Positions 1-64,000 of a stretch of DNA of 64,000 nucleotides are shown piece by piece; within the stretch, counting starts at the first letter, position 1; each line of letters starts with the position of its first letter. The position numbers were made by a program, and so were the translations under genes. The stretch is from the NCBI GenBank assembly GCA_903898785.1, contig CAIUGU010000038.1:1-64000 (forward strand), read 5' to 3'. Under the pieces are notes generated by a model that searched no databases, was not told where the DNA came from, and worked only from the letters and a program-made list of their open reading frames with translations. This stretch comes from an uncultured Pseudomonadota bacterium (GTDB taxonomy: Bacteria > Pseudomonadota > Gammaproteobacteria > Steroidobacterales > Steroidobacteraceae).

Positions 1-30
1 CGATCAATGAATAAATAGTCGTTTAATGGG

Positions 31-128
31 TTGCGCCTCTAATCCTCTGCTGCGTCGTTACGGACCTTGTCAATATTCCCGATATTGCCTGCGGTCCGAT
101 GCCTCGCAGCAGAGGATTGGAGACGCAA
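31..128. repeat. Long imperfect inverted repeat downstream of korB
   Basis: Bases 31-54 and 105-128 are near-perfect inverted repeats (22 of 24 positions pair), and a second inner pair, CGGACC at 61-66 with GGTCCG at 93-98, extends the stem. The structure lies about 30 bp beyond the korB stop codon, so in RNA from the leftward operon it would fold at the 3' end of the message. It has no clear T-run and no resemblance to the other repeat family in this window. It could be a transcription end structure or a mobile palindromic element. Confidence 0.6.
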
Positions 129-157
129 CGCGGTCGCGAAACCTGTGCAGAGGTTCC

Positions 158-1213
158 CTAGCGATAGCGCTGCAGGATCTTCTGCAATCCTGCGTTGCCG
201 GGGGACAGCTTTTCGTAAGGCATGCGGTTCATCGGCGTCGCGACGCTGCCCTGGACCTCATGGAATTCCGGACTCTGCTCGTCGATGTAGATCAAACCCG
301 TCACGTACTCCCCCTGCGCCTGCTTCGTACGGATGTACTCGAACGCCTTGCCGCGATCGGTCGGGTCGTAGGTGGGATCGAGTTTGCGCAGGACGACGCG
401 GCTGCCGTCATGCAACGTCACGGGCAATGCCTCGCCCGGTCCGTAGTCGGCCTTGATCTCGCTCCGCAACGGTACGAAGTCTGCGTGCACCAGCTCGTCG
501 TAGTGGTCGCGAACGAACTGGTAGCTCTTGGTGGAGCCCTCGTGATCGTTGAAGGTCACGCACGGCGACAGCACGTCCACCATCGCAAAGCCCGGGTGGC
601 TCAATGCGGCCTGCAACAGCGGTACGAGCTGTTCCTTGTCGCCCGAGAAGCTGCGCGCGATGAACGTGCAGCCCAGGCTCAAGGCCGCGAGGGCCGGATC
701 GATAGGCGGCTGCTGATTGACCTCGCCCTTCTTCGCTTTGGTACCGATATCCGCGGAGGCCGAGAACTGACCCTTGGTCAGGCCGTAAACGCCGTTGTTC
801 TCGCACACGTACAGCATGTTGATGTTGCGCCGGATTGCATGCGCGAACTGGCCGAAGCCGATCGTCAGCGAATCGCCGTCGCCGGACACGCCGATGTAGT
901 GGAGGTCGCGGTTGGCGGCGATCGCGCCCGTAGCGATGGAAGGCATGCGGCCGTGGACGCCATTGAATCCATGCGCGCCGCTGACGAAGTAGGCCGTGGT
1001 CTTCGACGAACAGCCGATGCCGGACAGCTTCACGATGTCCTGCGGCCGCAGCGACAGGCTCCAGACGGCCTCGATCAGCGCCGCCGTAATGGAGTCGTGG
1101 CCGCAGCCCGCGCACAGCGTCGACATGCCGCCTTCATAGTCGCGGCGCGTGAGCCCGAGCTCGTTGCGGGGCAGGCTCGGGTGGGCAACCTTCGGCTTGG
1201 TCATGAAGCTCAT
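158..1213 (-). CDS. korB: 2-oxoacid:ferredoxin oxidoreductase, beta subunit (KorB-like)
   Basis: This is the thiamine diphosphate-binding subunit of a 2-oxoacid:ferredoxin oxidoreductase, which decarboxylates a 2-oxoacid (most likely 2-oxoglutarate) and passes electrons to ferredoxin. At 351 aa it has the length usual for this KorB class. The N-terminal LCAGCGH carries cysteines typical of the family. GDGDS followed by ENNGVYGLTKGQ is the TPP/Mg motif (GDG..N), and GCSSKT lies ahead of it. It is the last gene of a leftward operon, 9 bp after korA. The substrate is inferred from the family. Pyruvate or an indole- or branched-chain oxoacid cannot be excluded. Confidence 0.93.
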   Translation of the reverse strand: MSFMTKPKVAHPSLPRNELGLTRRDYEGGMSTLCAGCGHDSITAALIEAVWSLSLRPQDIVKLSGIGCSSKTTAYFVSGAHGFNGVHGRMPSIATGAIAANRDLHYIGVSGDGDSLTIGFGQFAHAIRRNINMLYVCENNGVYGLTKGQFSASADIGTKAKKGEVNQQPPIDPALAALSLGCTFIARSFSGDKEQLVPLLQAALSHPGFAMVDVLSPCVTFNDHEGSTKSYQFVRDHYDELVHADFVPLRSEIKADYGPGEALPVTLHDGSRVVLRKLDPTYDPTDRGKAFEYIRTKQAQGEYVTGLIYIDEQSPEFHEVQGSVATPMNRMPYEKLSPGNAGLQKILQRYR

Positions 1214-1222
1214 GTCGGTTCC

Positions 1223-3091
1223 TCAAGGTTTGCCGGCAGTGGCTGTCCGGGGCGTGAGCGAATTCGCGAGCGAGGCCAGCACGCCGTCGACGATGCAATC
1301 GGATGAAATCGGCAGGCCACTGTAGTGCAGGATCGATTGCAGCTTGGCTTTGGCGACTGCCGTCTCCAGGATCAGCAGCGACTTGAGCTGGGCATCCCGA
1401 TTCTGCTCGACGACGAAGACCGTCTCGTGGGCAGCGAGGAAGTTCTCCACCTCCTCACCGAACGGGAAGCCGCGAACGCGCAGATAATCCGCATGGATGC
1501 CGCGCCGGCCCAGCATATCGAGCGCCTCGCGCACGGCGCCGTCGCAGCTGCCGAGCGACAGCAGGCCGATGTCGCGATTCATCGTCCCCACTGCGACGGC
1601 CTTGGGCACCAGCTTCTTCGCAGTTTCGAACTTCCTCTTGAGGCGGTCGACGACGATCTGGTAGTCCGTCGAGTCCTCGGTGTATCCGCCGAACTGGTTG
1701 TGCCCGGAGCCGCGGGTGAAGTAGGCCCCCTTGGGATGCGTGCCTGGCAGCGTGCGGGCGGCGATCGCATCGCCGTCCTTGTCGACATAGCGGTGGAACT
1801 TCGGCAGGGCCTCGATCTCGGCAGCGGTCAATACCTTGCCGCGATCCGGTTGCCAGGTGTCGTCCCACTTGAAGTCCCGGACCATCCAGTCGTTCATGCC
1901 GATGTCCAGGTCGAGCATGACGAACACGGGTGTCTGCAACCGCTCCGCGAGATCGAATCCCGTGGCGGCCATGTAGAAAGCTTCCTCCGGGTTGGCCGGG
2001 AACAGCATCACATGCCGCGTGTCGCCGTGGGATGCGTACGCGCACATCATTAGGTCGCACTGCTGCGTGCGCGTCGGCATGCCGGTGGACGGACCCACCC
2101 GCTGCACGTCGAAGATCACCGCCGGAATCTCGGTGTAGTAGGCGAGGCCGATGAACTCGTTCATCAGCGAAATGCCGGGGCCGCTCGTCGGCGTGAAAGC
2201 CCTGGCGCCATTCCAGGATGCGCCCACCACCATGCCGATGGCGGACAGCTCGTCCTCGGCCTGCATGATCACGTAGTTGTGCTTGCCGGTCTCGGGGTCG
2301 ACACGCAGCTTCCCGCAGAAGTTCTTGAAGGCATCCATCAACGACGTGGACGGCGTGATCGGATACCACGCGCCGACGGTGGCGCCGGCGAAGACGCAGC
2401 CCAGGCCCGCCGCCGTATTGCCGTCGATCAGGATGTGGCCCGCGGTCTTGTCCATGCGCTCCAGCCGGAACGGCAGGGGACACGCGAAGTGCTCCCTGGC
2501 ATAGGCATACCCGAGGTCGAACGCCTTGCTGTTGGAGTCAAGCAGCGCCGGCTTCGCGCCGTAACTCTCCTTGAGCAGCGCGCGGACCACGTCCATGTCG
2601 ATGTCCAGCAGTGCTGCCAGCACGCCTGCATACATGATGTTCTTGAGCAGGATGCGGTTGCGCACGCCGTTGAAGTTCTCGTTGGCGAGCTTCGCGAGCG
2701 GCACGCCGAGGACCGTGATGTCGTCGCGCTTGAGCAGCGTCGACCGCGGCCACGTCGAGTCGTAGATCAGGTAACCGCCCGCGCTCAGCTCCTTGATGTC
2801 GCGGGCATAGGTCTCCGCGTTCATCGCGACCATCAGGTCGACCCGGCCCGAGCGGGCGACGTACCCGTCGCGGCTGACGCGGATCTCATACCACGTCGGC
2901 ATGCCCTGGATGTTGGACGGGAAGTAGTTCTTGCCCATCACGGGCACGCCCATGCGGAACACCGACTTCATCAGCAGCGTGTTGGCGCTGGCGGAACCGG
3001 TGCCGTTGACGTTCGCCAGCTTGATGACGAAGTCGTTGATGCCGGCCTTGCGGGCTTCCCTCAGGCTGTCTTGCGCTGCGGATTCGACCAT
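1223..3091 (-). CDS. korA: 2-oxoacid:ferredoxin oxidoreductase, fused gamma-alpha subunit (KorA-like)
   Basis: This is the partner of KorB. The first ~190 residues match the gamma (POR_N-like) domain with NGTGSASAN, followed by the alpha pyrimidine-binding domain (GAWYPITPSTSLMD near residue 240) and a C-terminal transketolase-type domain with VVEQNRDAQLKSLL. The 622 aa length fits the fused KorA type. Its start overlaps the 3' end of the preceding oxidoreductase gene by 31 bp, and it ends 9 bp before korB, so the three genes are very probably one transcript. The family is oxygen-sensitive in many organisms, but aerobic versions exist. Confidence 0.93.
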   Translation of the reverse strand: MVESAAQDSLREARKAGINDFVIKLANVNGTGSASANTLLMKSVFRMGVPVMGKNYFPSNIQGMPTWYEIRVSRDGYVARSGRVDLMVAMNAETYARDIKELSAGGYLIYDSTWPRSTLLKRDDITVLGVPLAKLANENFNGVRNRILLKNIMYAGVLAALLDIDMDVVRALLKESYGAKPALLDSNSKAFDLGYAYAREHFACPLPFRLERMDKTAGHILIDGNTAAGLGCVFAGATVGAWYPITPSTSLMDAFKNFCGKLRVDPETGKHNYVIMQAEDELSAIGMVVGASWNGARAFTPTSGPGISLMNEFIGLAYYTEIPAVIFDVQRVGPSTGMPTRTQQCDLMMCAYASHGDTRHVMLFPANPEEAFYMAATGFDLAERLQTPVFVMLDLDIGMNDWMVRDFKWDDTWQPDRGKVLTAAEIEALPKFHRYVDKDGDAIAARTLPGTHPKGAYFTRGSGHNQFGGYTEDSTDYQIVVDRLKRKFETAKKLVPKAVAVGTMNRDIGLLSLGSCDGAVREALDMLGRRGIHADYLRVRGFPFGEEVENFLAAHETVFVVEQNRDAQLKSLLILETAVAKAKLQSILHYSGLPISSDCIVDGVLASLANSLTPRTATAGKP

Positions 3092-4869
3092 GGCTGTTTA
3101 CCGTCCGAGGCGTGCGGAATGTTGATTGTTGATTTCTGCATGTCCCACGCCGCCGTCGGGCAGCGCTCGGCGCACAGCCCGCAATGCACGCACAGGTCTT
3201 CGTCCTTCACCATGACCCGGCCGGTCATCTTGAGCGCGGCCGAGACATAGAGCGGCTGGCTCTTGTTGGCGGCGGGGGCCTTGAGGCGCGGACGGAGTTC
3301 TTCTTCGGTGCCGTTCGGCGTCATCGTCAGGCAGTCGACCGGGCAGATGTCGATGCAGGCATCGCATTCGATGCACAGCTTCGCGTCGAATACGGTCTGC
3401 ACGTCGCAATTGAGGCAGCGTTGCACCTCGGCCTCGGCCTGCTCGGGCGTGAAGCCCAGCTCCACCTCGATGTTCAGCTTCTTGAAGCGCTCCTTGAGGC
3501 TCACATGCGGCATCAGTCGCCGCTCGACCGGGTTGTAGTCGTTCTTGTACGACCACTCGTGGATGCCCATCTTGCGGCTCGCGAGCGTCACCATGGGAGG
3601 CGGGCGCTCGGCGACCGGCAACCCCTGCACGTACTGGTGGATCGAGATCGCGGCCTGATGGCCGTGCTCGACGGCCCAGATGATGTTCTTGGGACCGAAG
3701 GCCGCATCGCCGCCGAAGAAGACCTGCGGCAGCGTCGACTGGTGCGTGACGGGATCCACCTTGGGGACGTTCCACTTGTCGAACTCGAGGCCCAGGTCCC
3801 GCTCGATCCACGGAAAGGCGTTCTCCTGGCCGATGGCGAGGATCACGTCGTCGCAGGGGATCAGTACCTCGCCCTTCACGCGCTCGCCGGTGATCTGGCC
3901 GTCGACCAGGTCGTACTCCATCTGGTCGAAGAGCATGCCGGTCAGCTTGCCGCCCTGCGTGACGAAAGCCTTCGGCGCGTGGTTCACGACGATCTCGACG
4001 CTCTCTTCCTCGGCGTCGTCCAGTTCCCATTCGGAAGCCTTGAAGAAGCCCCGGGGCTTGCGGGCCATGACCTTCACGGACTTCGCGCCCATGCGCAGCG
4101 AAGAGCGGCAGCAGTCCATTGCGGTATTGCCTACCCCGATGATGAGCACCTTCTCGCCGATCGTCTTGATGTGCTCGAATGCAACCGATTCGAGCCAGTC
4201 GATGCCGATGTGGATGCGATCAGCGTCCGTCCTGCCAGGGATCTTGAGGTCCTTGCCCTTGGGTGCGCCGCTGCCGATGAAGACGGCGTCGAATTCGCCG
4301 GACTTGAGCAGTGCATCCAGGCTGGCGACGGGCGTACCGAGTTTCAGGTCCACGCCCATGTCGATGATGTAGCGGATCTCGTCGTCGAGCACGCCCGCGG
4401 GCAGGCGGAACGACGGAATGTTGGTGCGCATCAGGCCGCCTGCCTGGCCCCATTTCTCGAAGATCGTGACCTGGTAACCGAGCGGCATGAGGTCGTTCGC
4501 CACGGTCAGCGAAGCGGGCCCGGCGCCGATGCATGCAATGCGCTTGCCGTTCTTCTCGGGGGGCGCCTGCGGCAGCAAGTGCTCGACCGGGTCGCGGTGA
4601 TCGGCTGCGACGCGCTTCAGCCGGCAGATCGCGACCGGCTCGGCCTCGACACGTCCGCGGCGACATGCGGGCTCGCACGGGCGATCGCACACGCGGCCTA
4701 GGATGCCGGGAAAGACATTTGATTCGCGGTTGACGAGATAGGCTTCGGTGAAGCGGCCCATCGCAATGAGGCGGATGTATTCAGGTACATCCGTGTGCGC
4801 GGGGCATGCCCACTGGCAATCAACAACCCGGTGGTAGTGGTCCGGGTTGCGAACATCGGTCGGTTCCAC
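3061..4869 (-). CDS. GltD-like NAD(P)H/FAD oxidoreductase with two C-terminal 4Fe-4S clusters
   Basis: This 602 aa protein has the N-terminal cysteine-rich region of glutamate-synthase small subunits (CQWACPAHTDVPEY, then CDRPCEPACRRG). An FAD-binding Rossmann motif (GAGPAS near residue 118) and an NAD(P)-binding motif (GVGNTAMDCCRSS) follow. The C-terminus holds two ferredoxin clusters, CIECDACIDICP and CVHCGLCAERCP. It probably transfers electrons between ferredoxin reduced by KorAB and NAD(P). Three-gene Kor clusters with such a third subunit are known (KorC-type). It is the first gene of the operon, and 223 bp without a gene (4870-5092) separate it from the next operon and should hold its promoter. 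Confidence 0.88.
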   Translation of the reverse strand: MEPTDVRNPDHYHRVVDCQWACPAHTDVPEYIRLIAMGRFTEAYLVNRESNVFPGILGRVCDRPCEPACRRGRVEAEPVAICRLKRVAADHRDPVEHLLPQAPPEKNGKRIACIGAGPASLTVANDLMPLGYQVTIFEKWGQAGGLMRTNIPSFRLPAGVLDDEIRYIIDMGVDLKLGTPVASLDALLKSGEFDAVFIGSGAPKGKDLKIPGRTDADRIHIGIDWLESVAFEHIKTIGEKVLIIGVGNTAMDCCRSSLRMGAKSVKVMARKPRGFFKASEWELDDAEEESVEIVVNHAPKAFVTQGGKLTGMLFDQMEYDLVDGQITGERVKGEVLIPCDDVILAIGQENAFPWIERDLGLEFDKWNVPKVDPVTHQSTLPQVFFGGDAAFGPKNIIWAVEHGHQAAISIHQYVQGLPVAERPPPMVTLASRKMGIHEWSYKNDYNPVERRLMPHVSLKERFKKLNIEVELGFTPEQAEAEVQRCLNCDVQTVFDAKLCIECDACIDICPVDCLTMTPNGTEEELRPRLKAPAANKSQPLYVSAALKMTGRVMVKDEDLCVHCGLCAERCPTAAWDMQKSTINIPHASDGKQPWSNPQRKTA

Positions 4870-5092
4870 GTGCGCGTGGCCTTATTGTAAGGCCCCCACT
4901 CGATCATCCCCGCCGTACTCAACCTCAAGCGTGGGTGAAGACCGGTAAAGGCAAAACCCCCTGGCTGAAACGCCTGACGCACACGGGGTGCGCAACAGGC
5001 TCACGCGCAGACTAGCGGGGTTTGCGCGCCAAACGCAAGAGAGGAAAGCCGAAGTCGGGGCCGCTGTATTTGACGCACCTGCAGCAACGGAA

Positions 5093-5887
5093 TCAGCCGA
5101 ACCGGTACGACGCCATCGCGACGTCCATGACGTTGTCGAGAAAATCCCGACGACCCAGGTCATCCCCTGCAGCGCCCGCTGCGACCATCAATGGAATCAG
5201 GTGATCCTCGCGCGGATGGGACGAGCGCGCGGCGGGCGCCTGTTCCCAGGCCAGCAGCCGCGAGTTGCGTGTGGCGACGTTGGGCTCCGAAACCGCACTC
5301 GTCAGCCATTGCTCGAACGCCTGCGAGGCGGGTCCGCCGCCGCCGCGAAAGCCGCGCATGTTGTGATAGCTGAGTCCGCTGCCGACGATCAGGACGCCTT
5401 CGTCCCGAAGCGGCTGAAGGGCAGTGCCCGCGTGCAGATGGTCGCGGGGATCCAGCGAGTGCTTGATCGACAGCTGCACCACAGGGATCGTCGCCTGCGG
5501 ATACATCACGTAGAGCGGCACGAACGTCCCATGGTCGAAGCCGCGGGTGGCATCCGTGTCGCAGCGAATCCCTGCCTCCGTCAGCAACAGGCGCACACGC
5601 TCGGCGACGGCGGGCGATCCCGGTGCGGGATACCGGATGTGATAGGTGTGTTCCGGGAACCCCGAATAGTCGTACACCATCGGCGGTTGTGCCGACGTAC
5701 CGACGGTGAACTCCGCTGCCTCCCAGTGGCCCGTCACCGACAGGATGGCCTTCGGCGTGGAGGGCAGCGTCTGCGGCAGCCCGGCCAGCCACCGGGCCGA
5801 GCCTGCGAACATCGCCCGCATCTCGTCGATCCACGGCCAGGGGCCGCCGCCATGGGAGATGAAGAAGGTCGGAAGCCGGCTGGTCAT
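5093..5887 (-). CDS. DODA-type extradiol ring-cleavage dioxygenase
   Basis: This 264 aa protein of the 4,5-DOPA dioxygenase (YgiD/LigB-like) class is predicted to open a catechol ring using a single metal. The motif FFISHGGGP at the N-terminus and VTGHWE near residue 50 carry metal-ligand histidines. LSYHNMRG and HPREDHLIPL supply further histidines, and the C-terminus is typical of the family. I chose the ATG at 5887 because it overlaps the stop of the CHAT gene as ATGA and because upstream sequence in this frame looks non-coding. The coupling puts it in one operon with oxyR and the CHAT fusion. The physiological substrate is unknown. Confidence 0.85.
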   Translation of the reverse strand: MTSRLPTFFISHGGGPWPWIDEMRAMFAGSARWLAGLPQTLPSTPKAILSVTGHWEAAEFTVGTSAQPPMVYDYSGFPEHTYHIRYPAPGSPAVAERVRLLLTEAGIRCDTDATRGFDHGTFVPLYVMYPQATIPVVQLSIKHSLDPRDHLHAGTALQPLRDEGVLIVGSGLSYHNMRGFRGGGGPASQAFEQWLTSAVSEPNVATRNSRLLAWEQAPAARSSHPREDHLIPLMVAAGAAGDDLGRRDFLDNVMDVAMASYRFG

Positions 5888-8800
5888 CGGGGAGTCCGCG
5901 GCGGGGCCTTGAGCGTGAAGTCGTAGCTGCCGTAGTGGAGGTAGTCGGCCCAATCGACCGAACCGAGCTTGCGGACCGCTGCGCGCGAGGCGTTGAGGGC
6001 GGTGCCGACCGAGTCGCCGCGGACGAGTGCGCGATAGAACGTGGCCGCGAAGGTACCAGCCTCGTCGTCGCCGACGGGCCAGTACGTCCCGACATAGTTG
6101 GCCACGCCCCCGCGCAGGAAGGTTTCTGCGAGGCTCACGTTGCGACGCAGCCGCTCCTCCGCCTTGCCCGCAAAGCGCTGTCCCGCGCGCAGGCGGCCCA
6201 CTTCGCAGGCATTGAAGAAGGCGAGCGCCGGCAGTTCCGCGACGTTGGCGAGATCCGGGCCGGACAATACCTTCTGGTCCGCGCACACGATGCCGCTGCG
6301 CCCGGGCTGTTCCGCGTCAAAGAAGGCGTGGCCGGCGTAATGCAGGACGTCGTAGCGCCCGGAGCGGAACTCCTCGAGCAGGCGCTCGCGGCTGGCCTCG
6401 CTGCCCTCGATCCTGACGATGCGGATGTCCTTCCGCTTGCCGAGCAGCGATTGCAGTCGATCGCCTTCTGCCGCCGCGCCCTCGAGATCGCCGCTCGGAT
6501 TGACGACGAGCAGCACGTCGAGCGTGGCGTCCTGGCGCCGCGCTTCGCGCCAACGGGCGACCGACAGGTTCTCCGCCGCATAGCGGCGGCTCAACCCCGC
6601 ATCGGCAGCGGGGAAACGGCCGTTCACGCTCAGCGTCTCCCACGGATACGCCGCCGCTGCGTTGTCATGGACGACGACGAGGTGATGCGCCTTGACGGTA
6701 TCGAGTGCCTGCAGCACGTCCCGATGCAGCAGCATCGCGCCCAGCACTTCGCCGTAGCCGGACAGCCGCCTGGCGGTGAAGTCGCTGCCCTCGATGCGCC
6801 GCAGGTGCTCGTCGAGTTGCCGCTTCGGCACCTGCTTGGTTCCCGTCAGCACGGCCGCCTTGGAGCCGGAGGTCAGCACGGACGCGCGCAGCGCCAGCAC
6901 CTTGGGCTGCGAGGTGTCCTGCGACACGATGAGATACGCGAACCGCTGGGCCGCACCGCGACGGACGGGCACCACCTCAGCGGGTGCGGCCGTCGTGACC
7001 GTGGGCAGGTCGACCTCGTCGAACGACACCTCGATGTCGTCGAACAGCGGCGTGGCCGACAGCTTGAAGAGGGCATCCCGGAGGGCCGCGCACTTGGCGC
7101 GATCGAACTCCACCAGCGTGATCCGCCTCAGGCGACGGTCGGTATCGCTTTCCTTCAGCGCGCGGAAGTAGCCGCCCAGCTGGTTGGCCAGCGCAGCCTC
7201 GATGCTGACGCCGGAGCCGCCGCCGAGCAGCACCGTCGCGAACTCGTCGACATGCGTGCGCGCAAACGTGCGGACGACATTCCCGGCGACGAACGCCTGT
7301 GCATCGGCATCGAAGCGGTCGAAGTCGCCGAGTCCTGCGAGCAACACCAGCTCCGCGCCGAGACGACTGCGTGCGGTCGGCAACACGAACACTTCGCCGC
7401 GATTTCCCGAGAACATGCGTCGCAGCGTGAACTCCTTGATCGCGCCGCCGAGGCGCTTGTCGATGGCGGCCGCCGCACCGCCGGGTTCGACGCCGCGGAA
7501 CACGCCCAGCACGATCGCCTCCGACTGCACTTCCGTGATGCTGCCGCAGGCGAGGCGGATCTCGAGCGTACGGCGACGCTGCTGCGCATCGATCAGGCGT
7601 GGTTGCGGCGCAGCCGGAGCTCGCGCGGGTTCGGCCGCGCGGCCGAGGAATTCCGGCGAGATCACCGGTTCCAGGAACCTGCGGCGCGACTCCAGCGACA
7701 GGTCCGTCCAGCGGATCTTGCCTTTCACCCGCTGGCGCAACACGGAGTCACGGACCTTGCCGACGACCACGCGACGCTTGCGCGACACCGTGGACGGCAG
7801 CTGCTTCGTGTCATTGGTCTTGAGCAGGTCCACGACGGCTGCGGCCACGAGGGTGCTGTTCGTGAGTCCGCCGTGCGTTTCCTCGGCGAACCAGGTCCGG
7901 GCTTTGGGCCATTCGGCAAGCGCCCGCGGCACGGTGCCATCGCCTTCCAGACCCAGCGTGTACTCGAAGGAGTCCTTCACCCGACGTGCGCCGACGACCG
8001 TTTCCTGGTTCACGCCCATGATCAGGCAGCAGCGTTCGTCGGCAGGGGCGAGTCCGTCGCGCACGCGACGCGCTTCCTCCAGCAGCGCAGCGTCCGGTGC
8101 CAGGCCATCGCGTGGCCACGAGCGCGGATCGAAGAAGTCGAGGGCGGGATGGCGCTCGGGGGCCGGCAGCATCTGGTAAAGGCCGGGCAGCGTGCGGAAC
8201 ACTTTCTCTGCCAGTTGTTCGGCCGTGTGGTGCAGGTCGAGCGCGGCGATCTTGCGGACCGTCGGATAAGTGGCGCGCAACGCCTGCACGGGAGCGAACG
8301 AGCCGTAGTTCGGCGTGCCGAGCTGGACGAGCTGCGCGATCCGCTTGCTGCCCGGACCGTTCAGCGCCGCGCGCGCGACCAGCCCTCCCATGCTGTGTGC
8401 GACGAGCCGTACCGAGGTCGCCCGTTCGCCGGCAATTCGCTCGCCGAGTTCCTTGCCCAGGACGTCGAGCCCGAGGCGCCAGTCGAACGGATGGAAGCTC
8501 GCGTCGAAGCCGGCAAGCTGCAGCGACAGCTTCAGCTTGAGGTAGCCGAACAGCATGACGCCGAGAGGCTGCAGTTTCCGGCCACGCGGCAGGGCCAGGT
8601 CCGTCAGATTGCCCGCGATCACCTCGACCGGATCCAGCCACAGCACGTCGTCGTTGACGCGGCCGGGCGTGCCGATCTTCGAGCCCATGATGCCGGGCAG
8701 GATCAGTACCCGCGGCCCGCCGCGAACACGCCGCGTGGCGACTGCCTCCGCGAGCTGCCGCAGTTCGCGATACTCCGCCTCGCCGAAGTTGGCCTCAAGG

Positions 8801-8907
8801 ACCGCTGCATTCTCGCCGCTTCGCAGCCAGGCCTGGATCTGTTCGTCGTGCAGGCTGCCCAGGTGGAGGACGGGGGTAGCCTTGCCGGCAGGCGGAGTGG
8901 CGCTCAT
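5884..8907 (-). CDS. Lipase-like / M17-N-like / CHAT protease fusion protein
   Basis: A 1007 aa multidomain protein. Residues ~60-370 form an LCAT/PGAP1-like alpha/beta-hydrolase with LPGIMGS near residue 70, nucleophile Ser172 in AHSMGG, Asp323 in GDGTVP and His345 in ETHGG, which is a complete triad. Residues ~445-600 resemble the N-terminal macro-like domain of M17 leucyl aminopeptidases. Residues ~640-1007 form a CHAT (caspase-like) peptidase with His860 in HYAGH and Cys901 in FNACEVG. There is no signal peptide or membrane segment, so it should be cytoplasmic. It overlaps oxyR and the dioxygenase gene by 4 bp on each side. The domain calls are from motifs; the combined function is unknown, and a protease-controlled lipase is inference. 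Confidence 0.82.
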   Translation of the reverse strand: MSATPPAGKATPVLHLGSLHDEQIQAWLRSGENAAVLEANFGEAEYRELRQLAEAVATRRVRGGPRVLILPGIMGSKIGTPGRVNDDVLWLDPVEVIAGNLTDLALPRGRKLQPLGVMLFGYLKLKLSLQLAGFDASFHPFDWRLGLDVLGKELGERIAGERATSVRLVAHSMGGLVARAALNGPGSKRIAQLVQLGTPNYGSFAPVQALRATYPTVRKIAALDLHHTAEQLAEKVFRTLPGLYQMLPAPERHPALDFFDPRSWPRDGLAPDAALLEEARRVRDGLAPADERCCLIMGVNQETVVGARRVKDSFEYTLGLEGDGTVPRALAEWPKARTWFAEETHGGLTNSTLVAAAVVDLLKTNDTKQLPSTVSRKRRVVVGKVRDSVLRQRVKGKIRWTDLSLESRRRFLEPVISPEFLGRAAEPARAPAAPQPRLIDAQQRRRTLEIRLACGSITEVQSEAIVLGVFRGVEPGGAAAAIDKRLGGAIKEFTLRRMFSGNRGEVFVLPTARSRLGAELVLLAGLGDFDRFDADAQAFVAGNVVRTFARTHVDEFATVLLGGGSGVSIEAALANQLGGYFRALKESDTDRRLRRITLVEFDRAKCAALRDALFKLSATPLFDDIEVSFDEVDLPTVTTAAPAEVVPVRRGAAQRFAYLIVSQDTSQPKVLALRASVLTSGSKAAVLTGTKQVPKRQLDEHLRRIEGSDFTARRLSGYGEVLGAMLLHRDVLQALDTVKAHHLVVVHDNAAAAYPWETLSVNGRFPAADAGLSRRYAAENLSVARWREARRQDATLDVLLVVNPSGDLEGAAAEGDRLQSLLGKRKDIRIVRIEGSEASRERLLEEFRSGRYDVLHYAGHAFFDAEQPGRSGIVCADQKVLSGPDLANVAELPALAFFNACEVGRLRAGQRFAGKAEERLRRNVSLAETFLRGGVANYVGTYWPVGDDEAGTFAATFYRALVRGDSVGTALNASRAAVRKLGSVDWADYLHYGSYDFTLKAPPRTPR

Positions 8908-9800
8908 GTCTTGTCGGCCATCGTCGCGTGGATGAGGTGCCCGACGGCCTTGATGGCGGCGGTGCGCGTGCTGCTCTTGCGCCAGACGGCGCCCACCGTG
9001 CGGGTGGGTACCGGGTTCGCAAAGGGCTTCAGCGTGAGGCTGCGATTCGATGCGAAAGGACCGCTCGTCGCGAGCGCCGGCAGCAGCGTGACGCCGAGAC
9101 CCGCCGCCACCATTTGCCGCAGCGTCTCGAGGCTCGTCGCGCGATAGTCCAGGCTCTCGCGGACATCCACGCGGCTGCAGACGGCGAGCGCCTGGTCGCG
9201 CAGGCAGTGCCCGTCCTCGAGCAGCAGCAGCGTCTCGCCGGGCAGGTCCTCGGGCTTGACGCGCGCCTTTTTCGCGAGCGGATGATCGGACGGGACGGCG
9301 AGCAGGAAGTCCTCTTCATAGAGCTTCTGCGACTCCAGTCCGTCCATGTCGACCGGCAGCGCCAGGATGCCGACGTCGATCTCGCCCTTGTGCAGCTTGT
9401 CGAGCAGCACGGCGGTCTGGTACTCGTACAGCATGAGCTGCAGCTTGGGCAGCTGCTTGTGCAGCTTCCGCGCGACGAGCGGCAGCAGGTACGGACCGAT
9501 CGTCGGTATGAGCCCGACTTTCAGCTTGCCCGACAACGGGTCGCCTTCCTTGCGCGTGAGCGCCTGGATGCCATCGGCCTCTGCCAGCAGGCGGCGGGCG
9601 CGTTCGACGACTTTCTCGCCCATGTCGGTGAGCGCGATGCGGCGGGGCTGCCGTTCGATGAGATCGACGCCGAGGTAGTTCTCCAGCTTCTTGATCTGCG
9701 CGGACAACGTCGGCTGGCTGACGTGGCAGCGCGTCGCCGCCTGCCCGAAATGGCGCGTGTCGGCGAGGGCGACGAGGTAGCGGAAGTCGCGAAGATTCAT
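8904..9800 (-). CDS. oxyR: Hydrogen peroxide sensor and regulator OxyR
   Basis: A LysR-type regulator of 298 aa with an N-terminal winged helix (SQPTLSAQIKKLE) and an effector domain. The two redox cysteines fall exactly at Cys199 (LLEDGHCLRDQ) and Cys208, as in Escherichia coli OxyR, and the following RATSLETLRQMVAAG block is diagnostic. Peroxide should form the 199-208 disulfide and switch DNA binding. The ATG at 9800 was chosen because it starts the canonical MNLRDFRYL; the longer frame upstream overlaps yajQ. Its stop overlaps the CHAT gene start (ATGA), so oxyR heads a coupled operon. The ahpCF genes 4 kb away have an OxyR-like site. Confidence 0.95.
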   Translation of the reverse strand: MNLRDFRYLVALADTRHFGQAATRCHVSQPTLSAQIKKLENYLGVDLIERQPRRIALTDMGEKVVERARRLLAEADGIQALTRKEGDPLSGKLKVGLIPTIGPYLLPLVARKLHKQLPKLQLMLYEYQTAVLLDKLHKGEIDVGILALPVDMDGLESQKLYEEDFLLAVPSDHPLAKKARVKPEDLPGETLLLLEDGHCLRDQALAVCSRVDVRESLDYRATSLETLRQMVAAGLGVTLLPALATSGPFASNRSLTLKPFANPVPTRTVGAVWRKSSTRTAAIKAVGHLIHATMADKT

Positions 9801-9806
9801 GGGGGG

Positions 9807-9812
9807 AGTATA
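9807..9812 (-). promoter_or_regulatory. Possible -10 element immediately upstream of oxyR
   Basis: On the minus strand TATACT ends 6 bases before the oxyR ATG. The sequence between is only C residues and there is no Shine-Dalgarno. If used, transcription would begin at or next to the start codon, giving a leaderless message. No good -35 is present at 16-18 bp. Confidence 0.35.
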
Positions 9813-9847
9813 GAGGACAGTGGCCGGCGGCCGCCGACCCCGCAACG

Positions 9848-10330
9848 CTAGTCGCGGAAGTTGTTGAACTGCACCGGCATGTCGAGCTTGCCCCCGCGGA
9901 CGAGGGCGATCGCGGTCTGCAGGTCGTCGCGATTCTTGCCTGTCACGCGGACCTTCTTGTCCTGGATGGCGGCCTGCACCTTCAGCTTCGATTCCTTGAT
10001 GAGCTTCTGGATCTTCTTCCCCAGCTCCGCTTCGACGCCCTGCCGCAACGTGATCGCCTGTTTCGCGGTCGCGAGGTTGATGACCGGATCGTCGATCTTG
10101 AGGCACGCAATATCGATGCCCCGCTTGGTCAGCCTGAGCTTCAGGATGTCGAGCAGCTGCTTGAGCTGGAAGTCCGCCTCCGCGACGAGCGTGATGACCT
10201 CCTTGGCGTGTTCGAAACGGCACTTGGTGCCCCGGAAGTCGAAGCGGGTTTCGAGTTCGCGGGTGGCCTGGTCGATGGCATTGGCCACCTCGTGCATGTC
10301 GAGTTCGGAAACAATGTCGAATGAAGGCAT
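9848..10330 (-). CDS. yajQ: YajQ-family nucleotide/cyclic-di-GMP-binding protein
   Basis: A 160 aa YajQ (DUF520) protein. It begins MPSFDIVSELDMHEV and ends MPVQFNNFRD, which are the two hallmark blocks of the family; RFDFRGT and LRQGVEAELGKKIQK are also present. Family members bind cyclic di-GMP or nucleotides, and in Xanthomonas one works with a LysR-type regulator to control virulence genes. The ATG at 10330 gives the canonical N-terminus. The gene stops 47 bp before oxyR in the same direction, so partial co-transcription is possible, although a GC-rich inverted repeat lies between them. Confidence 0.95.
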   Translation of the reverse strand: MPSFDIVSELDMHEVANAIDQATRELETRFDFRGTKCRFEHAKEVITLVAEADFQLKQLLDILKLRLTKRGIDIACLKIDDPVINLATAKQAITLRQGVEAELGKKIQKLIKESKLKVQAAIQDKKVRVTGKNRDDLQTAIALVRGGKLDMPVQFNNFRD

Positions 10331-10557
10331 GACGGGGTCAACCTCACCATGGTGGAACGCTGCGCCGAAGCACACGCAAGTGCCCGATTGAACTGGAAAA
10401 GCGGACGATCACGGGCTGCGGCTGGGCGGCTATTCTGGCCGAATGCCGGCCGTTGTGAAACCTGCGCAAACCCCCTGTCGGGCAGCGCACTTGAATGGCA
10501 TGATGCGCACCCCCGCACCCATGCGGGCGCTTCGGAACCCCGCCGTTACGCCAGGCC

Positions 10558-11778
10558 ATGACTCAAGAGACTTCTTCCACCCCCCTGCCTACGAGGGTCG
10601 TCCTGCTGCTCGGCGCCATGATTGGTCTTGGCCCCTTGAGCATCGACATGTATTTGCCCTCGTTCCCGACCATCGAACGGGAGTTCGGCGCGGTGAGCGG
10701 GTCGTTGCAGCTCACGCTCGCCACCTATTTCGTCGGCCTGGCGGCGGGCCAGGCGTTCTATGGCCCGATCAGCGACCGCTTCGGCCGCAAGCCGCCGTTG
10801 TACTTCGGCCTGCTGCTGTTCCTGCTGGCAGCCGTGGGCTGCGCGCTCAGCTCGACCGTCACGCAACTCGCCACGTTCCGCCTGCTGCAGGGGCTCGGGG
10901 GCTGTGCCGCGATGGTGGTCACGATGGCGATCATCCGCGACTGCGCGACCGGCGCCGCTGCGGCCAGGCTGTTCTCGCGGCTCATCCTGGTGATGGGCAT
11001 CGCGCCCATCATCGCCCCGCTGGTGGGCGGCTGGCTGCTGACGCAGTTCGGCTGGCGCGCGATCTTCTTCCTGCTGGCTTCTGCCGGGACGCTTGCGCTC
11101 GTCGGCGTGCACTTCCTGCTGAAGGAGACCCGCGATCCCGCGCATGTCGTGCCGCTGAGCGTGCCCTCGGTGCTGAGGAGCTACGGCCAGCTGCTGACGG
11201 ACCGGTCGTTCGTGGGCTACGCACTCGTCGGCGCCACGGCCCTGACCGGCATGTTCGCGTACATCGCCGGGTCGCCGTTCGTGCTGATCGAGATCTACGG
11301 CGTCGAGGCGCAGAACTTCGGCTGGTTCTTCGGTGCGAACGCGGCCGGCTTCATCCTGGGCAGCCAGATCAACGGTCGACTGGTCGGGAGGTTCGGCGCG
11401 ACGCGTGTGCTCCACCGCGCCGTCGTGATCCCTGCCGTCGCTGGTGTCGGCCTGGCGGGCTTCGCGCTGGCGGGCTGGTTGCCGTTGTACGTGCTGTCGA
11501 TCGGTTTCTTTGCGTACGTCGGCAGCCTGGGCTACATCAACCCGAACTCGATGGCGCTGGCACTGGCGAAACAGGGCCATCGCGCCGGCACGGCGTCCGC
11601 GCTGTCAGGTTCTGCGCAGTTCGTCTTCGCAACGATCGTGGGCGTCATCATGAGCGCGTGGCACGACGGCACCGCATGGCCCCTGGCCTGTGTCATGGCC
11701 GTGTGCGGCGTCTCTGCGCTGGTTGCAGAGCGCGTGCTGACGGCTCCTTTCAGGGCCCCCGCCACCGCCACGAATTGA
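10558..11778 (+). CDS. Bcr/CflA-family multidrug efflux transporter (MFS)
   Basis: A 406 aa, 12-helix major facilitator of the Bcr/CflA drug-resistance family. [13 protein letters not shown] in the first helix and [14 protein letters not shown] at the loop 2-3 (motif A) are diagnostic. The family exports bicyclomycin, sulfonamides or dipeptides by proton antiport; the substrate here cannot be told. It is divergent from yajQ across 227 bp that should contain both promoters. The next gene, ybiT, follows after 70 bp in the same direction. Confidence 0.9.
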
Positions 11779-11848
11779 CCGTACTCGCTGTTTAAATTGC
11801 TCGGGCCGGCCCCATGTCGGCCTCTCTTCCTTGCTGACCGGACAAACG

Positions 11849-13450
11849 ATGCTCTCCACTTCCAATATCTCCATCCAGTTCGGCGCGAAGCCGCTGTTCG
11901 AGAACGTGACCGTCAAGTTCTCCGACGGCAACCACTATGGCCTGATCGGCGCGAACGGCTGCGGCAAGTCCACGCTCATGAAGATCCTGGGCGGCGAGCT
12001 CGAGCAGAGTTCCGGCGAGGTGATGCTGCAGACGGGCATGCGGCTCGGCAAGCTGAACCAGAACCAGTTCGGCTACGAGGACCAGCGCGTCATCGACGTC
12101 GTCATGCAGGGCCACGTCGAGATGTGGAAGGCGATGACCGAGCGCGATGCGATCTACGCGAACCCCGAGTCCACCGACGACGACTACATCCGCGCAGCCG
12201 ATCTCGAGGCCAAGTTTGCCGAGTACGGCGGCTACAACGCGGAGGCGCGCGCGGCCAGCATCCTGTCGTCCGCCGGCATCGAGGAGAAATACCACAATGG
12301 CCCGATGCGGGAAGTGGCGCCCGGCTGGAAGTTGCGTGTGTTGCTTGCCCAGGCGCTGTTCTCGCAGCCCGACGTGCTGCTGCTCGACGAACCGACCAAC
12401 AACCTCGACATCAACTCGATCCGCTCGCTCGAGGGCGAACTCAACAATTACGACGCGACGATGGTGATCATCAGCCACGATCGCCACTTCCTGAACCAGG
12501 TCTGCACGCACATGGCGGACCTCGACTACGGCCAGCTCAAGATCTATCCCGGCAACTACGACGACTTCATGCTCGCATCGGTGCAGGCGCGGCAGCGCGT
12601 GGAGTCTGCCAACGCCAAAGCCAAGGACCGGATCTCGGACCTGCAGGAGTTCGTCCGCCGCTTCTCCGCCAATGCGTCGAAGGCACGCCAGGCCACGTCG
12701 CGCCGCAAGCAGATCGAGAAGATCAAGATCGAGGAGATGAAGCCCTCGTCGCGCGTGAGTCCGTACATCCGCTTCGAGCAGGCGAAGAAGCTGTATCGCA
12801 ACGCCGTGTCCGTCGAAGGCTTGGGCTTCACGTATCCCGATTCGGATGCGCAGGTGCTGAAGAACGTCAATATCGAGGTCGAGGCGGGCGAGCGCATCGC
12901 CATCATCGGCGCCAACGGCATCGGCAAAACGACGCTGATCCGCTGCCTTGCGGGTGACCTGAAGCCCACCAAGGGCACCGTCTCCTGGGTCGAGAACGCG
13001 ATGCTCGGCTACATGCCGCAGGATCCGCAGGCGGAGTTCGCGAAGAAAGTGGACCTGTTCACGTGGATGAGCGACTGGCAGACGCCGAGCGACGACCAGA
13101 TCGTCCGCGCCACGCTCGGCCGCATGCTGTTCTCCGGCGATGAGATGAAAAAGATGGTCACGGTGCTGTCGGGCGGCGAGAAGGGCCGCATGATCTACGG
13201 CAAGCTCACGCTGACGAAGCCGAACGTGCTGCTGATGGACGAGCCCACCAACCACATGGACATGGAGACCATCGAGGCCTTGCAGATCGGCCTCGAGAAG
13301 TACCCCGGCACGCTGATCTTCGTCTCCCACGATCGCGAGTTCGTCGGCGGCCTCGCCACGCGCATCCTCGAAGTCCGCGCCGGCGGCAGCGTGGTCGACT
13401 TCCGCGGCACGTACGACGAGTACCTCGAGGCGAATGTGGCCAAGGCATAA
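11849..13450 (+). CDS. ybiT: ABC-F family ATPase YbiT
   Basis: A soluble 533 aa ABC-F protein with two ATPase domains and no membrane segments. The first site is GANGCGKST with signature VAPGWKLR and Walker [12 protein letters not shown]. The second is GANGIGKTT with LSGGEKGR and [11 protein letters not shown]. The linker [22 protein letters not shown] matches YbiT almost exactly. ABC-F proteins act on the ribosome E site to relieve stalled translation. The ATG at 11849 is preferred over an in-frame TTG at 11831 because it aligns with YbiT. A nested-hairpin repeat begins 2 bp after the stop codon. Confidence 0.94.
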
Positions 13451-13451
13451 A

Positions 13452-13674
13452 CCGGCCGACTCTGTCGGCAAGGGGGCCTGCCGGCAAGTGGGCCGACTCT
13501 GTCGGCAGGTAGGCCTGCCGGCAGGTCAGAGCTGATCATCCGGTAGCGAAGCGTCGTTGAGCGTCTGGTTCTCGCGCAGAGCCATGGGAAGCTACTGAGC
13601 CTCTGGCTTGCCGGAGGCCTACTTGGCGCACGCCCTACCTGCCGGCAGGCCCCCTTGCCGGCAAGGCCGGCCGG
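13452..13674. repeat. Nested-hairpin repeat, copy 1
   Basis: This is a 223 bp member of the dispersed repeat family described in the findings. It opens with CCGGCCGACTCTGTCGGC, itself a small hairpin, followed by AAGGGGGCCTGCCGGCAAG. The far arm carries the reverse complement of the second block but a different small hairpin, GCCGGC-AAG-GCCGGC, at the end. The inner boundaries are GGTCAGA and TCTGGC around a core of about 70 bp. It sits directly after the ybiT stop and may serve as its 3' end structure. Confidence 0.85.
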
Positions 13675-13691
13675 TCACCTCATTTATCGCG

Positions 13692-13728
13692 ATAGCCATT
13701 CCCTATCGCTCCCATCGTAACCATTTAC
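13692..13728 (+). promoter_or_regulatory. Candidate OxyR-binding site upstream of ahpC
   Basis: ATAG at 13692-13695 and CTAT at 13703-13706 are separated by exactly 7 bp, which is the OxyR half-site pattern (ATAG-N7-CTAT). The second pair, expected after another 7 bp, is degenerate: ATCG at 13714 and TTAC at 13725. The site lies 66-102 bp upstream of the ahpC start. OxyR itself is encoded at 8904-9800. Confidence 0.7.
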
Positions 13729-13793
13729 TTCCTAAATGGTGCGCCGCCACCTAGCATGGCCCCCGTCCCAAACACTGCTCGAGGAATTCCGCT

Positions 13794-14357
13794 ATGTCGC
13801 TGATCAATACTGAAGTCAAACCGTTCAAGGCCAATGCCTACCATAACGGCCAGTTCGTGACCGTCACGAACGAGGACCTGAAGGGCAAGTGGTCCGTGTT
13901 CGTGTTCTATCCCGCCGACTTCACGTTCGTGTGCCCGACGGAACTGGGCGACCTCGCCGACAACTACGCCGAATTCAAGAAGCTGGGCGTGGAGATCTAC
14001 GGCGTGTCGACCGACACCCACTTCACGCACAAGGCGTGGCACGACACGTCGGACACGATCAAGAAGGTGCAGTACCCGCTGGTCGCCGACCCGACCGGCC
14101 TGCTGTCCCGCAATTTCGAGGTAATAATCGAGGAAGAAGGCCTCGCGCTGCGCGGCACGTTCGTCATCAACCCGGAAGGCAAGATCAAGATCATCGAGGT
14201 GCACGACAACGGCATCGGCCGCGATGCGAAGGAGCTGCTGCGCAAGGTGCAGGCGGCGCAGTACGTCGCGTCGCATCCGGGTGAAGTCTGCCCGGCCAAG
14301 TGGACGCCCGGTGCGGCCACGCTGGCGCCGTCGCTCGACCTGGTCGGCAAGATCTGA
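13794..14357 (+). CDS. ahpC: Alkyl hydroperoxide reductase peroxiredoxin AhpC
   Basis: A 187 aa typical 2-Cys peroxiredoxin that reduces hydrogen peroxide and organic hydroperoxides in the cytoplasm. Peroxidatic Cys47 lies in DFTFVCPTE and resolving Cys166 in GEVCPAKW, the same numbering as the E. coli protein. The final YF-type C-terminal segment of sensitive peroxiredoxins is replaced by a short tail ending LDLVGKI. GAGGA upstream is a good ribosome site. It is followed by its reductase ahpF and preceded by a candidate OxyR box, so peroxide induction is expected. Confidence 0.97.
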
Positions 14358-14384
14358 TCGATCGCTCTCACTGGGTCCTTGAAG

Positions 14385-14420
14385 GGCCGCGCCGGCAAGC
14401 CAGGGCTTGACGGCGCGGTC
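14385..14420 (+). other. Intercistronic hairpin between ahpC and ahpF
   Basis: Sixteen-base arms at 14385-14400 and 14405-14420 pair at 15 of 16 positions, one of them G-U, around a CAGG loop. The hairpin is in the 92 bp ahpC-ahpF gap and has no T-run, so it probably does not fully terminate transcription. Such a structure could stabilise the ahpC message or lower ahpF expression. Confidence 0.65.
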
Positions 14421-14449
14421 CACCCCCCGCGAAGACACAGGATAAATCC

Positions 14450-16012
14450 ATGCTCGATGCGAACCTGAAGACGCAGTTGAAGGCCTATCTCGAACGGGTC
14501 TCGCAGCCCATCGAACTCATCGCTTCGGTGGATGACGGCAGCGCGTCGCTGGAAACGCTCGAGTTGCTTAACGACATCGCCGGTCTGTCCGGGCTCATCA
14601 CGGTGCAGGTGCGCCGCGACGATGCCGAGCGGAAGCCGTCGTTCTCGGTCGGTGCGCCGGGCGGGGCACCGCGCATCCGCTTCGCGGGACTGCCGATGGG
14701 GCATGAATTCACGTCGCTGGTGCTCGCGTTGCTGCAGACCGGCGGCTATCCGCCCAAGGCCGAGCAGGACGTGCTCGACCAGATCCGTGCGCTCGACGGC
14801 GAATTCGTCTTCGAGACCTACATTTCCCTGACCTGCCAGAATTGTCCTGACGTCGTGCAGGCCTTGAACCTCATGGCAGTGCTCAACCCGAGCATCCGCC
14901 ACACGATGATCGATGGCGCGCTGTTCCAGGACGAAGTGAACCAGCGCCAGATCATGGCGGTGCCGACTGTTTTCCTGAACGGCGTGTCCTTCGGCCAGGG
15001 CCGCATGGGACTCGAAGAGATCGTCGCGAAGCTGGATACCGGTGCCGTGAAGCGCGACGCGGAGAAGGTGAGCGCCAGGGCACCTTTCGATGTCCTCGTC
15101 GTGGGCGGCGGCCCTGCCGGCGCAGCTGCGGCGATCTACGCCGCGCGCAAAGGCATCCGCACGGGCGTTGCGTCAGAGCGCTTCGGCGGCCAGGTACTCG
15201 ACACGATGGCCATCGAGAACTTCATCTCCGTGCAGGAGACGGAAGGACCCAAGCTCGCGATGGCGCTCGAGCAGCACGTGAAGTCCTACGACGTGGATAT
15301 CATGAACCTGCAGCGCGCGGTCGCGTTGATCCCGGGCGATCTCATCGAGGTCCGGTTCGAGAGCGGCGCGTCGGTCAGGTCGAAGTCCGTGATCCTCGCC
15401 ACCGGTGCCAGGTGGCGCGAGATCAACGTGCCCGGCGAGAAGGAGTACCGTAATCGCGGCGTGGCGTACTGCCCGCACTGCGATGGCCCGCTGTTCAAGG
15501 GCAAGCATGTCGCCGTGATCGGCGGCGGCAACTCAGGCGTGGAAGCCGCCATCGACCTCGCCGGCGTGGTGAGCCAGGTGACGCTGATCGAGTACGACGC
15601 GCAACTCCGGGCCGACGCGGTCCTCACGCGCAAGCTGCACAGCCTGGCCAATGTCACCGTCATCACCAGCGCCCAGACCACCGAGATCACGGGCGACGGC
15701 CAGCGCGTGAACGCGCTGCACTACAAGGATCGCCAGTCCGGCACCGTCAACAAGGTGGACCTCGCGGGCGTCTTCATCCAGATCGGCCTCGTCCCGAACA
15801 CCGATTGGCTGAAGGGCGTCGTGAAGCTGTCCCCGCGAGGCGAAATCGAAGTCGATGCCCGCGGCCAGACGTCAGTCCCCGGCGTTTTCGCCGCCGGCGA
15901 CTGCACCACCGTGCCCTTCAAGCAGATCATCATCGCGATGGGGGACGGCGCCAAGGCGTCGCTTGGAGCGTTCGATCATCTGATCAGGAGTCCGGTGTCG
16001 ATGGCGGCCTAG
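14450..16012 (+). CDS. ahpF: Alkyl hydroperoxide reductase flavoprotein AhpF
   Basis: A 520 aa NADH-dependent disulfide reductase that regenerates AhpC. The N-terminal double-thioredoxin domain (residues ~1-200) contains the active CxxC at Cys129/Cys132 (TCQNC). The C-terminal thioredoxin-reductase part has the FAD motif [17 protein letters not shown], the NAD motif [15 protein letters not shown] and Cys341/Cys344 in CPHCDGP. Length and order match AhpF. It is co-transcribed with ahpC. A nested-hairpin repeat starts 19 bp after its stop. Confidence 0.97.
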
Positions 16013-16030
16013 CGGACGCGGAGGAGTAAG

Positions 16031-16210
16031 CCGGCTGACTTCGTCAGCAAATGGCCTCCGTCGAATGGCCAACTCTGTTGGCAAATGGACTACCGTCAGG
16101 CCAGAAAGGGCATTCAGACCAAGCGCGATTTGACCTCTGGCCTGCCGACAGGCCATTTGCTGACGAAGTCAGCCATTCGCCGGAGGCCATTTGCCAACGA
16201 AGTTGGCCGG
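16031..16210. repeat. Nested-hairpin repeat, copy 2
   Basis: This 180 bp copy has two arms of exactly 75 bases (16031-16105 and 16136-16210) around a 30 bp core. Each arm contains two small hairpins. Arm 1 has GCTGAC-TTC-GTCAGC then GCCAAC-TCT-GTTGGC. Arm 2, read as its reverse complement, has GCCAAC-TTC-GTTGGC then GCTGAC-TTC-GTCAGC, so the two hairpin sequences are swapped but each remains paired within itself. The inner boundaries are CCAGA and TCTGG. It occupies the gap between the convergent ahpF and SDR genes. Confidence 0.9.
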
Positions 16211-16250
16211 TTGCGCCTATGCCGCTGCCAGCGGAGTTCGCCGGTCGCTC

Positions 16251-17012
16251 CTATCCGGCTTGGTCGCGGCACGCGACGTCGATCGTCGCCCCCGTCGTTC
16301 TGTCCGCCTCGTCTGAAATCAGCCACAGGATCTGCTTCGCGGCTTCGTCTGCGTACGTGCCGAGGTCCATGGCCATGGGGCCGACGGCGCGGTCGGCGCG
16401 GTTCGCCAGACCGCCGCTCCAGTTCGTGACTCGGGGTGCGGAGGGCCTTACGGCGTTGACGCGAATGCCATCGACTTGCAGCCCCTTCGCGAGCGTCGTG
16501 GTCAGCGCGTCGCGAGCGGCGTCGAGCACCGCTTCTTCGACGGACTGTACCCCGCCCACCGAGCGTAGCGCCTGCGGCGTGACGAACACGATCGAGCCGC
16601 CTTGCGCGCCACGCCGGACCGACATGCGATGCACAGCCTCACGCGCGCACAGCAGGCTCCCGAGTACTGAGGTATCGAGCTGCTGTCCGGCGCGCCGTCC
16701 ATCAAAATGCTCGATCGGCAAGCGAGTCGGAGGCGTTCTGGCGTTGCATACAACCGCGGTGACGGCGCCGAGCGCAGCGTCGCACTCCGCGAACAACCGT
16801 GTGACTTCCGCCTCCCTGCCGACATCCGCGCGGCAGGCATGGACGATGCCACCCCCGTCCCGAATGTCCTGGCTGAGCGCAGTCGCCGTCTTGTCGTCCT
16901 GCAGGTAGTTGATGCAGACAGCGAACCCGTGCGCTGCTGCGAGTCGCGCGGTCGCTGCACCGACCCCTCGCGTGCCGCCGGTGACCAGCAAGACCTCGTT
17001 CGCCTTGTTCAT
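16251..17012 (-). CDS. SDR-fold protein lacking the catalytic Ser-Tyr-Lys residues
   Basis: A 253 aa Rossmann protein of the short-chain dehydrogenase/reductase family. The dinucleotide motif TGGTRGVG (residues 11-18) is intact, and RVNAVRP and the C-terminal TGATIDV are typical. By alignment on the DAL...LAK helix, the catalytic Tyr and Lys positions are Glu160 and Asp164, and the Ser position is Pro146 or Gln147. NNAG is CNAR. It should therefore bind NAD(P) but is unlikely to catalyse the usual reaction. The start at 17012 was chosen at the canonical N-terminus MNKANEVLLVTGG. It is convergent with ahpF. Confidence 0.85.
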   Translation of the reverse strand: MNKANEVLLVTGGTRGVGAATARLAAAHGFAVCINYLQDDKTATALSQDIRDGGGIVHACRADVGREAEVTRLFAECDAALGAVTAVVCNARTPPTRLPIEHFDGRRAGQQLDTSVLGSLLCAREAVHRMSVRRGAQGGSIVFVTPQALRSVGGVQSVEEAVLDAARDALTTTLAKGLQVDGIRVNAVRPSAPRVTNWSGGLANRADRAVGPMAMDLGTYADEAAKQILWLISDEADRTTGATIDVACRDQAG

Positions 17013-17169
17013 GACGGGAAGCGTAGCAGGTACGCGAACACCGGCGGAGCCCCAGGCATTGCGGCGATTGCGTAAGGGGTTCGGCAACCAACGCTATCGC
17101 CTTGGCCCACATCAAGCGCAAAGTATGCTGTCCGTCCCCAGGAACGAAACCCCACCAGGAGGGTGTCCC

Positions 17170-17367
17170 ATGAATGCCAATGTAGGAAGTGCCGACCGCG
17201 TCGTTCGCGTCATCATCGGCCTCGTCATCTTGAGCTATCTGTTCATCGGCGAAGGCAGCGCCCGCTACTTCGGCCTCATCGGCCTCGTGCCGCTGCTCAC
17301 GGCTGCGATGGGCTATTGCCCGCTGTACAGCATCATCGGGCTGAATACGTGTGGGGTGAAGAGGTAG
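17170..17367 (+). CDS. Small DUF2892 (YgaP-type) inner membrane protein
   Basis: A 65 aa protein with two predicted membrane helices (about residues 10-28 and 35-55), matching the DUF2892 family found in the C-terminal part of YgaP. It keeps the conserved cysteines in GYCPLYSIIGLNTC. AGGAGG eight bases upstream of the ATG at 17170 fixes the start. A second DUF2892 gene lies in the sulfide operon at 47816. The biochemical role is unknown; the family is often near rhodanese and sulfide genes. Confidence 0.85.
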   Translation: MNANVGSADRVVRVIIGLVILSYLFIGEGSARYFGLIGLVPLLTAAMGYCPLYSIIGLNTCGVKR

Positions 17368-17411
17368 CGGCAGCTGGCGAACCGGCTGGCGTTGTCAGCC
17401 GTTCGCCCCGT

Positions 17412-18785
17412 TCAGATCAGGAATCCCAGGTCCCGGGTCGCGAAATTGCCGAGGCTGGGCGCGATGTAGTTCAGGTTCTGCTCTGATACGCCGAACCATC
17501 TCGCGAGCGTCGCTGCATACTGATCGGCAGAAGTGGTGGGTATCATGCGGCCCGCGCCTACGTCGTCCGGGCCGTTGATCTCGAGCCGCGGGTAGGTTCC
17601 GTACAGGGTGCGGCCTCTGACAGCGTCGCCCATCACCAGCTGGATGCCGCCCCAGGCGTGGTCCGTGCCGTCGCCATTCGAGGTGAGCGTGCGGCCGAAG
17701 TCCGATTCCGTGAAGGTAGTGACCGCATTTGCGACCCCGAGCTCGACGGTGGCATCGTAGAACGCCCTCAGCGAGCTACTCACGTTGCCGAGCAGCCCTG
17801 GCTGGTCGGCCAGTTGATCATCATGGGTATCGAAGCCCCCCGTTGAGACCAGGAAGATCTGGCGAGACATGCCAAGCTGGCTACGCATGGCAATCAGCTT
17901 GGCGACGGTACGCAACTGCGTAGAGAGCGGGGAGAGAGCGGTGACCGGATTGTCTGGCAAGGCTACGAGAGGCGGCGCCGCAGTCAGCGCCTGATTGACC
18001 CTGTCCGAGAACTGCACCGCACGCCGATGGACCTCGGCAAAGCCGCGCTCGTACACCGTGTCGAAACTGGCTCCCGCGATGCTCTCGAACGCGCGGCGCC
18101 GGGCGAGCGTGCTCCCGCTCGTGCCGAACCCCCTAAAGGCGACTGCACCATTCGCTCCCATGATGTAGGGAACGGTCGTGTTGCCTGCCTGCAGCAGCAC
18201 TTGGCCGGCGAGCGACGCATTGAGCGCCAGCTGCTGGCCGGTGACTCGTTGCGCCATCACATCCGCGATCCGTCCCGCCCAGCCCGACTTGAGGACGCCC
18301 CGGCCTTTCAGCGACTGCCACTGGTCCTGCTGGTCGTTGTGCGAGAACAGCTGCGGCGGCAACGGCACGGACTTGTCCAGATACTGGGTCTTGGTCGTCG
18401 GCGCGATCAGCGGGCCGACATTGGCAACCACCGCGCAACGAGACTGCTCGAACAGACTGGCGAGGCCGCCCATCGACGGATGGAAGCCGTACGCGGCGCC
18501 ATCCGGCACGAGGGGATTGATCGGGATCAGCTGATCCTGCGCGATGGCGAGGTTCTGGCGTGAAGCCGCATAGGCAGCGTACTCCGCCGTGCTGCGGGGT
18601 ACGACGACGTTGAACGAATCGTTGCCGCCAAACAGGAACACGCAGACCAGCGCCTTGTAGTCCGTGAAGGGGCCACCGGTTTCGAAGGTCTGCGCCATCA
18701 CTGCTTGCGGCGTCCTACCGAACGCATACGCAAGGCCACCGGCGGCGGCGGCACGGAGGAAACGACGGCGATTGATGCGGTTCAC
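17412..18785 (-). CDS. DUF1501 family protein with Tat signal
   Basis: A 457 aa DUF1501 protein of the sulfatase/alkaline-phosphatase-like fold group. A GTG start at 18785 with GGAGA upstream gives an N-terminus with a twin-arginine motif (NRRRFLRAAAAGG) and a cleavable region ending VMAQT, so export by Tat is likely. VFLFGGNDSFNVVVP, STGGFDTHDDQ and SDFGRTL..NGDGTDHAWGG are the family blocks. It lies 17 bp downstream of the DUF1800 gene; the two families occur as a pair across many bacteria. Their substrate is not known. Confidence 0.9.
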   Translation of the reverse strand: MNRINRRRFLRAAAAGGLAYAFGRTPQAVMAQTFETGGPFTDYKALVCVFLFGGNDSFNVVVPRSTAEYAAYAASRQNLAIAQDQLIPINPLVPDGAAYGFHPSMGGLASLFEQSRCAVVANVGPLIAPTTKTQYLDKSVPLPPQLFSHNDQQDQWQSLKGRGVLKSGWAGRIADVMAQRVTGQQLALNASLAGQVLLQAGNTTVPYIMGANGAVAFRGFGTSGSTLARRRAFESIAGASFDTVYERGFAEVHRRAVQFSDRVNQALTAAPPLVALPDNPVTALSPLSTQLRTVAKLIAMRSQLGMSRQIFLVSTGGFDTHDDQLADQPGLLGNVSSSLRAFYDATVELGVANAVTTFTESDFGRTLTSNGDGTDHAWGGIQLVMGDAVRGRTLYGTYPRLEINGPDDVGAGRMIPTTSADQYAATLARWFGVSEQNLNYIAPSLGNFATRDLGFLI

Positions 18786-18802
18786 GATGTCTCCTCGATG
18801 CT

Positions 18803-20530
18803 TCAGCGCTGCAATGCGAAGTCAGGCGACGTCGCAATGAGATACAAAGCCTCCGCCACACGTTGCTGGGCGCTGTTGACGGGCACGATGTCCACCATGC
18901 CCCGGGCCTGCGTCCGTAGCGTGGCCGATATCTGGCCGGCCAGCAGGCGTTCCGCGATGCGCGTGACGAGCGCATCGGAATTGGCTGCCAGCGCGAGCTC
19001 GGACGAGGTGTCGAGCACGATCGTGTCGGGCCCCAGCGCCGCGCAACCGGTAACGGGAGTGGGCACGTAGCAGAAGGACTGTGTGTACAGATAGTTGGTG
19101 ACCTGGGTGTTCAGGTACTCGGTGGCCAGCTGCAGTTCCGGGGCAACCAGCCCCTGCGTGCTGATCTCGCCCGGCGGTGCATAGAACGGACTGAAGAAGT
19201 TGAACACGGAGGGCGAGTTGAGGGGCGCCTGTCCGAACGACGTCGTGAGCTGCTGGGGCGTGATGAAGTAGCGGCCGCTTGCGGCCTGGGCGTTGTAGGC
19301 GCGCAGCACCTGCGTCAGCCTCAACAGCGGCTCCTTGAGCTTGCCTGCCGTAGTAGAGGCGGGGGCGTTGCGTGCTTCGCTATCGAGAAGGATGGCCTTC
19401 ACGACGGCGCCCAGGTTGCCCCGCTGCCCGGTGCCGTCATTATTGAAGACGCGGGCGATGCGCTCGACATACTGGGGCGAAGGATTGCTGGTGACGAGCT
19501 TCTGAATGAGCTGCTTGCCGATGAAGGGGCCGACATTCGGGTGATTGACGATGTTGTCGAGCGCTGCCGCCAGGTCCTGAGCCGGAGTCTGGCCTGCGGG
19601 CAGAGTGACCGGCACACCGTTCACTGGCAACAGACGCTTGCTTCCTGTCGAGTGCTGCTCCGGATAGGCCTGCATGGGCAGGATCTGATTCTGCAGGGTG
19701 CGTCGCGCCTGCGCGAAGCTGGCGGCTCCCGCATAGTTCCATCCCGTAAAGACGTTGGCGAACCCTTCGATGGTCTCCTGGCTGTAGGTTGGCAGCGGTT
19801 GATCCTGCGCGTCGCGCCGGGTGCTGCCGTCAATATTGAGCTCCACCAGGCCGACCGTGAACAGCTGCATCAGCTCGCGCGCATAGTTCTCGTCCGGCCG
19901 GATGTTGAGCGCCGTGTTCGGCCTCTGGTTCCCGAGCATGGACAGGTAGACGCCCATCGCCGGATGCAGCGTGACGTCCTGGATCAGGGCGCGGAAGCTC
20001 CCGAAGGCATCGCGCGCCAGCATGTCGTGGTAGTCCGCCAGCGCGTGCGGCATGTTCACCAGCGTGCTTGCCTGCGAAACGACCATGATCTCGGACAGTG
20101 CAAAGGCAACCCTTTGCCGAAGCTGGTCAGGTCCCCGCACTGCGTTGCGCATCCAGGCATCGGTGCGATCGCCGTTCAGCGAACCAATCATCTGCGCAGG
20201 GTTCGTCAGGAGAAGATAGGCAGCCTGCACAACGGGCAGTTGCACGGAGGCGGGTTGGGCGAGTTGCTGGTCGATCCAGGCGCTGTAACCCAGAGCGGCC
20301 ACTGCCGTGGCATCTGCTTCCGTGGCGCCGAACGTGGCCTGGTTGAGGAAGCGGTAGGCTTCGGGCTTGGTGGCGAACGATACGGTTGGAGGTGTGGTCG
20401 TCGCAGGCGCAGGTGCGGTATCACCACCACCGCCACAGGCCGCTGTCAGCGCAAGTAGTGCTGCAATGCCGCATGAAAGGCCCTGCCGAAAACGCGTGCC
20501 CCACGGGGCTGCGGGTAGTACGAGAGTCAT
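18803..20530 (-). CDS. DUF1800 family lipoprotein
   Basis: A 575 aa DUF1800 protein. The N-terminus has a hydrophobic stretch ending in a lipobox (LTAAC, then a glycine run), which suggests a lipid-anchored exported protein. Family blocks are YRFLNQATFGAT, YHDMLARDAFG, NENYARELMQLFTVG-like DENYARELMQLFTVG and FTGWNY. GAGGGA precedes the ATG. It is the first gene of a two-gene operon with DUF1501. Upstream, 20531-20708 holds no gene and should carry the promoter. Confidence 0.9.
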   Translation of the reverse strand: MTLVLPAAPWGTRFRQGLSCGIAALLALTAACGGGGDTAPAPATTTPPTVSFATKPEAYRFLNQATFGATEADATAVAALGYSAWIDQQLAQPASVQLPVVQAAYLLLTNPAQMIGSLNGDRTDAWMRNAVRGPDQLRQRVAFALSEIMVVSQASTLVNMPHALADYHDMLARDAFGSFRALIQDVTLHPAMGVYLSMLGNQRPNTALNIRPDENYARELMQLFTVGLVELNIDGSTRRDAQDQPLPTYSQETIEGFANVFTGWNYAGAASFAQARRTLQNQILPMQAYPEQHSTGSKRLLPVNGVPVTLPAGQTPAQDLAAALDNIVNHPNVGPFIGKQLIQKLVTSNPSPQYVERIARVFNNDGTGQRGNLGAVVKAILLDSEARNAPASTTAGKLKEPLLRLTQVLRAYNAQAASGRYFITPQQLTTSFGQAPLNSPSVFNFFSPFYAPPGEISTQGLVAPELQLATEYLNTQVTNYLYTQSFCYVPTPVTGCAALGPDTIVLDTSSELALAANSDALVTRIAERLLAGQISATLRTQARGMVDIVPVNSAQQRVAEALYLIATSPDFALQR

Positions 20531-20708
20531 GGCTTCCCTCGCCGAGTGCGCTGTTGTTCTGGTTTGACAGACTGATACTAACGGTAAACACGGCCAGGCG
20601 TTGACACGGAGGAGGCACGTGGGAGCCCACCGGCCAGCTTCGTCGGTTTACGCCCTGGCCGCAGGGTGCAGGGTGCTGGCTGCAAACGGTGCCCAGAAGA
20701 ATGAGCGA

Positions 20709-20868
20709 CCGGCCGACTCTGTCGGCGAGGGGGCCTACCGGCGAATGGCCTTTCGGCGGGTCAGAGGCAAGACCACAGTCCCATTGTCTTCACTCTGGCT
20801 CGACGGCAGTCCGTTCGCCAACGGAGTTGGCCACTCGCCGGTAGGCCCCCTCGCCGACAGAGTCGGCC
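20709..20868. repeat. Nested-hairpin repeat, copy 3
   Basis: A 160 bp copy in the 341 bp gap between the DUF1800 start and the CDGSH stop; it ends 3 bp before that stop codon. The outer arms GGCCGACTCTGTCGGC + GAGGGGGCCTACCGGCGA pair perfectly. The right arm retains a second hairpin, GCCAAC-GGA-GTTGGC, which the left arm lacks, so this copy is asymmetric. The inner boundaries are GGTCAGAG and CTCTGGC. Confidence 0.85.
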
Positions 20869-20871
20869 TGT

Positions 20872-21126
20872 CTATTCCTCCTCGGGCGCCAGCCCGCGAT
20901 GGCTCCCATCACACAGCGGCGCCGTGGCCGTGTGCTTGCACGCGCAGAACCAGACCTGTCCGGTCTGCTCGGCGACGTACTTCAGGGGCTTGAACTGCGT
21001 GGGGTTGTGGGTGCCGTCGCAGAAGGGCTGGCGGGTGCTGCGGCCGCAGGTGCACCACCAGTAGGTACGGCCTGCGACGACGTCCACGCCGATCGGGCTG
21101 CGGTCTGCAATCACGGGGTCGGTCAT
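20872..21126 (-). CDS. Two-cluster CDGSH iron-sulfur protein
   Basis: An 84 aa protein with two complete CDGSH motifs of the form C-x-C-x8-C-x3-H: Cys25/Cys27/Cys36/His40 and Cys61/Cys63/Cys72/His76. Each should hold a redox-active 2Fe-2S cluster, as in the small bacterial mitoNEET relatives. The role is probably redox or iron-sulfur homeostasis. The start at 21126 gives MTDPVIADRSP; the longer frame upstream is a basic, non-conserved stretch. It lies 31 bp after the lipoprotein gene and may be in the same operon. Confidence 0.9.
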   Translation of the reverse strand: MTDPVIADRSPIGVDVVAGRTYWWCTCGRSTRQPFCDGTHNPTQFKPLKYVAEQTGQVWFCACKHTATAPLCDGSHRGLAPEEE

Positions 21127-21157
21127 TCCGGTTCTTCTTGTCGTGACGGTCGAGCGT

Positions 21158-21934
21158 TCAGAGCGGCGTCGGCGCTTCTTCTTCCGCGGTGGTCTCGATC
21201 TCCGCATCCGGATTGCGCCTCGCCGTCCAGCGTGCGGAGCCGGTGAGGTTCGACCAGGCCTCGCCTTCCAGGTCGCCGCCGTCGTTCACCGTGGCCGTGA
21301 ACAGCCGTGCCGTCTGGCCATCGAAGCTCGACAGACGCACGGCATCGCCCTGCACCTGTCCTGTCACGGGTTGCTCCATGCCGCCCGGGCCGTAGAACGT
21401 GCCCGACACCTGGTCGTGCGACTGTGTCAGCACGATGACCCAGTCGGAATCGGCAGCACCGCTGCTGAACGACGCCGACCAGCGACCCGCGACATCGGCA
21501 TTGTCGGTCGACGACTCGCGAAAGAACCGATAGACCGGACCCGACTCCGCGGTGAACGTGAACTCATCCGTCGCGCCGGCGCTGTTCGGCAGGCGCAGGT
21601 AGCCCGAGAGCTTCTGGCCGCGTGCCGTGAAAGCGAGCATGCCCTTGCCGCCGGGCAGCCGCGCTTCGAGCGCCTTTTCCACGCGAGCCACGCTGTCGAA
21701 CGCGATCTGCCTGTCGCCTTCGAGCAGGAGCAGCGAGGGCGCCCGTGGGTCGCCGCCCGTCGCGGGAGCACCCAGTTCCAGTCCGAACGGAATCTCGCCT
21801 TCCGGTGCTTCGATGACCGCGCGATAGAGCCCAGGCTCCGGCTCGTTGCTTGCCTGCCCGCATGCAGCAAGCGTGATCACACCCATCAGGCCGGCCCATC
21901 TGATTGCCAGCCACCGACTCTCCGCCCTCAACAC
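21158..21934 (-). CDS. Hypothetical lipoprotein
   Basis: A 258 aa protein of unknown function. I chose a GTG start at 21934 because GGGAGGG lies just upstream and because it leaves a 29 bp gap after the HerA-like gene; the longest frame would overlap that gene. The N-terminus has arginines, a hydrophobic stretch and the lipobox ITLAAC, so it should be a lipid-anchored envelope protein. The rest looks beta-rich with two short similar modules (GYLRLP, then AGRWSASF and SARWTARR). I do not recognise the family. Confidence 0.7.
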   Translation of the reverse strand: MLRAESRWLAIRWAGLMGVITLAACGQASNEPEPGLYRAVIEAPEGEIPFGLELGAPATGGDPRAPSLLLLEGDRQIAFDSVARVEKALEARLPGGKGMLAFTARGQKLSGYLRLPNSAGATDEFTFTAESGPVYRFFRESSTDNADVAGRWSASFSSGAADSDWVIVLTQSHDQVSGTFYGPGGMEQPVTGQVQGDAVRLSSFDGQTARLFTATVNDGGDLEGEAWSNLTGSARWTARRNPDAEIETTAEEEAPTPL

Positions 21935-21963
21935 ACCATCCCTCCCGTGAGCACGACCCGACG

Positions 21964-24369
21964 CTAACTCGCCACCCACACCAGTGCCGCCGGCGTCACG
22001 CTCGTATCCGCCTTCCTCGGCTTCACGCCGACCTTCTCCACGTCGATCACCGACGGGTCGAGCTCGCCCTGCAGCTTGCCGATCTCGAGCTCCAGCTCGT
22101 TCTGCAGGTCGGCCAGTTGCTGCGACTTGGCCTCGACGCCTTCCTGCGCCCGGCCGACATCCGCCTTCTCGCGTGCCACGCGTCCCGCGCTGCGCACTGC
22201 CGATCCCGCGCGCCCGACATTCGTACTGCTCAGGGCCTTGCGGCCGAGCAATGCGCCGAGCAGGGTGGTCCCGATGGAAATCGCCGTCTGCATGGTCTGG
22301 TCCGTCACCTGCGACTTCTCGCGCTCGACCCGTTCCTCATTGCGACGAACCTGTTCGGTGAGCGCAGCGAGTCGCGGGGCGTACTTCTTGCGCAGCTTCT
22401 CGATCTCGGCATCCCGCTTCTCACGCAAGGCAAGCGAGATGTGCGCGCGGAAATCTCCTTCCGAGCCGCCTGGCGCCGATGTCATTTTCAGCAGCGGGCA
22501 GCTGAAGACATCGAGCTTCGCCGTCTGGTACACATACTCGCCGAGCTGCTTGCTCCACGCCGCGTAGTTCTGCGGCCTGAGTACGGCGGCGGGCGCGTCG
22601 GCGTAAGCAGCCCCTGTCGGAGCAGTGGTCTGCAGACGGTCCTTCAGGTCGGCGCTCACCGTGGCTTGCGACCAGTCCGGACCCGACTCATCGTCGAGCA
22701 GGGGTGCGAGATACGTCTGCGTCTCCCACGCGTCGAGGCCCCACTTCGCATCCACGAAATGCGTCCGCACAGTGGCGGCAATGTGGGGGCGATGGGTTCC
22801 GCCTGTCGCGCCGGCAAGGTGATACTCCGTGACGCCCGCGGGAATCATCGGTTTCGTGGAAGTGGACGGTGGCTGGCGGCTGGTGGCCGGAGGGAGAATT
22901 GTCCCGTCAGACCGGTCACCGGGCACCGGCCGCTGCCCACCTGCCGGCTTCAAGCGCCCGATTTCCTGCAGCGTCATCGGTCCCTTGAGATAGGACAGCG
23001 CCCAGCGCGTGCGGAACAGCACCGGCGCGTCGTCATGCACGTTACGCATCAGGAATACGCGATTGCCGAGGTTCGCGATCAGCGGTTCCAGCGCTGCCTT
23101 GTCGAGCGAGCCGTCACCTCCGCTCAGCAGGCCGTCGATCACCCGCGCCTTGTCCCGCTCCGTCTGCAGACGGCCGATGAACCACGTGCCGGCGTTCGAC
23201 AAACCCTTGTAGTCGAGGTCCACCGGGTTCTGCGTCGACAGCACGACACCGAGGCCGAAGGCACGGGCCTGCTTCATCAGCGTCAGCAGCGGGATTTTCG
23301 ACGGCGGCATCGCGCTCGGCGGGAAGTAGCCGAAGATCTCGTCCATATAAAGGAGCGCGCGCAGGCTCGACGTACCAGATTGCCGCCGCATCCACGCGAC
23401 GACTTCGTTCAGCAGCAGCGTCACGACGAACATGCGCTCGGCATCGTTCAGGTGCGCGATCGACACGATGGCCACACGAGGCTTGCCGGCCGGCGTGTAC
23501 AGCAGCCGCTGCACGTCCATCGGCTCGCCTTCCCTCCAGGTGGCAAAGCCGGGCGCGGCGAGCAGGTTGTTGATGCTCATCGCCAACCCCAGGCGCTCCT
23601 TGGCCGGGAAGAAGCTTTCGAGGTCGAACACGCCGACCTTCGTGAAGGAGGGCTTCTGGATCGACTGGATCAGGCCCGCGATGTCGAGGCTGGTGCCTGC
23701 CGCCCAGGCCTGGTCGAAGATCGTGGCCAGCAGGATGTGTTCGCGGCTCCGCAGCGGATCGGCGTCGATGCCAAGCAGGCCGAGCAGGCCCGATACCGCC
23801 GAGCTGATGCGGTCGCGCAGGGCCGTCGTGTCGTCGCGCAGCTCAGGGGGCGGCGCGTCGAACGACCGCAACACGGATAGCGGCGTACCGGCGGTGCTGC
23901 CCGGGGTGTAGATCTCGACATCCACGGCGTCACGGAATCGCTGGATGCGCGCGCCGTCCTGCTCCCAATCGGCCAGACCTTTCTTCCAGATCTCCGACGT
24001 TGACGCCGCGTAGGCGTCCGGATCGAGCCCTTTGCGCGCAGCTTCGCCCGGATCGACCCATGGCCTGAAGTCGCCCGGGGCGAGATTCGGGAAGGTCAGC
24101 TTCAGGTTGCCGAGGTCGCCCTTGGGGTCGATCACGATGGCCGGGACGCCGTCGATGGCCGCTTCTTCCAGCAGGGCGAGGCACAGGCCGGTCTTGCCGC
24201 TGCCGGTCATGCCGACGCAGACCGCATGGGTGGTCAGGTCGCGCGAGTCGTACAGCAGCAGATCCTTCGTGTCCGCCGACGTCGCTGCGTCGAAGGTCCG
24301 GCCCAGGTAGAAGGATCCGAGTTTTTCATAGACAGGCAGGGTCATGGACGGGCTCGCTTGGAATGCCAT
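21964..24369 (-). CDS. HerA/DUF87-type ATPase with C-terminal coiled coil
   Basis: A cytoplasmic P-loop ATPase of up to 801 aa. Walker A is GMTGSGKTG with Lys59, followed by IDPKGDLGNL; Walker B is LLYMDEIFGYFPP, and LSTQNPVDLDYKG is a sensor-type block. This matches the HerA/VirB4-like helicase superfamily (DUF87). Residues ~640-760 are rich in Glu, Lys and Arg with heptads, suggesting a coiled coil. ATGs at 24369 and 24345 are both possible, and neither has a strong ribosome site. No nuclease partner such as NurA is adjacent. Its role is unknown: DNA processing or conjugation-like pumping are the family precedents. Confidence 0.8.
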   Translation of the reverse strand: MAFQASPSMTLPVYEKLGSFYLGRTFDAATSADTKDLLLYDSRDLTTHAVCVGMTGSGKTGLCLALLEEAAIDGVPAIVIDPKGDLGNLKLTFPNLAPGDFRPWVDPGEAARKGLDPDAYAASTSEIWKKGLADWEQDGARIQRFRDAVDVEIYTPGSTAGTPLSVLRSFDAPPPELRDDTTALRDRISSAVSGLLGLLGIDADPLRSREHILLATIFDQAWAAGTSLDIAGLIQSIQKPSFTKVGVFDLESFFPAKERLGLAMSINNLLAAPGFATWREGEPMDVQRLLYTPAGKPRVAIVSIAHLNDAERMFVVTLLLNEVVAWMRRQSGTSSLRALLYMDEIFGYFPPSAMPPSKIPLLTLMKQARAFGLGVVLSTQNPVDLDYKGLSNAGTWFIGRLQTERDKARVIDGLLSGGDGSLDKAALEPLIANLGNRVFLMRNVHDDAPVLFRTRWALSYLKGPMTLQEIGRLKPAGGQRPVPGDRSDGTILPPATSRQPPSTSTKPMIPAGVTEYHLAGATGGTHRPHIAATVRTHFVDAKWGLDAWETQTYLAPLLDDESGPDWSQATVSADLKDRLQTTAPTGAAYADAPAAVLRPQNYAAWSKQLGEYVYQTAKLDVFSCPLLKMTSAPGGSEGDFRAHISLALREKRDAEIEKLRKKYAPRLAALTEQVRRNEERVEREKSQVTDQTMQTAISIGTTLLGALLGRKALSSTNVGRAGSAVRSAGRVAREKADVGRAQEGVEAKSQQLADLQNELELEIGKLQGELDPSVIDVEKVGVKPRKADTSVTPAALVWVAS

Positions 24370-24477
24370 TCAAAGTGTTTGGTTATGTGCATATGGCCAC
24401 CCTGGGGGATGCGCCGGCAAGAACCCCGCCGTTTCCGGGAAATCATCGTAAATCATCCTGGCCGCGCTCCCGCAGTT

Positions 24478-24532
24478 ATAACCATTTTGTCACCGCGAGG
24501 CGACTGACGCTGGAACCGGGTGGCGGTAGCAT
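24478..24532 (+). promoter_or_regulatory. Candidate CysB box A with promoter, upstream of cysA
   Basis: A 33 bp motif at 24478-24510 reads ATAACC...TTTTGTCACCG...GGCGACTGACGC. Its end supplies the -35 (CTGACG, 24504-24509), and exactly 17 bp later is the -10 TAGCAT (24527-24532). The same motif and geometry recur at 41328-41382 on the minus strand and 41588-41642 on the plus strand. The start codon of cysA is 48 bp beyond the -10. Confidence 0.75.
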
Positions 24533-24579
24533 GTCAGGCCCGAAGTCTCCTCCACATTAGAAGAAGCCCCGCTGCCTTC

Positions 24580-26340
24580 ATGTCCATCACGCTCGACCAG
24601 GTCACCAAGCGGTATCAGGGCTCCCCTGTCGTCAACGATGTGTCGTTGAACGTCGGCGACGGCGAGTTCTACGTGCTGCTGGGCCCGAGCGGCAGCGGCA
24701 AGAGCACGCTGCTGCGTTCCATCGCCGGACTGACCGGCGTGGACCACGGGCGCATCTCCCTCCACGGTCGGGATGTCACGCATGTGTCGGCCCGCGATCG
24801 CGGCGTCGGCCTCGTGTTCCAGAACTACGCGCTGTTCCGCCACATGAGCGTGGCCGACAACATCGAGTTCGCACTGCGCGTCCGGCGCATGAAGGCGGCC
24901 GACCGTCGCGAGCGCCGCAAGGAGCTGCTGCGTCTGGTCGCCCTCGAAGGCATGGATGATCGCCTGCCGACGCAATTGTCCGGCGGCCAGCAGCAGCGCG
25001 TCGCCGTGGCTCGCGCCCTGGCGCACAAGCCGGAGGTACTGCTGCTCGATGAGCCGTTCGGCGCACTGGACGCCAAGATCCGCGAGGAATTGCGCCGGAC
25101 GATCCGCCAGGTCCAGCGCGAGCTCGGCATCACGACGGTGCTCGTGACGCACGACCAGGAAGAAGCCTTCGCGCTTGCCGATCGCATCGGCGTCATGAAC
25201 CTCGGACGCCTGCTCGAGAGCGACAAGCCCGACGAGCTGTATGCCCGCCCGGCCACGCGTTTCGTCGCCACGTTCCTGGGCGCCGCGAACCTGCTGCTCG
25301 CGCGCCAGACCAGCGAAGGCATCCGCTTCGGGACGACACCGGTGAACGCCCGCGCCGTCGAGCGCGTGGATACCGGGCGCGAACACGAAGTGGTCGCCGT
25401 GTTGCGTCCCGAGGAAGTCGAGCTCGCCCCGACGCGCGAGCAGTTGCAGGCCGGCTATCTCGCCCAGGGCCAGGTCGAGGAGATCGTGTTCACCGGCGCC
25501 ATCGAACGCATGCGCGTGCGCCTGCAGAGCGGCGCCGAGGAAGCGCAGCTCGCAGGCCCGGCCGGCGATTCCGGTACGGCGTTGATCGAAGTGACCCGCA
25601 CGCAGCCCGAACAGCGCGCATTTCCGCTTGCCCCGGGCCACCCCGTGTTCATCGGCGTCCGCCGCATTCACGTGCTGCCCACACCGCTGTCGAGTTTCTC
25701 TGTCTTTGCCGCCGAGGAGGCCGATGCGAAGAAGCTGTCCCAGCATCCGCTGCTGGCCGGTCTGGCCGCCGGCATGAAGACCCGCGTTTCCGTGCGGGTC
25801 GATGCGACGCTCGATACCGTGCGCGCACCCGGCTCGAAGCCCGATCTCGCGGGCGTCGCCGTGATCGCCGCCGGCCCCGAGTCGGCGCGACAGGTCCAGG
25901 TCCTGTTGCAGCGAGGTGCAGGCGAAGTCCTCGTCCTGCCGGAGACGGTCGTCGCGCCCCAGCGCATCCTGATTCACTGGGTCGATGAAACCCCGCGTCG
26001 CGCGACACTCGCGGTCTCGGCCAGCCTGCTGCGTCATGTGCCCGCGGAGGCCGTCTATGTCGGCATTCTTCCCGAGGGCGCGAGCGAAGCGGCCCGCCCG
26101 CAAGGCGTGCGCACGCTGCTCGATGCACGGTCGGAAGCACAGGCCGTCCACGGCCTCGAGATGCGCACGGAACTGCGCGTCGGCGATGTCGTCGAGCAAC
26201 TCGCCGGGCAACTCGCGGAGTCGCCCGACCAGCTGCTGATCCTCGGCGTCTCGAACACCGAGGTGCTCACGGAGCGCTTCAACCGCCTGTTCACGGCCTC
26301 CCCGGGCTGGCCGATGCTCATTGTCTATCGCTCCGCATGA
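24580..26340 (+). CDS. cysA: Sulfate/thiosulfate ABC transporter ATPase with USP-like C-terminal domain
   Basis: The ATPase of the sulfate importer encoded by the next genes. Residues 1-235 hold Walker [10 protein letters not shown], signature LSGGQQQR and Walker [17 protein letters not shown]-like region follows to about residue 365. Ordinary CysA ends near 350-365 aa, but this one has 586. The extra ~220 residues look like a universal-stress-protein-type alpha/beta domain, with RILIHWVDE near residue 460 and a C-terminal LLILGVSN...[10 protein letters not shown]. The ATG at 24580 was chosen at [12 protein letters not shown]. It overlaps the sulfate-binding protein gene by 4 bp. Confidence 0.92.
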
Positions 26341-27464
26341 GGCCCCACGTGACAACCCCCAACATGACGCCGAGCCTGTCCCCGCTGCGCGCACTGCTGC
26401 TCGCTGCGGCGTCGGTATTGCTGCTGGCCGGGTGCGGAGGCAGCGACAGTGCTGCGAGCGCAGGAGCGGCGAAGCGCGTTGAACTGCTGAACGTCAGCTA
26501 CGACCCGACGCGCGAGTTCTATCGCGAGTTCAACGCGAGCTTCGCCCGCTACTGGCAGGAGAAGACCGGCCAGGAAGTGGCAGTCAAGCAGTCGCATGGC
26601 GGCTCCGGCCAGCAGGCGCGGGCTGTCATCGACGGCCTCGACGCCGACGTGGTCACGCTGGCGCTCGCATACGACATCGATTCCATCCAGAAGATCGGCA
26701 AGCGTCTCGGCGCCGACTGGCAGACGCGGCTGCCCAACAACAGCTCGCCGTACACGTCGACGATCGTGTTCCTCGTCCGCAAGGGCAACCCGAAGGGCAT
26801 CCACGACTGGGCCGATGTCGCGAGGCCCGGCATCGAGGGCGTGGCGCCGAACCCCAAGACCGGAGGCGGAGCACGCTGGATCTATCTTGCTGCCTGGGGC
26901 TATGCGCTGCAGCGTGAACTCGGAGGCAGCTTCGACAAGCTGCAGGATCCTGCGGCAGCGGCGGAAGTGGCCAGGGCCCAACAGGTAGCCGAACAGTTTG
27001 TCGGGCAGATCTACCGCCAGATGCCGGTGCTCGACAGCGGCGCCCGCGGGTCGACAAACACGTTCGTGCAGCGTGGCATCGGCGACGTGCTGCTCGCTTG
27101 GGAGAACGAAGCCATGCTGGCGCTCAAGGAGATGGGGCCTGACAGCGTCGAACTCGTCAGGCCGTCGATGAGCATCCTCGCCGAACCGCCGGTCGCGATC
27201 GTCGATACCGTCGTCGACCGCAAGGGCACGCGCCAGGTCGCGGAGGCCTACCTGCAGCACCTGTTCACGCCAGAAGGCCAGCAGATCGCCGCGAAGTACT
27301 TCTACCGGCCGAGGGACGCGGCTGCGCTCGAGCAGTACAAGGCGCAGTTCCCCGACATGCAGATGTTCACGATCGATGCGGCCTTCGGCGGCTGGCAAAA
27401 GGCGCAGGCAGACCATTTCGCCGATGACGGCAGCTTCGACCGCATTTCCCTGGGTCGCCGCTGA
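26337..27464 (+). CDS. sbp: Sulfate-binding lipoprotein of the CysATW transporter
   Basis: The periplasmic binding protein of the sulfate importer, up to 375 aa. The lipobox LLAGC shows it is membrane-anchored, unlike most soluble Sbp proteins. [29 protein letters not shown] and [11 protein letters not shown] are the family blocks for sulfate coordination. The ATG at 26337 overlaps the cysA stop (ATGA); a second ATG ten codons on is possible. A second sulfate-binding protein without a lipobox is encoded at 40195-41214. Confidence 0.94.
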
Positions 27465-27467
27465 ATC

Positions 27468-28304
27468 ATGGCCTTTCGCCAGCCCAGCATCCTTCCCGGC
27501 TTCGGCCTGACGTTCGGATTCACGACGTTCTTCCTCGGCGCCATCGTGCTGCTGCCGTTGACCGCGCTCGTGGTCCGCACGGCGATGACGGACTGGAACC
27601 ACGTGCTCGAAGTGGTGTTCTCCGCGCGGGCGCTGGCGTCGTACCGGCTGTCGTTCGGCGCGTCGCTGCTGGCGGCCAGCATCAATGCCGTGTTCGGGTT
27701 CATCATCGCGTGGACGCTCGTGCGCTACGACTTTCCGGGCCGGAAGATCATCGACGCGCTCATCGACATGCCTTTCGCATTGCCAACGGCGGTTTCCGGC
27801 ATTGCGCTGACCGCCGTGTTCGCGCACAACGGCTGGTTCGGCCAGTACCTCGAGCCGTTCGGGATCAAGATTGCGTATACGTGGATCGGCATCGTGATCG
27901 CGCTGACGCTGATCGGGCTGCCGTTCGTCGTCCGCTCGGTGCAACCCGCGCTTGCCGAAGTGCAGCGCGACCTCGAAGACGCCGCCGAGACGCTCGGTGC
28001 GGGACGCTTTTATGTGTTCCGCCGCATCATCCTGCCCACCGTGCTGCCGGCACTGGCCACGGGCTTCACGATGGCGTTCGCGCGCGCCGTCGGCGAATAC
28101 GGTTCCGTCATCTTCATCGCCGGCAACCTGCCGCTCAAGACCGAGATCACGCCGCTGCTGATCGTGATCCGGCTGGAGGAATTCGATTACGGCGGTGCCG
28201 CCGCGCTCGGCTTCGTGATGCTGCTGATCTCGTTCGTGATGCTGCTGACGATCAACCTGCTGCAAGCCTGGGGGCGCCGACGACTCGTCGGTGACCGACG
28301 CTGA
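27468..28304 (+). CDS. cysT: Sulfate ABC transporter permease CysT
   Basis: A 278 aa inner-membrane permease with six predicted helices. It contains the EAA loop that contacts CysA ([18 protein letters not shown]) and family blocks [17 protein letters not shown] and [12 protein letters not shown]. The ATG lies 3 bp after the sbp stop, and the stop overlaps the cysW start by one base. It forms the membrane channel together with CysW. Confidence 0.95.
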
Positions 28305-29179
28305 TGGCCGGCCACGGCAGCAGCGCCCACGCCGCCGAGCTCGCAAGCCGCCCGGGTCGCGACGGCCTGATGAGTGCGCTTGCCCGCTGGGCGTTCATCA
28401 GCGTGTCGCTGGCCTTCCTCGCCGCGTTGCTGTTTGCACCGCTGGCCACGGTGTTCGTCACCGCCTTCAGCCGGGGCCTCGGCGACTATTTCGCGAGCTT
28501 CTCGGACTCCGATACGGCCGCCGCCATCAAGCTGACGTTGATCACGGCCGCCATCGTCGTGCCGCTCAACACGATTTTCGGGCTCGCGGCGTCCTGGGCC
28601 ATCGCCAAGTTCGACTTCAAGGGCAAGAGCTTCCTGATCACGCTGATCGACCTGCCGATCGCGGTGTCGCCGGTGATCTCGGGCCTCGTCTACGTACTGC
28701 TGTTCGGCCTGCAGGGCTGGTTCGGCGCGTGGCTGCAGGAGCACGACATCAGCATCATCTTCGCGCTGCCAGGCATCGTGCTGGCCACGCTGTTCGTGAC
28801 GTTCCCCTATGTCGCACGCGAGTTGATCCCGTTGATGGAGCAGCTCGGCAACGACGAGGAAGAAGCGGCGATCACGCTCGGCGCGGGCGGCTGGATGACG
28901 TTCTTCCGCGTCACGCTGCCCAAGATCCGCTGGGGCCTCGTGTACGGCGTGATCCTGTGCAATGCCCGCGCGATGGGCGAATTCGGTGCCGTGTCCGTGG
29001 TGTCCGGCCACATCCGCGGCCTCACGAACACGATGCCGCTGCACATCGAGATCCTCTACAACGAATACGCGTTCGTCTCGGCCTTTGCGGTGGCGTCGCT
29101 GCTGACGCTGCTCGCCGTGGTCACCCTGGTCATCAAGACCCTGGTCGAGTGGCGCACGGGCTACCGGCGCAGGAGGTAA
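28304..29179 (+). CDS. cysW: Sulfate ABC transporter permease CysW
   Basis: A 291 aa permease and heterodimer partner of CysT. It has a long hydrophilic N-terminus before the first helix, the EAA loop [18 protein letters not shown] and the block [21 protein letters not shown]. The start ATG overlaps the cysT stop (TGATG). A purine-rich AGGAGG at its very end serves as ribosome site for the next gene, which ties the sensor kinase to the transport operon. Confidence 0.95.
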
Positions 29180-29183
29180 CGAC

Positions 29184-31298
29184 GTGCCGGCCCGCCTGCA
29201 GCAACTCCTGCTGAAGCTGAAGTTCGATCCGCAGCGTGCTTCGTTGAGTGCGTGGCTGGCGCTGACGAACGTCGTCATCGTCGTGCTGGTGCTGGCCGGC
29301 ATCTCGCTGTCCGCGATCAGCATGCTGCGCAACCTGGCCGACGACCAGGGACAGGCGCGCGTGCAGCTTGCCGGCGCCATGGCGCGCGAGGATCTGCGCC
29401 GTTACGGCGAGGACACCCTGAAGCAGGCCCGCGGCCTCGCTGCGCTGCCCACGCTGCAGCGACTCGTGACCGAACGGCGGCCCGAGTCCGTCGAGCAGGT
29501 GCTGAAGCGCGCTTGCGAAGCCGACGGCCTGTCGTCCTGCGCGGTCTTCAGCGGGTCGACGCTGGTGGCGCAGTCGGGTGTTCCGCTTCCCTGGGAGGAA
29601 GTGCTGCTCGCCAGCGACGAGCAGGGCGAGCGCTTCATGGCCGCGCCGTCGGGCGGCGGGCCTGCGCTGCTCGGGTCCGCTGCACCCGTGAACGGCGATG
29701 CGAACCTCCGCCTGCTTGCGATCCGCCTGTTCGACACGGACCTCGCGACCCGCATCACCGAGCGGGTGGGGCTGCCGGTCCGGCTGCTCAATTACCGCAA
29801 CTTCACCGGCGCGCCGGTCGACGAGTTCACTCAGCTCCACTCTGCCGGACTGTCGGATGGCCGCTTCGCGGTCCAGCGGGTGGATGCGTTCGACCTGTAT
29901 GCATCGAGCTTCCCGGTGTTTGCCACGACGGGCGAGGCGGTAGCATTGATCGAGGCGCGACTGTCGGCCGCCGACATCGACAGCTCCGTGAGCCGGCTGA
30001 TCAAGCAGCTGCTCGTCACGGCGCTGATCCTTGCCGCACTGGCGGTGCTGGCGGGCTACATCCTCGGCCAGCGTGTCGCGGGTCCTGTCAGCGACCTGAC
30101 GCAGGCGGCGATACGACTGGGCGAGGGTGATTTCTCCGCATCCATTCCGACTGGCGGGACGGCCGAAGTCGGCGTGCTCGCGCGGACGATGGAAGACATG
30201 CGTCGCAACCTCGTCGAGTTGACGGGGGCGTTGCGCCGTCGCGAGGCCGAAGCACAGGCCGTGCTCAAGGGCGTCGTCGAGGGCGTCTATGCCGTCGACA
30301 AGGGCCGCGTCATCACCTACCTGAATCCGCAGGCCGCCCGCATGCTCGGGGTGGAGCCGCAGCAGGCGATCGGCCGCTTCTGCGGCGATGTTCTCAAGCC
30401 GTGCGTGGCCGAGAATGGCCAGCGTCCGTGCGACACCCATTGCCCGATCCTGTTGGCGCGCAGCGAGGGCAGTGCGCAAGCGATCGAGCGGCTGGACCTC
30501 GGCAAGGGGGCGCCGCGGACGGCCGTCATCGTCAGCGCCGCCAGCGTCGACGGACTGCAGGTACAGGTGATCCGCGACGAGACCGATCTCGAGGCAGTCC
30601 GCCGCGCGCGCGATTCGACGCTGGCCAATATCTCGCACGAGTTCCGCACACCGCTCGCGGCCCAGCTCGCGTCGATCGAACTGCTGCGTGAAGGCCTGAA
30701 CACGATGCAGCCGCACGAGAGGGAAGAGCTGGTGCTGTCCCTGGAGCGCGGCACGCTGCGGCTGACTCGGTTGATCGACAACCTGCTCGAGAGCGTGCGC
30801 ATCGAGGCCGGCCAGCTCGGTATCCGGCACCAGAGCGTCGTGCTCGCCGAGGTCGTGGAAGATGCCCGGGCGCTCATCGGCTCGCTGCTCGTGCAGCGGC
30901 ACCAGACGCTGGCCGTGGAGCTGCCTGAGGACCTGCCGAACATCGACGGCGACGGTTCGCGCCTTACGCAGGTGTTCGTCAACCTGCTTGCCAACTCGAT
31001 CAAGTACGCGCCCGACGGCAGCGTCATCCGGATCGGCGCCGAGGCACGCGGCGATCGGGTGGCCGCTTGGGTGGAAGACGAGGGGCCGGGCCTGCCGCAT
31101 GTCGACTCGGGTTCGATCTTCGACCAGTTCCATCGCGGCGCGCAGGCCGAGCCGGAGCCGGGCGGCCTGGGCCTCGGACTCTGGATCGTGAAGTCCATCG
31201 TCGAGCGGCATGGCGGCCAGATCATCGCCGCGCGAACGCCGGAAGACCGCACCCGGTTCGTGATCACGCTGCCGATTGAAGCAGGGCTTGAGGCTTGA
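29184..31298 (+). CDS. Membrane sensor histidine kinase (HAMP, Cys-rich PAS, HisKA, HATPase)
   Basis: A 704 aa sensor kinase starting at GTG 29184, eight bases after AGGAGGT. Two helices (about residues 22-45 and 275-298) flank a periplasmic sensor domain of about 230 residues. A HAMP segment and a PAS domain follow; the PAS carries four cysteines in FCGDVLKPC...PCDTHCPI. The kinase core has phospho-acceptor His485 in NISHEFRTPLAA and ATP-lid motifs NLLANSIKYAPDG, EDEGPGLP and GLGLGLWIVKS. It is transcribed with cysATW, so sensing sulfate supply, sulfur redox state or transporter activity is plausible but unproved. Confidence 0.9.
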   Translation: MPARLQQLLLKLKFDPQRASLSAWLALTNVVIVVLVLAGISLSAISMLRNLADDQGQARVQLAGAMAREDLRRYGEDTLKQARGLAALPTLQRLVTERRPESVEQVLKRACEADGLSSCAVFSGSTLVAQSGVPLPWEEVLLASDEQGERFMAAPSGGGPALLGSAAPVNGDANLRLLAIRLFDTDLATRITERVGLPVRLLNYRNFTGAPVDEFTQLHSAGLSDGRFAVQRVDAFDLYASSFPVFATTGEAVALIEARLSAADIDSSVSRLIKQLLVTALILAALAVLAGYILGQRVAGPVSDLTQAAIRLGEGDFSASIPTGGTAEVGVLARTMEDMRRNLVELTGALRRREAEAQAVLKGVVEGVYAVDKGRVITYLNPQAARMLGVEPQQAIGRFCGDVLKPCVAENGQRPCDTHCPILLARSEGSAQAIERLDLGKGAPRTAVIVSAASVDGLQVQVIRDETDLEAVRRARDSTLANISHEFRTPLAAQLASIELLREGLNTMQPHEREELVLSLERGTLRLTRLIDNLLESVRIEAGQLGIRHQSVVLAEVVEDARALIGSLLVQRHQTLAVELPEDLPNIDGDGSRLTQVFVNLLANSIKYAPDGSVIRIGAEARGDRVAAWVEDEGPGLPHVDSGSIFDQFHRGAQAEPEPGGLGLGLWIVKSIVERHGGQIIAARTPEDRTRFVITLPIEAGLEA

Positions 31299-31451
31299 GG
31301 CTGGAGGCCGCGGGCAGTACGTTGTCGTCCTGGCGGCCGAAGAACAGGTTCGCTTTACGCATGTTCACATTGCCAACGACTATTACCTGACGATGCGCAA
31401 TTTGCGAAGGTTGCTTTCCTCCTTCAGGCGAAAGCCCCCAGCCTCCAGTCC

Positions 31452-32126
31452 ATGAAGATCCTCATCGCCGACGACGACAGCGACCTGCTGGGCCTGATCG
31501 GCTTCACGCTGACGCAGGCCGGCTATCTCGTCGTGAAGGCGATCGACGGACCGTCTGCCATCCGCGCCTTTGAGGCCGAGCAACCCGACATCATCGTGCT
31601 CGACATCAACATGCCGGGCGCCAGCGGCTTCCAGGTCTGCGAAGCGGTGCGCCAGAAATCGCGCGTGCCGATCATGATGCTCACCGCGCGCGGCGAGGAA
31701 GAGGATCTCGTGCGCGCACTCGAACTCGGTGCCGATGACTACCTGACGAAGCCCTTCAGTCCCCGCACGTTGCTGGCGAGAGTGAAGGCCCTGCTGCGCC
31801 GTGCCGGTGTCGATACGGCAACGCCGCTCGCCGCCGGCCGCATGAAGCTCGACGTAGATGAGCACACGGTCCAGGTAGGCGAGGGCGAGCCGATCCGCCT
31901 CACGAAGCTCGAACTGCGCTTGCTGCAGATGCTGCTCGCGAATTCCGGACACACCGTCAGTTCAGATCGGCTGCTGATGCAGGTCTGGGGACATCGCGGC
32001 GCCGGCGATCGCCAGCTCCTGAAGCAGCTCGTGCATCGGCTGCGCCACAAGATCGAACTCGATCCCGCCGTGCCGCAGCTGTTGCAGACGGCGCCGGGGG
32101 CGGGGTATCGGCTAATCGTTGATTAG
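31452..32126 (+). CDS. OmpR/PhoB-type response regulator
   Basis: A 224 aa response regulator. The receiver domain has phospho-acceptor Asp51 in VLDINMPG, the acidic pair ADDD near the N-terminus and the conserved Thr/Lys in MLTARGEE and DYLTKPFSP. The C-terminal winged helix (residues ~130-224) ends GAGYRLIVD, typical of the PhoB class. It lies 153 bp after the histidine kinase and is its likely partner. A nested-hairpin repeat begins 17 bp after its stop. Confidence 0.93.
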   Translation: MKILIADDDSDLLGLIGFTLTQAGYLVVKAIDGPSAIRAFEAEQPDIIVLDINMPGASGFQVCEAVRQKSRVPIMMLTARGEEEDLVRALELGADDYLTKPFSPRTLLARVKALLRRAGVDTATPLAAGRMKLDVDEHTVQVGEGEPIRLTKLELRLLQMLLANSGHTVSSDRLLMQVWGHRGAGDRQLLKQLVHRLRHKIELDPAVPQLLQTAPGAGYRLIVD

Positions 32127-32143
32127 CCAGCGCTGCTGCTGGA

Positions 32144-32305
32144 CCGGCCAACTCTGTTGGCAAGGGGGCCTACCGGCAAGTAGGCCGACTTCGTCGGCAA
32201 GGGGGCTGATCCTGTCAGCAGGCCAGATCTGACCTGACGGTAGTCCTACCTGTCGCGTCCGCGACCTTCCTGCCGGTAGGCCCCCTTGCCAACAGAGTTG
32301 GCCGG
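32144..32305. repeat. Nested-hairpin repeat, copy 4 (no core)
   Basis: A 162 bp copy between two convergent genes. The outer 35 bases of each arm (starting CCGGCCAACTCTGTTGGC) pair perfectly. The second hairpin is GCCGAC-TTC-GTCGGC in the left arm and a different one, GTCGCG-TCC-GCGAC, in the right arm. The two inner boundaries meet directly as CCAGA|TCTGAC at about 32223-32232, so this copy shows the element without a core insert. Confidence 0.9.
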
Positions 32306-32315
32306 TCTGGCTTTG

Positions 32316-32837
32316 CTACTCCGGCTCCACCGCAATCACCGACGCCCCTGGCGACTTCGGTACCACCGGCCTGAGAAACGCCTTGTCTATGGCCTTGTGG
32401 CAATCGAAGCACTCGCCGAGGCCTTTCTTGTAGGCGACTTCAAACGCTTTGACGTCGTGTCTGTCGATGGCGACCTTGAGGTCGGCATAGGCGGACTGTT
32501 CGATATGGGTTTGCATCGGGCGAAGGTCGATCTCGCCGCCGCCGGGCAACGGACGCACCGGGCGGATGCGGACGGCCCACGCAATGCGGAAGCGGCTCTC
32601 ATTCATATAGAACGTAGCCAGGGGCCAGTTCTTCGCACGCGCAGCAAACCACAGGTTGCCGTACTGGTGATCCACGTCGGACATCACGTGGGCCTGCCCC
32701 GGCAGCAGGCGCTTCAGGTCCTCGATTTCCTTCTGCAAGGACGCGATGTCCGGCGGCGGAGCCGGTTCGGCTGCGAACGCTGCGACGGGAATGAGAAGAA
32801 ACAAGACGAGCGGCAAGAATCCGGATCGGGTGTTCAT
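32316..32837 (-). CDS. Cytochrome c'-like periplasmic protein with one heme
   Basis: A 173 aa exported protein with a signal peptide of about 22 residues ending AAFAAEP. A single heme-binding motif, CFDCH, lies near the C-terminus at residues 143-147, as in class II cytochromes c and cytochrome c'. The preceding region is mostly helical. The function could be electron transfer or nitric-oxide binding; the sequence does not decide this. It converges on the response regulator across repeat copy 4. Confidence 0.75.
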   Translation of the reverse strand: MNTRSGFLPLVLFLLIPVAAFAAEPAPPPDIASLQKEIEDLKRLLPGQAHVMSDVDHQYGNLWFAARAKNWPLATFYMNESRFRIAWAVRIRPVRPLPGGGEIDLRPMQTHIEQSAYADLKVAIDRHDVKAFEVAYKKGLGECFDCHKAIDKAFLRPVVPKSPGASVIAVEPE

Positions 32838-32932
32838 GGCAATGTCCTGACTGCAACTATCCGGAATCTACTTGACGCTTGCGGCCGGCGCCAGCTGGCC
32901 TTGACTGCGATTCAGTTCACGGAGCGGGACGA

Positions 32933-32948
32933 TGTCACTCAAGTGACA
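32933..32948. promoter_or_regulatory. Perfect palindrome TGTCAC-N4-GTGACA, possible CRP/FNR-type site
   Basis: TGTCACTCAAGTGACA is a 6+4+6 inverted repeat in the divergent gap between the cytochrome gene (start 32837) and the small ORF at 33019. The TGTCA-N6-TGACA pattern is seen for some CRP/FNR-superfamily regulators. A second half copy, ACTGTCACTGGCAG, follows 20 bp later. The regulator is not identified. Confidence 0.5.
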
Positions 32949-33018
32949 CCCTGTTGCTACCGAACTGTCACTGGCAGAGGGCTACTCTCCGCGCACTGTC
33001 GCAAACGGAGGCACGTCG

Positions 33019-33201
33019 ATGCGCGGGCAGACCTGGTTTCACTGGCAGCTGGAAGTCGTGGAGGCGATCCGCGACCTCTATCACGACCTGTTCTCGGACA
33101 TCGAAGCCTCTGACATCGACTGGTCCGCCTGGCGTCCGCTCTATGAAGAGGGTCGTTCGCCGCTGGCCGCCGTCAATCGCGCGTTCGTCCAGGATTTCTG
33201 A
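33019..33201 (+). CDS. Small hypothetical protein (60 aa)
   Basis: A short acidic, helical protein beginning MRGQTWFHWQLEVVEAI, preceded by GGAGG ten bases upstream. No family is recognised and no signal peptide or membrane segment is seen. It is followed nine bases later by another small ORF with its own ribosome site. The palindrome at 32933 lies about 70 bp upstream. Coding status rests on the ribosome site, compact length and linkage. Confidence 0.55.
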   Translation: MRGQTWFHWQLEVVEAIRDLYHDLFSDIEASDIDWSAWRPLYEEGRSPLAAVNRAFVQDF

Positions 33202-33210
33202 GGAGCTTCA

Positions 33211-33420
33211 ATGGAGAACCGATACAGCTGGCAGAGAATGGCGGTAGCGCTGTTCGACAAGGCCACGGCAAAGCTGGGAGAGGATGCGCGGCAACTGCAG
33301 GACGCGATGTTCTGGCTGCGCCGGGTACCTGACGGCGTTACCCTGCGCAACGCAGCGGAGCGGGAGCTGGACGATGGCGTCGAGCCGGGCAATCCCTGCC
33401 AATCCCCAGTCATCCCCTGA
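33211..33420 (+). CDS. Small hypothetical protein (69 aa)
   Basis: A short protein starting MENRYSWQRMAVALFDKA with GAGGAGC seven bases before the ATG. The N-terminal half is predicted helical, and the C-terminus (EPGNPCQSPVIP) is likely disordered. The family is not recognised. It is probably co-transcribed with the 60 aa ORF before it. The next 211 bp (33421-33631) contain only a small CCTGCC/GGCAGG hairpin and the upstream region of the porin gene. Confidence 0.5.
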   Translation: MENRYSWQRMAVALFDKATAKLGEDARQLQDAMFWLRRVPDGVTLRNAAERELDDGVEPGNPCQSPVIP

Positions 33421-33631
33421 TGACCCACTGATACCTGCCGCAGGCAGGTTGCCCGCGGTCCGCAGCCGGCTCCGGATTGCGGTCCTTTGACGTCCGTCGG
33501 GTACTCCAAAGCATCGAGCATGTAGCCATGCCATAGCGATATGGAGCGGACACTGCTTTGTGACCGCCTTGTTGCTACTGTTGCCTGCATCCCGGACCGC
33601 ATCCGGATTCCATCGTGCCACTGGAGCCTTA

Positions 33632-34867
33632 ATGATCCGCAGACTCGTCCTGTCAGCGTTGCTCGTCGCCGCGCTGCCTGCCCACGCCACGAATGGCTAC
33701 TTTTCCCACGGCTATGGCATGCGCGCCAAGGGCCAGGCCGGTGCCGGCATCGCACTGTCCCAGGATGCGCTGGTCATTGCCACCAACCCGGCCGGCTTGT
33801 CCGGCGTGCAGGACGGCTTCGAGCTCGGCGTCGATTTCTTCGCACCGTCGCGCGGCAGCGTCATCCGCCAGGGAGGCACCACCGTCAAGTACGAAGGCAA
33901 TGGCGAGCGCGTGTTCTTCATTCCGGAATTCGGCTACAGCCGGCACCTGGGCGACCGCCTGGCAGTCGGCCTCGCGCTGTACGGCAATGGCGGCATGAAC
34001 ACGGACTACGACGTCAATCCCTACGGTCGCTTCGGTGCATAGGGCAAGATGCGCATGGATCTCTCGCAGGCGTTCGTCGCACCCGCGCTCGCCTACAAGG
34101 TCACCGCCACGCAGTCGATCGGCATCGCGTTGAACCTCGCCTACCAGCGCTTCGAGACGCAGGGCCTCGGGCTGTTCGGCGGCTTCTCCCTGGCCCCGGG
34201 TAACGTGTCCAACCGCGGCTACGACGATTCCACCGGCTGGGGCGTGCGCATCGGCTGGACGGGCCAGTTCGGCGACCGTGTCACCCTCGGCGCCACCTGG
34301 CAATCGAAGACATGGATGAGCCGCTTCAAGGACTACAGCGGCCTGTTCGAGGGACGGGGCAGTTTCGACATTCCCGAGACCTACGGTGCGGGCATCTCGC
34401 TGCGCGCCACCGACAAGCTCACGCTGGCGCTCGACTGGCAGGAAACGCTGTATTCGGAGGTGCCGGCCGTCGGCAACAGCAGCACGCTGCTGTTCGCCGG
34501 CGTGCCCCTCGGCGCCGACAACGGCCCGGGCTTCGGCTGGCGCGACGTGTCGACCTGGAAGCTCGGCGCGAGCTATGTGTTCAGCAACGCGTTCACGCTG
34601 CGTGGCGGCGTCAGCCGCAATTCGCAGCCGATCCGTGCCCAGCAGACCTTCATCAACATCATCGCGCCAGGCGTCGTGCGCACGCACGCGACACTCGGCG
34701 GCACGTGGACGCTGGGCGGGCGCGATGCCCTCAACGTTGCGTACATGCACGCGTTCCGCGAAACCGTCACCGGTTCGGGCTCCATTCCGCCGGCCTTCGG
34801 CGGCGGCGAGGTCGACAACTACCTGTCAGAGCACTCGCTCGGCGTGTCGTGGTCGCGACGCTTCTGA
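33632..34867 (+). pseudogene. FadL/OmpP1-type outer membrane channel, interrupted by an in-frame amber codon
   Basis: The reading frame encodes a 410-residue FadL-family outer membrane beta-barrel used for uptake of hydrophobic compounds. It has a signal peptide ending LPAHATNGYF and the NPAG block near residue 50. At 34040-34042 the frame meets TAG right after NPYGRFGA. The same frame then continues for 275 codons with good homology-type sequence (MDLSQAFVAPALAYKV) to a C-terminal WSRRF typical of barrels. There is no frameshift, just a single stop. It is either a recent nonsense mutation, a suppressed amber codon, or a sequencing error. Confidence 0.85.
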
Positions 34868-34883
34868 CGGGTGAGGAGTATTC

Positions 34884-35300
34884 ATGACCATTGACGCTGA
34901 CACGATCCTGCGTGCCTTTGCCGGCGGGCTGATGATTGGGGGCGCCACTGCCGTCTTCCTGCTGGTGGTCGGCCGGATTGCCGGCATCAGCGGCATCGTC
35001 GGCAGCGTGCTCAAGGGACACATGGGGCCGCGGGGCGCCTTCGTCGTCTTTCTGGTCGGCATGCTCCTGCCGGCGCTCGTGCTAGGCACGGGTCCGGCGG
35101 AGTTCTCGCTCGGCTTGCCTGGGCTTGCACTGGCCGGTGTGCTGGTGGGCGTCGGCACGCAGGTGGGGTCGGGCTGCACGAGCGGCCACGGCGTCTGCGG
35201 ACTGGCGAACGTATCGCCCCGGTCACTGGTTGCCGTGCTGACGTTCATGGTGACGGCCGGCATCACGGTGTGGGTCGTTCGCCACGGAGGTGTACTGTGA
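34884..35300 (+). CDS. YeeE/YedE-type transporter subunit, first half
   Basis: A 138 aa membrane protein with about four helices. VGTQVGSGCTSGHGVCGL is the signature of the YeeE/YedE (sulfur-transport, DUF395) family, whose characterised members import thiosulfate through conserved cysteines. Larger family members have two such halves fused; here the second half is encoded by the overlapping next gene. The ATG has GTGAGGAG just before it. It follows the broken FadL gene by 16 bp. Confidence 0.88.
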   Translation: MTIDADTILRAFAGGLMIGGATAVFLLVVGRIAGISGIVGSVLKGHMGPRGAFVVFLVGMLLPALVLGTGPAEFSLGLPGLALAGVLVGVGTQVGSGCTSGHGVCGLANVSPRSLVAVLTFMVTAGITVWVVRHGGVL

Positions 35301-35746
35301 TCCTGGTCGGCGCCCTGCTGGCAGGCTTGCTCTTCGGCGGCGGCCTGATGCTGTCCGGCATGACGAACCCGGCGACCGTGCTGGCGTTCCTCGACGTGGC
35401 CGGTGCCTGGAACCCGGCCCTCGCGTTCACGATGGCTGGCGCCATCCTGGTCGCCGCACCGGCCTTCCTGCTCGTCAGGCGTCGTTCGCGCAGTGTGCTC
35501 GGCGCCGAAATCCGGCTGCCGGATCGTGAACGCATCGATGCGCCGCTCGTCGGCGGCAGCGCGCTGTTCGGCATCGGCTGGGGCCTGTCCGGCATCTGTC
35601 CCGGCCCCGGCATCGTGCTGCTTGCGAGCGGATCCATGCAGGCACTGACCTTTGTCGGCAGCGTCATCGTCGGCACGCTCATTGCCCGCTTCCTGCCGAG
35701 GCCGCGCGCCGCCACCGGTACCGCATCGGCCGGTGTTCAGCGATAG
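35297..35746 (+). CDS. YeeE/YedE-type transporter subunit, second half
   Basis: A 149 aa membrane protein starting at GTG 35297, with GGAGGT upstream; the start overlaps the previous stop as GTGA. GLMLSGMTNPATVLAFLD and GWGLSGICPGPGIVLL are the family blocks of the YedE second half. Together with the previous protein it probably forms one sulfur-compound channel. Its last 10 bp overlap the 3' end of the convergent ABC exporter gene. Confidence 0.87.
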   Translation: MILVGALLAGLLFGGGLMLSGMTNPATVLAFLDVAGAWNPALAFTMAGAILVAAPAFLLVRRRSRSVLGAEIRLPDRERIDAPLVGGSALFGIGWGLSGICPGPGIVLLASGSMQALTFVGSVIVGTLIARFLPRPRAATGTASAGVQR

Positions 35747-37581
35747 CCCTTCGCCTGCAGCTTGAAGAGATGGGCGTAGTGCCCATCAAGGTGCATCAGT
35801 TCTTCGTGGCTGCCGCGTTCGATGATGTGGCCGTCGCGGATCACGATGATCTGGTCTGCCATGCGCACCGTCGAGAAGCGGTGCGAAATCAGGATGGCGA
35901 TGCGGTTGCTCGTCAGGTTGCGGAAGTGCTCGAAGATCTGCGCCTCGGCACCCGCATCCATCGCGGCGGTCGGTTCATCGAGCACGAGGATGTCCGCCTG
36001 TGAGCGCATGAAGGCGCGGGCCAACGCGATCTTCTGCCACTGGCCGCCGGAGAGCTCCCGACCCTCCTTGAACCACTTGCCGAGCTGCGTGCCGTAGCCC
36101 TGCGGCAGCGTGTCGACGAACGGCGTGGCCATGCCCTTGTCGCCCGCTTCACGCCAGCGCGCCTCGTCCTCGAAATGCCGCACGTCGCCGGCGCCCACGT
36201 TCTCGCCGACGCGCAACTGGTAACGCGCGAAGTCCTGGAAGATCACGCCGACCCGCTGCCGCAGTGCTGCCTCGTCCCACTCCTCGAGATCGCGTCCGTC
36301 GAGCAGGATGCGGCCTGAAGTCGGGTGATACAGGCGCGTCAGCAGCTTGATCAGCGTGGTCTTGCCGGAGCCGTTCTCGCCGACGAGCGCGAGCGACTCG
36401 CCGGGGCGGATGTGCAGCGTGATGTCTTCGAGCGCAGGCTTGTCGGCATCGGGGTACGTGAAGCTGACGTGCTCGAAGCGGATGCCGTCTTCCGGGTGCG
36501 GGCCCTTGCTCTCCGCGCCCCTGGGCGGCGCTACCGGGGTCTCGAGATACTCGTACAGCGTGGACAGGTACAGGTTGTCCTCATACATGCCGCCGACTGC
36601 CGACAGGCTGGCCGACACCGCGCTCTGCCCCTGGCGGAACAGCATCAGGTACATTGTCATCTGGCCGAGCGTGATGCGGCCTGCAATGGTCGTCAGTGCG
36701 ATCCAGCCGTACGCGCCGTACAGCGCGAGCGTGCCGATGAGGCCGAGGCCGAAACCCCAGCTGTCGCGGCGGATCGTGAGGTCGCGGTCCTCCTTGTAGA
36801 GCTTGTGGAAGATGTTGCGATAGCGATCGAGCAGCAGGGGGCCGAGGCCGAACAGCTTCACTTCCTTGGCATGGTCCTCGCGCGCAATGACGGTTTCCAG
36901 ATAGAGCTGCATGCGGGTTTCGGGCGACCGCCAGCGGAACAGGCGAAACGCGTCGCCGGAAAACTTCGCTTCAGCCAGGAACGCGGGGAGCCCGGCCAGC
37001 AGCAACACCGCCACGGCCCATGGCGAGAACTGCACGAGCAGCGTACCGAAGCTGACCAGCGACACGGCATTCTGTGCCAGGCCGAAGGTGCGCATCACGA
37101 GCGACAGCGGCCGGCTCGACGCCTCGCGCCGTGCACGCGTCAGCTTGTCGTAGAACTCGGAGTCCTCGAACTGGGACAGGTCGAGCGTCAGGGCCTTCTC
37201 GAGGATCATCGCGTTGACCCGCTGCCCCAGTTGGGCCCGCAACAGCGACTGGCACGTCGAGAGTCCCCGCTGTGCCCCGGCCGTCACGGCGACCAGCAGG
37301 CCCTCGAGCGCGACGAGTTCGATGACCTGCCTGCTCGAACCCGGGGCGTGGGTCTGCATGGCCATGACGACGGCATCGACGATCAGCGCGCCCACGTACG
37401 CAATCGCGGCGGGCAGCACGCCGGCCAGCACCGTCAGCAGGGCGAGGCCGATCGTCAGCGGCCGGCTGGTGGTCCAGACCAGGTCGAGGGCCCGCCGGCT
37501 GTACCTGAAGACGCCGAAGAAGCCGCGCCTTGAGCCGGTGGAATCGGCCGGGCGGTTGAGGGTTCGAGGGTGCTCTGCCAT
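35737..37581 (-). CDS. ABC exporter, fused permease and ATPase
   Basis: A 614 aa half-transporter. The N-terminal ~330 residues contain about five to six helices of an ABC exporter membrane domain. The C-terminal ATPase has Walker A GENGSGKTT, Q-loop, signature LSGGQWQKIALAR and Walker B ILVLDEPTAAMD with H-loop ISHRF. It should act as a homodimer in the inner membrane. No processing peptidase or substrate gene is adjacent, so the cargo (lipid, peptide or drug) is unknown. It is convergent with the YeeE/YedE pair. Confidence 0.88.
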   Translation of the reverse strand: MAEHPRTLNRPADSTGSRRGFFGVFRYSRRALDLVWTTSRPLTIGLALLTVLAGVLPAAIAYVGALIVDAVVMAMQTHAPGSSRQVIELVALEGLLVAVTAGAQRGLSTCQSLLRAQLGQRVNAMILEKALTLDLSQFEDSEFYDKLTRARREASSRPLSLVMRTFGLAQNAVSLVSFGTLLVQFSPWAVAVLLLAGLPAFLAEAKFSGDAFRLFRWRSPETRMQLYLETVIAREDHAKEVKLFGLGPLLLDRYRNIFHKLYKEDRDLTIRRDSWGFGLGLIGTLALYGAYGWIALTTIAGRITLGQMTMYLMLFRQGQSAVSASLSAVGGMYEDNLYLSTLYEYLETPVAPPRGAESKGPHPEDGIRFEHVSFTYPDADKPALEDITLHIRPGESLALVGENGSGKTTLIKLLTRLYHPTSGRILLDGRDLEEWDEAALRQRVGVIFQDFARYQLRVGENVGAGDVRHFEDEARWREAGDKGMATPFVDTLPQGYGTQLGKWFKEGRELSGGQWQKIALARAFMRSQADILVLDEPTAAMDAGAEAQIFEHFRNLTSNRIAILISHRFSTVRMADQIIVIRDGHIIERGSHEELMHLDGHYAHLFKLQAKGYR

Positions 37582-37722
37582 GGTGCGGGCGTCGGGGCGG
37601 GCTTGTTTTCCGTAGCAACTTCGGACAATGGTTCCTGCGGCACCCTATTGCAAGTGCCTGAAGCCACGAACAGAATGGACCCATTGTTACGGTTGTCGAA
37701 CCCGAGGCGCGCCCTGCAATCC

Positions 37723-38151
37723 ATGAGCGATCCCAAGGACCCCAAGGACAAGAAGTCCCCGCCCGGAGCGCCGCCTGCCGCAAGCACGAACGAGAAGAGT
37801 TCGGGTCGCGTTGCATTCGATGCGCGGGGCAATCCCGTCTGGGAGTGGCAGACGTCCACTGGCGTGTTTGGCCGCGAGGTGAGCACGCAGCGGCTCAAGA
37901 AGCTGGAGGCGAAGGAACTCGCCATCGTCGACACGCCGCCGACCGCACCCCAGAAGAAGAAAGGGTTCGAACTGTCGCTCGACGAGCCGCAGATGCCCAA
38001 TCGCGAAACGGGCTTCAACCCCTACAACAGCGCGCCGGCTCCCAAGGCCAAGGTCGCGGACGAACCCCGCAAGTCGCCCACCGACCTCCACAAGCTGGAC
38101 GCGTGGATCAAGATGAAGAAGGGGTTGGCGGAGAAGGACAAGAAGAAGTAG
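37723..38151 (+). CDS. Hypothetical lysine- and proline-rich protein
   Basis: A 142 aa hydrophilic protein starting MSDPKDPKDKKSPPG; an ATG 48 bp upstream in frame is also possible. The central block FDARGNPVWEWQTSTGVFGREVSTQRLKKLE looks conserved-protein-like, and the tail NPYNSAP...HKLDAWIKMKKGL is followed by a lysine run. I see no membrane segment or enzyme motif. Proteins of this type are common but uncharacterised in proteobacteria. It is divergent from the ABC exporter. Confidence 0.7.
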   Translation: MSDPKDPKDKKSPPGAPPAASTNEKSSGRVAFDARGNPVWEWQTSTGVFGREVSTQRLKKLEAKELAIVDTPPTAPQKKKGFELSLDEPQMPNRETGFNPYNSAPAPKAKVADEPRKSPTDLHKLDAWIKMKKGLAEKDKKK

Positions 38152-38337
38152 GCCACTCTGTAAGGCAGGGGCTTACGCCAAGTAGGGCTGCCGCCAAGCC
38201 AGAATCGACGGCCAGACTCGACTGGGCCGAATTCATTTAACGCCGCCCTTACCATCGCTCGTACTCCGCCTCTGACTTGGCGGCAGCCCTACTTGTCGGA
38301 GACCTACTTGGCGCAGCCCCGCTTGGCGGCAGCCCTT
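38151..38337. repeat. Nested-hairpin repeat, copy 5 (divergent subtype)
   Basis: A 187 bp divergent copy filling the gap between two convergent genes. A perfect 19-base inverted repeat, starting AAGTAGGGCTGCCGCCAAG at 38180-38198 and matched at 38276-38294, forms the main stem. The inner boundaries AGCCAGA and TCTGACTT match those of the other copies. The outer modules (GGCCACTCTGTAAGGC, then CTTGGCGGCAGCCCTT) are decayed or rearranged. It starts at the last base of one gene and ends 8 bp before the other. Confidence 0.75.
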
Positions 38338-38345
38338 CCCTCTCT

Positions 38346-38678
38346 CTATCGGGCCTTCTTCCCCACTTCCTGCCTGTACTTCTTCACCAGCTCGCCGAAG
38401 CGCGGCGTGAGTCCTACGTCTTCATAGATCGGGTCGCCCTGCTCGTCGTGCGAGATCACCTTCGCGCCGGGGCGATACGGCATGGCGCCTTCGACTTCCT
38501 GTAACGCTACCGACAGCAGGTCGGAGAGGATGTCTTCCTCCGAGTGGCCGGGGAAGAGGTCGGCCAGTGCATGGATGCGGGCCGCGTCGTCGATGTTGAG
38601 GCGGATCGCGTATTCGCGAGCGGTCTTCATGGGCCGCGACGCTTCGCTCCACGAATCGAGCAGTTCCCTGAATTTCAT
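38346..38678 (-). CDS. Conserved small protein of unknown function
   Basis: A 110 aa soluble, mostly helical protein. FRELLDSW at the start and EYAIRLNIDDAARIHALADLFPG give it a DNA-binding-like or pilin-accessory look; similar proteins are annotated as type 1 pili tip component, a name I would not rely on. The C-terminus (LVKKYRQEVGKKAR) is basic. It stands alone, with no clear operon partner. Confidence 0.65.
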   Translation of the reverse strand: MKFRELLDSWSEASRPMKTAREYAIRLNIDDAARIHALADLFPGHSEEDILSDLLSVALQEVEGAMPYRPGAKVISHDEQGDPIYEDVGLTPRFGELVKKYRQEVGKKAR

Positions 38679-38733
38679 GTCGTCACCGGTTAGGGCTGGC
38701 GGGGACTCCAGAATAACCGAATCCTTCGCAACC

Positions 38734-40134
38734 TCAGAACTGGCTGGTGAGGTTGACCGACAGGTAGTGCGTGTCGCCGGTTTGCGGCGCGTTCGGCGCG
38801 TCCTTCAGGAACCGCCCCTTCGCGAGGAACACGGCATCGACCTCGAACCGCAGCGATCGGGGGATCACCCAGTAGCGCAGGCGGGCGTCGACCTGATGGC
38901 CCGCGAAGTCGCCCGAGCGGCCGGTGACATCGCGGACGCCGGTGGTGGAGAAGCTGTCTGTCCGCGAGGCAAGCCACAGCACCCGCCAGCTCGCCATGTA
39001 GTCGAGGCGCGCTGTCGGTGTAGCCTCGAGGCGCAGTCCGGCTGCACGAAGGTTGGTCCGCCCCACGGCTGCATACAGGCCGGACGGTGCAAGGTCTCCA
39101 CGCCGCATGCCGAACAGCGTGTCGAAGCGACCGTACTTGGCATCGCCGTCGTCGCCGCCCGCGTAGTCGACCTCGAACGCGAGATGGGGCCGCGAACCCC
39201 CTGCCCACTGGTAGCCTGCTTCGACGTGGTAGAACCAGGCGGATACATCGAGCAATGCGGCTGCCGCAGCCGTGCTCGCACGCACGGAGCCGGTCTGCTG
39301 GATGGCTTCAAGTTCGAAATCGACCGTCTCTGCCTTGGGATCCCGGTACAGCCTGAGCCCCGCGGAGTGCAGGTTGCGATCGCGCGTGGCAAGGTCGGCT
39401 CGATCCCGCTCTCGGACGCCGAACCAGGATCCCTCCAGCGTTGCGAACGGCAACAGCTTCGGCACGGCGGTGACGCCACCCCACAACACGAGGTCCGAGC
39501 TCTCCCGGTCGAGCTTCACGTCGTTGTCGAGGACGCCGGGCAACGCATCGGGCAGGCGCACTTGCGGTTGCGTGTAGATGAGCGTGACCGCGTTGCCGCC
39601 CGCGGACTTGAGGTCGACGCGCAAGCCTGAATAGCCGTTGGTCGCGTTGCGATAGTCGTCGGCCGCCACAAGTCGGCGCGAGCCCAGGTTCAGCAAGAAT
39701 CTTCCGAGCTGTGCAGAGGCGGCCGAGCCCTCGCCGAACGGAGTACCGAAGTCCGCACCGACGTAGGCCTGCACCGCTTCCAGCGCGTTGACGTCGTTGC
39801 TGCTGACCCCGCTGGTCGGCTCCTGCGGGTAGGCGCGGCTATCCCATAGCTCGCCGCCGATCCGGAACCAGTCCTTGCGGTACTCGGCGAACACGTTCGA
39901 GCGCAGGCTGGCCAGGCTGAATGAGGAGTCCAGCCCGGCACGCGACTGACCGGACAGTGTCTCGAGGCGCGCTCGGAAGGAACCGGACAGTTGCAGGCTC
40001 GCCGGGGCCCCGACGGCGTCGTGCAGGTTCCACGGCGTGGGGGCCGGATCTGCTGCGAACGCCGCGCCGGCGGCAAGAAACAGCGCGACCGGCAGGCAGC
40101 ACCGTGCGCGGAAGACTGGGAGCGGTGGGGTCAT
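38734..40134 (-). CDS. Alginate-export-type outer membrane porin
   Basis: A 466 aa protein of the alginate_exp (AlgE-like) beta-barrel family. The start at 40134 gives a signal peptide ending GAAFAADP. RLETLSGQSRAGLDSS, EYRKDWFRIGGELWDSR and QLGRFLLNLGSRRLV are typical of the N-terminal strands, and it ends with a barrel-type phenylalanine (NLTSQF). No alginate genes are nearby, so it is probably a general or anion porin. It lies 60 bp downstream of the sulfate-binding protein gene and may share its transcript. Confidence 0.82.
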   Translation of the reverse strand: MTPPLPVFRARCCLPVALFLAAGAAFAADPAPTPWNLHDAVGAPASLQLSGSFRARLETLSGQSRAGLDSSFSLASLRSNVFAEYRKDWFRIGGELWDSRAYPQEPTSGVSSNDVNALEAVQAYVGADFGTPFGEGSAASAQLGRFLLNLGSRRLVAADDYRNATNGYSGLRVDLKSAGGNAVTLIYTQPQVRLPDALPGVLDNDVKLDRESSDLVLWGGVTAVPKLLPFATLEGSWFGVRERDRADLATRDRNLHSAGLRLYRDPKAETVDFELEAIQQTGSVRASTAAAAALLDVSAWFYHVEAGYQWAGGSRPHLAFEVDYAGGDDGDAKYGRFDTLFGMRRGDLAPSGLYAAVGRTNLRAAGLRLEATPTARLDYMASWRVLWLASRTDSFSTTGVRDVTGRSGDFAGHQVDARLRYWVIPRSLRFEVDAVFLAKGRFLKDAPNAPQTGDTHYLSVNLTSQF

Positions 40135-40194
40135 GATATGCAACGAGATCCGGCGACCAGGGTACGTCACCGGATTCTAGTCGAGGTCGCGCAG

Positions 40195-41214
40195 CTACTG
40201 CGGCGTGTACACCTGGTCGAAGACGCCTCCGTCTCCGAAATGCGCCTTCTGCACCTTGGCCCAGCCGCCGAACTCGGCAATGGTCACCAGCGGCAGCTTC
40301 GGATACTGCGCCGCGTACTTCGCTGCCACTTTCGCATCGCGCGGGCGATAGTAGTTGCGCGCGATGATCTCCTGGCCCTCAGGCGTGTACAGATACTCAA
40401 CGTAGGCCTGCGCCACGTCCTTGGTGCCGCGCCTCAGCGCGACCTTGTCGACGACGGCCACTGGCGGTTCGGCGAGCACGCTGACCGAAGGAATCACGAT
40501 CTGCAGCTTGTCCGCGCCCACCTCCCTGATCGCGAGGAACGCCTCGTTTTCCCAGGCGATCAGCACGTCGCCGATGCCCCGCTGCACGAACGTCGTCGTC
40601 GAGCCGCGGGCACCCGTGTCGAGCACCGGCACGTTCTTGTACAGCTTGCGGATGAACTCCTTTGCCGTCGCATCGTTGCCGCCCGGCTGCTTCAACGCCC
40701 AGGCGTATGCGGCAAGGTAGTTCCAACGCGCGCCGCCGGAGGTCTTCGGGTTCGGCGTGATGACCGAGATGCCCGGCTTCACGACGTCGCTCCAGTCCTT
40801 GATGTTCTTCGGGTTGCCCTTGCGGACCAGGAACACGATGGTCGACGTGTACGGCGAGCTGTTGTCGGCCAGGCGGCTCTGCCAGTTCACGGGCAGCAGC
40901 TTGCCGTTGGTGGCGATGCCGTCGATGTCCGCCGCGAGCGCGAGCGTGACGATGTCGGCCTGCAAGCCGTCGATCACGCCGCGCGCCTGGGCGCCCGAAC
41001 CGCCATGCGCCTGGTTGACGCGGACGTCGTCACCGGTTTTCGCCTTCCAGTACCTGGCAAACGCCTTGTTGTAATCGACGTACAGCTCGCGTGTCGGGTC
41101 ATACGACACGTTGAGCAGCGTGATGTTCTTGGCATGGGCCGCCGTCGACCCGACCAGCAGGGCCCCGAGGGCCACCGCAGTGGTCGCGTGACGCAGCCAG
41201 CTATTCCTGTTCAT
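40195..41214 (-). CDS. Second periplasmic sulfate-binding protein
   Basis: A 339 aa Sbp/CysP-type protein with a signal peptide of about 28 residues ending [10 protein letters not shown] and no lipobox, so it should be soluble in the periplasm. [25 protein letters not shown] and [11 protein letters not shown] match the family. It has no permease or ATPase genes of its own and probably feeds CysATW. A candidate CysB box with promoter lies 114-168 bp upstream. It is divergent from a TonB receptor with the same box. Confidence 0.94.
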
Positions 41215-41327
41215 GGATTCTTCCGCTCCGGTTCAGACATGGGTCCGACGCAGGACCGAGCCCCATCAGCCGATGCAGCCGTCACCCCGAGGGGCACGCT
41301 GCAGGAAAGGGCAAGGCCATGGACGGA

Positions 41328-41382
41328 ATACTAGGGAGTGGGCGGTTACGGGTCAGTCGCCAAGCGGTTACAGAAAGGTAAC
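41328..41382 (-). promoter_or_regulatory. Candidate CysB box C with promoter, upstream of the sulfate-binding protein gene
   Basis: On the minus strand the 33 bp motif runs from 41382 to 41350: GTTACC...TCTGTAACCG...GGCGACTGACCC. The -35 is CTGACC (41356-41351) and the -10 is TAGTAT (41333-41328) at 17 bp spacing. This gives a leader of about 105 bases before the ATG at 41214. GTTAC-N6-GTAAC within it is an inverted repeat. The 486 bp gap 41215-41700 holds only this and box B. Confidence 0.75.
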
Positions 41383-41587
41383 AACGGCCAAAAAGTGTGC
41401 AAAAAGCGGCCAGGAATCGGCATATGTATATGCCCAAGTGCTCGCGTCGCCGGTATGGAATCGTGACTCCCGGTAACGGGGGCGCGACCGACAGCCGGGA
41501 GAGGGGCCCGTGCGCCGTGTCTCGATCCGCGCATTCGTCAGCCTCCGTGCGAGTTCATCCCCAACTATCACCTGCACTGCGGTGCGC

Positions 41588-41642
41588 GTAACCGCTTTGT
41601 CACGGTGGCGCGACTGCAATCTCACACTTCGCTCCCTACGAT
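41588..41642 (+). promoter_or_regulatory. Candidate CysB box B with promoter, upstream of the TonB receptor gene
   Basis: The motif occupies 41588-41620: GTAACC...CTTTGTCACGG...GCGACTGC. The -35 is CTGCAA (41614-41619) and the -10 TACGAT (41637-41642) at 17 bp spacing. The GTG start of the receptor lies 58 bp beyond. Geometry is identical to boxes A and C. Confidence 0.7.
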
Positions 41643-41700
41643 GCTGATCCATCGCGCGCGACCTGCGCCGCTTGAATTCAAACAGTAGGGATGACCACCA

Positions 41701-44112
41701 GTGAGTGCACGATTGATCTCGAGACAGAACGCCGGTTACACGTTGAGCCTGGCAGCCGCCATCGCCGCCCTTGTCGGCAGCGTACCGGCCCCCATCCATG
41801 CAGCCGCAGCGCCGGACGCAGCGGACAACCTCGATAACGTCGTCGTGACGGCGCGTCGCCGCGAAGAGCAGTCGCAGGATGTGCCGCTCGCCATTTCGGT
41901 GCTGAACTCCGCAACCATCGAATCGACGGGCACGTTCAACGTCGGCAAGCTGACGCAGTTGCAGCCGTCCATCCAGTTCTACTCCAGCAATCCGCGCAAC
42001 TCGGCCGCCACCATTCGCGGACTCGGTGCGCCATTCGGCCTCACGAACGACGGCATCGAGCAGGGTGTCGGCATCTACATCGACCAGGTCTACTACGCGC
42101 GCAGCGCGACGGCCACGTTCGACTTCCTCGATGTGGACCAGGTGGAAGTGCTGCGCGGCCCGCAAGGCACGCTGTACGGCAAGAACACGACTGCCGGTGC
42201 GATCAATGTGACGACACGTCGCCCGAGCTTCACCACCGAAGGGCGCGCCGAGGTGAACTACGGCAATCTGGACTATGTGCAGGCCAAAGGCTCGATTTCG
42301 GCACCGCTGATCGACGACAAGCTGGCGTTCCGGCTCGGCACTTCCTTTACCGACCGGCGCGGGACGATTTACAACGTCACGACCGGCCGGTGGATCAACG
42401 AGCAGAACAATCTCGGCTTCAAGGGACAGCTGCTGTGGCGCGCCGCCGACTCGCTCGACGTGACGTTCTCGACGGACTACTCGCGCCAGAACCCGTACGG
42501 ATTCGGCACCGTGTTCGTACGCACGGGCGCGACGCAGCGGCCGCTCAATCGCCAGTACGCCTCGCTCGCGGCAGCCTCCGGCAACTATGCGCCGCCCAGC
42601 CTCGACCCGTTCGACCGCCTCACGGATATCGATGCGGAACTGTCGGCGGAGCAGCAGTTCGGCGGTGGTTCGGTGCTGGCGGAATGGAAGGTAGGCCCGG
42701 GACTGCTGACGTCCGTTTCCGCTTATCGCAAGTGGGATTGGGGCCCGGAGAACGACCGCGACTTCACCGGCCTGCCGATTACGACGATCTCACAGAATCC
42801 TTCGCAGCAGCGTCAGTGGTCACAGGAAATCCGCTACGCATCTTCCGGCTCCACCATCGACTATGTCGCTGGCCTGTACGGCTTCTATCAGACGATCGAC
42901 ACGAAGGGTGTCCAGGAGCAGGGGGCGCTCGCGAGCCGCTGGCTGCTGAGCGGAGCCAATGCGAGCCTGCCCGCGATCCTGAATGGCCTACGTGCGAACA
43001 ATGACATCGGCCTCAAGAATACGAGTGCGGCTGCATTCGGGCAGGTCACGTGGCACGTGTCCGATTCGTTCCGGCTGCAGCCGGGACTGCGCTTCAACTA
43101 CGACAGGAAGGAAGGCAAGTACATCGCCACCGTCACCAATGCGACCGGTACCGCGTTGACGGCAGCGCAACTGGGCGTCCTTGCACCCCAAAGCTACCAG
43201 CCCAAGTTCGATGACACGAACATCTCTGGTGACTTCACGGCCTCATACGATTTCACGCCGGATGTGCTCGGCTATGCGACCTATGCGCGCTCCTTCAAGT
43301 CGGGCGGCATCAATCTCTCCGGCCTCCCGCTCGATGCGAGCAACGCACCGATCACCGCTGTGGAAACCGTGAAGCCCGAGTCGGAGAACCACTACGAGGT
43401 GGGCCTCAAGACGCAGCTGCTCAACCGGACGGTCACGTTGAACCTGGCAGGGTTCTGGACCGAGATCTCGGACTACCAGGCGACCGTGACCAACAGCCAG
43501 GCCAACGTGATCCGCGGCTATCTCGCGAATGCGAAGAAGGTCCGCGTGCGCGGCCTCGAGGCCGACCTCGCCGCACGGCCGGCCGAAGGCCTGAACCTCT
43601 ATGTCAACGGTGCGCTCACGGACCATGAGTACGTCGAGTTTCCCGATGCGCCATGCCCGCCGGAGTTGTCAGGCGGCACGGCCGCGACTGCGGTCAGTCC
43701 GGCGAGCGCACCGGGTACGGCAGGCGGCTTCAGTCCGGCCTTCTGCAACATCTCGGGCCAGTGGCTGCCCGGCATCTCGAAGCTGTCGTTCTCGTACGGG
43801 TTCCAGTATGAGCGGCCCACGCTGCTCCTCGGCAAGGCCGGTGATGCGTACTTCGGCGCGGATGCAAGCTATCGGTCGAAGTTCTCGTCCAATCCGTCAC
43901 GCTCGCTGTACACCGACGTGGCAGGGTATGGCCTCGCGAGCTTCCGACTGGGATTCAAGACGGACGGCTGGGAAGTCTACGGCTGGGTGCGCAACGCATT
44001 CGACCGGGAATACTTCGACTACCTGACGACACAGTCGGGCAGCACGGGCCTCGTGGTTGGCCAACCAGGCGAGCCTCGCACTTACGGACTGACGGTCAAG
44101 GCGTCGTTCTGA
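41701..44112 (+). CDS. TonB-dependent outer membrane receptor, predicted sulfur-regulated
   Basis: An 803 aa TonB-dependent receptor starting at GTG 41701 after TAGGGATGACC. A signal peptide ends near HAAAAPDA, and the TonB box is NVVVTARRR. The plug domain has VEVLRGPQGTLYGKNTTAGAINV, and the protein ends with the barrel-type KASF. Its promoter carries the same box as the sulfate genes, and it neighbours cysB and a sulfate-binding protein. It is therefore likely to import an organosulfur compound such as a sulfonate or sulfate ester; this is inference from context. Confidence 0.9.
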   Translation: MSARLISRQNAGYTLSLAAAIAALVGSVPAPIHAAAAPDAADNLDNVVVTARRREEQSQDVPLAISVLNSATIESTGTFNVGKLTQLQPSIQFYSSNPRNSAATIRGLGAPFGLTNDGIEQGVGIYIDQVYYARSATATFDFLDVDQVEVLRGPQGTLYGKNTTAGAINVTTRRPSFTTEGRAEVNYGNLDYVQAKGSISAPLIDDKLAFRLGTSFTDRRGTIYNVTTGRWINEQNNLGFKGQLLWRAADSLDVTFSTDYSRQNPYGFGTVFVRTGATQRPLNRQYASLAAASGNYAPPSLDPFDRLTDIDAELSAEQQFGGGSVLAEWKVGPGLLTSVSAYRKWDWGPENDRDFTGLPITTISQNPSQQRQWSQEIRYASSGSTIDYVAGLYGFYQTIDTKGVQEQGALASRWLLSGANASLPAILNGLRANNDIGLKNTSAAAFGQVTWHVSDSFRLQPGLRFNYDRKEGKYIATVTNATGTALTAAQLGVLAPQSYQPKFDDTNISGDFTASYDFTPDVLGYATYARSFKSGGINLSGLPLDASNAPITAVETVKPESENHYEVGLKTQLLNRTVTLNLAGFWTEISDYQATVTNSQANVIRGYLANAKKVRVRGLEADLAARPAEGLNLYVNGALTDHEYVEFPDAPCPPELSGGTAATAVSPASAPGTAGGFSPAFCNISGQWLPGISKLSFSYGFQYERPTLLLGKAGDAYFGADASYRSKFSSNPSRSLYTDVAGYGLASFRLGFKTDGWEVYGWVRNAFDREYFDYLTTQSGSTGLVVGQPGEPRTYGLTVKASF

Positions 44113-44136
44113 CAGCCTCGCGTTACCCGTTAGCGA

Positions 44137-44170
44137 AAGAAGGGCCACCGCAGGGTGGCCCTTCTTGTTT
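44137..44170. terminator. Rho-independent terminator between the TonB receptor and cysB
   Basis: Thirteen-base perfect arms (44137-44149 and 44154-44166) around a GCAG loop are followed by GTTT on the plus strand. The 3' arm itself ends CTTCTT. Read from the minus strand, it ends CTTCTTTC, so it may serve both convergent genes. Confidence 0.88.
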
Positions 44171-44204
44171 AGGCTGATCGGCAGAGTCCCGCGATGCCGG
44201 TGGC

Positions 44205-45179
44205 TTACCGGATCGGCAACGTGATGTCAGCGAACAGCGCATCGACTTCCTGCTGGTCGGCCGCGTTGGCCGCGTCGTCGATCAGGCGGCGCTTCAGGTG
44301 CGGGGCGAACAGTTGCATGAACTCGTACATGTAGCGACGCAATAGGCCGCCGCGCGAGAAGCCGATCCACGTCGTGTGCAGCGGGAACAGGTGCGACGCG
44401 TCGATGGACACGAGGTCCTTGTCGGTCTCCGGATCCACGGCGACATCCGCGAGGATGCCGACGCCAAACCCCAGGCGCACGTAGGTCTTGATGACGTCCG
44501 CGTCCCGCGCAGTCAACGCGACGTTCGCGGTCAACCCGGCCTTCGCGAAGATCTGGGGCAGCGACGAAGACCCCGTGAAGCTGAAGACATAGGTCACGAT
44601 CGGATAGGCTGCGATCTGTGCCAGCGTCGGCTTCTTCACGGTCGCGAGCGGATGATCGGCGGGCACGACGATGCGCCGGTACCACTGGTAGCACGGCAGC
44701 AGCACCAGGTTCGGGAACAGGTCCTGCGAGCCGGTGGCGATGGCGAAGTCGATGCGGTCGAGCGCCGCCATCTCGGCAATCTGTTCCGACGTGCCCTGGT
44801 GCAGGTGCAGCCGGACCTCCGGATACCGCGCACGGAACTGCTGGATCACCGACGGCAGCACGTAACGCGCCTGCGTGTGCGTGGTGCCGATGGACAGGGT
44901 GCCGCGGTGTTCGTCCTTGAGGTCGTCCGAGATGCCCTTGATGTTCTGCACCTCGCGCAGGATCTTGATCGCGCGGTCGATGACCTGCTGGCCGGCGGGG
45001 GTGATTTTCGTCAGCGTGCGGCCGCTGCGCACGAAGATCCGGAAGCCGAGCTCGTCCTCGAGCAGCTTCAGCTGCTTGCTGACCGCCGGCTGCGAGGTGT
45101 GCAGCTTTTCCGCGGCCGCCGTGATATTCAGTCCGCTCTGGGCGACGGCAGCGAGGTACCTGAGTTGCTGGAGCTTCAT
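44205..45179 (-). CDS. cysB: LysR-type sulfur regulator CysB
   Basis: A 324 aa CysB-class regulator. MKLQQLRYLAAVAQSGLNITAAAEKL with SQPAVSKQLKLLEDELG is the CysB helix-turn-helix. The effector domain contains GTTHTQARYVLP and SFTGSSSLPQIF, which contact sulfate or acetylserine in characterised CysB/Cbl. It should activate sulfate and organosulfur uptake genes when sulfur is scarce. Three promoters in this window share a box suited to it. Its own upstream region contains GTTACAATAAC near 45218, a possible autoregulatory half-site. Confidence 0.95.
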   Translation of the reverse strand: MKLQQLRYLAAVAQSGLNITAAAEKLHTSQPAVSKQLKLLEDELGFRIFVRSGRTLTKITPAGQQVIDRAIKILREVQNIKGISDDLKDEHRGTLSIGTTHTQARYVLPSVIQQFRARYPEVRLHLHQGTSEQIAEMAALDRIDFAIATGSQDLFPNLVLLPCYQWYRRIVVPADHPLATVKKPTLAQIAAYPIVTYVFSFTGSSSLPQIFAKAGLTANVALTARDADVIKTYVRLGFGVGILADVAVDPETDKDLVSIDASHLFPLHTTWIGFSRGGLLRRYMYEFMQLFAPHLKRRLIDDAANAADQQEVDALFADITLPIR

Positions 45180-45248
45180 ACGCGTCGACGTATAGGTAAG
45201 ACAAAGGGTCGGTCGTTACAATAACCGAAAGATCACTTCGCAGCACCC

Positions 45249-47084
45249 ATGAAGCACATTCCGGTATCAGTCCTGTTCTTAGCGGCGCTTGGCGCCTTCC
45301 TGGCAGGGTGCGACAAGCCTGGCCCGAACCCGGCCGAGGTTGCGGCCAGCCGGCAACAGGAAGCGGATACGTTCAATGCCTTCCTGGCCAGGGCCTGGGA
45401 GGCCCGGCTGGCCGACAGCCCGCAGCTCGCGTCCCGGCTCGGCCGGCAGGCCGGCAACGACCGGTGGGACGACGTGTCGGTGGAAGCGCTGGACAGGCGC
45501 CATTTCCGGGTCCGGACGGACCTCGCCAACATGCTGATGCTGGACTACACCAGGCTCGATGCCGGCCAGCGCCTGAGCTACGAACTCTTCGGGAACGAGG
45601 CCGAGCGTCGCATCGAGCTGCATCGCTGGCGGCTGTACCCGTATGTCATCGAGCCGCACAACGGGCTGCATACGGAAGTCCCGGCGTTCCTGATGACTGT
45701 CCACGACATCAGGAACGAGGCGGATGCCGAGGCCTACATCGCCCGGTTGCGAGGGATCCAGCCGCTGTTCCAGCAGGCGGAGGGCAGGCTTGCCGCGAGC
45801 GAGGCAGCCGGCATCGTTCCCCCGAAGTTCGTTTTCCCGCAAGTGGCATCGCGTATCCGCACCGTGCTGATCGGGCGCCCCTTCGATCGCTCGGCCATGG
45901 ACAGTGCGCTGCTCAACGATTTCACTGACAAGGTCGCCGCGCTCGGCCTGCCCGCAGAGCGAGAGACTTCGCTCGTCGCCGCCGCGCGCACGGCGCTGGT
46001 GGAGTCGGTGCAGCCCGCCTACGAATCGCTTGCCCGGACGCTCAACGCACTTGAGAGGAAGGCAACCAACGATATCGGCGCCTGGAAGCTGCCGAGTGGA
46101 GACGGTTACTACCGCGCGTTGTTGCGGTTCTACACGACGTCGGACCTGTCACCGGGCGAATTGCACGAGATGGGCCTGGCCGAGGTCGCGAGGCTCGAGG
46201 ACGAAGTGCGGCAACTGGCACCTGCGCTTGGGCTTGCCGGTTCGTTGCCTGCCCTGTTCAAGGCCATGGGCAGCCGCCCAGGCACTTATTATCCGGATAC
46301 GGAAGCGGGTAGGGCCGCCTATCTCAAGGAAACGGCGGACCGCCTCGACTCGATGCGGCAGCAACTCGGACCCCTGTTCAGCATGCCACCAGACGAGACC
46401 CTCGTCGTGCAGCGGGTCGCGAGGGTGCATGAGCCGTTTGTCCCCAAGGTGTTCTATGAGAGTGGGGCCGACCAGGCTGCCTACTACGTCAATGTCGCCC
46501 GCATGGGCGACCTGCCGAAGCACGAGCTGGAGCCGCTCGCGTACTACGAGGGGTTGCCTGGCCGGCATCTGGAGCGATCAACGGTGCGCTCGCACAAGGC
46601 GCTACCCGACTTCCGCCGCTCGTTCCCCGTCATGTCGTTCACTGAAGGGTGGGCGCTGTATGCGGCCAGGCTTGCCAGGGAAGCGGGTGGCTACGCGACG
46701 CCGGAGGCCGAGTACGGCCGGCTCGTCATGGAATTGAATCGTGCGGTGGACCTGGTCGTCGACACCGGCATTCACGCGAAAAGATGGACGCGGGAGGATG
46801 CGATCAAGTACATGCTCGATCACACGCCGTTGTCCCGCGCAGTGGTGACCCGCGTGGTCGAGCGCCGTGCCGTGCAGCCCGCACAGGGTGCGGCGAGTGC
46901 CGTGGGATTGCTGCGCATCCTGGAGCTCCGCCAGCGTGCCGCGACCGAACTCGGTGAGCGCTTCGACCTGCGCGAGTTCCACGACGCCTTGCTGGGCGCC
47001 GGGCCTGTGCCGCTCAATGCACTGAGCCGTGAGGTCAACGACTACATCGAACGCAAGCGTTCGACTCCGAAGGCTCCTTCCTAG
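45249..47084 (+). CDS. DUF885 family lipoprotein, probably lacking its metal site
   Basis: A 611 aa DUF885 protein with a lipobox (FLAGC at residues ~18-22). DUF885 members are thought to be zinc peptidases using an HExxPGHH-type motif. Here that segment reads YEGLPGRH (residues 433-440), so the first histidine is Tyr and the second is Arg. FTEGWALYAA also lacks the glutamate usual after ALY. The rest of the fold, including the R..A..PAQG block, is preserved. I infer a pseudoenzyme or a divergent activity. It is divergent from cysB. Confidence 0.8.
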   Translation: MKHIPVSVLFLAALGAFLAGCDKPGPNPAEVAASRQQEADTFNAFLARAWEARLADSPQLASRLGRQAGNDRWDDVSVEALDRRHFRVRTDLANMLMLDYTRLDAGQRLSYELFGNEAERRIELHRWRLYPYVIEPHNGLHTEVPAFLMTVHDIRNEADAEAYIARLRGIQPLFQQAEGRLAASEAAGIVPPKFVFPQVASRIRTVLIGRPFDRSAMDSALLNDFTDKVAALGLPAERETSLVAAARTALVESVQPAYESLARTLNALERKATNDIGAWKLPSGDGYYRALLRFYTTSDLSPGELHEMGLAEVARLEDEVRQLAPALGLAGSLPALFKAMGSRPGTYYPDTEAGRAAYLKETADRLDSMRQQLGPLFSMPPDETLVVQRVARVHEPFVPKVFYESGADQAAYYVNVARMGDLPKHELEPLAYYEGLPGRHLERSTVRSHKALPDFRRSFPVMSFTEGWALYAARLAREAGGYATPEAEYGRLVMELNRAVDLVVDTGIHAKRWTREDAIKYMLDHTPLSRAVVTRVVERRAVQPAQGAASAVGLLRILELRQRAATELGERFDLREFHDALLGAGPVPLNALSREVNDYIERKRSTPKAPS

Positions 47085-47120
47085 CAGCGCGAAAGGCCGC
47101 ACGGCGGCCGCCCGATCCCG

Positions 47121-47483
47121 TCACTTGCCGCAGAAGATGTCCTGCAGGACACCGAGCACCCGGCGCACATCCCCGTCCGGAACGGAATACGTGATGGTCT
47201 GCGCCTGACGTTCTGCCGTCACGAGTCCGCCTTCGCGCAACACGGCCAGGTGTTGTGACAACGCGGACTGGCTGAGGTCCACCTCCGCGTTCAATTCACT
47301 GACCGAGAGCGGCCGATCGAGCAGCGTGCACAGGATGCACAGGCGCTGCTCGTTCGCGAGCGCCTTCAGGAAGGCCGATGCCTCCGCAGCGTGCGCCAGG
47401 ATCTCATGCGGCGCGAGCGCCGGCTTGCGCACGGTGCGGGACTTGGCTTTCGAACGGGACGGCTTCGGGCTGCTCGTATTCAT
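47121..47483 (-). CDS. bigR: ArsR-family persulfide-sensing repressor (BigR/SqrR-like)
   Basis: A 120 aa winged-helix repressor. ALANEQRLCILCTLL, DLSQSALSQHLAVLREGGLV and the C-terminal LQDIFCGK match BigR and SqrR. The redox pair would be Cys52 and Cys118, whose 66-residue spacing is exactly that of BigR Cys42/Cys108. Reactive sulfur species should form a polysulfide bridge between them and release DNA. Cys49 is an additional cysteine. The gene is divergent from the sulfide operon, whose promoter carries an inverted-repeat operator. Confidence 0.9.
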   Translation of the reverse strand: MNTSSPKPSRSKAKSRTVRKPALAPHEILAHAAEASAFLKALANEQRLCILCTLLDRPLSVSELNAEVDLSQSALSQHLAVLREGGLVTAERQAQTITYSVPDGDVRRVLGVLQDIFCGK

Positions 47484-47501
47484 GGCCGCAGGATATCAGT
47501 A

Positions 47502-47530
47502 TTGACTAAATTAGAAAAGCCTAATATAAA
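47502..47530 (+). promoter_or_regulatory. Sigma-70 promoter with embedded BigR-type operator
   Basis: TTGACT (47502-47507), a 17 bp spacer and TATAAA (47525-47530) form a near-consensus promoter pointing into the sulfide operon. The inverted repeat ATTAG-N6-CTAAT at 47510-47525 fills the spacer, so a bound repressor would block RNA polymerase. The region is markedly AT-rich against its surroundings. Confidence 0.85.
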
Positions 47531-47536
47531 GCCACT

Positions 47537-47815
47537 CACCGGGAGGCGCCCGGCAGATGGACCGGATTCTACGGATGTCAGGCATGCATACAACCGATAC
47601 GGCAGGAGTGCTGCGAGTCGCGGCGGGGCAGGCGTTGCTCCCGACGGAGAGAGCGCACGCCGCTACAGGCTTACGTAGTTCTCCCGGACGCCGCCGCAAT
47701 GCCATTGCGAGCATTCTCCGGGGTCTGGTTCATGTCCCGCAGCCATCACGACCGGCCGGACCGCCATCACGGGGGTTACAGCCGCCCTACTTCACTTTTC
47801 TTGCGGAGCATTCCC
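47537..47815 (+). other. Long untranslated leader of the sulfide operon
   Basis: About 280 bases separate the predicted transcription start from the first confident gene. A frame of 89 codons (47557-47826) with GGGAGG upstream crosses the region and overlaps the next start, but its protein looks unstructured and I do not call it a gene. I recognise no riboswitch. The sequence has several short GC-rich inverted repeats. Confidence 0.45.
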
Positions 47816-48016
47816 ATGAGCATTGATCGCATCGTCCTCGCGTTTGCAGGCACCGTCGTCCTCGTGAGCCTCGCGCTCGGCATCTACGTCAGCCCCAACT
47901 GGTTCTGGCTGACCGCGTTCGTCGGGGCCAACCTGTTCCAGTCCTCGTTCACGGGCTTCTGCCCGCTGGCGGTGATCCTGAAGAAGCTGGGTGTCAGGCC
48001 CGGCGCTGCTTTCTGA
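47816..48016 (+). CDS. Small DUF2892 membrane protein of the sulfide operon
   Basis: A 66 aa protein with two helices, [22 protein letters not shown] and the block [20 protein letters not shown], which is the DUF2892/YgaP membrane part with its conserved cysteine. TGCGGAG lies just before the ATG at 47816. It is the first gene of the BigR-controlled operon, as in several sulfide-detoxification clusters. It resembles the lone homologue at 17170. Confidence 0.88.
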
Positions 48017-48042
48017 TCCCCTTTTCACCGGAGAACAGGCCC

Positions 48043-49098
48043 ATGCCCCACCCGCGCAGCCTTGTCGCGTCCGTCTCGTTGCTGATTGGCCTCTGCGCCG
48101 CGGCAGTGACGCAGGCGGCGGACCCGTTGCCGACGCTCGCGTTGAAGCGCGAGCGGGCGCCGCTCGAACGCCGCGTTGACGGGACGATCGAGGCGGTGAA
48201 CCAGGGCACGGTGTCCGCGCAGACGTCAGGCCGAGTGCTTGAAGTGCTCTACGACGTGAACGACTTCGTGCCTGCCGGGGCCGTGATCGTGCGCCTGCGA
48301 AACACCGAACAGCGAGCGGGCCTGGAACAGGCACAGGCAGCGCTGACCGAAGCGACCGCACGCGAGGCGGAGGCGCGCACCCGCTTCGACCGGATCGCCG
48401 GACTCCTTGCGGATCGTGCTGTTTCCAGGCAGCAATACGACCAGGCCCTCGCCGATCGCGATGCCACGGTTGCCAGGCTCGCTGCTGCACGGGCCGGCCT
48501 GACCGCTGCCCGCGAAGGCGTGAGCTACACGGAAGTCAGGGCACCGTATGCCGGCGTGGTCACGCGTCGGCTCGTGCAGGCGGGTGAATCGGTGCAGCCC
48601 GGTACCCCGCTCATGAGCGGACTGTCGCTGCAGTTCCTGCGCGTCAATGTCGACCTGCCCCAGAGCCTCGTGGAGAAGGTCCGTGTTATCCGCAAGGCAG
48701 CGATCTACGTGAACGGGCGCAGGATCGATGCCACCAAGCTGACCCTCGCGCCCCAGGCATCGCCCGAGACCAATACCTTCCGCGTGCGAGTGGACCTGCC
48801 GGAGAACGCGGCAGACCTGTACCCCGGCATGTTCGTGAAAGTGGCGTTTGTGGTCGGCGAGGCCGAGCGGCTGCTGATCCCGGTCAACGCGCTCGTGGAG
48901 CGGAGTGAAGTGACGGCGGTCTACCTCAGCGCCGGCGACGGCCGCATCACGTTGCGGCAGGTCAGGGTGGGGCATCGCTTCGACGACAAGGTCGAAGTGC
49001 TGGCAGGTCTTGAGGCCGGCGACGTGCTGATCACCGATCCGCTGCTTGCCCTTGAACAGTTGCGGACCGCCCCTGCGGCTGCCGCGAAGCAGGACTGA
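48043..49098 (+). CDS. RND efflux periplasmic adaptor
   Basis: A 351 aa membrane-fusion protein with a signal peptide ending VTQAADP. GTVSAQTSGRVLEVLYDVNDFVPAGAVI is the lipoyl half, then a coiled-coil hairpin with LADRAVSRQQYDQAL, the second lipoyl half EVRAPYAGVVTRRLVQAGESV and a beta-barrel domain. It links the pump encoded 2 bp downstream with the TolC-like protein of the same operon. The exported compound is unknown. Confidence 0.93.
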   Translation: MPHPRSLVASVSLLIGLCAAAVTQAADPLPTLALKRERAPLERRVDGTIEAVNQGTVSAQTSGRVLEVLYDVNDFVPAGAVIVRLRNTEQRAGLEQAQAALTEATAREAEARTRFDRIAGLLADRAVSRQQYDQALADRDATVARLAAARAGLTAAREGVSYTEVRAPYAGVVTRRLVQAGESVQPGTPLMSGLSLQFLRVNVDLPQSLVEKVRVIRKAAIYVNGRRIDATKLTLAPQASPETNTFRVRVDLPENAADLYPGMFVKVAFVVGEAERLLIPVNALVERSEVTAVYLSAGDGRITLRQVRVGHRFDDKVEVLAGLEAGDVLITDPLLALEQLRTAPAAAAKQD

Positions 49099-49100
49099 CG

Positions 49101-52100
49101 ATGGATACCCCGCAACTTGGGCTAAGCGGCCGCATCGCGAAGCTGTTCCTGCGCAGCGAACTCACGCCGTTGCTGGCCCTTGCCGCCATGCTGCTTGGCG
49201 TCTTCGCCGTGCTCGTCACGCCGCGTGAAGAAGAGCCGCAGATCGATGTCACGATGGCAAACATCATCGTGCCGTTTCCCGGCGCCAGCTCCGAGCAGGT
49301 CGAGAGCCTGGTTGCCTCGCCGATGGAGCAGGTGCTGGGCGAGATCGACGGCGTGAAGCACGTCTACTCGGTGTCGCGACCCGGTGTCGCGGTCCTCACG
49401 GTCCAGTTCGAGGTGGGCGAGCCCCGCAACGAAGCCATCGTGCGTCTCTACAACGCGGTGTACTCGAATCGCGACTGGCGCCCCCAGGGACTCGGCGTGC
49501 TGGAACCGATCATCAAACCCAAGGGCATCGACGACGTCCCGGTGCTGTCGCTGACCTTGTGGACGAAGGACGCCGATCGCGGCGCCCATGAGCTGCGCCA
49601 GGTCGCGCATGCCATCGAAGCCGAGATCAAGCGCGTTCCGGGCACCCGTAACGTCTACACCCTCGGGGGACCGGACGACACGGTGCATGTCTCCCTCGAT
49701 CCGCAGCGCCTGGCGGGCCACGGCCTCACGGCACTCGGCCTGGTCGAATCCCTCAAGGCAGCCAACGTCGTGCTGCAGGCGGGCGATGTCGTGGGCGATG
49801 GCGGCGTCCTCCCCGTGCAGGCCGGCGAGTTCCTGGCCCACCGCGACGACGTTGCGGAAGTGGTCGTCGGAATGCAGGAAGGGCGTCCCGTCTACCTCGA
49901 AGACGTCGCAGACGTGATCGCGGGCCCGGACCAGCCCGAGCAGTACGTGAAGTTCGGTGCCGGCGCCGCTGCTGCTGCGCGACGCCTCGATCTCAAGGGG
50001 GACGTGCCCGCGGTGACCATCGCGGTCTCCAAGCAGCCCGGCCGGAACGCCATCGACGTCACTGACCAGGTCATTGCCCGGATCGAGGCCCTGAAGGGCA
50101 CGTTCATTCCCGATGGAGTCGAGGCAACCGTCACGCGCAACTATGGCGAGACGGCCAACGACAAGGCGCAGAAGCTGATCCAGAAGCTGATGTTCGCCAC
50201 GGTTTCCGTGATCGTGCTGGTGATCGTTGCCGTGGGCTGGAGGGAGGCCATCGTCGTTGGCGCTGCCGTGATCGTCACGCTCGCCGCGACCCTGTTCGCG
50301 TCGTGGGCGTGGGGCTTCACGATCAACCGCGTGTCGCTGTTCGCGCTGATCTTCTCCATCGGCATCCTGGTCGACGATGCGATCGTGGTGGTCGAGAACA
50401 TCCACCGCCACCTGCTCATGGACGGGACCGATCCCGACCGGATCGTGCCTGCCGCCGTCGATGAAGTCGGCGGTCCCACCATCCTCGCGACCTTCACCGT
50501 GATCGCGGCGCTGCTGCCGATGGCGTTCGTCAGCGGGCTGATGGGGCCTTACATGGCCCCCATCCCCATCAACGCGAGCATGGGCATGGTGATCTCGCTC
50601 GCCATTGCGCTCATCTTCACGCCCTGGCTGTCGCGTCGTCTGCTCGGCAATCTGTCGCCATCGCATGCGGCGCACGACCCGGGTCCCACGAAGATCGACG
50701 CGCTGGCAGAGCGTGTTCTCGGTCGCTTCCTGCGGGGTGAAGAGAGCCGCAAGCGTCGCCATCGCCTGTACGCGGGCACCGGCATCGCGATCCTGGTGGC
50801 GATTTCGATGGTCGGCTTGCAATGGGTAGTCATGAAGATGCTGCCCTTCGACAACAAGTCGGAATTCCAGATCGTCGTCGACATGCCGGAGGGCACCGCG
50901 CTCGAGACGACGGTGCGCGTGCTCGACGAACTCGCGGGTTCGATCGCCACGATTCCGGAAGTGACGGATTACCAGGTCTACGCCGGCACCGCCGCACCGA
51001 TCAACTTCAACGGGCTGGTGCGCCAGTACTACCTGCGCTCGGGCCCGAACGTCGGCGACATCCAGGTCAACCTGACCGACAAGCATGTGCGCGATCGCCA
51101 GAGCCACGAGATCGCGCTTGCAGCACGTCCGGCCCTCGCGGAGATCGGTGCGCGCTACGGTGCGACGGTGCAGGTGGTGGAAGTCCCACCAGGACCGCCC
51201 ATCCAGGCGCCGATCGTCGCCGAGATCTACGGGCCGTTCTACGCCGCGATGCGCTCAACGGCATTGCAGGTGCGTGACGTCTTTGTCGCCACGTCGGATA
51301 TCGTCGACGTCGACTCCAGTGTCGAAAAGCCGGCTCCGCGCTATGTCCTGGAGGTCGATCGAGGGAAGGCCGCCTTGCTGGGCGTCAGCCAGCAGGCCGT
51401 ATCAGAGACGCTGGCCGTTGCGCTGTCGGGTCACGATGCCACGTACCTTCATGCAGGTCGGGAGCGCTATCCGGTTCCGGTCCGGCTGGAATTGCCCGTC
51501 GCCGAGAAGAGCGAGATCGAGGCGGTACTCGCACTCGAGGTTCCGGCGGCCAACGGCAAGCGCATTCCGCTGACTGAGGTGGTCACTGTCCGCGAATCCA
51601 CGTGGGACGGCGCGATCTACCACAAGGACCTGCTGCCGGTGGCGTACGTCACGGGCGACATGGCGGGCGACATCGACAGTCCGCTCTACGGCATGTTCGG
51701 CATCATCGGCAAGCTGGGGGACCAGTATCCGGCGATCGAGCAGCGCTTCATCACACAGCCTGCCAACCCGGAGGCGTTCTCCATCAAGTGGGATGGCGAA
51801 TGGCAGATTACCTACGAGACCTTCCGCGACATGGGCCTCGCATACTCGGTGGGGCTGATCCTGATCTACCTGCTGGTGGTGGCGCAGTTCAAGTCGTATG
51901 CCGTGCCGCTGGTCATCATGGCGCCGATTCCACTCACGATCATCGGCGTCATGCCGGGCCATGCGTTGCTGGGCGCGCAGTTCACCGCGACTTCCATGAT
52001 CGGCATGATCGCGCTGGCCGGCATCATCGTGCGCAACTCCATCCTGCTCGTCGACTTCATCAACCTTGAAGTCGCCGCAGGGCGGGATCTCGTCGATGCC

Positions 52101-52310
52101 GTCATCCGTGCCGCGGCCGTGCGCGCCAAGCCCATCGTGCTCACCGGCCTCGCGGCCATGATCGGCGCCTTCTTCATCATCGACGACCCGATCTTCAACG
52201 GCCTGGCGGTGTCGCTGATCTTCGGCATTCTCGTTTCCACCGCGCTCACGCTCGTCGTCATCCCGATCCTGTACTACAGCTATCTGCGCCGGAAGGCTAA
52301 GGCCGCATAG
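49101..52310 (+). CDS. RND efflux pump permease (HAE-type)
   Basis: A 1069 aa inner-membrane RND pump with twelve helices and two large periplasmic loops. VPFPGASSEQVESLVASPMEQ at the N-terminus and SIGILVDDAIVVVENIHRHL in helix 4 are typical, with the two adjacent aspartates of the proton relay. LGAQFTATSMIGMIALAGIIVRNSILLVDF is the helix 10-11 block. It is placed between the adaptor and a sulfide:quinone oxidoreductase, so it may export a product or toxic form of sulfide stress; this is inference from context. Confidence 0.94.
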   Translation: MDTPQLGLSGRIAKLFLRSELTPLLALAAMLLGVFAVLVTPREEEPQIDVTMANIIVPFPGASSEQVESLVASPMEQVLGEIDGVKHVYSVSRPGVAVLTVQFEVGEPRNEAIVRLYNAVYSNRDWRPQGLGVLEPIIKPKGIDDVPVLSLTLWTKDADRGAHELRQVAHAIEAEIKRVPGTRNVYTLGGPDDTVHVSLDPQRLAGHGLTALGLVESLKAANVVLQAGDVVGDGGVLPVQAGEFLAHRDDVAEVVVGMQEGRPVYLEDVADVIAGPDQPEQYVKFGAGAAAAARRLDLKGDVPAVTIAVSKQPGRNAIDVTDQVIARIEALKGTFIPDGVEATVTRNYGETANDKAQKLIQKLMFATVSVIVLVIVAVGWREAIVVGAAVIVTLAATLFASWAWGFTINRVSLFALIFSIGILVDDAIVVVENIHRHLLMDGTDPDRIVPAAVDEVGGPTILATFTVIAALLPMAFVSGLMGPYMAPIPINASMGMVISLAIALIFTPWLSRRLLGNLSPSHAAHDPGPTKIDALAERVLGRFLRGEESRKRRHRLYAGTGIAILVAISMVGLQWVVMKMLPFDNKSEFQIVVDMPEGTALETTVRVLDELAGSIATIPEVTDYQVYAGTAAPINFNGLVRQYYLRSGPNVGDIQVNLTDKHVRDRQSHEIALAARPALAEIGARYGATVQVVEVPPGPPIQAPIVAEIYGPFYAAMRSTALQVRDVFVATSDIVDVDSSVEKPAPRYVLEVDRGKAALLGVSQQAVSETLAVALSGHDATYLHAGRERYPVPVRLELPVAEKSEIEAVLALEVPAANGKRIPLTEVVTVRESTWDGAIYHKDLLPVAYVTGDMAGDIDSPLYGMFGIIGKLGDQYPAIEQRFITQPANPEAFSIKWDGEWQITYETFRDMGLAYSVGLILIYLLVVAQFKSYAVPLVIMAPIPLTIIGVMPGHALLGAQFTATSMIGMIALAGIIVRNSILLVDFINLEVAAGRDLVDAVIRAAAVRAKPIVLTGLAAMIGAFFIIDDPIFNGLAVSLIFGILVSTALTLVVIPILYYSYLRRKAKAA

Positions 52311-52320
52311 GAGAATCACC

Positions 52321-53589
52321 ATGGCACACGTCGTCATTCTGGGAGCATGCGTAGGGGGCGTGCCGAGCGCCTATGAACTGCGCAAGCTGCTCGGCAAGGA
52401 ACACCGCATCACGCTGGTGGGGTCGAGTCCCTACTTCGAGTTCACGCCGTCCAATCCGTGGATGGCGGTCGGCTGGAGAACCCGCGAGCAAACCCGGGAA
52501 GAGCTCGCGGGTCCGCTCGCGAAGAAGGACATCGCCTGGCATCCGCAGAAAGCGACGGCGATCGATGCCGAGGCTTCATCGCTCACCCTCGCCGACGGCA
52601 CGGTGCTCAAGTACGACTATCTCGTCATTGCGACCGGTCCCAAGCTCGCCTTCGAGGAAGTACCCGGACTCGGTCCCGATGCCTTCACGCAATCCGTGTG
52701 CACGCACGATCACGCCATGACCGCGTGGGACCGTTACCAGGAGTTCCTGAAGAACCCCGGGCCGATCGTGATCGGCGCAGCGCCGATGGCGAGCTGCTTC
52801 GGCCCGGCCTACGAATTCGCAATGATCCTTGATGCCGACCTGCGGAAGCGCAAGCTGCGCGACCGCGTTCCCATGACGTATGTCACCAGCGAGCCCTACA
52901 TCGGGCACCTGGGTCTCGGCGGCGTGGGGGACAGCAAGGGCCTGATGGAAAGCGAGATGCGCCAGCGCCACATCAAGTGGATCACCAACGCGAAGATCAC
53001 GTCCGTCGAAGCCGGCAAGGTGAACGCGACCGAGCTCGCCGAAGACGGTACGGTCAGGAAGGAGCATCAGCTGCCGTTCGCGTACAGCATGATCCTGCCC
53101 GCGTTCAAGGGCGTCGACCCCGTGGCTGCGGTGCCGGGGCTGTGCAACCCGCGTGGCTTCGTGCTGATCGATGCGCACCAGCGCAATCCGAAGTACAGGA
53201 ACATTTTCTCCGCGGGCGTCTGCGTGGCGATTCCGCCCGTCGAGCCGACACCGGTCCCGACGGGCGCACCCAAGACCGGCTACATGATCGAATCGATGGC
53301 GACGGCGCTGGCCCACAACATCGCAGCCGAGATCGCAGGCAAGCCCGCCGAGTCACGGGCCACCTGGAACGCCATCTGCCTCGCGGATTTCGGTGACACC
53401 GGCGCTGCCTTCGTCGCGCTGCCGCAGATCCCGCCGCGCAACGTCACCTGGGCGAAGGAGGGCAAATGGGTGCATCTGGCGAAGATCGCGTTCGAGAAGT
53501 ACTTCCTGCGCAAGATCCGCACCGGCGAAACCATCCCGGTCTACGAGAAGTACGTCCTCAAGGCCCTCGGCATCGAGCTGCTCAAATGA
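52321..53589 (+). CDS. Sulfide:quinone oxidoreductase-like flavoprotein
   Basis: A 422 aa FAD protein that should oxidise sulfide to sulfane sulfur and reduce quinone at the membrane. It starts with a Rossmann motif of the form GACVGGVPSAYELRKLLG. Cys127 (SVCTHDHA) and Cys275 (PGLCNPRG) are candidates for the redox pair; Cys10 lies in the FAD loop. The C-terminal amphipathic segment (WVHLAKIAFEKYFLRKIRTG) fits membrane attachment in SQR. AGGAGAATCACC precedes the ATG. Control by the BigR-type repressor supports the call. A flavocytochrome-c-like activity is the alternative. Confidence 0.87.
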   Translation: MAHVVILGACVGGVPSAYELRKLLGKEHRITLVGSSPYFEFTPSNPWMAVGWRTREQTREELAGPLAKKDIAWHPQKATAIDAEASSLTLADGTVLKYDYLVIATGPKLAFEEVPGLGPDAFTQSVCTHDHAMTAWDRYQEFLKNPGPIVIGAAPMASCFGPAYEFAMILDADLRKRKLRDRVPMTYVTSEPYIGHLGLGGVGDSKGLMESEMRQRHIKWITNAKITSVEAGKVNATELAEDGTVRKEHQLPFAYSMILPAFKGVDPVAAVPGLCNPRGFVLIDAHQRNPKYRNIFSAGVCVAIPPVEPTPVPTGAPKTGYMIESMATALAHNIAAEIAGKPAESRATWNAICLADFGDTGAAFVALPQIPPRNVTWAKEGKWVHLAKIAFEKYFLRKIRTGETIPVYEKYVLKALGIELLK

Positions 53590-54902
53590 GCAACCGCCTT
53601 GCCTTGCTGCGCGTTTCGACGGTGCCGTTCGCAGCCAGCTTGTTGCTGATGGGACTCGCAGCGAAGGCGGAGACCCTCGAGGAAGCCTGGGCGCTGGCCC
53701 AGGGCAATGACCTCGGTCTCGCCGCGGCGCAGAGCGATGCGGAGGCAGCGCGACTGAATGCGCGGGCCGCCAAGGGAGAACGCTGGCCGACCCTGGTGGC
53801 GAGCGGGACGTTCACGCAGATGCAGGACGCGCCGGCATTCAGCTTTGGCAGCAACGTACTGCCGTTCCAGCTGCCGGAGGTGTTCAGCCACGACAACTTC
53901 GCAACGGCGGGGGTCAGCGTCGATGTGCCTCTGTATACCGGCGGGCGTATCACCAGCCAGATCGCAGCAGCCGAAGCGGGTGGCGCGGCGCGGACTGCCG
54001 ATGCGGAGCGCGCGCGGGCAGACCTGCGCCTGGCCGTGGCGGAAAGCTACGTGGCGGTCCAGCGGGCCGAGCGTGCGCTCGCGATCGCACAGAGCAACGT
54101 GGACAGCCTCACGAGGTACGTGAGCGATGTGCAGTCCATGTTCAATCGGGAAGTCGTGCCGCGCAACGACCTGCTGTCCGCGCAGGTTGCACGGGCCAAC
54201 GCGGAACAGGGCCGGCTGCAGGCTGCGAATGCGCTGGACCTGGCGAAAGCGGCTTACAACCGCCGGATGGGCCTGCCGCTTGATCGCGAGTTCACGCTGG
54301 CACCGATCACGACGTCGGTGATGGCCGACGCCGGCAGCGGGCAGGTGTCCTCGTTTGAAAAGGAGGCATTGCAGAGCCGCCACGAGATCGCCGCATTGAC
54401 TTCGCAGGGTGAGGCATTGGGCCACGCTGCTGCGGCGGAGCGTTCGAGGCTGGCACCACAGGTGAGCCTGACCGGCGGCTACCAGTACCTCGAGAACCAG
54501 GCGCTTGATCGCGACACGTTTGCGATGGCCGGTGTGGGCGTCAAGTGGGCGTTGTTCGACGGCGGGCAGGTGCGCAACCGCAGTGCGAGCCTGCGCCAGA
54601 CGCAACGGGCCACCGAACAGCGACTCGACGACCTGCGTTCGATGATCGCGCTCGAGGTCCGCCAGGCGTGGTTTACGCTGCAGGAGTCACGGGCCCGGAC
54701 CGAGGTTGCCCGCGGCGCGGTGGAGCAGGCCGAAGAAAACCTGCGCATCGCGAGCCAGCAGTACGCCGCGGGGCTCGTGAACAGCACTCGCGTGCTTGAA
54801 GCGGTAGCGCTGCGCGTACAGAGCCTCGGCAATCGCGAGAACGCCGTGCTCGATGTCAGTCTCGCGCAATTGCGACTCGCCCGGACGATCGGCAGGCTGT
54901 AG
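53586..54902 (+). CDS. TolC-family outer membrane efflux protein
   Basis: A 438 aa outer membrane channel. The ATG at 53586 overlaps the preceding stop (ATGA). A signal peptide ends GLAAKAETLEEAW, and two TolC-type helical repeats follow, with VSVDVPLYTGGRITSQIAAAE and VKWALFDGGQVRNRSASLRQ as the paired blocks. It completes a tripartite RND pump encoded in one operon. Confidence 0.92.
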   Translation: MSNRLALLRVSTVPFAASLLLMGLAAKAETLEEAWALAQGNDLGLAAAQSDAEAARLNARAAKGERWPTLVASGTFTQMQDAPAFSFGSNVLPFQLPEVFSHDNFATAGVSVDVPLYTGGRITSQIAAAEAGGAARTADAERARADLRLAVAESYVAVQRAERALAIAQSNVDSLTRYVSDVQSMFNREVVPRNDLLSAQVARANAEQGRLQAANALDLAKAAYNRRMGLPLDREFTLAPITTSVMADAGSGQVSSFEKEALQSRHEIAALTSQGEALGHAAAAERSRLAPQVSLTGGYQYLENQALDRDTFAMAGVGVKWALFDGGQVRNRSASLRQTQRATEQRLDDLRSMIALEVRQAWFTLQESRARTEVARGAVEQAEENLRIASQQYAAGLVNSTRVLEAVALRVQSLGNRENAVLDVSLAQLRLARTIGRL

Positions 54903-54950
54903 TCAGGCCAGGGGGTTGAAATTCCCCGTCGCGAGACCTAAACAGGAACC

Positions 54951-55403
54951 ATGGAGTCAAACACCGCCTCGTTGCACATCGTCTGTCCGGCCTGCAGCGC
55001 GATCAATCGCGTTCCCGAGGGCAGGCTGGCGGATGCTCCCCATTGCGCCAGGTGCAAGCAGCCCCTGTTCCAGGGCAAGCCCGTCGCGCTGGAGGCAGCC
55101 GCGTTCGAGCGGCAACTCACGCGCAACGACATTCCGCTGATCGTCGACTTCTGGGCCGAGTGGTGTGGTCCCTGCCACATGATGGCACCTACCTTCGCCG
55201 AGGCGGCAAAGCGGCTGGAGCCCCGCGTTCGACTCGCCAAGGTGGATACCGAAGCCGAGCCGGGGATCGCGGGCCGCTATGCGATCCGCAGCATCCCCAC
55301 ACTGATTGCGTTCCGCGGCGGCCGCGAGATCGGAAGGCAGTCGGGGGCCCTGCCACTGGAAGCGTTGCTGGGCTGGAGCCGCCAGGTCCTGGGCATCAGG
55401 TAG
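54951..55403 (+). CDS. trxC: Thioredoxin 2 (TrxC)
   Basis: A 150 aa cytoplasmic thioredoxin with the N-terminal zinc domain of TrxC. Zinc ligands are Cys12/Cys15 and Cys32/Cys35, and the active site is WCGPC at Cys72/Cys75. In E. coli trxC belongs to the OxyR regulon. Here it follows the SQR/RND genes by 48 bp and could reduce persulfides made during sulfide oxidation. I do not see a clear OxyR box upstream. Confidence 0.95.
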   Translation: MESNTASLHIVCPACSAINRVPEGRLADAPHCARCKQPLFQGKPVALEAAAFERQLTRNDIPLIVDFWAEWCGPCHMMAPTFAEAAKRLEPRVRLAKVDTEAEPGIAGRYAIRSIPTLIAFRGGREIGRQSGALPLEALLGWSRQVLGIR

Positions 55404-55536
55404 CGTCGCCCGCTCGAACTCCGGCGAGCGTTCCTGGGGCCGGCGCAGGGAATGCAACTCCGTCGAAGTCCTTCTGGACAGCATCAGGCGGAAAGGGAAG
55501 ACTCTTCTCCCTCTTCCTGCCGTTTCCACTACGCCT

Positions 55537-56226
55537 ATGAGACATCGAGAACTTCACCGCGCCTCGCGCATCGGCTGGTTGCGTGCCGCCGTCCTCGGTG
55601 CGAACGACGGCCTGATCTCGACCGCCAGCCTCGTTGTCGGTGTCGCGGCATCGGCGGCCACCCGCTCCGAGGTGATGGTGGCCGGCGTCGCCGGGCTCGT
55701 TGCCGGTGCGTTGTCCATGGCGGCAGGCGAGTACGTGTCGGTGAGCTCGCAGTCCGATACCGAGGAAGCGGACCTCGCACGCGAGCGCAAGGAGCTTGCA
55801 ACGGATCCGGAGTCCGAGCACGCGGAGCTCGCGAACATCTACGTGAGTCGCGGTGTCGAACCCGGGCTCGCTGACCAGGTGGCGACGCAGATGATGGCGA
55901 AGGATGCGCTCGGTGCGCATGCACGCGACGAACTCGGCATGTCCGACATCACGATGGCGAAGCCGCTTCAGGCCGCCTGGGCTTCCGCGGCGACGTTTGC
56001 ATCCGGCGCCGTACTGCCGTTGATTGCCGTCATGCTGCTGCCGACTGCATACCTGTTGCCCGGTCTCGGATTGATCGTGCTGGTCCTGCTCGCACTGCTC
56101 GGCGGACTCGCTGCGCGCACGGGCGGCGCGCCGATGGGAAAGGGCATCCTGCGCGTGACGTTCTGGGGCCTCGTGGCGATGGCAGTTACGGCGGGCGTGG
56201 GCCGGTTGTTCGGCGCCGTCGCATGA
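55537..56226 (+). CDS. VIT1/CCC1-family metal transporter
   Basis: A 229 aa membrane protein of the VIT1/CCC1 family, which moves Fe(II) or Mn(II). GANDGLISTASLVVGVAASAA in helix 1 and GALSMAAGEYVSVSSQSDTEEADL are family signatures, with the acidic loop (RERKELATDPESEHAEL) as metal-binding region. The start at 55537 is chosen at MRHRELHRASRIGWLRAAVLG. It lies 133 bp after trxC and may have its own promoter. Confidence 0.92.
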   Translation: MRHRELHRASRIGWLRAAVLGANDGLISTASLVVGVAASAATRSEVMVAGVAGLVAGALSMAAGEYVSVSSQSDTEEADLARERKELATDPESEHAELANIYVSRGVEPGLADQVATQMMAKDALGAHARDELGMSDITMAKPLQAAWASAATFASGAVLPLIAVMLLPTAYLLPGLGLIVLVLLALLGGLAARTGGAPMGKGILRVTFWGLVAMAVTAGVGRLFGAVA

Positions 56227-56534
56227 AGCCGCAGCACATGGCAGCCGCGCTGGCGGGGATCGGCATGCTGGCCGCATGCACTGTGGCCGCGCCGCCAGAG
56301 GCTGCCCCGCGTGCGTCGGCAGAGTCGGCAGCGCGGATCGACTGGGATCAGGCGATCGCGCTGCTGCGCTCGGGGCGCGTGCTTGCAGTGACCCAGCTGC
56401 ACGACCTCAGCGTCACGTTGACCACCGACGACGGCAGGCAACATGTGACGACAGAGCCGGCGATCGACGCGATCTTCAGCGCGATGACGCTCAACGCTCC
56501 CAACGCGCAGTCGATCGTCGTGGCAACGGAATGA
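56223..56534 (+). CDS. Small hypothetical lipoprotein
   Basis: A 103 aa protein starting with an ATGA overlap to the transporter gene. The lipobox MLAAC at residues ~15-19 predicts a lipid-anchored protein. The rest (DWDQAIALLRSGRVLAVTQLHDLSVTLTTDDG) resembles short domains of secreted proteins with a beta-hairpin, but I recognise no family. It converges on the FAH gene with 12 bp between stops. Confidence 0.72.
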   Translation: MKPQHMAAALAGIGMLAACTVAAPPEAAPRASAESAARIDWDQAIALLRSGRVLAVTQLHDLSVTLTTDDGRQHVTTEPAIDAIFSAMTLNAPNAQSIVVATE

Positions 56535-56546
56535 CCCGGGTATTGC

Positions 56547-57683
56547 CTAGAGCGCCTTCACCGGGTTCGTCAGCGTGCCGATGCCTTCGTACGTGCAGAC
56601 GGACAGGTCGCCGTCCTTGAAGAAGATCGGCGGCTTGCGCGCATTGCCCACGCCGCCCGGCGTACCGGTGGCGATCACGTCGCCGACCTGCAGCGTCATG
56701 ATGTTCGACGCGTAGACGATCTGCTCGAACACGTTGTGGATCATCAGGGCGGAGTTGTCCTCCTGCAGCACCTGGCCGTTCAGCGAGAAGCGGATGTTGA
56801 TGTTCTGGGGATTCGGCACGAACTCCTTCGGAACGATGAACGGGCCCATCGGCGCAAACGTGTCGTGCGACTTGCCCATCATCCAGTCCGACCCGTAGCG
56901 CGTGTCGCCGCGGCCCTCGCGATCCGACACGTCGTTCTCGAGCGTATAGCCGAAGATATGGTTGGCCGCCTGTGCGAGGGGTACGCGGCTCGCGGTCTTG
57001 CCGACGACCACGCCCATCTCGCATTCCCAGTCCACCATCTTGCGGCCGGGCGGTATCAGGATGGTCTCGCCGTCGGCGATGATGGCGGACGGTGCCTTCA
57101 GGAACATGTACGGGTTCCAGCGCTTGTCGTCGGGCGCGCGCTCCCAGATGGCCGTGGCGCTCTTCGTGCCGGGAGGAGGGGCCCCCGGTCCGTTGTTCAA
57201 CGGCACGCCCATGTCGCGCACGCCGCGCATCTCGGTGTCGTGGTCGCGGTAGTTCACCGCCACGTTCAGCAGCTTGCCGGGATACATGATCGGCGGACGC
57301 ACGCGCAGGTCCTTCAGCTGGTACACGTACGGCAATCGCTGCGTCGGCGGCGTCGAGTTCACGAGCGCAACGACCTGCAGGATGCGTTCACGGATGCCCG
57401 CATCGTAGCGGTTGATGAGGTCCTTCATGTCGGAGGGCGCGGCCACCGAGGATGCCGGCGTGCGGATCGCGGCGTGCGCGGCGGCGAAGTCGACGATCAC
57501 GGTGTCCCTGAGCACGAGGCCGACGAAGGTGCGGCCCTGCGACTCGAACGTGCCGAGCTTGAAAGCGGCCTGGGCCTGGGGGGGTGCGGCGGCATGGACG
57601 GCCGCTGACGCGAGTCCGACGCTTCCGAGTAACAGGATGCGACCCAGCTGCAGCGCGAGGGAACGGAACGAAATTCTTGTCAT
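56547..57683 (-). CDS. Exported fumarylacetoacetate-hydrolase-family protein
   Basis: A 378 aa FAH-fold protein. Metal-ligand blocks are present: MVDWECEMGVVVG, GYTLENDVSDRE and VIATGTPGGVG. FAH enzymes cleave or decarboxylate oxoacids with Mg or Mn. The N-terminus chosen at 57683 carries a clear signal peptide (LLLGSVGLASAAVHAAA), which is unusual, since the family is normally cytoplasmic. The substrate may be an aromatic breakdown product. It stands alone, divergent from the ModA-like gene. Confidence 0.85.
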   Translation of the reverse strand: MTRISFRSLALQLGRILLLGSVGLASAAVHAAAPPQAQAAFKLGTFESQGRTFVGLVLRDTVIVDFAAAHAAIRTPASSVAAPSDMKDLINRYDAGIRERILQVVALVNSTPPTQRLPYVYQLKDLRVRPPIMYPGKLLNVAVNYRDHDTEMRGVRDMGVPLNNGPGAPPPGTKSATAIWERAPDDKRWNPYMFLKAPSAIIADGETILIPPGRKMVDWECEMGVVVGKTASRVPLAQAANHIFGYTLENDVSDREGRGDTRYGSDWMMGKSHDTFAPMGPFIVPKEFVPNPQNINIRFSLNGQVLQEDNSALMIHNVFEQIVYASNIMTLQVGDVIATGTPGGVGNARKPPIFFKDGDLSVCTYEGIGTLTNPVKAL

Positions 57684-57781
57684 GGCAGGACCCCGTAAGG
57701 ACAGACATCTGTAAAGTAATGCGGTTGCAGGCAGAAAGCCACGGCTGGAACGCGAGGCCGTCAATGCGAAGGAGCAGATCC

Positions 57782-58528
57782 ATGATCCCGCGAAGAATTC
57801 TTGGAGCGATTGCCCTGCTGTTGTCCAGCCAGCTGGCAACGGCAGCGACCCTCAGGGTCCTCAGCACGGGGGCTGTCGAACCCGGCATTCGCGCGGCCGC
57901 CGCGGAGTTCGAGCGGGCTACGGGCCACGAGGTGCAGCTGACGTTCCAGACTGCCCCGGAAGTGAAGCGGCATCTGGAAGCACGCGAAGTCTGGGACCTT
58001 GCCGTCGCCACCCCCGCAACGATCGACGAGCAGACCAAAGCCGGCTTGTTGCTCGGCGGCGCGGTGACGTTGGGTCGCGTCGGCGTCGGTATTGCGGTGC
58101 GGCAGGGCGTGGCCTTCCCCGACATTGCCACGGTGGAGGCCGTCAAGCGGGCGGCCCTTGCTGCGGACACCGTGTTCGTCAGCCGGGGCTCGACCGGCGT
58201 GTATGCCGAGGGATTGCTGAAGAAGCTCGGCGTGTTCGAGCAGCTCGCCCGCGTCGTCCGTGAGGATCGGGGCTCCGAGGCGATGCATCGCCTCGCCACG
58301 ACGCCGGGCAACGGGCTCGCCTTCGGCGCGCTGACCGAGATTGCGTCCGCCCGCGAGGAGGGAGTCCTCCTGGTCGGGCCGCTGCCGGCCGAACTGCAGA
58401 ACTACACCGCCTATGTGATCGCCCAGATGAGGCAGGCGCCGGCCCCGGACGCGGCCGCCGCGTTCCTTAAGTATCTGAATTCACCCGCATCGCAGGCGAT
58501 CTTTCGCGCCGCAGGGATCGAAAAGTAG
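57782..58528 (+). CDS. ModA-like periplasmic substrate-binding protein
   Basis: A 248 aa periplasmic binding protein resembling ModA and the extracellular solute-binding family 11. A signal peptide ends QLATAATLRVL, then STGAVEPGIRAAAAEFERATGHEV, VSRGSTGVYAEGLLKKLG and FLKYLNSPASQAIFRAAGIEK. AAGGAG precedes the ATG at 57782. No permease or ATPase is nearby. The ligand might be molybdate, another anion, or an organic acid. Confidence 0.8.
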   Translation: MIPRRILGAIALLLSSQLATAATLRVLSTGAVEPGIRAAAAEFERATGHEVQLTFQTAPEVKRHLEAREVWDLAVATPATIDEQTKAGLLLGGAVTLGRVGVGIAVRQGVAFPDIATVEAVKRAALAADTVFVSRGSTGVYAEGLLKKLGVFEQLARVVREDRGSEAMHRLATTPGNGLAFGALTEIASAREEGVLLVGPLPAELQNYTAYVIAQMRQAPAPDAAAAFLKYLNSPASQAIFRAAGIEK

Positions 58529-58782
58529 GCCTCCCTGTCCATGCCGTGCGCCGCCGCGGCCACGATTCTGCGCGCCTGCCCGAGGCATGCCGGCAAATCG
58601 ATGAGCCAAAATAGAGCAGGAACAGAGACCTATGCACCTTTGCTCCGCGGGGAAACACTGGCATTCTCCGGCGCAGACGTTATGGCATACCACTTGCAGC
58701 GGGCTGGGCGAGGCAACCCGCCGCCGCATCGGTCCGGGAGTGCGCCGTTCGTACATCCGACCAACACTGAGTGAGGCATTTC

Positions 58783-61206
58783 ATGGATACCCTGACCCAG
58801 CGCGCCGGCGCCTACCGTCTGGCCGCCGCGATCTCCGCAATTCTTGCCGCCGGCTCGGTCCAGGCCGCCCAGCCCGCAGAGGAAATCGCAGAGATCATCG
58901 TGACGGCGACGCGTCGAGCCGAAGACATCCAGGACATTCCCCTCAACATCGCCGCCATCGGCGGGGAGCAGCTTGAGCGCCAAGGCATTACCGACCTTGC
59001 GAACCTCGGCCGTGCGGTGCCGGGCCTGTACGTCATCGACCAGGGCAAGCGCACGTCCAACCAGATCATCGTCCGCGGCCTCAACGTCAGCAACGTCGGT
59101 GCCCAGGACAGCGCGGGCAATGACGCCGGCGACATCGTGTCGACCTATGTCGGCGAGATTCCGCTGTACATTGACCTCGATCTCGAGGACATGCAGCGAG
59201 TCGAAGTCCTGCTCGGGCCGCAAGGCACGCTGTACGGCTCGGGCACCATGGGCGGCGCGATCCGCTACATCCCGAACCGGCCGCAGCTGGATGCCACTTC
59301 GCTGACATTGCGCGGCGCAGGCTACAGCCTCTCGCAGAGCGATGACTGGGGCAAGAAAGGCGGATTCACGGTCAACCTGCCGCTCACCGACATCCTGGCA
59401 TTCCGCGCGTCGCTCGATTACACGGACGACCCCGGATTCATCGACCAGCCGTTCCTCGTGAAGCAGGCGGGGTTGTCGGATCCCGAACCGAACTTCGCGA
59501 ATGCGTCGGCGGTGGCGGCGAACCTGTTCCGCAAGGACGACACGAACTACACCGAAACGACGTCCGGGCGCGTGGCCCTGCGCGGCCAGCCGGTGGCGGG
59601 CGTCGACGTCAACTTCACGCACTATTTCCAGACCATGGAATCGGGCGGTCGCAACGGCAATTCCGTCGCTGCCTTCGGTACCGGCCGCTATGAGTCGGCA
59701 AGCCGTTACCTCGAGCCCAACAAGCGCGTCAACCGCATGACGGCAGTCGAGATCACCGCTGACCTCGGATTCGCAGAGCTGACGTCCGCCACGGCGCAAT
59801 CGCGGTACAAGGACATCGGCGGCCGCGACCAGACGGACCTGCTGATCACGCTCGAATACAGCTACGAAGCGTTCCCGACGTTCTCCGCCTTCACGCGCGA
59901 CCTGGCGAGCGAAGACACCTTCAACCAGGAGCTGCGGCTCGTCTCGAAGTCCGATGGTCCGTTCAACTGGATCGGCGGCCTGTTCTACAACAAGCTGCAC
60001 GGCGACGCCGTCAGCATCGAGTACACGCCGCACTACGACGACTACCTTGCCGGTTTCCTGGGCGGCACGGGCCGTCCGGACGACATCGAGTACATTGCTC
60101 CGACATCCGAGGACCTCACCGAGAAGGCCGTGTACGGTGAAGTCAGCTACGACTTCACCGACAAATGGCAGGTCACGGCAGGCGCGCGCCTGTACAAGTA
60201 CGATTACGCTGCCGAGAGCGGTGCCGATTTCCCGGTGCTCAACTCGGCCCTTGGGCTGGCGGGACCCGACGAGATCAACGTCGACCTGAATCCGAGCGGG
60301 CAAAAGGACAGCGGCGCGCTCTACAAGCTCAATACGCGCTACCAGTTCACCGACGACCTGATGGGTTACCTGACTTTCAGCCAGGGCTATCGCATCGGCA
60401 GCAGCAACGGCCTCGATCTCTGCCAGAGCGGGTCGACCACCCAGACGGTGTGCGCGAGCGCCGGCGAGTTCGAGTACTTCCCGGACAAGACCAACAACTA
60501 CGAACTCGGCATCCGCAGCCAGTGGCTGAACAACACGCTGACGCTCAACGGCTCCGTGTTCTTCATCGACTGGGTCGATCCGCAGTTGTCGAGCGCGACC
60601 CTCGTGGGATCGTCGCCGATCATCAAGAACGGCAAGGGCGCGGAGTCGAAGGGTGTGGAAGTGTCCTTCAACGCGAAGCTCACGGACCGGTTCACCATGA
60701 GCGGCAGCTATGCCTACACGCAGGCCGAGTTGTCGGCGGATGCCCCGGCGCTGCTGCTCGGCATCGGACCTCCCGGCTTCTTCACGGGCACGTTCACGAA
60801 CGGCCGGGCGGGCGACCGACTCCCGGGCTCGCCGGAGAACCAGGCGACGTTCCAGGCCAACTACCAGATGCCGCTCGGCGCGGACTGGACGCTGGACTTC
60901 GACTACGGCCTCGCCATGGTCGGCAACATCATCACCAAAGTCGGCCTGCGCGAGAGCGGCGAAACGTTGCCCGGATACACCGTCCACCAGGCTGCGGCCA
61001 CGCTGCGCGGCGATGCGTGGAGCCTGAGCCTGTACTCGCGGAACCTGTTCAACAAGTACGCCGTGACGGGCGTGCGCTCCACCCGGAACTTCATCCAGAC
61101 GGTGGCGGACGAGAACGGCGATCCGGTGCGCGTGCGCAGCTACATGGAAGACGTGCTGCGTCCCCGCGAGATCGGCCTGCGCTTCAGCTACGACTTCAAG
61201 CTCTGA
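58783..61206 (+). CDS. TonB-dependent outer membrane receptor
   Basis: An 807 aa TonB-dependent receptor. The ATG at 58783 follows GTGAGG; a GTG 12 bp upstream is an alternative. The signal peptide ends SVQAAQPA, and the TonB box is EIIVTATRR. The plug contains VEVLLGPQGTLYGSGTMGGAIRY, and the barrel ends FSYDFKL. It leads a possible group with the TPR-sulfotransferase and cupin genes that follow. The substrate is unknown. The region 58529-58782 holds only its promoter. Confidence 0.92.
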   Translation: MDTLTQRAGAYRLAAAISAILAAGSVQAAQPAEEIAEIIVTATRRAEDIQDIPLNIAAIGGEQLERQGITDLANLGRAVPGLYVIDQGKRTSNQIIVRGLNVSNVGAQDSAGNDAGDIVSTYVGEIPLYIDLDLEDMQRVEVLLGPQGTLYGSGTMGGAIRYIPNRPQLDATSLTLRGAGYSLSQSDDWGKKGGFTVNLPLTDILAFRASLDYTDDPGFIDQPFLVKQAGLSDPEPNFANASAVAANLFRKDDTNYTETTSGRVALRGQPVAGVDVNFTHYFQTMESGGRNGNSVAAFGTGRYESASRYLEPNKRVNRMTAVEITADLGFAELTSATAQSRYKDIGGRDQTDLLITLEYSYEAFPTFSAFTRDLASEDTFNQELRLVSKSDGPFNWIGGLFYNKLHGDAVSIEYTPHYDDYLAGFLGGTGRPDDIEYIAPTSEDLTEKAVYGEVSYDFTDKWQVTAGARLYKYDYAAESGADFPVLNSALGLAGPDEINVDLNPSGQKDSGALYKLNTRYQFTDDLMGYLTFSQGYRIGSSNGLDLCQSGSTTQTVCASAGEFEYFPDKTNNYELGIRSQWLNNTLTLNGSVFFIDWVDPQLSSATLVGSSPIIKNGKGAESKGVEVSFNAKLTDRFTMSGSYAYTQAELSADAPALLLGIGPPGFFTGTFTNGRAGDRLPGSPENQATFQANYQMPLGADWTLDFDYGLAMVGNIITKVGLRESGETLPGYTVHQAAATLRGDAWSLSLYSRNLFNKYAVTGVRSTRNFIQTVADENGDPVRVRSYMEDVLRPREIGLRFSYDFKL

Positions 61207-61237
61207 GGCGGCTCGCTTCGGCTATCATCCGGAGGGA

Positions 61238-62830
61238 ATGAACGGACCCGAAGGACAGGACGACGTCGCGAAGTGGCAGCGGGAGGCTGGGCGCGCGCTC
61301 AACCGCCGCGAGTATCGCCTCGCGCACGAGCTGTGCATCAAGATACTGACGCGTCGGCCGGAATCGGCCGACGCGTTTTTTTTGCTCGCGATGATCGCGG
61401 CGGTCCATGACAACTTCCCCAAGGCCGTCGAGCTGATCGAGCGCTCCTTGCGGCTCGACCCCGCCAATGCCGAGTATCACGCGCAGCTCGGCCGGTGCCT
61501 GATCGCCCTGCAGCGCCCCCGCGAAGCCTTCGAAGCCGCAGTCCGGGCGCTGTCGCTGAATCCGCGGGAAGCACTGACGCTCGACACGATCGGCGTCGTC
61601 ATGACGCGCGCCGGTGCCCATGCCGAGGCGCTCGAGCCTTTCCACCGCGCCGTGGCGGCTGATGCCACCAAGGCGCCCTTCTTCTACAATCTCGGTGCTT
61701 CGTTGCAGTTCACGGGTGACTTCGCTGCAGCCGCGGACGCCTATCGCAAGGCGCTGGACATCGACCCCGCCTACTACCGGGCATGGTCGTCACTGGCGCA
61801 AGTCACCCGAGCACCGTTCACCGATGCAGAGGTGGCGAGGCTGGATGCGCTCCTTGCCGAGCGCTCGCTGGATGCCGATTCCGAGTTGCATCTGTGCCAT
61901 GCGCTCGCCAAGCAGTGCGAGGACCTCGGGCGCCATGGCGAGTCGTTCGCGTATCTCGAGCGCGGCAAGCGACGCAAGCGGCAGTCGATCCACTATTCCT
62001 TCGAAGCCGATCGCGCCCTCTTTGCAGCGGCAAGGCAGACCATGGCGTCGAGGCCCATGCAGACGCGCGGCTGCGAATCGGGCGAGCCGATCTTCATCGT
62101 CGGCATGCCGAGAACGGGCACGACGCTGGTCGAGCGCATCCTTTCCAGCCATCCGGCCGTGTTCGCGGCGGGGGAGCTCACGAACTTCGCGCTGGCGCTG
62201 AAGCGCGCGGCCGCCACCCCATCGAGGCTCGTGCTGGATCCACAGACGCTGGCTGCCGCAGGGTCCGTCGACCTCGCCCGGGTGGGCGCGGAGTACGTGG
62301 AGAGCACGCGGCCTCGCACCGGCCACACGCAGCATTTCATCGACAAGATGCCGCTCAACTTCTTTTATGCCGGGCTGATCCATCGGGCCTTGCCGAACGC
62401 GAAGATCATCTGCCTGCGGCGCAATCCGCTCGACACGGCCCTGAGCAACTACCGACAGTTGTTCGCGACCAGCTTTTCGTACTACAACTATGCCTACGAC
62501 CTGCTGGATGCGGGCCGGTACTTCATCGAGTTCGATGCGCTCGCGAAGCACTGGCTGCGGACGATCCCGGAGAACTACTGCGAGGTCCACTACGAGTCCG
62601 TGGTCGCCGACACGGAGACGGAGGCGCGGCGGCTGGTTGCGTTCTGCGGCCTCGAGTGGGATCCCGCGTGCCTCGCGTTCGAGCGGAACGCCGCGCCGGT
62701 CGCCACGGCCAGCTCCGTGCAGGTCCGCCAGCCGATCTATCGCACGGCGGTCGAGCGCTGGCGGAAGTATGAAAGCGAGCTCGCTCCCCTGAAGGCCCTG
62801 CTGGCGGGGGCGGGGCTGGTCCAGGCCTGA
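61238..62830 (+). CDS. TPR-containing sulfotransferase family protein
   Basis: A 530 aa protein. The first ~270 residues are tetratricopeptide repeats (HAQLGRCLIALQRPREAFEAA and similar). The C-terminal domain is a PAPS-dependent sulfotransferase with the 5'-phosphosulfate loop IFIVGMPRTGTTLVERILSSHP and DKMPLNFFY with CLRRNPLDTALSNYR. Proteins of this type are frequent beside TonB receptors in related bacteria. The acceptor is unknown. The ATG lies 32 bp after the receptor stop. Confidence 0.88.
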   Translation: MNGPEGQDDVAKWQREAGRALNRREYRLAHELCIKILTRRPESADAFFLLAMIAAVHDNFPKAVELIERSLRLDPANAEYHAQLGRCLIALQRPREAFEAAVRALSLNPREALTLDTIGVVMTRAGAHAEALEPFHRAVAADATKAPFFYNLGASLQFTGDFAAAADAYRKALDIDPAYYRAWSSLAQVTRAPFTDAEVARLDALLAERSLDADSELHLCHALAKQCEDLGRHGESFAYLERGKRRKRQSIHYSFEADRALFAAARQTMASRPMQTRGCESGEPIFIVGMPRTGTTLVERILSSHPAVFAAGELTNFALALKRAAATPSRLVLDPQTLAAAGSVDLARVGAEYVESTRPRTGHTQHFIDKMPLNFFYAGLIHRALPNAKIICLRRNPLDTALSNYRQLFATSFSYYNYAYDLLDAGRYFIEFDALAKHWLRTIPENYCEVHYESVVADTETEARRLVAFCGLEWDPACLAFERNAAPVATASSVQVRQPIYRTAVERWRKYESELAPLKALLAGAGLVQA

Positions 62831-62844
62831 TCGGGAGAGTTGCC

Positions 62845-63327
62845 ATGAGCCCTGCAGATCCGCCGATTGCCATCGCCGCAGTCGATGCGCCCCTCCGCAA
62901 GAAGCCGTCCAGTTATCCGGAGCCGTTTGCCTCGCTGATGGCGGGCCGGCAGAAGCGGCCCCTCGGGGACCTTTTCGGCCTCAGGAACTTCGGCGTCAAT
63001 CTGACGATCCTCGAGCCGGGCGCCGTGTCTGCGCTCAGGCACGCGCATTCGCTGCAGGACGAGTTCATCTTTGTCCTCGAAGGCGAACCGCTGCTCGTCA
63101 CCGATGCCGGCGAAACGCCGCTTGGGCCCGGCATGTGCGCGGGCTTTCCGGCGGGCAACGGCGATGCTCATCACCTGCTGAACCGGACTGCACACCGCGT
63201 CGTCTACCTGGAAGTCGGTGACCGCACGAAGGGCGATACCGCAGCGTATCCCGATGACGACATCCAGGCGGTCATGGGTCCGCTCGGCACATGGATCTTT
63301 ACCCATAAGGACGGGCGGCCGTATTAA
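62845..63327 (+). CDS. Cupin-domain protein
   Basis: A 160 aa small cupin. RHAHSLQDEFIFVLEGEPLLVTDAGE is cupin motif 1 with two histidines and a glutamate as metal ligands, and HHLLNRTAHRVVYLEVGDRT is motif 2. It may bind a sugar or aromatic acid or act as an isomerase. GAGAG precedes the ATG 15 bp after the sulfotransferase stop, so the two are probably in one operon. Confidence 0.85.
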   Translation: MSPADPPIAIAAVDAPLRKKPSSYPEPFASLMAGRQKRPLGDLFGLRNFGVNLTILEPGAVSALRHAHSLQDEFIFVLEGEPLLVTDAGETPLGPGMCAGFPAGNGDAHHLLNRTAHRVVYLEVGDRTKGDTAAYPDDDIQAVMGPLGTWIFTHKDGRPY

Positions 63328-63407
63328 GATCGCCGCAGCAGGCAACGCAGGACATCGGGTACCGACCCTCGACGGGGACGCCCCGGGTCCCACCAGCAGG
63401 GGGAATC

Positions 63408-64000
63408 GTGAGCACGAGAAGAACCAACCATGCGCGGGTCGCGATGGCGCTCGGCGCGTTGTCGGCTTGCGCCGGCGCGCAGCCGGCCTTCGCACAGGGT
63501 GCGGCAGAGGCAGACGCCCACTGTGGCGCGCTCGCCAACCTGTTCCTTCCCGACACCCGCATCACGCTCGCGCAGGCCATTCGGCCGAATCCGACGTACC
63601 CGGTTCCGGGCACGGAGCGGCCGCAGCGCGGGCCGGTCACTGTCAACGTTCCCTTCTGCAGGGTAGCGGGCACCGTGTCCCCGGCGGTGCAGTTCGAAGT
63701 GTGGATGCCCCTCGGTGAATGGAACGGCCGCTTCGTCGGCCTCGGCATCGGCGGCTTCAGCGGCGCGATTGCGTATGACCAGCTCGCACAGATGGTGGCG
63801 AACGGCTACGCCGTCGGTTCGACGGACAACGGTCACCAGGGATCCGATCCGCGGTTCGCACTGAAGCCGGATGGCACGTTCAACGAGCAGACGGTCGGCG
63901 ACTGGGCCCATCGCGCCATGAACGAGATGACCGTAAAGTCGAAGCAGGTGGTTGCGGCGTTCTACGGCAAGGGCGCGCACCACAGCTACTTCACGGGGTG
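63408..64000 (+). CDS. Tannase/feruloyl esterase family protein (partial, runs off the window)
   Basis: The first 197 codons of an exported esterase. A GTG at 63408 with GGGGGA upstream starts a signal peptide (VAMALGALSACAGAQPAFAQG). CRVAGTVSPAVQFEVWMPLGEWNGRFVGLGIGG and GYAVGSTDNGHQG are the N-terminal blocks of the tannase family (PF07519), which hydrolyses ester bonds of gallic or hydroxycinnamic acids. The nucleophile serine and the rest lie beyond base 64000. It has the same direction as the cupin gene, 80 bp on. Confidence 0.82.
   Translation, partial: MSTRRTNHARVAMALGALSACAGAQPAFAQGAAEADAHCGALANLFLPDTRITLAQAIRPNPTYPVPGTERPQRGPVTVNVPFCRVAGTVSPAVQFEVWMPLGEWNGRFVGLGIGGFSGAIAYDQLAQMVANGYAVGSTDNGHQGSDPRFALKPDGTFNEQTVGDWAHRAMNEMTVKSKQVVAAFYGKGAHHSYFTG

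Follow-up and report, generated by a model that had tools for sequence, protein, structure and literature searches.

A scattered family of gene-free DNA hairpin repeats with a dispensable core in one genus of uncultured bacteria

Among bacterial repeats the REP doublets have less conserved spacers, carry compensatory changes and fold into clovers (Bertels and Rainey 2011, PMC3116915), and REP dimers in which the spacer is 1-2 bp long or deleted have already been described (Di Nocera 2013, PMC3733652). Here we analyse a stretch of 64,000 nucleotides (the window) from an uncultured member of the Steroidobacteraceae, in which several copies of a nested inverted repeat are found. They belong to a family of scattered, gene-free DNA hairpin repeats, about thirty in number, which is restricted to a single genus of uncultured bacteria. 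With a probability of roughly 0.6, we read it as an old, genus-restricted, non-coding and non-autonomous family of REP/REPIN-like hairpin repeats whose copies once spread and whose core is dispensable. The genome that holds the window (G000, a MAG of 3.15 Mb, 78% complete) was compared with that of a single congener (G001, the MAG Loclat_bin-08192).

Copy 4 and the other copies in the window

The repeat on which the original prediction centred, copy 4, is intergenic and lies between convergent genes, 15 bp past the stop codon of a response-regulator gene and 8 bp from that of the gene opposite. Its parts and neighbours are as follows.

31452-32126, plus strand: upstream neighbour, outside the element; OmpR-type response regulator
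32142-32307, no strand assigned: copy 4, nested inverted repeat without a core
32142-32187, plus strand: outer left arm, cap module GACCGGCCAACTCTGTTGGC and GGCCTACCGGCAAG module; model R1 match at 32143-32185, 64.5 bits
32188-32227, plus strand: inner left arm, micro-hairpin modules, last bases CCAGA
32223-32233, plus strand: junction CCAGA/TCTGAC, core length 0; letters CCAGATCTGAC
32228-32261, minus strand: inner right arm, with modules differing from those of the inner left arm
32262-32307, minus strand: outer right arm; R1 match at 32264-32306, 60.4 bits
32316-32837, minus strand: downstream neighbour, outside the element; protein with a CxxCH-like motif and no Pfam match

The inverted repeat is 2 bases wider on each side than was originally given, and its outer arms are complementary at 43 of 46 positions. 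The claim that it is coreless, with CCAGA and TCTGAC abutting, was confirmed at 32223-32233. There is no pairing between the inner parts of the arms; their modules differ and each folds on itself, and the whole takes the shape of a 37-bp outer stem topped by a clover of micro-hairpins. Folded as DNA, copy 4 reaches -69.7 kcal/mol compared with -29.8 +/- 3.2 for its shuffles (z = -12.7), none of 200 shuffles being as good.

The window holds four further copies, one of them missing from the original prediction.

13451-13675, no strand assigned: family copy with a 71-nt core, beginning immediately after a stop codon
16022-16218, no strand assigned: family copy with a 30-nt core, of the AAATGG-spacer type
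20707-20872, no strand assigned: family copy (copy 3) with a 28-nt core
38150-38330, no strand assigned: fifth family copy, newly found, also delimited as 38176-38298, with a 67-nt core

That every copy other than copy 4 carries a core is therefore right within the window, although it does not extend to the genome as a whole. Just upstream of copy 3, at about 20621-20700, is a lone cap module, ACCGGCCAGCTTCGTCGGTTTACGCCCTGGCCGCAGGG, in which a longer hairpin replaces the usual loop; a similar loop insert (CCCTGGTTAGGG or CCCTGCGGCCAGGG) is found again in other copies and its presence varies between the C246 orthologues. A separate inverted repeat at 30-129 of the window (GTTGCGCCTCTAATCCTCTGCTGCG...) matches part of a nested palindrome of about 300 bp at C142:10376-10667 of G000, which has the ends GGAACCTCTGATT and is 92% identical to a G001 copy at C24:116566-116853. 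This is a second palindrome family, apparently a younger one.

Modules, cores and orthologous sites

Each arm is a string of micro-hairpin modules of about 17-20 nt. The outer cap has the pattern (R)CCGGC-xyz-CTnnG-z'y'x'-GC and the modules after it the pattern GNCTnnCGN'CA(A/G)G; AAGTA, AAGGG and AAATG are among the spacers, and the arm terminates in CAGA. Positions N and N' of the modules form Watson-Crick pairs in 172 of 185 cases (93%), with all four types of pair present and almost no G-T intermediates. When the cap and next module were modelled together, 96.5% of cells were paired, whereas shuffles reached 84.0% and slid controls no more than 56.6%, and 70 cells had changed on both sides as against 4 on one side. 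The long stems have a median pairing of about 84%, and their mismatches, 117 of them G-T and 115 A-C, show no strand bias. That wobble intermediates are nearly absent, and that G-T and A-C mismatches are equal in number, points to a constraint that acts on DNA hairpins rather than on RNA, and RNA-level selection on the long stem was rejected because the mismatches are without strand bias.

Measurable cores numbered 24, of which 18 are 15-91 nt long and 6 only 0-1 bp (copy 4, C246:24507, the three copies measured on C113, and a C39 copy), and this supports the prediction that the core is optional. It had also been predicted that the cores are unrelated to each other. This is true between loci, where 120 pairs gave a mean score of 12.2 compared with 11.8 for shuffled sequences, but not between orthologues, since at C131 and C275 the homology of the G000 and G001 cores is clear. 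At window site 1 the orthologous cores gave a marginal score, with 12 of 500 shuffles as high, and core alignment detected no homology at C175 or at the second and third window sites. The orthologue of copy 4 in G001 has a 31-nt core, and the C246 element is practically coreless in both genomes. As cores are unrelated across loci and homologous at some orthologous sites, the core is a locus-bound, fast-changing spacer, best read as dispensable and without conserved information. Loop loss looks like a recurrent variant of hairpin repeats and not like a recombination site, and a missing loop, being a recurrent state (6 of 24), is not by itself evidence of excision.

Sixteen sites were compared between G000 and G001: window sites 1-4, C131, C217, C246, C275, C49, C113:5322, C156, C36, C69, two on C142, and C175. 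Empty sites in relatives had been part of the original prediction; at 15 of the 16 G001 has an element or what can be recognised as the remnant of one, and only C36 is without, having in its place a short unrelated G+C-rich stretch with no clean footprint. The insertion sites that the two genomes share are old. That only one congener site looks empty weighs against the REP/REPIN-like reading, in which copies would have moved. The arms at common sites diverge far more than most flanking genes, which are mostly 80-90% identical, and spacer types often differ. At C131 both genomes have one element nested in the core of a second. Stem pairs followed from G000 to G001 were unchanged in 237 cases, changed with pairing kept in 14, broken on one side in 67 and broken on both in 13, a count biased towards breakage in G001 as the pairs were defined on the G000 fold. 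These broken pairs indicate that elements decay after insertion, and the breakage fits a constraint that acted during spread and was followed by decay.

Distribution and the search for a mobiliser

BLAST and pattern searches located some 25-30 loci in G000 and around twenty in G001, and a covariance model of the outer cap gave at least 33 matches in G000 and at least 28 in G001, with up to 33 candidates scored per genome; the copy number given here rests on searches limited in this way. In 194 other relatives the same model found no more than isolated weak matches. A single cap-model match (E = 1.6e-8) at C7:1098-1146 of G161, a genome from another family of the order, is either a horizontal copy or a misbinned contig. 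A family copy is also present on the SJ778 contig (L142, JADZDL010000518.1), which is filed under Planctomycetota. Horizontal spread to that phylum was rejected because the contig matches the window's genus at the DNA level (90% identity to G000 and 82% to G001); judged by this identity, the contig most likely comes from a third species of the genus and was misbinned, a probable binning error in a public MAG. A viral or plasmid origin was also rejected, viral contigs having no match to the exact cap pattern and plasmids no BLAST match, as was a known RNA family, there being no Rfam match.

The copies are intergenic and, by rough gene calls, occupy convergent, tandem and divergent gaps. Elements also occur in tandem or within another element's core, and single arms without a partner exist at C142:42108 and its orthologue. 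On C113 of G000 (1-7961, L037) there are four elements in 6 kb, each between neighbouring genes, and the three that were measured have a 1-bp core and the inner end TTCAGAnTCTGGCTTGCC in common; this cluster is a subfamily or a local duplication. On C143 (L041:1061-1520) three tandem left arms with linkers of 15-20 nt are accompanied by one clear right arm.

The comparison with elements mobilised by a REP-type transposase, made in the original prediction, stands only in part: the likeness to REP-type hairpin repeats is real, but no link to the resident TnpA-REP-like Y1 enzymes was found. G000 has a single Y1 (HUH) transposase gene, at C69:5283, which is flanked by its own GGGGACATTCC repeats. 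These resemble the repeats of TIR-associated tyrosine transposases (GGGGWSAS motif) and are unrelated to the hairpin family, and a link was rejected because the flanking repeats differ, although in an assembly 78% complete the gene of the relevant enzyme may be absent. No family copies were present in the examined flanks of the two Y1 genes of G001. For the three Y1 genes of both genomes, G000 being incomplete, there are therefore no copies flanking a RAYT (Y1) gene of the kind expected of REP/REPIN repeats. Nor was there an invariant GTAG or CGTC tag, since GTAG precedes 33 of 160 modules and GGGG 32 of 160. The copies are nevertheless repetitive, extragenic and palindromic, occur as inverted pairs and have a variable or absent spacer. 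We call the family REP/REPIN-like on the grounds that its anatomy matches REP doublets, yet it fails in the tag and the RAYT association.

Origin of the family and comparison with known repeats

In each element two arrays of small hairpin modules are set head to head about a spacer, the core, that can be lost. If the REP/REPIN-like reading holds, copies may have spread in the past by way of a single-stranded DNA hairpin recognised in trans by an enzyme that is no longer evident, and this enzyme would have kept the hairpins perfect while the copies moved. Resident copies would then have drifted and swapped or lost modules, and spacers could have been lost or gained as replication slipped or switched template across the stem. 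On this view copy 4 would represent a loop-deleted or abutting arm pair rather than the product of an excision.

It is possible, but unlikely, that the repeats are instead a modular hairpin class independent of REPs, whose micro-hairpins and arms would be maintained as palindromes, at the level of the DNA, by an activity other than a Y1 transposase that processes hairpins or switches templates. At fixed intergenic sites such arms would lengthen, shorten and be rewritten in place. A host function appears distinctly unlikely. Copies that act as bidirectional transcription terminators or mRNA 3' stabilisers, with the RNA hairpin under selection, would agree with the positions conserved between species and with the several copies, copy 4 included, that sit straight after stop codons or between convergent genes; 10 of 31 classified copies are in convergent gaps against 47 of 251 background gaps, a weak excess obtained with a home-made ORF heuristic. 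However, G-U-compatible mismatches on the transcribed strand are not in clear excess (62 against 54), some copies are in divergent gaps, the stems decay between species and match nothing in Rfam, and at copy 4 there is no run of T after 32307 and no run of A before 32142, where an intrinsic terminator would have a T tract after its G+C stem.

We consider it improbable that the family is a MITE, with terminal repeats GGAGCRACCGGC...GCCGGTYGCTCC and an arbitrary interior, that a DDE transposase moved by cut and paste. In its favour, the outer ends are common to copies in both orientations, elements occur within the cores of others and one site is apparently empty. The MITE comparison had been proposed originally, but the search for target-site duplications detected none (mean shared word 3.31 compared with 3.38 shuffled), the interiors are unrelated, module number varies between arms, and viral contigs and plasmids yielded no such matches. 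Equally hard to accept as a complete account, and if anything harder, is that replication template switching makes the palindromes and mends them on the spot, without any transposition. Hairpins are known to be created and restored by template switching (PMC8794818), which would explain the scarcity of one-sided intermediates (4 cells against 70 two-sided), the symmetric changes in both arms at C246/C88, and the extra right arm of the SJ778 copy, which is a mirror image of the left arm, AGCGGAGGG flank included, and is suggestive only. The same cap at about 30 unrelated loci requires dispersal, however, and pairing in the stems has a median of only about 84%; template switching is more likely to be a contributor than the whole story. 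Finally, it is very improbable that cores are cassettes bounded by cleavage or recombination points at CCAGA/TCTGG, after the manner of integrons or DNA invertases, in spite of the sharp boundary motifs and the presence or absence of cores. Nothing was found in support of the originally proposed cleavage or recombination points, no association with a recombinase came to notice, the cores are at most 91 nt long without common features, and at C131 and C275 they are inherited with the locus.

The REP/REPIN-like family lets the origin and persistence of long bacterial palindromes be tested in nature. One and the same intergenic site is open to comparison across species, with modules that covary almost without wobble intermediates and stems that decay later, and the family distinguishes a constraint at the time of spread from a function that follows insertion.

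Foldback (FB) elements of Drosophila have long inverted arms of short subrepeats and a middle that is variable or missing; they are eukaryotic and of kilobase scale, and their likeness to the present family is a structural analogy only. Among bacterial systems, the TIRtrons, or TIR-associated tyrosine transposases (PMC3733652), have flanking repeats of the kind seen at the only Y1 gene of G000, and the repeats studied here are unrelated to them. The GTAG- and CGTC-tagged REP dimers in HH/TT arrangement (Di Nocera 2013, PMC3733652) are closer: their spacers, unrelated in sequence, are 1-2 bp, deleted or 20-100 bp long, many copies lie between convergent or tandem genes, and some families have no dedicated transposase. 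Unlike them, the present family has no invariant tag and is built of modules of 17-20 nt with stems of 3-6 bp. With the REPINs and REP doublets of Pseudomonas fluorescens and other bacteria (Bertels and Rainey 2011, PMC3116915) it shares the inverted palindromic pair, the less conserved spacer, compensatory changes, a long hairpin or clover fold, intergenic location, tandem clusters, and singlets as decayed remnants. In contrast to REPINs, an arm has not one REP but about 3-5 modules in an array, copies number tens and not hundreds, and neither an associated RAYT gene nor movement was seen. The arrays of modules and the missing cognate transposase set the family apart as a variant of REP/REPIN-like repeats.
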